The translations under genes were made by a program, and so were the position numbers. This document shows, in pieces, positions 1 to 20,411 of a stretch of 20,411 bases of DNA; the first letter of the stretch is position 1, and the number at the start of each line of letters is the position of its first letter. Below the pieces are notes generated by a model, which had not been told where the DNA came from, did not search any database, and was given only the letters and a program-made list of their open reading frames with translations. The DNA is from a virus: positions 1-20,411 of IMG/VR virus record IMGVR_UViG_3300014914_000049. The stretch is one strand, 5' to 3'.

Positions 1-176
1 ATCGCACGGTACTTCACTGCAGTTGAACGCCATTTAGGGAACATTGCTTTAAAGCGTTCCCAAAAGATACAATGATGGGGTTCAACCCAAATGAATCGTC
101 CTTTACCATAAGGGATGTAAATCCGACGAACCCTGTCGTCGCATAAATCGCGTAACACCTTCGTCATCAACCACAT
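1..176 (-). CDS. Unrecognised protein, N-terminal part (cut by window edge)
   Basis: An ATG at 176-174 opens a frame that runs without a stop to the window edge (58 complete codons). It follows a strong ribosome binding site, GGAGGG, five to six bases upstream, and starts about 21 bases after the DHH phosphoesterase stop, so it continues the same gene string. The visible part begins MWLMTKVLRD and is basic and aromatic, with several Trp, His and Arg residues. I recognise no family. The strong Shine-Dalgarno and the tight spacing are the main evidence that it is real; function is unknown because the rest of the gene lies outside the window. Confidence 0.72.
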   Translation of the reverse strand, partial: MWLMTKVLRDLCDDRVRRIYIPYGKGRFIWVEPHHCIFWERFKAMFPKWRSTAVKYRA

Positions 177-197
177 TCTACCCTCCGCGCAAAGCGA

Positions 198-1142
198 TTA
201 ACTTACAACATAAGACTCAAACGCTCCTGACGCGAACTTATCAGCGATGTCATGAGCGATGGCGTTGGCACGATCTGGGTCATGTAAGACCACAGCACCA
301 ACATCTTCACGACCCCCACCCCCATACATCGTCATAATCTCACCTATATTATACCTTTTACGCAGCTCCTTCCAAGGATTCCGACCCACACTTAAGTAGA
401 TGTTGTCCTGATATGTGCGTACAAACACTGAGTAATCAATATCGGGATGTAAAACAAAAATCGCGTAGCGTGACGAGAAGAAACAACCAAGAAAGGACGC
501 AATCCCAACGTTTCCTATGACCTCAGCGTTAAGGCTCAAGTGGTTCAAAGCTTTCAACTGACGGGAAGCGTATTTCGCGTGAAGATAGACTATCTCACTG
601 TCTTTGACTACAGTACTAATGGGTTGGGTAGCTAACATAAGTAGCACTTTACGCCGTAATGCATCCCCACCAGATGCGATGGCGGCGGCGATTTTAAGCA
701 CCTCTGGCTTGTCCATCTTCAACGCTTGTTCAGGGCTGTCATAGCTGGCACTGTCAACCATATCCGCACAACGTATGACCTCAGGGTGTAAGTCAGCTAG
801 AGGTGATATCATCCCCGCACAAGAAGGTGCTGATGCGTCAAAAACACAAAAGCCGTTTGGCGCACTCTTAGCGCGTAGTAACTGCTCGTCTGTAATACCT
901 GTATTGTGGTGGTCCGCGTAGATGAAGAACGGAGCTGAAAGCAGTCCTTCTGTGAACTTAAAGTCAACCACGGTAACTAAGTCACTGTTGAACCTCATCT
1001 GCGCCCATTCGTCAGCGCGATTGTAATCAATAGAATAAAGCTCGATCGTGTCGCTCGGTACTAGTGACGTTAAGAGCTTATACATAATCGCGCCCGACAC
1101 TACCCCATCAAAATCCCCATGAAAATAGATGCACGCCTTCAA
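198..1142 (-). CDS. DHH-family phosphoesterase (RecJ/NrnA/GdpP superfamily)
   Basis: This 314-residue protein has the DHH layout. Near the N-terminus, HGDFDG (residues 8-13) supplies H8, D10 and D12; D60 follows at the end of a hydrophobic strand; the signature ADHH sits at 76-79, with D130 as a further candidate metal ligand. The C-terminal GGGGRE (274-279) matches the glycine-rich DHHA1 substrate-binding motif in a variant form. Members hydrolyse phosphodiester bonds in short oligonucleotides, cyclic dinucleotides or ssDNA with Mn2+. At 314 residues it is nearer NrnA/Orn-like size than full RecJ, so nanoRNase, cyclic-dinucleotide hydrolase (counter-defence) or short exonuclease are all possible. 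The start is TTG at 1142, overlapping the upstream stop (TTGA), with GGAGG six bases before it. The family is clear; the substrate is not. Confidence 0.88.
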   Translation of the reverse strand: MKACIYFHGDFDGVVSGAIMYKLLTSLVPSDTIELYSIDYNRADEWAQMRFNSDLVTVVDFKFTEGLLSAPFFIYADHHNTGITDEQLLRAKSAPNGFCVFDASAPSCAGMISPLADLHPEVIRCADMVDSASYDSPEQALKMDKPEVLKIAAAIASGGDALRRKVLLMLATQPISTVVKDSEIVYLHAKYASRQLKALNHLSLNAEVIGNVGIASFLGCFFSSRYAIFVLHPDIDYSVFVRTYQDNIYLSVGRNPWKELRKRYNIGEIMTMYGGGGREDVGAVVLHDPDRANAIAHDIADKFASGAFESYVVS

Positions 1143-1420
1143 AACTTACCTCCCCGATTCAGAGACTTCAACAAATATAATCCAACAATAACCCTTTCCT
1201 CAGGTATACCAAACCTATATGCCGTATTGACAGTACGTTTTGTGAGTTGTTCAAAGGAAGCAGCGTTTAGGTTGAACTCAGTTTTCGCGTTCAAAAGCCA
1301 TAACAGACTCACAACCGTGAGCTCCCATCCAAATCTGCCATTATCAATAGGTCCGTCAAGATCTTGGAGCATTCGTTTCACTAAAGCAGCCCTTAACCGC
1401 TGTAACCCCATGTGGTACAA
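1139..1420 (-). CDS. Small unrecognised phage protein
   Basis: The frame ends at 1139, overlapping the DHH gene start by four bases. I prefer the TTG at 1420 because GGTGGAGGG (1434-1426) ends five to six bases before it and a promoter-like element lies just upstream; the same genome uses TTG for the next gene. This gives about 93 residues. Alternatives are ATG at 1411, and ATG 1462 or GTG 1480 (113 residues), none with a well-placed ribosome binding site. The protein is helical and basic at its start (MGLQRLRAALVKR) and ends NRGGKF. No domain is recognised. A long opposite-strand frame over the same region has no ribosome binding site and runs against all other genes. Confidence 0.62.
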   Translation of the reverse strand: MYHMGLQRLRAALVKRMLQDLDGPIDNGRFGWELTVVSLLWLLNAKTEFNLNAASFEQLTKRTVNTAYRFGIPEERVIVGLYLLKSLNRGGKF

Positions 1421-1448
1421 CCAAACCCTCCACCAGTACGACTGCCTT

Positions 1449-1477
1449 ATAATACTCACCATTGTACCACAAGTCAA
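1449..1477 (-). promoter_or_regulatory. Candidate sigma-70-type promoter
   Basis: On the minus strand TTGACT (1477-1472) and TATTAT (1454-1449) are separated by 17 bases, each matching five of six consensus bases. It lies in the largest gap between genes in the window. A start about seven bases beyond the -10 (near 1442) would give a roughly 20-base leader holding GGTGGAGGG and then the TTG start at 1420. It would drive the small ORF, the DHH gene and what follows. No transcript data support it. Confidence 0.45.
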
Positions 1478-1489
1478 CACAAAGGTTCA

Positions 1490-2218
1490 TTACTTACACA
1501 TTGACTCTAAAAAGGCCATCAATTCCTTTAACTTCACCAACTGGTGAGGGCTTAGCTGTTTATGGAAATCAGTCACAGCCCGCTCTTGAACGACTCGAAA
1601 GCACCAGGAAGTGTCAACCGACCTCACGTTTGGGAAAGCACCATAAACACGAAGTTCATTAGGGTGACCCAAACCTAAGATGTGAACAGGAATTTCAGCT
1701 CCTACCTCCATCAAGTAAGTCAGCGCTCTGTGTCGTCCCGCTACCACGAACGCGGGCATAAGCTGTTTTGGGCGAGCCTCTTTCGGAGTTAAAGCAAGCG
1801 AAGCTGCTTTACCCAAGCCGATCACATCACACCACGGTGCGTCTACAAATACCTTCAGACATTCCATGTACTCTTTAGGGCTGTTCCCTTGAGGAACACA
1901 CATGATCTTCGTGGTAGGAAACTCCGATCTTATAAGAGCGGCGAATTTAGCAGATTCCTCACAAGTCCTTTCAGCGTCATACAAGTAATCAGGTGCGACA
2001 ACCTCATGTGGACGCAACGCTTCCACCTTCGCTTTATCAATCTGAGGCGTTCCTGTCTCAATAACTCCATTATCTAAGACAATGTATGCCCCACTCTCGC
2101 GTTGCCTCTCGTAAAATTCTAAATACTCCCCTTCCAGTAAGTGAGCCAATACGAGATGTTGATTTAAGTGGCTCACTAAGTCTAGATGAGGAATTGGTGC
2201 GTTGATCATTAACTTCAC
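1490..2218 (-). CDS. TGT-fold transglycosylase, DpdA-like (candidate 7-deazaguanine DNA transglycosylase)
   Basis: The 242-residue protein shows the order of tRNA-guanine transglycosylase (TGT) motifs: VLDNG (47-51, like the DSGGF catalytic-acid loop), VVAPD (73-77), VPQG (108-111, like VQGG in base binding), IGLG (133-136), then HILGLGHPNEL (179-189, like the LMGVG-P segment) and RSVDTSW (199-205), where D202 fits the nucleophilic Asp. TGT proteins exchange guanine for a 7-deazaguanine; the short phage members of the DpdA type act on DNA rather than tRNA. The C-terminal tRNA-binding zinc site of bacterial TGT is not seen, which favours the short DNA-type form. FolE2 in the same gene string (9355-10173) could start precursor synthesis. 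A diverged copy is at 17825-18511. The start is GTG at 2218 with GGAGG six bases upstream. The fold assignment is strong; DNA as substrate is inferred. Confidence 0.72.
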   Translation of the reverse strand: MKLMINAPIPHLDLVSHLNQHLVLAHLLEGEYLEFYERQRESGAYIVLDNGVIETGTPQIDKAKVEALRPHEVVAPDYLYDAERTCEESAKFAALIRSEFPTTKIMCVPQGNSPKEYMECLKVFVDAPWCDVIGLGKAASLALTPKEARPKQLMPAFVVAGRHRALTYLMEVGAEIPVHILGLGHPNELRVYGAFPNVRSVDTSWCFRVVQERAVTDFHKQLSPHQLVKLKELMAFLESMCK

Positions 2219-2233
2219 TGTCCACCTCCTATA

Positions 2234-3103
2234 TTACTCTAATCGAACCCCTAAATCCTCTGGGGGTAGAACTTGGTACCCAAACCCTGGTATCACCTTA
2301 AAGTGACGCAAAAGCCTTTTTGCCGTTGACTCTGAAATGTTAAATCTTTGCATCAACTTCTGAGTCGCTTCCTTCGCGCTGCTCGACGTGCACAAACATT
2401 CCAAAACCTGCCGCTTAACTTCGTCCTTACCTAATTTAAGGTAAGCTTTACTTAACCAACTACGACTATAACTACTCCCCGGGAGTTTAATTCCGTACTT
2501 GAACAGCAGTGCCCTCACAGGCTTAACATCAAAACCCAACTTAGCAGCGATTTTTATTTGCGTCCTGTACTTCTCTGCCAAACGGGTAAGAAAGTGACGT
2601 TTACCCTCTTCGGTTGTACATCCTATACTGTCCAGAAATCGTTCGACCATTATACCAGATCGTCTCTTCTCTAACCACTTTAGTTTCGCCAACACACTCC
2701 TAACTCGTTCTTCTCTAGTGACACCTCTTACAACATACCTCGCCAACTTCCTAACGGCTTTACTATATGTAGTTTCTTCCCCCTTAAAAGGAGGAACATA
2801 AAAATGGTACACATCTCTCTGAGACTCACGTAATAAATACTTCAAGGCACGAACTAGAGGGGCTGGTGCGTACATAAGGTTATCAGAAAACCACCTATCA
2901 CAAACAAACGACGACTCTGAAAGCCATAGCAGAATATAGTTAGCCATACAGTAACAAGTTTTCAACTCTTCAGAAAGACCATCAACCTCACCTACATCCA
3001 CAACAACGGTCGAAATCCCCAGTGCCTTAGCTACATCCTTTGCTAAAGTAGTCTTACCGACACCCCTATCACCTGTAAACGCGATTTTCAGAATTCCAGA
3101 CAT
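2234..3103 (-). CDS. P-loop kinase-like NTPase with two predicted HTH segments
   Basis: The 289-residue protein opens with a Walker A loop, GDRGVGKT (11-18), followed by helix residues typical of nucleotide and nucleoside kinases. DRWFSDNLMY (69-78) matches the DR-x3-DN-x2-Y segment of NadR-like and AAA_28 ATPases. From about residue 150 the sequence changes character: residues 178-206 (KYRTQIKIAAKLGF then VRALLFKYGI) look like a helix-turn-helix, and residues 242-270 (KEATQKLMQRFNIS then AKRLLRHF) like a second. A nucleotide-kinase-type core fused to DNA-binding segments is unusual; it could be a regulated NTPase, a DNA-modification kinase or a nucleotide kinase. The ATG directly follows the TAG of the membrane protein, with only a weak ribosome binding site, so translational coupling is likely. 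Confidence 0.72.
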   Translation of the reverse strand: MSGILKIAFTGDRGVGKTTLAKDVAKALGISTVVVDVGEVDGLSEELKTCYCMANYILLWLSESSFVCDRWFSDNLMYAPAPLVRALKYLLRESQRDVYHFYVPPFKGEETTYSKAVRKLARYVVRGVTREERVRSVLAKLKWLEKRRSGIMVERFLDSIGCTTEEGKRHFLTRLAEKYRTQIKIAAKLGFDVKPVRALLFKYGIKLPGSSYSRSWLSKAYLKLGKDEVKRQVLECLCTSSSAKEATQKLMQRFNISESTAKRLLRHFKVIPGFGYQVLPPEDLGVRLE

Positions 3104-3316
3104 CTATTCATCCCGAGTCAATAGTCGTTGCATTATAAAATCTAAGAAAATAAGGAGCACTGTTATCGCTACGAAACTGTAAACCAAGGTTCCGCTCGAG
3201 AGTCCAACATACATAAGCAAAGCATGAACGCCCTCCACAACAACACAAATCCCTGTCAAGATCCATACTAAAACCAACAAACCCACCACTACATCAATAA
3301 CAACATTATCCTTCAT
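3104..3316 (-). CDS. Small two-helix membrane protein
   Basis: The 70-residue product is mostly hydrophobic, with two likely membrane segments (about residues 7-28 and 43-64), a short charged N-terminus and a C-terminus ending QRLLTRDE. No family is recognised. The ATG is preceded by GGAGG seven bases upstream and overlaps the upstream stop as ATGA, while its own stop touches the next start. Being inside a replication gene string, it might anchor a replication or exclusion function at the membrane, but that is a guess. Confidence 0.68.
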   Translation of the reverse strand: MKDNVVIDVVVGLLVLVWILTGICVVVEGVHALLMYVGLSSGTLVYSFVAITVLLIFLDFIMQRLLTRDE

Positions 3317-3738
3317 TTTTGTACCTCCATTAAACGCGAAAGTACTCTATCAAAATCACACATGAAAAAACCATCTGTATACATAAATGGCTGCACCCGA
3401 AAAGGCAAATCCTTCACAGCTGTTAAGAAGTAAGTAGCCACACCTTCCTTCTGTACCACAAGGCTTACTGGTTGGGTGATGCTTAGCGCGTCTCGTACTG
3501 CTTTCTGTAAATCCCCATAAAGACCCACCTTCATTAATCTCACTATAGAAAAGTCAACGCATACACAGTACAACCAACCTTGCAGAGCACAACTAAAGTG
3601 TCTAACCTGTCCAAGCAACCTCGCACGCAGTGTCGCTTCAATCTCGGAACATAAAAACGGGTGGAACTTATTGAGCACCTTCTTCTCGAGGTACCTCTGG
3701 CGTCTCTCCGCTTTCGTCTGAGGGAACGTCGCTAACAT
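3313..3738 (-). CDS. Unrecognised protein overlapping the recA 3' end
   Basis: The 141-residue frame starts at ATG 3738 inside the last 71 bases of the recombinase gene, with a strong GGAGG seven to eight bases upstream that lies wholly within recA. The N-terminus is basic (KAERRQRYLEKK), and the middle has hydrophobic Cys-rich strands (WLYCVCVDF). It ends by ATGA overlap with the membrane-protein gene. I recognise no domain. The ribosome binding site and coupled stop support a real gene. Position after recA suggests a recombination accessory role (for example a mediator), but no sequence feature shows it. Confidence 0.7.
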   Translation of the reverse strand: MLATFPQTKAERRQRYLEKKVLNKFHPFLCSEIEATLRARLLGQVRHFSCALQGWLYCVCVDFSIVRLMKVGLYGDLQKAVRDALSITQPVSLVVQKEGVATYFLTAVKDLPFRVQPFMYTDGFFMCDFDRVLSRLMEVQK

Positions 3739-4744
3739 ATTTACCTCCCTCTTTCCTCATTTGCCTAATCTGCGTTACTGCTGGGGCAAGATCGCCATAA
3801 AACGCAGACACAACAGATTTCTCAATCGCCTCAGAGATCTCAGGAGGTGCGGCGCCTTGAAACTTCTGACCCTCAAACTCACACCAACCTCCTCCTAACT
3901 TTTTCACAAAACCCCATTGTGACGCGAGGCTCAAAATCGCTCTTGAGTCATCAAAACCCGAGTCGAAGTAATAATCCACAGATGACCGTAGATATGGTCG
4001 ACGTAACTTATTCTTTACACAGAGTACCTCAAGGCGTATCCCTATTACTTCATCCTCTTTAGCCTTGATCAACTGAGTCCTCTTCAATAGAATCTGAACT
4101 GCGCTGTGGAAGTCGAACGTATGACCACCGATCTTAGTATATCCTACAGAACCAAACGTCCCTATCTTCTCCTTCATTTGATTTGTCGCGACAAACAAGG
4201 CGTTCAACCTTGCTATGTGAGTCGTAAGCTGTCTAAACATACGTGAAAGCGTTCGTGCGTGAAGTCCTAACGACTTCCCTGACGAATCACTATCAACCTC
4301 CTCAAGCACAGGAGTTGCTGCAACTGAGTCTAGTGCAAGCACTACCGGAGACACGTCCTTCAACTCATTACATAAGAACAGAAACTGTTCACCGACTAAC
4401 TGTAAGTTGTCAGGATTGAGTAGTAGTAAATCTCTAGGAATTACCCCAAACAATCGAGCCCAATCTTCTGTATACGAAAACTCAGAATCACACAAAGCCG
4501 CGAAACCATTGAACTGGTGGCAGGCTCCGATAATTGCAGCAATAACTGCTGACTTCCCAACTGATTCAAACCCATAGATCTCAACGACCCTACCAAGTGG
4601 AAAGCCTGGCATGCCCAAAACAAAGTCGATCGGCAGTACACATGAAGGTAAATAACCACGCGCTTCCTGTTTAACCCCCTCCAATGCGCCCAGCGATCCA
4701 AATCGTCGTTCCATCTTCTTTACAACTGTGTCTAGACTACTCAT
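3668..4744 (-). CDS. recA: RecA/UvsX-family recombinase
   Basis: The 358-residue protein has the RecA core: Walker A GFESVGKS (58-65), LCDSEFSYTEDWARLFG (84-100, matching the catalytic-Glu segment), Walker B VVLALDS (134-140), an L2-like ATNQMKEKIGTFG run (186-198) and VKNKLRRPY (243-251, as VKNK in RecA). The C-terminus is acidic (DESGETPEVPREE), as in bacterial RecA. It should form ATP-dependent filaments on ssDNA and pair homologous strands, working with the SSB just upstream, the SbcCD-like pair and the UvsW-like helicase in recombination-driven replication. The ATG overlaps the SSB stop as TAATG; the ribosome binding site is weak, so coupling to SSB translation is likely. The last 71 bases also encode the start of the next gene. 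Confidence 0.95.
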   Translation of the reverse strand: MSSLDTVVKKMERRFGSLGALEGVKQEARGYLPSCVLPIDFVLGMPGFPLGRVVEIYGFESVGKSAVIAAIIGACHQFNGFAALCDSEFSYTEDWARLFGVIPRDLLLLNPDNLQLVGEQFLFLCNELKDVSPVVLALDSVAATPVLEEVDSDSSGKSLGLHARTLSRMFRQLTTHIARLNALFVATNQMKEKIGTFGSVGYTKIGGHTFDFHSAVQILLKRTQLIKAKEDEVIGIRLEVLCVKNKLRRPYLRSSVDYYFDSGFDDSRAILSLASQWGFVKKLGGGWCEFEGQKFQGAAPPEISEAIEKSVVSAFYGDLAPAVTQIRQMRKEGGKYVSDVPSDESGETPEVPREEGAQ

Positions 4745-5595
4745 TACTTCTGCCCCATCAACCTATTTAATGCGTCCTTCACCTTCTGGGGGTCAAACCC
4801 AGTCTGTGGTGTTTGAGGCTGTGCCGGCTGTTGTGGTACTGGCGTTGACGGCGCTTGGGGCTGTGTTGGTTGCTGAGGTACTGGTGTCGGCTGTTGTGGT
4901 ACTGGCGTTGACGGCGCTTGGGGCTGTGTTGGTTGCTGAGGTACTGGTGTTGGCTGTTGTGGTACTGGTGCTGATGCTGATTGTGAACCAAGCGGTGCAA
5001 CAGCCACGTCTATACTCTCATCTTGCAGCAAACTGATAATGTACTCGGGTGTCGCCTTAGTATAAATCTTATCTAAATCATGCATTTTAGTCAACAATTG
5101 AGGATCAACCTCGGTTTGCTGTGGATCGGGGATAATCTGATACTTTGTCGATTTAACCCCTGAACCTTCACGCACTACAGTTACGTTCCTTCCTGTTTTT
5201 GAATCTGTCAGATCACCCCACTGCGGATCAATACAGAACTGCGCGAATTGGTTCCATATTATCGGGGGCATTGCCCAAACATGTACACCACTATTTTTGT
5301 CCTCCAAGTCAACCATATTAACGAGGAACCTGTTTATCGTGTTGATTTTCCCTTCGAGCGAGGGAGCTAAAACAGGATCTTGAAGCATCGAGCAAACAAT
5401 GCAGTTCCCTGGTGTACACAACACACTTCGTGATCCAACCCAATGCAACCTAACAGGCTTGTAAAACAAATGGGTGTCGGGCTTCCATGGGGGAAGAATC
5501 CTGATGTAATTCCGACCCACTTTTGGCTTCCAGAAGGAACCAACTGTAGATGAATACTGACCTAAGTCCTTCTTGAGTTGTTCGATGTCTAACAT
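4744..5595 (-). CDS. gp32-like single-stranded DNA-binding protein with Pro/Gln repeat tail
   Basis: The 283-residue protein matches phage gp32-type SSBs. FWKPKVGRNYIRILPPW (21-37) is the usual first strand, H51-C60-C65-C68 forms a plausible zinc site (gp32 uses His and three Cys), and GDLTDSKTGR (127-136) is the conserved turn before the last OB strands. From about residue 207 a linker of VPQQPT and QPQAPST repeats runs to about 260, then FDPQKVKDALNRLMG closes the protein. gp32 normally ends in an acidic tail that binds partners; here the end is not acidic. The start is ATG 5595, with GGAGG six bases upstream and just after the polymerase stop; upstream in-frame codons lie inside the polymerase gene. 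It should coat ssDNA for the polymerase and RecA. Confidence 0.87.
   Translation of the reverse strand: MLDIEQLKKDLGQYSSTVGSFWKPKVGRNYIRILPPWKPDTHLFYKPVRLHWVGSRSVLCTPGNCIVCSMLQDPVLAPSLEGKINTINRFLVNMVDLEDKNSGVHVWAMPPIIWNQFAQFCIDPQWGDLTDSKTGRNVTVVREGSGVKSTKYQIIPDPQQTEVDPQLLTKMHDLDKIYTKATPEYIISLLQDESIDVAVAPLGSQSASAPVPQQPTPVPQQPTQPQAPSTPVPQQPTPVPQQPTQPQAPSTPVPQQPAQPQTPQTGFDPQKVKDALNRLMGQK
4825..4968. repeat. 63-bp tandem repeat in the SSB gene (2.3 copies)
   Basis: Bases 4825-4887 and 4888-4950 are identical over all 63 positions, and a third partial copy starts at 4951 with a single change before diverging near 4968. The period is 21 codons, so the frame is kept and each unit adds one TPVPQQPTPVPQQPTQPQAPS-type module to the SSB linker. 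Identity at synonymous positions points to a recent duplication. Confidence 0.95.
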
Positions 5596-5605
5596 ACCAT
5601 ACCTC

Positions 5606-8020
5606 CTAATAAAATAGTTCTTCGCCCCCCTCCCATCTATCAGAGACCTTAATATCAACAGGGATAACGAGGGACGTATTCGGAATTGGACGTTCCATAA
5701 CGTCCTTTATTATCTCTCCAACCTCTTCAACACAATCCTCAGGCGACTTAACTCCTATTGCGTCATGCAGTTGTAAAATCACAACAGCGCCGGATCCCTT
5801 TGACTTCAACAGCTCGACCAACATCGAAAGAGATTGATTAGTATGATCCGCGATAGTACTTTGCGGCACGAAACTAAGTGCCTGTCTCTCCCATTCTGAC
5901 AGGAAGGGGCCTGGAGGGAAAATCCTAGTCCTACCGTACAAGTTACGTAATACTCTTTTCGATCTAGCTTCTTCCACTACATAATCCATGAAAGACTTAA
6001 TCTCGGGGAACTCCGTAAAAAATTGGTTCATGATCGCCTCAGCCTCTTTGAGTGGAATCCGAAACTGATCGGCGACGCTGTGCGCCTGACGACCGTACAT
6101 CAACCCATATACAACAAATTTAGCCATCTTCCTCTCAATATCATCCTTATGAATCTTCTTTTTAAATATGCGCTCCGCAACGACTGTGTGAATATCACGC
6201 CCAGTGCTAAACGCTTCCATCATTGTTGCACACTGTGCAACATATGCCATTACTCGTGCTTCAGCCTGTGAATAGTCCGCCTCAATAAACTTATAACCTG
6301 GTGGGACATTAAAAATAGATCGTAGTGCCGATTTCGGTATGGTCTGAATTGGAGGTGATGTACAAGAGAGACGCCCACTTACGGTACCAGTTACGTGATA
6401 ATCAGGATGGACTTTCCCATCTTTTGCCACAAACCTCCAGATTCCACCTCTCCCTCCCGCCAAGTATGTAGACAGTACCTTTTGACGCTTCCGCAACTTA
6501 ATTAGTGAGTCAACTACGGATAAAGCCCTCGTGTCTTGTTTCTGCTTAGCCCATGCGAGTAACTTTTGCAGCGCTTCGGCACATGTTGACGCCTTCTCTC
6601 CTTTTGTCTTTACAAGCACAGGAAGGCCCAAATCCGAATAAAGAACATTACTCAGCTGTGCTGAAGAGCGTGGATTGAACTTCTTACCAACACTTCTGTA
6701 CAAATCCTCCTCAAGGCTTATTACTTCATCTGCGACTTGTTTAGTCAACTCCTGAACTCGATCCCCATCTACACTCATACCTTCAATTTCGACATGTGTT
6801 AACGCTATTTGAGTAGGAAGCACTACATTCCAATATAAGTAGGAGTACTCTTTTTCAATGCTCGGAATCATCTTCAGCGCGATTAGACGTGTTACAATTG
6901 AGTCATGTGCAGTATATTCATATAGAATCGAGGAAGGAATTTCCGAGTAAGACTTAACTTTATTAGCCTTCTTGTACAACTCTAAGGGCAGATCGTACTT
7001 AGGGTAGTCTAAGTAGATCGATACTAGTGTAACTAAGTCACAAGGTATATTCTCGTTTAATACGTGCTGACCTAACATAGTGTCAAAATATATGTTATTG
7101 ACAGTGAACCCACACTGATATAAAAACTCGAGATCGAACTTGATGTTTTGACCCACTTTTCTACATCTCGAGTTCAGTATTCTTTCAACAAATGGCCTCA
7201 CTACCGGATCATCGAAAGGAATAACAACACCTACATAGTCCTTAAAGGAGATACTCAAACATAAAACTTTATCACTAAAAGGATCCACCCCAGTAGTCTC
7301 GACATCAAAAGCAAGCAACTCATCTTCAGGTAGCTCTTCCACCATGCGCGTGACTTCTTCCAGATCCCATAAAGTGTTCACCACAAAATAAGTCGACCGA
7401 CCTTCTTGGTAATTTCCTGTCAAAACCCTATAGAGTTTCTGAACGTCACACATATATAAAAATTCCCTCTCCCGCTGGCGTAGGATACTCGCTGGGTGCA
7501 TAAGAGGGAAAATGACACATCCATCGGCCGTGTGGAGAACATAACCACGCACTGCCATTATGGAAGTCAAAGGCTCCTTTCGAGCTAACTGAAGTAACTC
7601 ACACCCCTTAAGGTTAAGGATCGACGTTATGTACTCCAAAGCAAGCCCACCTAAAGGAATAATTAAACTAGGGTTGACTTTCTTAATCTCTTTCCGTAAT
7701 CGTGGGATACAAAAGTTATCTCGGATCGACTTAACTGGGTTTTTGGCTGAACAAAGACACGCGTTTGTGATATACAAATACATCTCACGTTTACGTAAGA
7801 AGTCCTCAAAGTCGTGCGCGTCTGGCACTAACCACCCCAGGTATTTAAATAAGAATTCACCACTCGCACCACAAAAGGGGATCCCGCGTAACAGCTCCTC
7901 GGATCCGGGACTTTCTCCCACGACCATAATCACCGCGCGTGGATCTCCATGTGGCGGGACAATTTTGACCTTAGGCTTTATTGGGCATAATCCACACATT
8001 GCATCTCCATATACATCCAT
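5606..8020 (-). CDS. polA: Family A DNA polymerase fused to an N-terminal family-4-like uracil-DNA glycosylase
   Basis: Three domains are visible in 804 residues. Residues 1-200 resemble family 4 UDG: C9, C12, C88 or C90 and C104 as iron-sulfur ligands, GESPGSEE (35-42), GIPFCGASG (46-54) and HPAS (175-178). Residues 230-390 hold a DEDDy 3'-5' exonuclease: DVE (239-241), NIKFD (292-296) and YTAHD (369-373). Residues 410-804 are a polymerase A core: TVSGRLS (546-552), motif A DYSQAEAR (582-589), motif B R630-K634-Y638 and motif C HDA (752-754). There is no 5' nuclease. Motif B has Tyr where E. coli Pol I has Phe762 (as T7 polymerase does), and motif C has Ala after the catalytic Asp where Glu is usual. 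This is presumably the replicative enzyme, with built-in proofreading and uracil recognition, matching the nearby dUTPase. The ATG 8020 follows GGTGGAGGA. Confidence 0.93.
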   Translation of the reverse strand: MDVYGDAMCGLCPIKPKVKIVPPHGDPRAVIMVVGESPGSEELLRGIPFCGASGEFLFKYLGWLVPDAHDFEDFLRKREMYLYITNACLCSAKNPVKSIRDNFCIPRLRKEIKKVNPSLIIPLGGLALEYITSILNLKGCELLQLARKEPLTSIMAVRGYVLHTADGCVIFPLMHPASILRQREREFLYMCDVQKLYRVLTGNYQEGRSTYFVVNTLWDLEEVTRMVEELPEDELLAFDVETTGVDPFSDKVLCLSISFKDYVGVVIPFDDPVVRPFVERILNSRCRKVGQNIKFDLEFLYQCGFTVNNIYFDTMLGQHVLNENIPCDLVTLVSIYLDYPKYDLPLELYKKANKVKSYSEIPSSILYEYTAHDSIVTRLIALKMIPSIEKEYSYLYWNVVLPTQIALTHVEIEGMSVDGDRVQELTKQVADEVISLEEDLYRSVGKKFNPRSSAQLSNVLYSDLGLPVLVKTKGEKASTCAEALQKLLAWAKQKQDTRALSVVDSLIKLRKRQKVLSTYLAGGRGGIWRFVAKDGKVHPDYHVTGTVSGRLSCTSPPIQTIPKSALRSIFNVPPGYKFIEADYSQAEARVMAYVAQCATMMEAFSTGRDIHTVVAERIFKKKIHKDDIERKMAKFVVYGLMYGRQAHSVADQFRIPLKEAEAIMNQFFTEFPEIKSFMDYVVEEARSKRVLRNLYGRTRIFPPGPFLSEWERQALSFVPQSTIADHTNQSLSMLVELLKSKGSGAVVILQLHDAIGVKSPEDCVEEVGEIIKDVMERPIPNTSLVIPVDIKVSDRWEGGEELFY

Positions 8021-8025
8021 TCTTA

Positions 8026-8080
8026 TCCTCCACCTTTCAGTATTCTATTACTTATGTGTTCTTCATACACGTGTGGAGGA
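8026..8080 (-). promoter_or_regulatory. Inverted repeat that could mask the polymerase ribosome binding site
   Basis: In the 61-base leader before the polymerase gene, the transcript carries TCCTCCAC (8080-8073) and, about 39 bases later, its exact complement GTGGAGGA (8033-8026). The second arm is the polymerase Shine-Dalgarno. An eight-pair GC-rich stem, extendable by one G-U pair, would hide it. Similar matches to the anti-Shine-Dalgarno core can arise by chance, so the regulatory role is inferred. Confidence 0.35.
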
Positions 8081-8081
8081 C

Positions 8082-8636
8082 TTAGGAAGAACCCGGCTCA
8101 ACCTTAATCCAAAACGCTTGCTTCGTGTGGTACTTATTACACTCTTTCATAAAAATTGGGGTTAAACCTTCAATATCAACTCTGATATCCCCCGCTACTA
8201 TCTCTTCCATCCAATCATGCACCCCAATTATATCATTAGGCTTCAGGAAACGCGCATAAATATTGAACTCATTGATCTTATTACCATTATCACAGTAAAC
8301 AAAGACCCTATCAGGCGATTCGATTAGCTTACGTATCTCATCTATAGTTTTAGGCTCAAAAACGTCAGCCTTTCGAAAATCAACTCCAAACTTCTGAAAA
8401 AGAACCTTACCTCTACCAATCTCCAAATAGGCTGGCGTCTTATCATAAGTGATAAACTCACTGTCATATGCTTTAGCCAGGAAATGCATAAAAAGGCTCG
8501 CACCACCCCACCCCGTCCCCAACTCTATGACTCTTCTTGGTGCGTAAGTCTTAAATATCAACTCAAAAAGATACAAAGCCGACCAACTCTGATAGACTTT
8601 GATCCCACAAAAAGAGGATGGTATCTCAAAACACAT
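8082..8636 (-). CDS. Class I SAM methyltransferase-fold protein, CmcI/cephalosporin hydroxylase-like
   Basis: The 184-residue protein is a Rossmann methyltransferase fold: VIELGTGWGGAS (36-47) is motif I for SAM binding, ITYDKTP (62-68) fits the acidic end of strand two, KADVFEP (89-95) motif III, and VFVYCDNGNK (111-120) plus IIGVHDW (136-142) match the DG-x-K and HD segments of CmcI/cephalosporin-hydroxylase-like and small-molecule O-methyltransferases. In these families the Asp and His bind a metal and the substrate. No DNA-methylase catalytic motif (DPPY or PCQ) is seen, so a base methylase is unlikely. Lying between the polymerase and nucleotide genes, it might act on a nucleotide, a modified base or a cell-envelope sugar. 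The start ATG 8636 follows AGGGG. The fold is firm; the substrate is unknown. Confidence 0.75.
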   Translation of the reverse strand: MCFEIPSSFCGIKVYQSWSALYLFELIFKTYAPRRVIELGTGWGGASLFMHFLAKAYDSEFITYDKTPAYLEIGRGKVLFQKFGVDFRKADVFEPKTIDEIRKLIESPDRVFVYCDNGNKINEFNIYARFLKPNDIIGVHDWMEEIVAGDIRVDIEGLTPIFMKECNKYHTKQAFWIKVEPGSS

Positions 8637-8668
8637 TATCGACCCCTATTAGTACAACAATTCTATTC

Positions 8669-8682
8669 GTAGCTTACGCTAC
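8669..8682 (-). other. Small GUAA-loop hairpin between genes
   Basis: The minus strand reads GTAGC, GTAA, GTAGC's complement GCTAC: a five-pair stem with a GNRA tetraloop, located just after the stop of the Gly/Arg-rich gene. No T-run follows on the minus strand, so it is not a clear terminator for these genes; on the plus strand a T-rich stretch does follow. It may be an RNA-end or processing structure, or chance. Confidence 0.3.
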
Positions 8683-8683
8683 T

Positions 8684-8851
8684 TTACTTTTTACGGCCGC
8701 CTAAATGACGCCCCCTACCTTTACCAAAGCCAGGACCACCTTTAGAGCAAGGGCCTGTATTACGTCCACCTCTACGACCCCCTAGCATGCCAACTCCATG
8801 CCCACGGCCATCATGTGGACGCAACTGTCCTCTTGGATTCCTCTCCGACAT
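8684..8851 (-). CDS. Gly/Arg-rich 55-residue basic protein
   Basis: The product starts MSERNPRG at ATG 8851, preceded by GGAGGAGGAA, the best ribosome binding site available; upstream in-frame codons would lie within the dUTPase gene. It is built from Gly, Arg, Lys and His (RRGGRNTGP, GKGRGRHLGGRKK), has one Cys and almost no hydrophobic residues, and is therefore probably disordered and nucleic-acid binding. RGG-like composition is seen in RNA or ssDNA binders and in small phage proteins of unknown role. A compositional similarity to glycine-rich DUF5320-type proteins is possible but weak. No catalytic features. Confidence 0.7.
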   Translation of the reverse strand: MSERNPRGQLRPHDGRGHGVGMLGGRRGGRNTGPCSKGGPGFGKGRGRHLGGRKK

Positions 8852-8867
8852 TTCCTCCTCCTTCTTT

Positions 8868-9353
8868 TTATTTGCCTGTACTTCCTGCGCCGCCTCCTCT
8901 GTCGTAAAGATAATCTGGTAACTTAGTAACATTCAAGGTCCCTCCATAGAAGAGAGGAACAAAAAGGACCTGCAACACCCTCTCCCCACTAGAAATATGT
9001 ATGACATCAGAGTAACAGTTGGTAGCAAATGGAGTCCAGGGGAGAAGATAACCAGGATCAAAGATTGACATCGCAACTAAGCCCTTTCTTCTCCACGAAG
9101 ACCGAGGCACTACCAGACCACAAACTCCTTGTGGGACTACGATTCTACACGCACAATCAAGCTTAACGGTTTCACCAGGCTGGATGATGTAAGTTTTGAT
9201 GTAAGTTTTATCTTCTTCACTAGAGTAATCAGTCGGATCAGGATGATTAGCGGGAAGAACTCTGAAGACGCGTAGGTCGAAACCAGCGTCGTGAACATTT
9301 CCTTTTCTAGGGTAAAACCCTTTAACCAATTCCTGAAAATAGATTTCTTGCAT
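8868..9353 (-). CDS. dut: Deoxyuridine triphosphate nucleotidohydrolase (dUTPase)
   Basis: The five motifs of trimeric dUTPases are present in 161 residues: DAGFDL (22-27), PRSSWRRKGL (83-92), a degraded third motif FDPGY (98-102), GERVLQ (123-128) and the C-terminal RGGGAGSTG (152-160). The enzyme splits dUTP to dUMP and pyrophosphate, keeping uracil out of DNA, which fits the UDG domain on the polymerase. The PRSS and FDPGY segments also recall dCTP deaminase, but DAGFDL and GSTG favour dUTPase, and the deaminase catalytic Glu is not seen. An acidic insertion lies at about 36-55. The start is ATG 9353, with GGAGG six bases upstream, overlapping only the end of the FolE2 gene region; upstream in-frame codons lie inside FolE2. 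Confidence 0.87.
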   Translation of the reverse strand: MQEIYFQELVKGFYPRKGNVHDAGFDLRVFRVLPANHPDPTDYSSEEDKTYIKTYIIQPGETVKLDCACRIVVPQGVCGLVVPRSSWRRKGLVAMSIFDPGYLLPWTPFATNCYSDVIHISSGERVLQVLFVPLFYGGTLNVTKLPDYLYDRGGGAGSTGK

Positions 9354-9354
9354 C

Positions 9355-10173
9355 TTATACCTCCTGAAGGAACCACCAAGCATTGACCCGATCCGAACAA
9401 TCGAACGCAACCGCTTGGTGGACATGAATACTTTCTTGGTGTTCAACTTTCACCCAAAACCCATCACTAACGGGGTTCTTCAAGAGTCGATCGCTTATAG
9501 CTCTAACCATATCCTCTACGAACTTCGGGTTCTCGTAAGCCTCAACTGTTACATGCTTCTCATCTGGTCTCTTCAAAAGCTCGAACACAGGAGCGCTAGC
9601 ACACTCCTCTACCAAATTGACAATATGCTCAAACAATACAGTACCTTTGGGGTTGATTAAGGCAACGGACGCAAAAGACCTCTGGTTATGAGCACCTTTT
9701 CCGTCTGCTATTTCCTTCGAACACGGGCAACAAGAAGTGTAAGGTACTTTTACAATCATAAGTAGCGAAGTACATGAAGACTCACAAATACCTACGACAG
9801 AAGTGGTAATGGGCAGAAACTGTTTTATCATACTCCGTGGGGATGTTTTTTCGACGAAGTAATCAAGTGTCACCTTCACAAAGCCATCCGCACTACCTAA
9901 CCTCTCCTTCAGAAAATCCAAAGACTTTACTACGTTATCCACGAGCAGACATTGTTTCTCAAAGCACTTATAGACGACCTCAACAGTACGTGACATATTA
10001 ATCCCACGCACCTCTGGAGTTAGCGAACAATACACTGACAGTGTAGCAGGGGTCCGAACATAACCCAACGAAGGGTAAAATACGTAAACAGGATGCTTCA
10101 CCCCTTCAACTCCAACCCATGGAACCCGGCGTTTTACCTGGCTCGAAGTATTCTGAACATCAGGTAACGTCAT
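9355..10173 (-). CDS. folE2: GTP cyclohydrolase, FolE2 type
   Basis: The 272-residue protein follows the FolE2/COG1469 plan: N-terminal PDVQN (4-8) and VGVEGVKHP (20-28), RGINMSRTVE (56-65, like HMSRF), the active-site run YTSCCPCSKEIADGKGAHNQRS (Cys near 148-151 and His162), and SAPVFELLKRPDEK (193-206), which carries a conserved Glu. FolE2 opens GTP to 7,8-dihydroneopterin triphosphate, first step of folate and of queuosine/7-deazaguanine synthesis. In a phage with TGT/DpdA-like proteins the latter is the attractive role; QueD, QueE and QueC are not in the window. The ATG 10173 follows GGAGG by six bases and overlaps the primase stop (ATGA). Family assignment is strong; pathway use is inferred. 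Confidence 0.92.
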   Translation of the reverse strand: MTLPDVQNTSSQVKRRVPWVGVEGVKHPVYVFYPSLGYVRTPATLSVYCSLTPEVRGINMSRTVEVVYKCFEKQCLLVDNVVKSLDFLKERLGSADGFVKVTLDYFVEKTSPRSMIKQFLPITTSVVGICESSCTSLLMIVKVPYTSCCPCSKEIADGKGAHNQRSFASVALINPKGTVLFEHIVNLVEECASAPVFELLKRPDEKHVTVEAYENPKFVEDMVRAISDRLLKNPVSDGFWVKVEHQESIHVHQAVAFDCSDRVNAWWFLQEV

Positions 10174-10985
10174 ACTTCACCTCCTTTTTCCAAAATCTCA
10201 CCTAAAGTAAAAAAATCACCCGTACTAACACGAACACACGTCACCCTCAACAAATCCATTGTCTTAAAGTCGCTTGGTGACCCTTCAATCATAAACCCGG
10301 CGTACGAATTAGGCACTCCTAGTTTGTATAACTTAACCGCATCTGACAAACCATCAAAGTGTGAATCACTATCCCAAAGAACAACCACACTTTTCACCCC
10401 CATAACTCTCAACATCTGAGGCAACTCTCTATATACACTCTTACCAAAAGTACACACCGCAAAACCCTTCAGAGGCAGATAGTCAAAATAACCCTCAACA
10501 AGAACAGCTACTGGGGAAACCAACTCATCTAAACCAATAGGGAAGTCGCACTTACGAAAACCAGGTGAAGACAAATACTTCGTAGGGCAGTCAAACATTC
10601 TAACTTGATAAGATACACGACCGTCAAACTGAAGCGGTATAACCAAGCCGTAGCCTGTAGACGCGAATGTTAAATATACCTGCTGAAAATAGGAAACCGC
10701 GTTTTTGCGTTGCAGAAACCTAAAGACCTGTGGGTACTTTAGTTCGATCTCGCTAATAGTGTACTTCACAAACCTTCGTGGATCAGTTAAGGCAACTCTA
10801 TCAACATCAACACAATGTTTGTATAGCGTTAGGGGCACATCCCTCAATTGAGCAGCCCTGCCTTTTGCCCCACACCGAAAACAGTGGTAAACTCCTTTCG
10901 ACCAATTAACATACAAATGACCTTTTGTATCCGGGGGCTTCCCTATCAATACACAAAAAGGGCAGTTATATCTAGTTTCACTCAT
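10170..10985 (-). CDS. DnaG-type primase (zinc ribbon plus Toprim)
   Basis: The 271-residue protein has an N-terminal zinc ribbon, C8-x2-C11 and C35-x2-C38 (YNCPFC and HCFRCG), then a connecting region with LVIPLQFDGRVSYQVRM (114-130), and a Toprim core with VLVEGYFD (161-168, Glu164), VVLWDSDSHFD (201-211, Asp205 and Asp207) and GSPSDF (235-240, like the DPSD segment). It should make RNA primers at the fork with the DnaB-type helicase encoded just upstream. It is shorter than bacterial DnaG and lacks a helicase-binding C-terminal domain. I choose ATG 10985, which overlaps the helicase stop by eight bases, because residues before it lie within the helicase gene and precede the zinc ribbon. 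Confidence 0.88.
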   Translation of the reverse strand: MSETRYNCPFCVLIGKPPDTKGHLYVNWSKGVYHCFRCGAKGRAAQLRDVPLTLYKHCVDVDRVALTDPRRFVKYTISEIELKYPQVFRFLQRKNAVSYFQQVYLTFASTGYGLVIPLQFDGRVSYQVRMFDCPTKYLSSPGFRKCDFPIGLDELVSPVAVLVEGYFDYLPLKGFAVCTFGKSVYRELPQMLRVMGVKSVVVLWDSDSHFDGLSDAVKLYKLGVPNSYAGFMIEGSPSDFKTMDLLRVTCVRVSTGDFFTLGEILEKGGEV

Positions 10986-12360
10986 CTTTCCGAAAAGGGA
11001 TAACACCTTGTAAGTCCTTATAAGGGTTAGATAAGGCACCCTCTACGTACCTACGTGACCGTGGTGGAACAAAGAACCTGGAATAAGGATAGTCAATCTC
11101 CACCTTAAGCCCATAAAACGGTGGGCACCGCCGTGAGTAAACCAGAGACACATCCAGGATCGTGCTCGACCTATTACTAGCCGCGTCTCCTTTTGTAACA
11201 TCTGAAAGTACTACAACATGATCCAAACCATACAAAAACGCGTAACTCTGCCCTATGTCCGAACCCTTTAATCTAGCCCCAACTGTTTCCTGAGCCCTGA
11301 TCCCTTCTCGGGATGCACGGGCGACGGTCCAAACAGCAACCTGGTTCTCCTTAGCAAACGAGTGAAGCCACTCAATTATATCAGCACCTACCGAGAACAA
11401 ATGAGATTGGTCTCTCACACGCTCTGAGTGTACTAGGTTCAAGTAGTCCAAGAGAACAACATCTGGTTTAGAGCCCAAAGTTGAACATGCTTGATCGAAC
11501 TTTGACTCAAGAAGTGTTGGAGTCGCTGCGTAAGAGGACACATCAACCTGCAACAGAACCGCTGGTGGTTGTAAGAACGACGAGACGATCGGTTCGATCT
11601 CTCGATACCTCATTCCGTAGTCGCTAACACAAATTGATCTCATCCCAAACTGGTTAGCAAAGGTTAAATCGTACCTGATCCCTATCTCCATTGCAGACAT
11701 CTCAAGAGTAAAATGAAGCACGCGCGCTTGAGCGTTAACAACAGCATAGGAACCCATCCAAATCAGAAAGAACGTCTTCCCTATCTTAGGCGGAGCACAA
11801 ATAGCTCCTACTTCTCCAGGTAAAAGAAAAGTAAACTGACCAAGCGCAAGAGGAGAAGGGACGCCTGCTTTAGTGTAAGCGCGCTTCCAGGCTTCCATAC
11901 GTTCCTGTAAAGCGCTTGTATGATTAACTATTGGTGCGGACTGACGGTCGATATAAGAGATACCTTTAGCTATATCTGATATCTTATCAACATCACCACG
12001 TTTTAGTAATGAGTCAGCTTGTCGGATAAGCCTTGTCACTCTCTTTCTCTTCAGCCATTGAACCACTTTGTCAGCAAGATAGGGCTGGTCCTCGGGGCTG
12101 TAAGATTGTTCCATCCAGCGCTCAAAAAACTGAACTACATAACTAGACTCCACCGATGTCAGTCTACCCCGTAGGTTAGACTTCAACTCGTCTACAAGAA
12201 AGTCAGGTCGTGGTAATGTTTTGTACCTTGTTTCGTACCTCGCAACCAAATCAAACAGTAACTGAATAATCGTGAGGTCAAAATCCTCTTTTTTTGTCTT
12301 CGCTAGTAAGTCCCAATCTAAATACGTAACAAAGTACAATAACACTCCTATGTCATCCAT
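10978..12360 (-). CDS. DnaB-type replicative DNA helicase
   Basis: The 460-residue protein has a helical N-terminal region (1-140) and a RecA-fold ATPase: Walker A APPKIGKT (189-196), HFTLEMS (216-222) with catalytic Glu220, Walker B VVLLDYLNLV (301-310), AVWTVARASREG (342-353) with the sensor segment, and VYSRRCPPFYG (407-417), matching the DnaB arginine-finger region. It should form a hexamer that unwinds DNA ahead of the family A polymerase and recruits the primase made from the next gene. The start is ATG 12360 with GGAGG about ten bases upstream; it overlaps the end of the preceding small gene by 13 bases. Confidence 0.93.
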   Translation of the reverse strand: MDDIGVLLYFVTYLDWDLLAKTKKEDFDLTIIQLLFDLVARYETRYKTLPRPDFLVDELKSNLRGRLTSVESSYVVQFFERWMEQSYSPEDQPYLADKVVQWLKRKRVTRLIRQADSLLKRGDVDKISDIAKGISYIDRQSAPIVNHTSALQERMEAWKRAYTKAGVPSPLALGQFTFLLPGEVGAICAPPKIGKTFFLIWMGSYAVVNAQARVLHFTLEMSAMEIGIRYDLTFANQFGMRSICVSDYGMRYREIEPIVSSFLQPPAVLLQVDVSSYAATPTLLESKFDQACSTLGSKPDVVLLDYLNLVHSERVRDQSHLFSVGADIIEWLHSFAKENQVAVWTVARASREGIRAQETVGARLKGSDIGQSYAFLYGLDHVVVLSDVTKGDAASNRSSTILDVSLVYSRRCPPFYGLKVEIDYPYSRFFVPPRSRRYVEGALSNPYKDLQGVIPFRKDE

Positions 12361-12653
12361 CGGCTCTTTTCCTCCAAATGGCTATCAGCCCATTGAAGGA
12401 ACTCCTTAATTGTCTTCTTCCGTGCGATTGCTCTCAAAATCAGGTCCACGGAACTGCACGGGTAGTTACTCAACACATAGTCAAAGTAAATACTGGCCAT
12501 ACTGGGATACGGTGCTAATCTAAGGAAGCTAGTATACGCTCTGAGTAGCGTCTTTGCCCGTTGTGGAGTTAGATAAATCCTGAAACCTGGATACTCCTTA
12601 CGCATCGCAAACACAAACGCTAACACAAACTGATCAAACGACACAAACCTCAC
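12348..12653 (-). CDS. Unrecognised 101-residue protein before the helicase
   Basis: A helical, mildly basic protein with many aromatic residues (FDQFVLAFVFAM, YPSMASIYFDYVLSNYP) and a C-terminus ending HLEEKSRWMT. No metal site or nucleotide-binding loop is seen. It overlaps the UvsW-like gene by 20 bases and the helicase gene by 13. The likely start is GTG 12653, with GTG 12644 as an alternative; ribosome binding sites are weak, so coupling is likely. Phage helicase loaders are often small helical proteins placed next to the helicase gene, so a loader is one possibility, based on position alone. Confidence 0.65.
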   Translation of the reverse strand: MRFVSFDQFVLAFVFAMRKEYPGFRIYLTPQRAKTLLRAYTSFLRLAPYPSMASIYFDYVLSNYPCSSVDLILRAIARKKTIKEFLQWADSHLEEKSRWMT

Positions 12654-13917
12654 CTAAACCTGTTGAAACGTAAATATCATATCTACTCTTACCTTGAGAC
12701 TTCAACACTGAGGGATGTTGATCCCATATATCACAGAACAACAGCCTCTTCCCCTCTTGATACCGTATACCCCGACCCAGCCGCTGTAGGACGCTAATAC
12801 AAGAGCGAACTGGTGCGCTGTTTATAATAACCCGAATGTGTTTGTTATCAATCCCCTCTTCAAGCAGCTTTGAAGTGAAGATTACTCCTTGGGTTAACCT
12901 ACTGACCTGCTCCCTTACCTTGGCAGGAGTCCGGTAATCAACCACGAACGATCCGGGTATTCTCTTACACATTAGATCAGCGTGTTCAACCCGGCCCAAG
13001 AAAACCACTATAACGCCTCGCGAACTAAGCTCTGTTATCAACATCTCCAACAGCTCGTTGCGCCGTGGATCGGTCATAATGTGTTTCTTATAAATCCAAC
13101 CTATATCTTTTTCTTTGGACCCAGGTATCGTGTACCCCCCTTCGTATTTGATCATACAGAAGTCAACAGGGCAAACCAGCTTAATCTTCATCCCTTCATG
13201 GTAAGACGCAGCGTTAACCACATTGTTCATGAAAACAAGTTTGATTACTTTATCCAACCGATCCGACCGTCCCGTTGGAGTGCCTGTGAACCCATACCAC
13301 CGAGACGCTCTTGTGCCAAGCAGTTTACGTAGGTAAGAAGGCGCCGCTACATGGTGTGCCTCATCAACCAGAACCACATCATATCGAGAGGCGGTAAGGC
13401 TCTGGAAGGTGGAAACCATAATCCGACCTCTTCTTTTCTTCTGACCTGTACGTATTCCTACATTCGGAAACCATTCCCTGAGTTTGTTGTAGGTTTGCAC
13501 TACAATCCGTTCCCGGTGAGACACGCATAACACTCTATAATCCCGGAACACGGAACACAACCCTGCTATCATGTAAGTTTTGCCTGTACTAGTAGCGCTC
13601 ACAATAAGAGCCGATTGATATTGAACCGCCTCTTCAACTACACGCTGCTGAAAGGGCATGAGCGATTCTATCGTGCATTCCTTCGGAGCAACAGGTTTTG
13701 TTAAATCCACAACCTCCACGGATTTCATGGTAGTTAGGAATCCACTAGGGAACTCGTCACCAAACAAGAACACTTTTCGCTCTTGGTGCCATTCCGGGAC
13801 GCGTCCCTTTGCCGGATGGTATACGATACGCATAGAAGGGACTAAAAACGTCACCTTACTCATCAGATCTCGAGTTAGCTTCCCCTTCGCACAAATTCCA
13901 TACTTTTCAATCTTCAT
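12634..13917 (-). CDS. UvsW-like superfamily 2 DNA/RNA helicase
   Basis: The 427-residue protein has an N-terminal region of about 80 residues, then LMPFQQ (86-91), Walker A ATSTGKT (108-114), VDEAHH (184-189), FTGTPTG (210-216), FTSKLLEEGID in motif V and QRLGRGIR as motif VI. This is the order of SF2 helicases of the UvsW, RadD and XPB type. T4 UvsW unwinds R-loops and branched recombination intermediates and switches origin replication to recombination-dependent replication; here it lies among RecA, SbcCD-like and replisome genes, which fits. I choose ATG 13917 because in-frame codons further up lie inside the preceding gene. That start overlaps the upstream stop and has only a weak ribosome binding site. 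Confidence 0.88.
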   Translation of the reverse strand: MKIEKYGICAKGKLTRDLMSKVTFLVPSMRIVYHPAKGRVPEWHQERKVFLFGDEFPSGFLTTMKSVEVVDLTKPVAPKECTIESLMPFQQRVVEEAVQYQSALIVSATSTGKTYMIAGLCSVFRDYRVLCVSHRERIVVQTYNKLREWFPNVGIRTGQKKRRGRIMVSTFQSLTASRYDVVLVDEAHHVAAPSYLRKLLGTRASRWYGFTGTPTGRSDRLDKVIKLVFMNNVVNAASYHEGMKIKLVCPVDFCMIKYEGGYTIPGSKEKDIGWIYKKHIMTDPRRNELLEMLITELSSRGVIVVFLGRVEHADLMCKRIPGSFVVDYRTPAKVREQVSRLTQGVIFTSKLLEEGIDNKHIRVIINSAPVRSCISVLQRLGRGIRYQEGKRLLFCDIWDQHPSVLKSQGKSRYDIYVSTGLGEVCVV

Positions 13918-14857
13918 TAGTCTGCCGCAACTTACTGACATTAAACACGTCAAACACCGCTAAATAAGGATAATGAGTGTTTTCAGCCACATAGAATCCG
14001 ATAGGAAACATAGTACATTGAGACAGTATGAAATGACGAAACTGTCTAAACGCTGCAAACACAAACACAACCCTGCACCTGAACTTCTCAATCCATTGTA
14101 ACCACTCCAAGCAGTCCTTATCAGACTCAACTTGCAAACAAAGAATTACCTTTCTGGACACGTAAGGAAACCCTTGGAACGGTAGTTGCATATCTTTTGT
14201 TTGATTAGAGATAAAGTACTTCATGGCACGCCTGACCGCGCCCCCCTCTGGGTGGGGCATCCACGCAAAAGCAACCCGTCGTAGTTTAACTACTTGTGAA
14301 ATTTGGTAGGCACACCAACCAGTTGCTTCGTAAGATAAAAACGTCACAGGTTCTCTTATCAAACGGTCCACAATCGCACGTGCGGTGAGGCCCACCCGCA
14401 GTACTTGGTCGCCCGTCATCCAGTCAACATACATTTTAGGATTCTCAATACATGAATAAAAATGGCGTTTGTCTTTCAGCTTCAGTATCCGTACTTTCCA
14501 GCCCCTTATAAAGTCCCCATACAACCGGAAAGCGTAGGCAGTCTTGATCTGCTTCTTAACCGCGTACTTCAGTTTAGGACTACGCTGAGCTGCGAAGGGT
14601 TCAATATCCCGTGCTAAATACGAGGCCATACGTGGTGGTACTTTTTTATGGAACAAAAACGCCGTGTGCAGCACGTCTTTCAACAATGTCCGAGGTCTCC
14701 CCGCACACCCAAACTCAGCGATTCTCAGAATCATACACTCCAAGAAGTAGTCGCAATGAGTACACACTTCGTCAAACCGGAACACACCATTACACCTTGA
14801 AGGAAATTCTCGCCTGAACATAAAACACTTCTTAAAACTCAGGGCAGACAACTCCAT
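13907..14857 (-). CDS. Unrecognised protein with N-terminal four-Cys cluster
   Basis: About 316 residues, starting ATG 14857 in a TGATG overlap with the SbcC-like gene, with AGGAG six bases upstream. Residues 22-41 contain C-x9-C-x2-C-x5-C (C22, C32, C35, C41), with another Cys at 11. The last three spacings match the clusters in the two DNA-binding proteins at 18514-19233 and 19429-19887, which suggests a shared zinc or iron-sulfur module. The rest is basic (about 100-150) and then forms hydrophobic strands with many aromatic and Cys residues (near 235-290: VILCLQVESDKDCLEWL, RVVFVFAAF). I recognise no catalytic motif. Its place between the SbcC-like and UvsW-like genes suggests recombination or late-gene control. 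Confidence 0.72.
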   Translation of the reverse strand: MELSALSFKKCFMFRREFPSRCNGVFRFDEVCTHCDYFLECMILRIAEFGCAGRPRTLLKDVLHTAFLFHKKVPPRMASYLARDIEPFAAQRSPKLKYAVKKQIKTAYAFRLYGDFIRGWKVRILKLKDKRHFYSCIENPKMYVDWMTGDQVLRVGLTARAIVDRLIREPVTFLSYEATGWCAYQISQVVKLRRVAFAWMPHPEGGAVRRAMKYFISNQTKDMQLPFQGFPYVSRKVILCLQVESDKDCLEWLQWIEKFRCRVVFVFAAFRQFRHFILSQCTMFPIGFYVAENTHYPYLAVFDVFNVSKLRQTNED

Positions 14858-16266
14858 CAAGCGCTCCTATGTGAAGTCACGATTACCTGAGAGAAGAGTT
14901 TTGTTGCCCCTCCTGACAAGTAGTCCATCAACGCGCTATAATGTACTTCATCCAGAGAATCCCCAACTGAGTCTAACAGTAATGGTGTGCGTGGACAGCC
15001 ATAGAGTAGTGAGAGAAGATACGAAACCGTAACTCGAAACACCGTCGCAACATAGTCCTGCTGCCCTGTCGAAAGCAAATTGAAGTCCTTTCCGTCCACT
15101 TTGATGTTGAAGGCTTCGTCTAGCTCAAATGAATCAAACACACCCGCCTTCAAAATATTCGTGGTGTACACAGACAGGAAATTAATCAGTGGAGTAGACA
15201 TCCACATCAAAAAGTCTCTCAACACCTTCCGGGCTTGCTGAGTCGTGCGTGCACTTCGAGCTCTCTCGATAGCTTCCTTTAAGTTTTCAAGAGTATGCTT
15301 CTTAACTCGCTTTTGTGTTATCAAATCCAAGTACTGCCGGCACACGTCCTCCTCAAGATCAGGGATCAAATCTGAGAACGCTTCAGGTGAAACAGTATAA
15401 GCGGGTGGAAGACTTTTCAACTCGGCATCAAGACTCAACATCTGTTGGTAAGTTTCATTTGCGCGCTCTATGATATGATTCCGTGAGTAAGTAGTAGAAC
15501 CACATAAGGGACAGTGAGGTGAATCAACGTTTGAAGCCATTTGTTGTAGTTGATACAGTGTGCGGAGCATGCTCAACTGTTCTTGTAGTTGAGCGCGTCT
15601 CTGCGCCGCGGCCGGATCGTAGGCTTTCTTCAGGCGTAAGAGCTCTATTTGTCTACGTAGTACGGGTTCGAGAGAGTCATCGACCTCCTCAAGCTTTTGT
15701 AGGTCCTTCTGACAGTCCTCCAACTGATCCTCTAATGCGCGCAAAGACGATGTATAAGACGTTGGTGATGAAAGCGACTTCAAGGCTCTTTCAATGACGT
15801 CTAGTCGAAGTAGAGCCATGATAAATTTACGTCGTGTGTTCATATCAGCCCGAGCGATTAAGGCAGCCTCCCTTTGGAAACAGCAAATAGTTGTCCGAAC
15901 CAATTGAGGCGGCATAATATGATCCTTCACAAACCGTTGAATCTCCGTCACTTTTGTCACTGATGTGCGACCCCACTTCAGCGTCGAGTTCCGTGGGCTA
16001 AGCCCCCTTTTTATGACGAGCTGTTTCTGGCCCAATTGGGCTTTCATTGTAACATAACTAGACCCTAACGAACCTTCGCGTACATAATCACTCACTGTTC
16101 CTGGAATCGCGCCAGCCCCTGCGAGCGAATAAGCGACGCCCTCAACCAACGTCGTTTTACCACCCCCATTCGGTAACACCACTAAATTGAATCCAGGATT
16201 AAACTCATACTTTGACTGTGAATAACACTTAAAGTTGGTTAATGTAACTAACTCGATCAAAAACAT
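14857..16266 (-). CDS. SbcC/Rad50/gp46-like recombination ATPase (short form)
   Basis: The protein has about 469 residues. Landmarks: LVVLPNGGGKTT (28-39) as Walker A, CCFQREA (128-134) as Q-loop, a predicted coiled coil of modest length (about 165-345) broken by the zinc-hook CPLCG (252-256), the ABC signature LLSTGQQ (397-403), and TPLLLDSVGDSLDE (427-440) as Walker B and D-loop. The arm is much shorter than in bacterial SbcC. In Walker B the residue after the Asp is Ser where the catalytic Glu is usual. With the nuclease encoded just upstream it should process DNA ends for recombination and host DNA breakdown. I choose ATG 16266 over GTG 16269 because GGAG lies six bases before it. Confidence 0.9.
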   Translation of the reverse strand: MFLIELVTLTNFKCYSQSKYEFNPGFNLVVLPNGGGKTTLVEGVAYSLAGAGAIPGTVSDYVREGSLGSSYVTMKAQLGQKQLVIKRGLSPRNSTLKWGRTSVTKVTEIQRFVKDHIMPPQLVRTTICCFQREAALIARADMNTRRKFIMALLRLDVIERALKSLSSPTSYTSSLRALEDQLEDCQKDLQKLEEVDDSLEPVLRRQIELLRLKKAYDPAAAQRRAQLQEQLSMLRTLYQLQQMASNVDSPHCPLCGSTTYSRNHIIERANETYQQMLSLDAELKSLPPAYTVSPEAFSDLIPDLEEDVCRQYLDLITQKRVKKHTLENLKEAIERARSARTTQQARKVLRDFLMWMSTPLINFLSVYTTNILKAGVFDSFELDEAFNIKVDGKDFNLLSTGQQDYVATVFRVTVSYLLSLLYGCPRTPLLLDSVGDSLDEVHYSALMDYLSGGATKLFSQVIVTSHRSA

Positions 16267-16269
16267 CAC

Positions 16270-17214
16270 TTACTCCATATTTTGTTTCAAAACATCAACA
16301 CAAAGGCTCCTTAACTTGCGAGGAATTCCTTTCATCTCACAAAACTCGTCAAACGACTCTAGTAGCGGCTTAACAACGGTCAACTCCGGTACATTGGCAG
16401 GCTCCTGGGTCGACAACTCAACTGTAACTTGGAGCGGAACCCCGCTGCGTCGAAGCTCCTCAACCCAACTTACGTCAGCACCAGAGGTTCTGCACCGAAC
16501 AATAGCGCCTTGAAGAGAATCTAACGCCTGTGGTGGGCTGGTTAAGGTGATATATGGTCTCGCTGGAGTCTCGACAAAGCGTATACCTCCCTTATCGTAA
16601 ACCAAATACCCACAAGGGAAACCCTCTTGATTAAACGAAAAGCGTTCCACAGCTCCTATGTAACAAGCATTTTCACTCAACTTCGTGTACATATGCAAAT
16701 GTCCTAAAAAACAGTAAGTATACTTTTCATACGGAATCTCTATTCCACGGTTCCTAAACTGGGACACAGATTTATCCTCTAAATGCGCCACCAAAAAGTC
16801 GGCTTCCTCAAACTTAGGAGTCGTAGTGTAAGGAATACAGTAGAAAGAGGCACCTTCCACATAAATAGTAGATGGACTATCAACCACACACTTCACATGT
16901 GGTAAGACCGATAAGACACTCAATGGAGACCAAGCGTCGCGTAAGGGCTTGTCGTGGTTCCCACTAATTACTATCACAGGGCACTGGATCTTCCGTAGCC
17001 CTTTCAACGCCACACAATAAGCCGCGGCAGGCGGTCGAGTTGAGTCAAACAGATCACCCACAACTACAACTACATCCGGGCTCTCTTTGACGGCCATGTC
17101 AATCATATTGTCAAAAGCATGGTAGACGTCATTCTCACGCAGATTGATCCCATCTACGACCTTTGAACCACTCCTAAAACCTAAATGGACATCTGGTAAC
17201 GCGACGATCTTCAT
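16270..17214 (-). CDS. SbcD/Mre11/gp47-like nuclease subunit
   Basis: The 314-residue protein carries all metallophosphoesterase motifs in order: DVHLG (8-12), GDLFDS (53-58), GNHDKP (85-90), LVAHLED (141-147) and GHLHMY (171-176), supplying the Asp, Asn and His ligands for two Mn2+ ions. The C-terminal third is a capping and partner-binding region. Mre11-type subunits act as exonuclease and endonuclease at DNA ends with the Rad50-type ATPase, here the next gene. Length matches phage gp47 proteins. The start ATG 17214 follows AAGGTGG. A 42-base gap with no clear promoter separates it from the gene before. Confidence 0.94.
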   Translation of the reverse strand: MKIVALPDVHLGFRSGSKVVDGINLRENDVYHAFDNMIDMAVKESPDVVVVVGDLFDSTRPPAAAYCVALKGLRKIQCPVIVISGNHDKPLRDAWSPLSVLSVLPHVKCVVDSPSTIYVEGASFYCIPYTTTPKFEEADFLVAHLEDKSVSQFRNRGIEIPYEKYTYCFLGHLHMYTKLSENACYIGAVERFSFNQEGFPCGYLVYDKGGIRFVETPARPYITLTSPPQALDSLQGAIVRCRTSGADVSWVEELRRSGVPLQVTVELSTQEPANVPELTVVKPLLESFDEFCEMKGIPRKLRSLCVDVLKQNME

Positions 17215-17256
17215 AGCATACCACCTTGTGAGACACTTTAATAATTACACACCCAA

Positions 17257-17556
17257 CTAACGTTTCTTCAGCTCATTAGGAATTTTAAGAGTTGGGACTA
17301 CAAGACCACTTGTGATTTGGAGATATCGCGACTCAACCTCTCTTGGCAGAGCGGCCAAGACACAATCCTTCTGTTCGTAAACAATTTCCTTCACTCCTAC
17401 AAGAGTCATAGGTATAAGCTGCACCTGCACGGGAGAAATAGGAATGAAACGCACCGGATCTTTGCAGACGTACGTAGATCCCTCCTCGTAAACCTTCGCA
17501 ATAATACACTCCAAAGAATGTTTCAACAAGATCAACTTTAAGCCCATGTGTTTCAT
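17257..17556 (-). CDS. Sm-like (Lsm-fold) phage protein
   Basis: About 99 residues. The pattern SLECIIAKVYEEGSTYVCKDP (14-34), then VQVQLIPM (43-50), KEIVYEQKDCVLAALP (56-71) and ESRYLQITSGLVVP (75-88) matches a small family common in T4-like cyanophages and other phages, with 'I-A-V-E...NPV' and 'V...P....Y...GIVVP' landmarks and predicted Sm-like beta barrel. Sm-like proteins assemble as rings and bind RNA or protein partners; the phage members have no proven role known to me. I prefer ATG 17556 in an ATGA overlap, preceded by GGGGGTGG, over GTG 17565. Family recognition is by pattern memory and moderately sure. Confidence 0.7.
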   Translation of the reverse strand: MKHMGLKLILLKHSLECIIAKVYEEGSTYVCKDPVRFIPISPVQVQLIPMTLVGVKEIVYEQKDCVLAALPREVESRYLQITSGLVVPTLKIPNELKKR

Positions 17557-17813
17557 ATCGGCCACCCCCGTTTACGAAAGTACTGCTTAACCTTCTCTAG
17601 AGGAATGAACACTCTCTTTCCCGACTTTAATGTAATCCAAATACCTTTCCGTCCCTGAAAAGTGACCAAATGAGATTCAAGCCAATGTTTGTTCCTAATC
17701 GCAGCCGAAATCCGCGCGTTGCGCCCGTCACGACTCTCCGCAATCTTTTTTCCGGTTGATGACTCTATTAGATGGTATAGCCCCTCCTTCACCTTCTTAA
17801 CTACTACAGGCAC
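17553..17813 (-). CDS. Small basic protein, unrecognised
   Basis: The 86-residue product starts with GTG 17813, preceded by GGAGG six bases upstream. It is strongly basic, with alternating strand-like segments (GLYHLIES, ESHLVTFQ, GIWITLKSGKRVFIP) and a basic C-terminal helix (KVKQYFRKRGWP). This looks like a small beta-barrel or SH3-like nucleic-acid-binding protein, but no family is recognised. It overlaps the Sm-like gene by four bases (ATGA), suggesting coupled translation. Confidence 0.7.
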   Translation of the reverse strand: MPVVVKKVKEGLYHLIESSTGKKIAESRDGRNARISAAIRNKHWLESHLVTFQGRKGIWITLKSGKRVFIPLEKVKQYFRKRGWPI

Positions 17814-17824
17814 TGAACACCTCC

Positions 17825-18511
17825 TTAAGTGTAAGTCTCCACCAATCGTAGGAGTGTACCTAACACACGCCTCAATTGAACAGGACCCAAATCTGTACCA
17901 ACAAAAGGATATGTTGTGCTAACACTCCTAATATTAAGCGGGCTACGCTTGCTAATCTCCTGGTAGAAAGGTAACTCAACTTCTGGATCCGCTAGACCTA
18001 AAATATGAACCGGCTTCGCTGTCAGGTCCTGAGTTAACATGTACCTCAAAACATGAAGTCGGGATAAAAGCAGCTTCATCTCCTCCTGGACCCTAACATC
18101 CGGCGCATCCCACAATAAACCCATAGCGTCTTTACTCAAACCGATCGCAGTTACAAAACGTGACATATACATTGATTCTAAAAGCCTAAAGAACTCCTCT
18201 TGATTGCGACCTTGAGGAACACCAATAACCCCAATCTTTAATCTTGCAACCTGCTTCATAAACTCAAACTCCGGATCAGGGGGAGAAATGACCTCACTCA
18301 CACGAACTTCGCTCAGAACTTTAGTTACATACGGGGTTAACTCTTTCAGATCTTTCACTATCAGATGATGCCCCTTCTTACCTAGTCGTTTGTAAAACTT
18401 AAAGTACGTTTTCGTAGATTGAAGAAGCTCCATCGAGACCAAATGCCCGAATTGGCCGACTTCCACAACCCAATGCGCGTACTTAAAAGGAACGTCAACA
18501 GCTATCCACAT
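17825..18511 (-). CDS. Degenerate TGT-fold (DpdA-like) paralogue
   Basis: This 228-residue protein is related to the one at 1490-2218. Shared landmarks are VISPPD (74-79, against VVAPD), VPQG (98-101), AIGLSKD (122-128, against IGLGKA), KPVHILGLADPE (166-177, against IPVHILGLGHPN) and IRSVSTTY (194-201, against VRSVDTSW). The candidate nucleophile Asp is thus Ser198, and the VLDNG catalytic-acid loop is replaced by a LIVKDLKEL segment. The fold seems kept but catalysis lost or altered. Eukaryotic TGT pairs a catalytic QTRT1 with a non-catalytic QTRT2; an analogous partner role with the intact copy is a reasonable inference. I choose ATG 18511, nine bases after GGAGG, over GTG 18517. Confidence 0.72.
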   Translation of the reverse strand: MWIAVDVPFKYAHWVVEVGQFGHLVSMELLQSTKTYFKFYKRLGKKGHHLIVKDLKELTPYVTKVLSEVRVSEVISPPDPEFEFMKQVARLKIGVIGVPQGRNQEEFFRLLESMYMSRFVTAIGLSKDAMGLLWDAPDVRVQEEMKLLLSRLHVLRYMLTQDLTAKPVHILGLADPEVELPFYQEISKRSPLNIRSVSTTYPFVGTDLGPVQLRRVLGTLLRLVETYT

Positions 18512-18513
18512 AT

Positions 18514-19233
18514 TCACTTCCCTCCTAACACCTTTCGAGTATAAACATACGACGCACCAACCGCAGCTGCCACATGTGAAATGGGAGCCGCTGGGTGATC
18601 CTTACGATACGCGATAATCCTGTCACGTAGCTTGTCAGGTGCTCTCAAGCCAAGTTTAACCTTCAACGCTTCAACGAGTTCCTTGAACGACCCAACTATA
18701 AAGTAGGAACGCGGATCGACATCCTGGACGGGACATACATTACAAGCACCCCGTCGATCGCACAACAAACACACAACTGCTTCAACCGTGTCAGATAAAA
18801 CTGGACATCTAACACGCCGGTTAACACGATGCCTCACAGTAAAATTAGGTCTACGCTTCACAAACCTAAGCAGAGCACCCCGGTCGAACATTAGCTTAAG
18901 CAGGTGCGTACGTGATGTCTCAAGTGATCTAGCACTCTTTAGTGATCGGGGTGGCCAAGTTATATCGCTCAACGTCCTTCTTACAATATCTAACGTTTGC
19001 TCATCTAGTTTAAGCGAGTTGTACGACAAGTGCCTTAGCGCCGACGCTTCTAGCTGCCTAACACGTTCGCGTGAGACTCCTAAAATCTCAGACAGCTCAT
19101 TGAGAGTATGAGGCCCATCGTTCGCGACTCTGATAGCACAATTCCCATACCTCAAACGTCCAACATACGTCATTCTAGTGAAGTACCGACATTGTGTGTC
19201 ATGACAAACAAATGGCAACTCCCAACATTCCAT
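18514..19233 (-). CDS. Sigma-70 region 4-like protein with Cys cluster and C-terminal HTH
   Basis: Numbered from the GTG at 19236, the 240-residue protein has three parts. Residues 4-33 hold C4, C11, C16 and C33. Residues 43-70 (HTLNELSEILGVSRERVRQLE and on) match sigma-70 region 4.2, which reads the -35 element. Residues 144-168 hold C144-x11-C156-x2-C159-x5-C165 with another Cys at 168. Residues 203-240 form an HTH nearly matching the C-terminus of the protein at 19429-19887. It has no region 2, so it is not a complete sigma factor; it may redirect host RNA polymerase to phage promoters or act as a repressor. I choose ATG 19233 in a TGATG overlap; GTG 19236 is equally possible. Confidence 0.8.
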   Translation of the reverse strand: MECWELPFVCHDTQCRYFTRMTYVGRLRYGNCAIRVANDGPHTLNELSEILGVSRERVRQLEASALRHLSYNSLKLDEQTLDIVRRTLSDITWPPRSLKSARSLETSRTHLLKLMFDRGALLRFVKRRPNFTVRHRVNRRVRCPVLSDTVEAVVCLLCDRRGACNVCPVQDVDPRSYFIVGSFKELVEALKVKLGLRAPDKLRDRIIAYRKDHPAAPISHVAAAVGASYVYTRKVLGGK

Positions 19234-19478
19234 CACAAACGTATTTTACTCCTTATTAGTATCATGTGCCCAATTTTTTGGACCACGCGTTTACGGACTA
19301 GCCTTTCTAACTCACGCATAGGAACGGACCGTGGGATACCCCTCACCCGTTCAGGATCAAAAAACAACTTAGAAGCCGGGCTTAGGTTAGGTGAACCCAG
19401 CAAGAACTCCCTTAACTTCCGACCATCCTTACTTAGAGTTACGTAAAACTTTCCGTGCATACGCTTGAGATACGCCAC
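19233..19478 (-). CDS. Small basic protein between the two HTH genes
   Basis: An 81-residue frame from GTG 19478 (or ATG 19460) to a stop that overlaps the sigma-like gene start. It is rich in Arg and Lys (MRELERLVRKRVVQKIG near 54-70), with FYVTLSKDGRKLREFLLG (11-28) near the front. No domain is recognised and no clear ribosome binding site precedes either start, so it probably depends on translation of the upstream gene, which it overlaps by 32-50 bases. The C-terminal overlap arrangement matches the rest of the gene string. Confidence 0.55.
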   Translation of the reverse strand: MAYLKRMHGKFYVTLSKDGRKLREFLLGSPNLSPASKLFFDPERVRGIPRSVPMRELERLVRKRVVQKIGHMILIRSKIRL

Positions 19479-19887
19479 ATGATTTCGCGATCTCCGACAC
19501 AGTAGCTTTGGGGTGATTTTTCAAATAAGACACTATAACATCTCTCTTACTCCCCTTTGAGACACTGTCCTTGGTTGGCTTGCGATCTCCTGTCGTTTTA
19601 GGTGCTTTTGACCGATGTGTCTTTCGCCTCACTAATTCATCTTTCACCTCACTTTTTACAATCTGAGCCGACACTGACTTGGCTAAGCTCGCTGGGTCAA
19701 CCATAACATCCTCAACCGTAAGGTTCTGAATGTCGTTTGCCCGTGTAACATCACACTGAGAAAATCGAGAACACGCGAAACAAAAGATCAACGCCTGATA
19801 CCTATCCAACGCGGGGCACCAAATTGACTTAGTAAGCCGGTCCCTAAATTCCTCTTTGATGTCTTCATTACTCATAAGTCGAAGCAT
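19429..19887 (-). CDS. Cys-cluster plus HTH DNA-binding protein
   Basis: I choose ATG 19887, eight bases after GGAGG, overlapping the last bases of nrdD; earlier in-frame ATGs overlap more and are badly spaced. The 152-residue product has C24-x11-C36-x2-C39-x5-C45, exactly the spacing of residues 144-165 in the sigma-like protein at 18514-19233. A charged linker (about 80-112: SKAPKTTGDRKPTKD) follows, then an HTH (114-152: KRDVIVSYLKNHP, SEIAKSCGVSQAYARKVL) that aligns without gaps to that protein's C-terminus, sharing roughly half its residues. The two are paralogues; this one lacks the sigma region 4 part. Zinc or an iron-sulfur cluster is the likely ligand of the Cys set. A transcription regulator is the natural guess. 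Confidence 0.78.
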   Translation of the reverse strand: MLRLMSNEDIKEEFRDRLTKSIWCPALDRYQALIFCFACSRFSQCDVTRANDIQNLTVEDVMVDPASLAKSVSAQIVKSEVKDELVRRKTHRSKAPKTTGDRKPTKDSVSKGSKRDVIVSYLKNHPKATVSEIAKSCGVSQAYARKVLRNSK

Positions 19888-20411
19888 AACCATTACCTCC
19901 ATAATACACTTTCCGTGTTGTATACTCACGTAATCTCTCACTACTCCATGCCCGTAATGGTGAGAAGTATCCTACTACTCTGGTCATCCTCTGAACCTGC
20001 GTACTACCACATGTAGGACAAGCGTCAGTACCAACAAACGTGGAACCACACAAGGAACACTGTGAGATAACATAATTAACCGCAAAGTACGTTGTATGCT
20101 TCGCTGCGAATCTAACCACTTTACGCATCTGATGACTATCAAGACGTTCACCTGTGTTTATGTGTAGTATCCCACCCCCTGACAACAACTTATCAAGTCT
20201 ACCTGCTACTTCTATCCGCTCACGAAGCGGAACATCAAGACTAAGAGGTAAGAGTTGATTACTATAACCCTCTACTCCATAAGCGCCGTCAAACAGGTAC
20301 TTATCCATCCCTGCCAAAGTAAACGCCGCTTGTTCAGCAGGGATCATCTCCACATTGTAAAACACACCATCGCGCCGAGAACGGTCCTTAGATATATCAT
20401 TAAGCCGTGTC
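19868..20411 (-). CDS. nrdD: Anaerobic (class III) ribonucleoside-triphosphate reductase, C-terminal part
   Basis: The frame is open from the window edge, so the gene starts outside it; a GTG at 20365 is internal. The visible part matches the NrdD C-terminus: YNVEMIPAEQAAFTLA (the Y-N-x-E-x-x-PAE segment), a SGGGILHIN turn, four zinc Cys in CSLCG and CPTCG, and TRVVGYFSP, which carries the glycyl-radical Gly (Gly132 counted from 20365), followed by the usual SERLREYTTRKVYYG helix. NrdD reduces NTPs to dNTPs using a Gly radical set by the SAM-dependent activase NrdG, and it works only without oxygen. NrdG is not seen here. It feeds the phage polymerase and implies an anaerobic or facultative host. 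Confidence 0.94.
   Translation of the reverse strand, partial: TRLNDISKDRSRRDGVFYNVEMIPAEQAAFTLAGMDKYLFDGAYGVEGYSNQLLPLSLDVPLRERIEVAGRLDKLLSGGGILHINTGERLDSHQMRKVVRFAAKHTTYFAVNYVISQCSLCGSTFVGTDACPTCGSTQVQRMTRVVGYFSPLRAWSSERLREYTTRKVYYGGNGYASTYE

Follow-up and report, generated by a model that had tools for sequence, protein, structure and literature searches.

The stretch of viral DNA analysed in this study (20,411 nucleotides; hereafter the window) carries on its minus strand a gene, P1 (1490..2218), which is preceded by an AGGAGG ribosome site (2225..2230, minus strand) and encodes a protein of 242 amino acids with a GTG start. We predict that P1 is a catalytic DNA-guanine transglycosylase of the short phage DpdA family, in which D49 would serve as the acid/base and D202 as the nucleophile. 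A preliminary description of this DNA had listed the landmarks of tRNA-guanine transglycosylases (TGTs) in the protein, and every one of them was found in the P1 ORF: VLDNG (with D49), VPQG, IGLG, HILGLGHP and RSVDTSW (with D202). The absence of the zinc-bearing C-terminus of tRNA TGTs, also claimed there, could be read directly in the sequence, which contains no zinc motif. Comparison of the window with a 97%-identical relative gave a dN/dS of 0.041 for P1, and we therefore consider it a real gene. The same strand encodes (i) FolE2, a type IB GTP cyclohydrolase (9355..10173), which would catalyse the first step of 7-deazaguanine synthesis, and (ii) P2 (17825..18517; ribosome site AGGAGG at 18521..18526, minus strand), a P1 paralog without the two catalytic aspartates, which we propose to be a non-catalytic partner. 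Directly upstream of P1, again on the minus strand, lies a gene for a P-loop NTPase with weak similarity to thymidylate kinases (2234..3103; phrog_2107, 1.7e-6). Thymidylate kinases adjoin P1-type genes in phages immuto and CP220 and in the IMG/VR contig G019, and the NTPase is possibly accessory to the modification pathway.

The AlphaFold model of P1, for which relatives from viral contigs were used, had a pLDDT of 92.7. The best 19 matches of this model in a Foldseek search of the PDB were all tRNA-guanine transglycosylases, and its comparison with a TGT by VIA (Z 16.8, rmsd 3.2) aligned 214 residues over TGT positions 40-359. The structure prediction proposed in the preliminary description thus returned a TIM barrel of the TGT type. 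D49 and D202, which are kept in 27 of 27 P1 relatives, were equated with D102 and D280 of the Z. mobilis TGT by motif and fold, not by residue-level overlay. Near the C-terminus, P1 has L233 at a position where its relatives have an invariant asparagine.

A profile built from 25 relatives, with P1 and P2 left out, scored P1 at 3.3e-37, and the protein was also matched by PHROG 20335 (unknown function; 2.7e-9). Homologs were detected by tblastn in phiST, immuto, CP220 and other Campylobacter phages, and BSP7; that of immuto carries the annotation DNA guanine transglycosylase. P1 is a TGT-fold enzyme of a compact phage family, whose members lie near FolE, QueD and/or QueE in each of the seven phages inspected (phiST, immuto, CP220, BSP7, MA9V-3, Ahp1 and RHph_I1_18). 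This family (phiST, immuto, CP220, BSP7) is, we presume, the published “DpdA3” of Cui et al. 2023. Scans of Pfam and NCBIfam gave no match for P1 or P2, and a phmmer search of PDB sequences with P1 produced a single chance-level match (E 1.1); the assignment of both proteins to the family is therefore based on family profiles and fold. Alignment-based searches seeded with P1 and P2, or with phiST and MA9V-3, recovered few relatives, a pattern search of genome_contigs yielded no P1 relative, and a degenerate DNA search for VHILGL[GA][HD]P returned chance loci only, apart from one known relative.

The fold and the chemistry of P1 are those of tRNA TGTs, and the enzyme could conceivably act on tRNA, increasing queuosine-type modification during infection. 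We regard this as improbable: the protein has no match to the Pfam TGT family PF01702 even at E 10 and lacks the zinc- and tRNA-binding C-terminal part, so the assignment to tRNA TGTs, against which the earlier reading was to be checked, did not hold. Moreover, the phage contigs contain no tRNA genes, and the phages in which the family occurs have DNA 7-deazaguanine systems that are either known or annotated.

FolE2 had been recognised previously, and its identity was confirmed by PF02649 (4.7e-67) and by the NCBIfam FolE2 equivalog, which scored above its cut-off. This enzyme is rare among phages, with matches in 3 of 50,697 records. The FolE2 scan led to two unrelated phage contigs (G019 and G023) which also bear a P1-type enzyme. 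In these contigs FolE2 is located 15 bases and 0.9 kb from the P1-type gene, and both contain QueD and QueE. The gene order is QueE, QueC, thymidylate kinase, transglycosylase, FolE2, dUTPase-like, UDG-polymerase-like and QueD in G019, and QueD, QueE, FolE2, homing-endonuclease-like and transglycosylase in G023, where the pathway genes of both were named by Pfam, and the dUTPase, polymerase and endonuclease by eye. G019 (L240) shares FolE2, the P1-type enzyme, the dUTPase and the UDG-polymerase fusion with the window phage, but its genes are clustered, QueC is present, and there is one transglycosylase copy in the 14-kb fragment. Judging from this gene content, in which the pairing recurs in three phage types, FolE2 is a true part of the transglycosylase pathway.

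FolE2 is common to the folate pathway in general, and dNTP genes (dUTPase/dCTP deaminase-like and NrdD) are found in the window as well as in its relatives; the enzyme might thus only supply folate for phage nucleotide synthesis and be unrelated to P1. The fact that this phage type also encodes QueD and QueE, together with the proximity of FolE2 to P1-type genes in the two other contigs, makes this very unlikely. The TGT fold, the conserved aspartates, the FolE/QueD/QueE neighbourhoods and the adjoining of FolE2 and the P1 family in two contigs support the earlier interpretation, i.e. a DNA-type transglycosylase and FolE2 in a 7-deazaguanine DNA pathway. Among bacterial FolE2 proteins, even the closest shares only about 40% identity, and the host could therefore not be inferred from this protein. 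Three cousins of the window detected via FolE2 (L237-L239, 90-97% identical) end before P1 and P2.

The remaining genes of the pathway were sought in three IMG/VR relatives, G001 (10.4 kb), G002 (15.6 kb) and G003 (131 kb), which are 94-97% identical to the window wherever they share sequence with it. A single metagenome yielded both G001 and G003, and an end-to-end overlap of 126 bases (100% identity) connects them; for this reason they very probably represent one genome, the size of which would be 141 kb or more. As stated in the preliminary description, the window lacks QueC and QueD, and it also holds no QueE-like radical SAM gene above the cut-off. The accompanying suggestion that the phage encodes the rest elsewhere proved right for QueD (PF01242, 7.6e-33) and QueE (Cx14CxxC signature; TIGR04508, 8.7e-24), both of which are present in the near-identical contig G003, and not for QueC. 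On the joined G001-G003 map these two genes lie about 20-22 kb from FolE2; their scores are below the NCBIfam equivalog cut-offs, as can be expected for divergent phage proteins. The QueD gene (L006:18449-19771, minus strand of G003) continues the reading frame of a LAGLIDADG-like homing-endonuclease stretch and a Myb/HTH-like N-terminus that precede it; the parts may be fused, an intron may have left a remnant here, or QueD may start further downstream. Twelve bases upstream of QueE lies a gene for 6-phospho-3-hexuloisomerase of the RuMP pathway (L007:1514-2092 in G003; above the NCBIfam cut-off), an unusual phage cargo.

QueC gave no match at E 10 in the window or its three relatives, whose genome is not closed, and the gene may be located in the unassembled part. 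Searches of this phage type likewise revealed neither QueF nor a type IA FolE. Since neither QueC nor QueF was found, the phage's own enzymes, as far as the genes found indicate, would stop at 7-carboxy-7-deazaguanine (CDG). QueC also had no match in phiST, MA9V-3, Ahp1, RHph_I1_18 and contigs G004-G006, and was not found in G023; a QueC match is present in CP220, BSP7 and the immuto group. Because several relatives likewise have no QueC match, stopping at CDG, or some other tailoring of CDG, looks like a recurrent pattern and not a contig artefact.

On this basis we consider it likely (probability of roughly 85%) that the phage modifies its DNA by a 7-deazaguanine system in which P1 is the transglycosylase. 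In the proposed pathway, GTP would be converted to dihydroneopterin triphosphate by FolE2, and then to CPH4 by QueD and to CDG by QueE, the genes of the latter two being those of the 131-kb contig. P1 would use D202 (nucleophile) and D49 (acid/base) to break the glycosidic bond of dG, and a deazaguanine would be inserted into the replicated DNA. The inserted base would most likely be CDG, a CDG derivative or, if a host QueC completes the synthesis, preQ0. The replacement of guanine would protect the phage DNA against restriction, a role which we infer from work on other 7-deazaguanine phages, above all CAjan, whose DNA is protected from restriction by this kind of modification (PMC6884629).

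Phage 7-deazaguanine systems are already known, and that of the window is a variant of them. It resembles those of the short phage DpdA family (phiST, immuto, CP220, BSP7) in sequence family, length class, catalytic aspartates and the FolE/QueD/QueE context, and phiST also lacks QueC. It differs in having FolE2 in place of FolE, scattered genes, a shorter C-terminus of P1 and P2, and a second, catalytically degenerate copy. The DpdA of CAjan, deletion of which abolishes dPreQ0 (PMC6884629), has the same proposed role as P1, i.e. to place 7-deazaguanine in phage DNA. It was not detected by the P1-family profile, which indicates that the P1 family is a separate subfamily; the profile-profile match between the two was limited to the region of the LD(S/N)G motif, at 0.8% probability.

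The second copy, P2, which does not appear in the preliminary description, was found by searching the window with P1 (blastp, 28% identity, E 4e-13). The profile of the 25 relatives scored it at 4.8e-13. Its model (pLDDT 88.3) had the phiST enzyme as the best viral structure match (E 4.6e-11), and its top PDB matches were generic TIM barrels, decarboxylases among them; no TGT occurred among these top matches, a result still compatible with a TGT fold of the modelled protein. At the positions of D49 and D202, P2 has K55 and S200, and it therefore lacks the two aspartates expected of an active DNA-guanine transglycosylase. It retains Y38, D81, Q102, R153, H171, G174 and E181, which are invariant or nearly so among the 27 relatives. 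P1 and P2 group together in the tree (95/87), both on long branches, and both have a shorter C-terminal part than most relatives. This joint grouping and the shared short C-terminus suggest that the two likely arose by duplication within the phage lineage.

The loss of both catalytic aspartates and the long branch would suit a decaying copy without function, but this explanation is improbable in view of the open frame, the good ribosome site and the confident fold. Furthermore, the P2 ORF is the same in three records, and comparison of the window with its relatives gave a dN/dS of 0.085 at a dS of about 0.09, an estimate based on few changes (4 amino-acid differences in 230). P1 and P2 are both retained under purifying selection.

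A two-subunit DNA-guanine transglycosylase, composed of catalytic P1 and catalytically dead P2, is a tentative reading, to which we give a little less than an even chance. P2 would then most likely serve as a partner subunit for the binding of DNA or base, within a P1-P2 heteromer resembling QTRT1/QTRT2. This eukaryotic enzyme also combines one catalytic copy with a paralog in which both aspartates are replaced, a likeness seen for P1/P2 at the level of sequence, and its inactive subunit is required, since only the heterodimer is active (PMC6165067). QTRT1/QTRT2 acts on tRNA; the two viral proteins have diverged far and probably stem from a duplication of their own. It is equally tentative that P1/P2 represents a viral, DNA-acting and independently evolved counterpart of QTRT1/QTRT2, and that it draws on a QueC-less pathway started by FolE2 to place CDG or a derivative in DNA.

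It should be noted that P2 may not bind P1 at all; in other phages, a single copy of the P1-type enzyme is apparently sufficient. P2 may instead have a function of its own, such as tailoring of the base by a TIM-barrel enzyme (a CDG decarboxylase or amidase) or carriage of the base, with P1 alone exchanging the base in DNA. The putative base-side residues D81, Q102, R153 and H171 are kept while those of covalent catalysis are lost, no QueC was found in the phage, which leaves room for another tailoring step, and decarboxylases are among the TIM barrels matched in the PDB. TIM barrels generally match one another, however, and P2 is missing from relatives without QueC, phiST for example. We judge a separate function of P2 to be possible but rather doubtful.

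No clear second copy was found in 21 other records of P1-type phages (19 of 19, and G019 and G023, each with a single copy). A weak second match to the transglycosylase profile in CP220 (NC_027997, 147475-147678; E 0.003) is possibly due to chance. In the named phages with an annotated GTP cyclohydrolase nearby, this enzyme is FolE. To our knowledge, neither FolE2 as the entry enzyme of such a system nor a retained, catalytically degenerate paralog has been described before. The link between FolE2 and the transglycosylase in three phage types allows such systems to be recognised in the absence of FolE, and the QueC-less gene set predicts a base that can be tested. If the two-subunit reading is true, the dead paralog would offer a small viral model for the role of the non-catalytic subunit in heteromeric TGTs, a question left open by the QTRT1 structure paper (PMC6165067).

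Several other genes of this phage type deserve mention. A uracil-DNA glycosylase domain is fused ahead of a family A DNA polymerase with 3'-5' exonuclease in the window (5606-8020), and a similar protein is encoded in L240 (9427-11799). Beside the polymerase lies a CmcI/rhamnosyl O-methyltransferase-like gene (8082-8636), the product of which could tailor a base or a cap. In the cousin L239, a 6.9-kb insert (2635-9433) separates the CmcI-like methyltransferase from the dUTPase-like gene; inspected by eye, it contains sugar, aminotransferase- and glycosyltransferase-like genes and no pathway genes. The window end cuts the gene of an anaerobic ribonucleotide reductase, NrdD (19868-20410), which is whole in G003 (L005:6116-8650) and is adjoined there by an NrdG2-like activase; these two genes suggest an anaerobic host.

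Follow-up and report, generated by a model that had tools for sequence, protein, structure and literature searches.

DpdA exchanges guanine in DNA for 7-deazaguanine, and the locus studied here raises the question of why a virus should hold, in addition to an intact member of the DpdA family, a second copy with degenerate catalytic residues. The window, i.e. the whole stretch of viral DNA that was analysed (IMG/VR record IMGVR_UViG_3300014914_000049; 20,411 nt or 20.4 kb), carries nearly all of its genes on the minus strand (Table 1). We refer to the intact DpdA-family protein as INT and to the degenerate DpdA paralogue of the same window as DEG. The open reading frame of DEG, first described at 17825-18511, is real, but it lies on the minus strand and reaches to 18517 instead of 18511; the plus strand at 1490-2218 and 17825-18511 has frames full of stops and no open reading. 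The start codon of DEG is GTG, and it overlaps the end of the upstream ORF by four bases.

Table 1 Genes and codons of the window that bear on the intact and degenerate DpdA copies.
Feature	Position	Strand	Basis
INT, intact DpdA-family transglycosylase, 242 aa	1490-2218	-	tblastn relatives, model, TGT fold match
Codon of Asp202, predicted INT nucleophile, aligned with Asp of SIDSTTP in DpdA 7ui4	1613-1615	-	alignment
Codon of Asp49 of LDNG, predicted INT general base	2072-2074	-	alignment
FolE2, GTP cyclohydrolase (type I) catalysing the first step towards 7-deazaguanine	9355-10173	-	Pfam PF02649, E 4.7e-67
DEG, degenerate DpdA paralogue, 230 aa	17825-18517	-	ORF list, BLASTP, profile, model
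Codon of DEG Ser200, at invariant nucleophile Asp site (INT D202)	17918-17920	-	alignment
Codon of DEG His171, retained PVHILGL motif	18005-18007	-	alignment
Codon of DEG Asp81, kept counterpart of base-recognising Asp (INT D77)	18275-18277	-	alignment
Codon of DEG Lys55, at invariant general-base Asp site (INT D49)	18353-18355	-	alignment
Gene upstream of DEG in the same run, sigma-70 region 4-like helix-turn-helix	18514-19236	-	sigma-70 region 4 match

By sequence comparison, DEG is a true paralogue of INT and a homologue of the DpdA family over the whole barrel, as the original prediction had proposed from shared motifs. The BLASTP alignment of the two proteins spans 220 columns with 28% identity (E 4e-13), a profile built exclusively from 31 intact relatives scored DEG at 55.1 bits (best scored shuffle 2.3 bits; reversed sequence -1.0), and hhalign gave 97.6%. 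In a phylogenetic tree DEG joins INT (support 94/86), a sister placement that carries a long-branch warning. Attraction between these two long branches was rejected as the cause of the clade placement, since DEG stayed inside the phiST-type clade when INT was left out. A duplication inside INT's own clade would have given rise to DEG.

A tblastn search with INT recovered relatives in 30 phage records, including Cellulophaga phages phi13:1 and phiST, Flavobacterium phage immuto (annotated as DpdA), Campylobacter phage CP20 and its relatives, and further Bacillus BSP7, Aeromonas Ahp1 and Rhizobium phages. Part of this phiST-type family is presumably the published DpdA3 subfamily. Genes for FolE, QueD and QueE adjoin the INT-family gene in most records; QueD was present in 11 of 11 tested records longer than 50 kb, and the four records without it are all fragments of 21 kb or less. 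The HILG...SVDT stretch of INT corresponds, in a weak match (E 0.14), to HLLG...SIDST of DpdA 7ui4, whose structure is solved. Likeness of the family to the DpdA of Enterobacteria phage 9g is at the level of motifs only, and no profile match was obtained to nt-1 DpdA2, which represents a separate sequence family. The CxCxxC zinc motif of TGTs was found in none of 40 family members tested, so that a dimer of the classical TGT kind cannot be assumed.

TGT uses Asp280 as nucleophile and Asp102 as general base, and in human QTRT1 the base is held by Asp159 and Gly229 (PMC6165067). Motif alignment points to D202 (nucleophile), D49 (general base), D77 and G134 as their INT counterparts. Residues were counted in an 88-row alignment with 83 usable intact members, in which D49 (LDNG), D77 and D202 (RSVDTSW) are invariant (83/83). 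DEG departs from this pattern at both catalytic sites, in agreement with the predicted exchange of the nucleophile for Ser and loss of the LDNG acid: it has Ser200 in place of the nucleophile and Lys55 in place of the general base, the latter followed by Asp56 and a one-residue deletion, while the strand ends agree between the DEG and INT models. The other two copies of DEG (L001 and G002) have the same Ser and Lys, and thus hold no Asp at the nucleophile position either. The claim of lost catalytic residues stands for the two acids, but not for the active site as a whole, because the base-recognising D77 is kept as D81, preceded by a one-residue insertion relative to INT. Retained in addition are (INT numbering) P109, Q110, I133, G134, R162, H179, L181 and G182, the VPQG, IGL and HxLG motifs, and altogether 14 of the 23 positions conserved at ≥93%; two loops are absent, one of ~14 residues behind D81 and one of 10 behind the nucleophile site. 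Lacking both the nucleophile and the general-base Asp that mark an active transglycosylase, DEG is not classed as a DpdA enzyme and is predicted to have lost activity.

Structure prediction gave a confident TIM barrel for both proteins (DEG: pLDDT 88, pTM 0.86; INT: pLDDT 91). The INT model matches solved tRNA-guanine transglycosylases (Z. mobilis TGT: Z 17, rmsd 3.5 over 221 residues, 12% identity). For DEG the top matches in a viral structure library were phiST DpdA and two more proteins of the family type, followed at lower rank by nt-1 DpdA2 and phage queuine transferases; its PDB match list consists of generic TIM barrels with no TGT chains listed, which says nothing against a TGT fold.

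DEG is known from three near-identical copies in one virus lineage: profile and pair searches of viral contigs, a phage collection and 84,980 prokaryote genomes recovered it elsewhere only in two near-identical contigs. DEG and INT both lie in the single record of the window, at a distance of 15.6 kb. In sample 3300025163 the relative virus is represented by two contigs, G002 (131 kb), which carries DEG, and G003 (10 kb), which carries INT; the ends of these contigs overlap by 126 bases at 100% and they jointly cover most of the window at 94–97% identity, which places DEG and INT in one genome in the relative too. The degenerate form was thus found only in a lineage that has both the intact copy and FolE2. 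The expected co-occurrence of the paralogues holds in this direction only, as a second copy was found in none of 20 other INT-bearing records, seven of them complete phage genomes, indicating that a second copy is not a general requirement of the intact enzyme. A weak match in Campylobacter phage CP20 (E 0.003) was rejected as a second copy, as it sits in an unrelated-looking protein of 181 aa.

Between the window and either relative, DEG shows 4 non-synonymous against 13 synonymous differences (dN/dS 0.085); in the absence of selection, about 45 of the former would be expected. The dN/dS of INT is 0.041, and neighbouring genes have values similar to that of DEG. The DEG frame is open in all three recovered copies, and this agreement together with the scarcity of non-synonymous changes argues for a maintained pseudoenzyme and not for decay. 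On these sequence comparisons, DEG is a preserved pseudoenzyme derived from DpdA. As a separate observation, divergence from the relative virus is patchy across window positions 1490-11039 (dS ~0.02–0.05 at 8868-9446 and 0.26–0.43 at 1490-4744), a pattern suggestive of recombination among close viral relatives.

FolE2 is encoded in the window, and QueD and QueE in the relative contig G002. QueC was not detected in the recovered parts of this virus lineage, whose contigs may be incomplete, and was found in none of 10 relatives of the INT clade, including two complete genomes. From this gene set without detected QueC, the precursor made by the virus is probably 7-carboxy-7-deazaguanine, unless the host supplies QueC or the gene lies outside contigs that may be incomplete. 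The QueD domain of G002 forms the C-terminal part of a 440-aa ORF (L009:18449-19771, minus strand), in which it is preceded by an N-terminal part of 300 residues. The phage QueE is directly adjoined by a 6-phospho-3-hexuloisomerase, HxlB (L010:1514-2092, minus strand; TIGR03127, above cut-off), for which a search for an HxlA-type partner found none.

Other features of this lineage were recorded in passing. Contig G002 encodes a TIGR-Tas RNA-guided endonuclease (L009:15944-16846, minus strand; NF052498, E 3.7e-40, 138 bits, cut-off 100) beside a likely TIGR array (L009:15234-15875), in which repeat copies are spaced at 37 nt and related repeats extend across 600 bases. The same contig holds at ~40.7-51 kb (L011) an unusually large local gene family of ~30 tandem paralogous ORFs of ~110 aa each, with a pattern like FLTxxLSRAVPxVxVxSA. 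By eye, the family A DNA polymerase at window positions 5606-8020 appears fused to an N-terminal uracil-DNA-glycosylase-like domain, the C-terminal part of the ORF at 4744-5658 contains an in-frame Pro/Gln-rich repeat (STPVPQQPTPVPQQPTQPQAP), and the genes at 18514-19236 and 19429-19941 have in common a Cys-rich stretch of similar pattern and alike helix-turn-helix-like C-terminal ends.

The reading of DEG that we favour, at roughly even confidence, is that of a non-catalytic accessory of DpdA, either a partner subunit or a basic protein that binds DNA or 7-deazaguanine. Dead enzyme copies frequently end up supporting the active one, as QTRT2 does, and it is the frequency of this fate among pseudoenzymes that inclines us towards an accessory role. 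The virus, with FolE2, QueD and QueE, would make the 7-deazaguanine precursor. After duplication DEG would have lost both exchange acids, the nucleophile Asp being replaced by Ser and the general-base Asp by Lys, with its barrel and the greater part of its base pocket preserved. It may now support the live INT in a non-catalytic way, either as a subunit joined to it or as a basic accessory that binds DNA or the base and positions the substrate. A more specific form, which we regard as tentative and somewhat doubtful, is a hetero-oligomeric phage DNA guanine transglycosylase in which a catalytic DpdA is joined by a non-catalytic, base-binding or site-selecting paralogue, as an independent DNA counterpart of QTRT1/QTRT2. 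Phage DpdA enzymes are not known to depend on a dedicated partner.

The original prediction had gone further, to a structural or sequence-recognition subunit in a QTRT1/QTRT2-like pair. By sequence, the presence of catalytic and non-catalytic TGT-fold paralogues in one genome makes the QTRT1/QTRT2-like reading plausible, and the proposed subunit role agrees with the paralogy, the TIM barrel, the loss of both Asp, the purifying selection and the 7-deazaguanine genes. Obligate pairing, however, is not supported, as the 20 other records are single-copy, which weighs against an obligate complex of DEG and INT, the zinc motif is absent and the two genes lie far apart.

Among the alternatives, DEG might work independently of any complex with DpdA and bind, for example, modified DNA or free 7-deazaguanine with a role in regulation or packaging, which we consider unlikely but deserving of attention. 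Its pocket residues are kept and the protein is basic (predicted pI 9.15, versus 6.21 for INT), and its operon neighbours are the sigma-region-4-like regulator and Mre11/Rad50-like genes, with INT and the Que genes located elsewhere; against this, we know of no regulator with a fold of the TGT/DpdA type.

It is improbable that DEG is an active enzyme of changed chemistry, its TIM barrel re-used on another base or nucleotide in the manner of ArcS. The strong purifying selection and the new charged residues K55-D56-L-K58 at a barrel strand end would fit such a change, as would the Foldseek placement of DEG near many sugar-phosphate barrels with KGPDC first, but this ranking is generic, since many unrelated barrels score equally, and neither OMP decarboxylase nor any further enzyme family was matched in searches with DEG. 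An OMP-decarboxylase-like identity, suggested by the D-L-K triplet and the top Foldseek match, was rejected on these grounds. ArcS itself, archaeosine synthase, has a conserved Cys-containing catalytic motif, none of which occurs in DEG; the protein has no cysteine, making this motif impossible and an ArcS identity untenable.

Continued base exchange through a replacement nucleophile, e.g. Asp56 or Asp81, is very improbable: Asp56 directly follows the position of the lost general base and D81 has been kept, but the nucleophile site itself is Ser with no acid nearby in the sequence (S-V-S-T-T), where 83 of 83 relatives have Asp. Plain decay of a functionless duplicate, as the missing acids and loops might indicate, is nearly excluded by the comparison of gene sequences, given the open frames and a dN/dS like that of neighbouring essential-looking genes.

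If the accessory reading is true, DNA modification would be a further setting, besides queuine insertion in eukaryotes, in which an active and an inactive copy can come to be paired, and a partner of the DEG type could explain the site choice or the high guanine replacement by DpdA enzymes.

Among known systems, ArcS is, like DEG, a TGT-fold paralogue, in this case an archaeal one with a new role in the 7-deazaguanine pathway; it differs from DEG in its Cys-containing motif. The closest system to INT is the DpdA family of phiST/phi13:1, Chryseobacterium phage MA9V-3 and Campylobacter phage CP20, with which it has in common the sequence family, all catalytic residues and the FolE/QueD/QueE setting, whereas DEG is the one member of this family in which two loops and the two catalytic Asp are missing. 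Vibrio phage nt-1 and Enterobacteria phage 9g likewise have 7-deazaguanine genes and TGT-like transglycosylases acting on DNA (PMC6884629), but these enzymes, DpdA2 and DpdA respectively, belong to different sequence families. QTRT2 has lost both catalytic acids (Glu272 and Cys94) and its substrate coordination as well, and has kept the zinc domain (PMC6165067). QTRT1/QTRT2 and INT/DEG are thus alike as pairs of TGT-fold paralogues in one genome, one of them without both catalytic acids; unlike QTRT2, DEG has retained residues of the base pocket and lacks the zinc motif, and the expected substrate of the putative DEG/INT pair, in contrast to that of the QTRT1/QTRT2 heterodimer, would be DNA.
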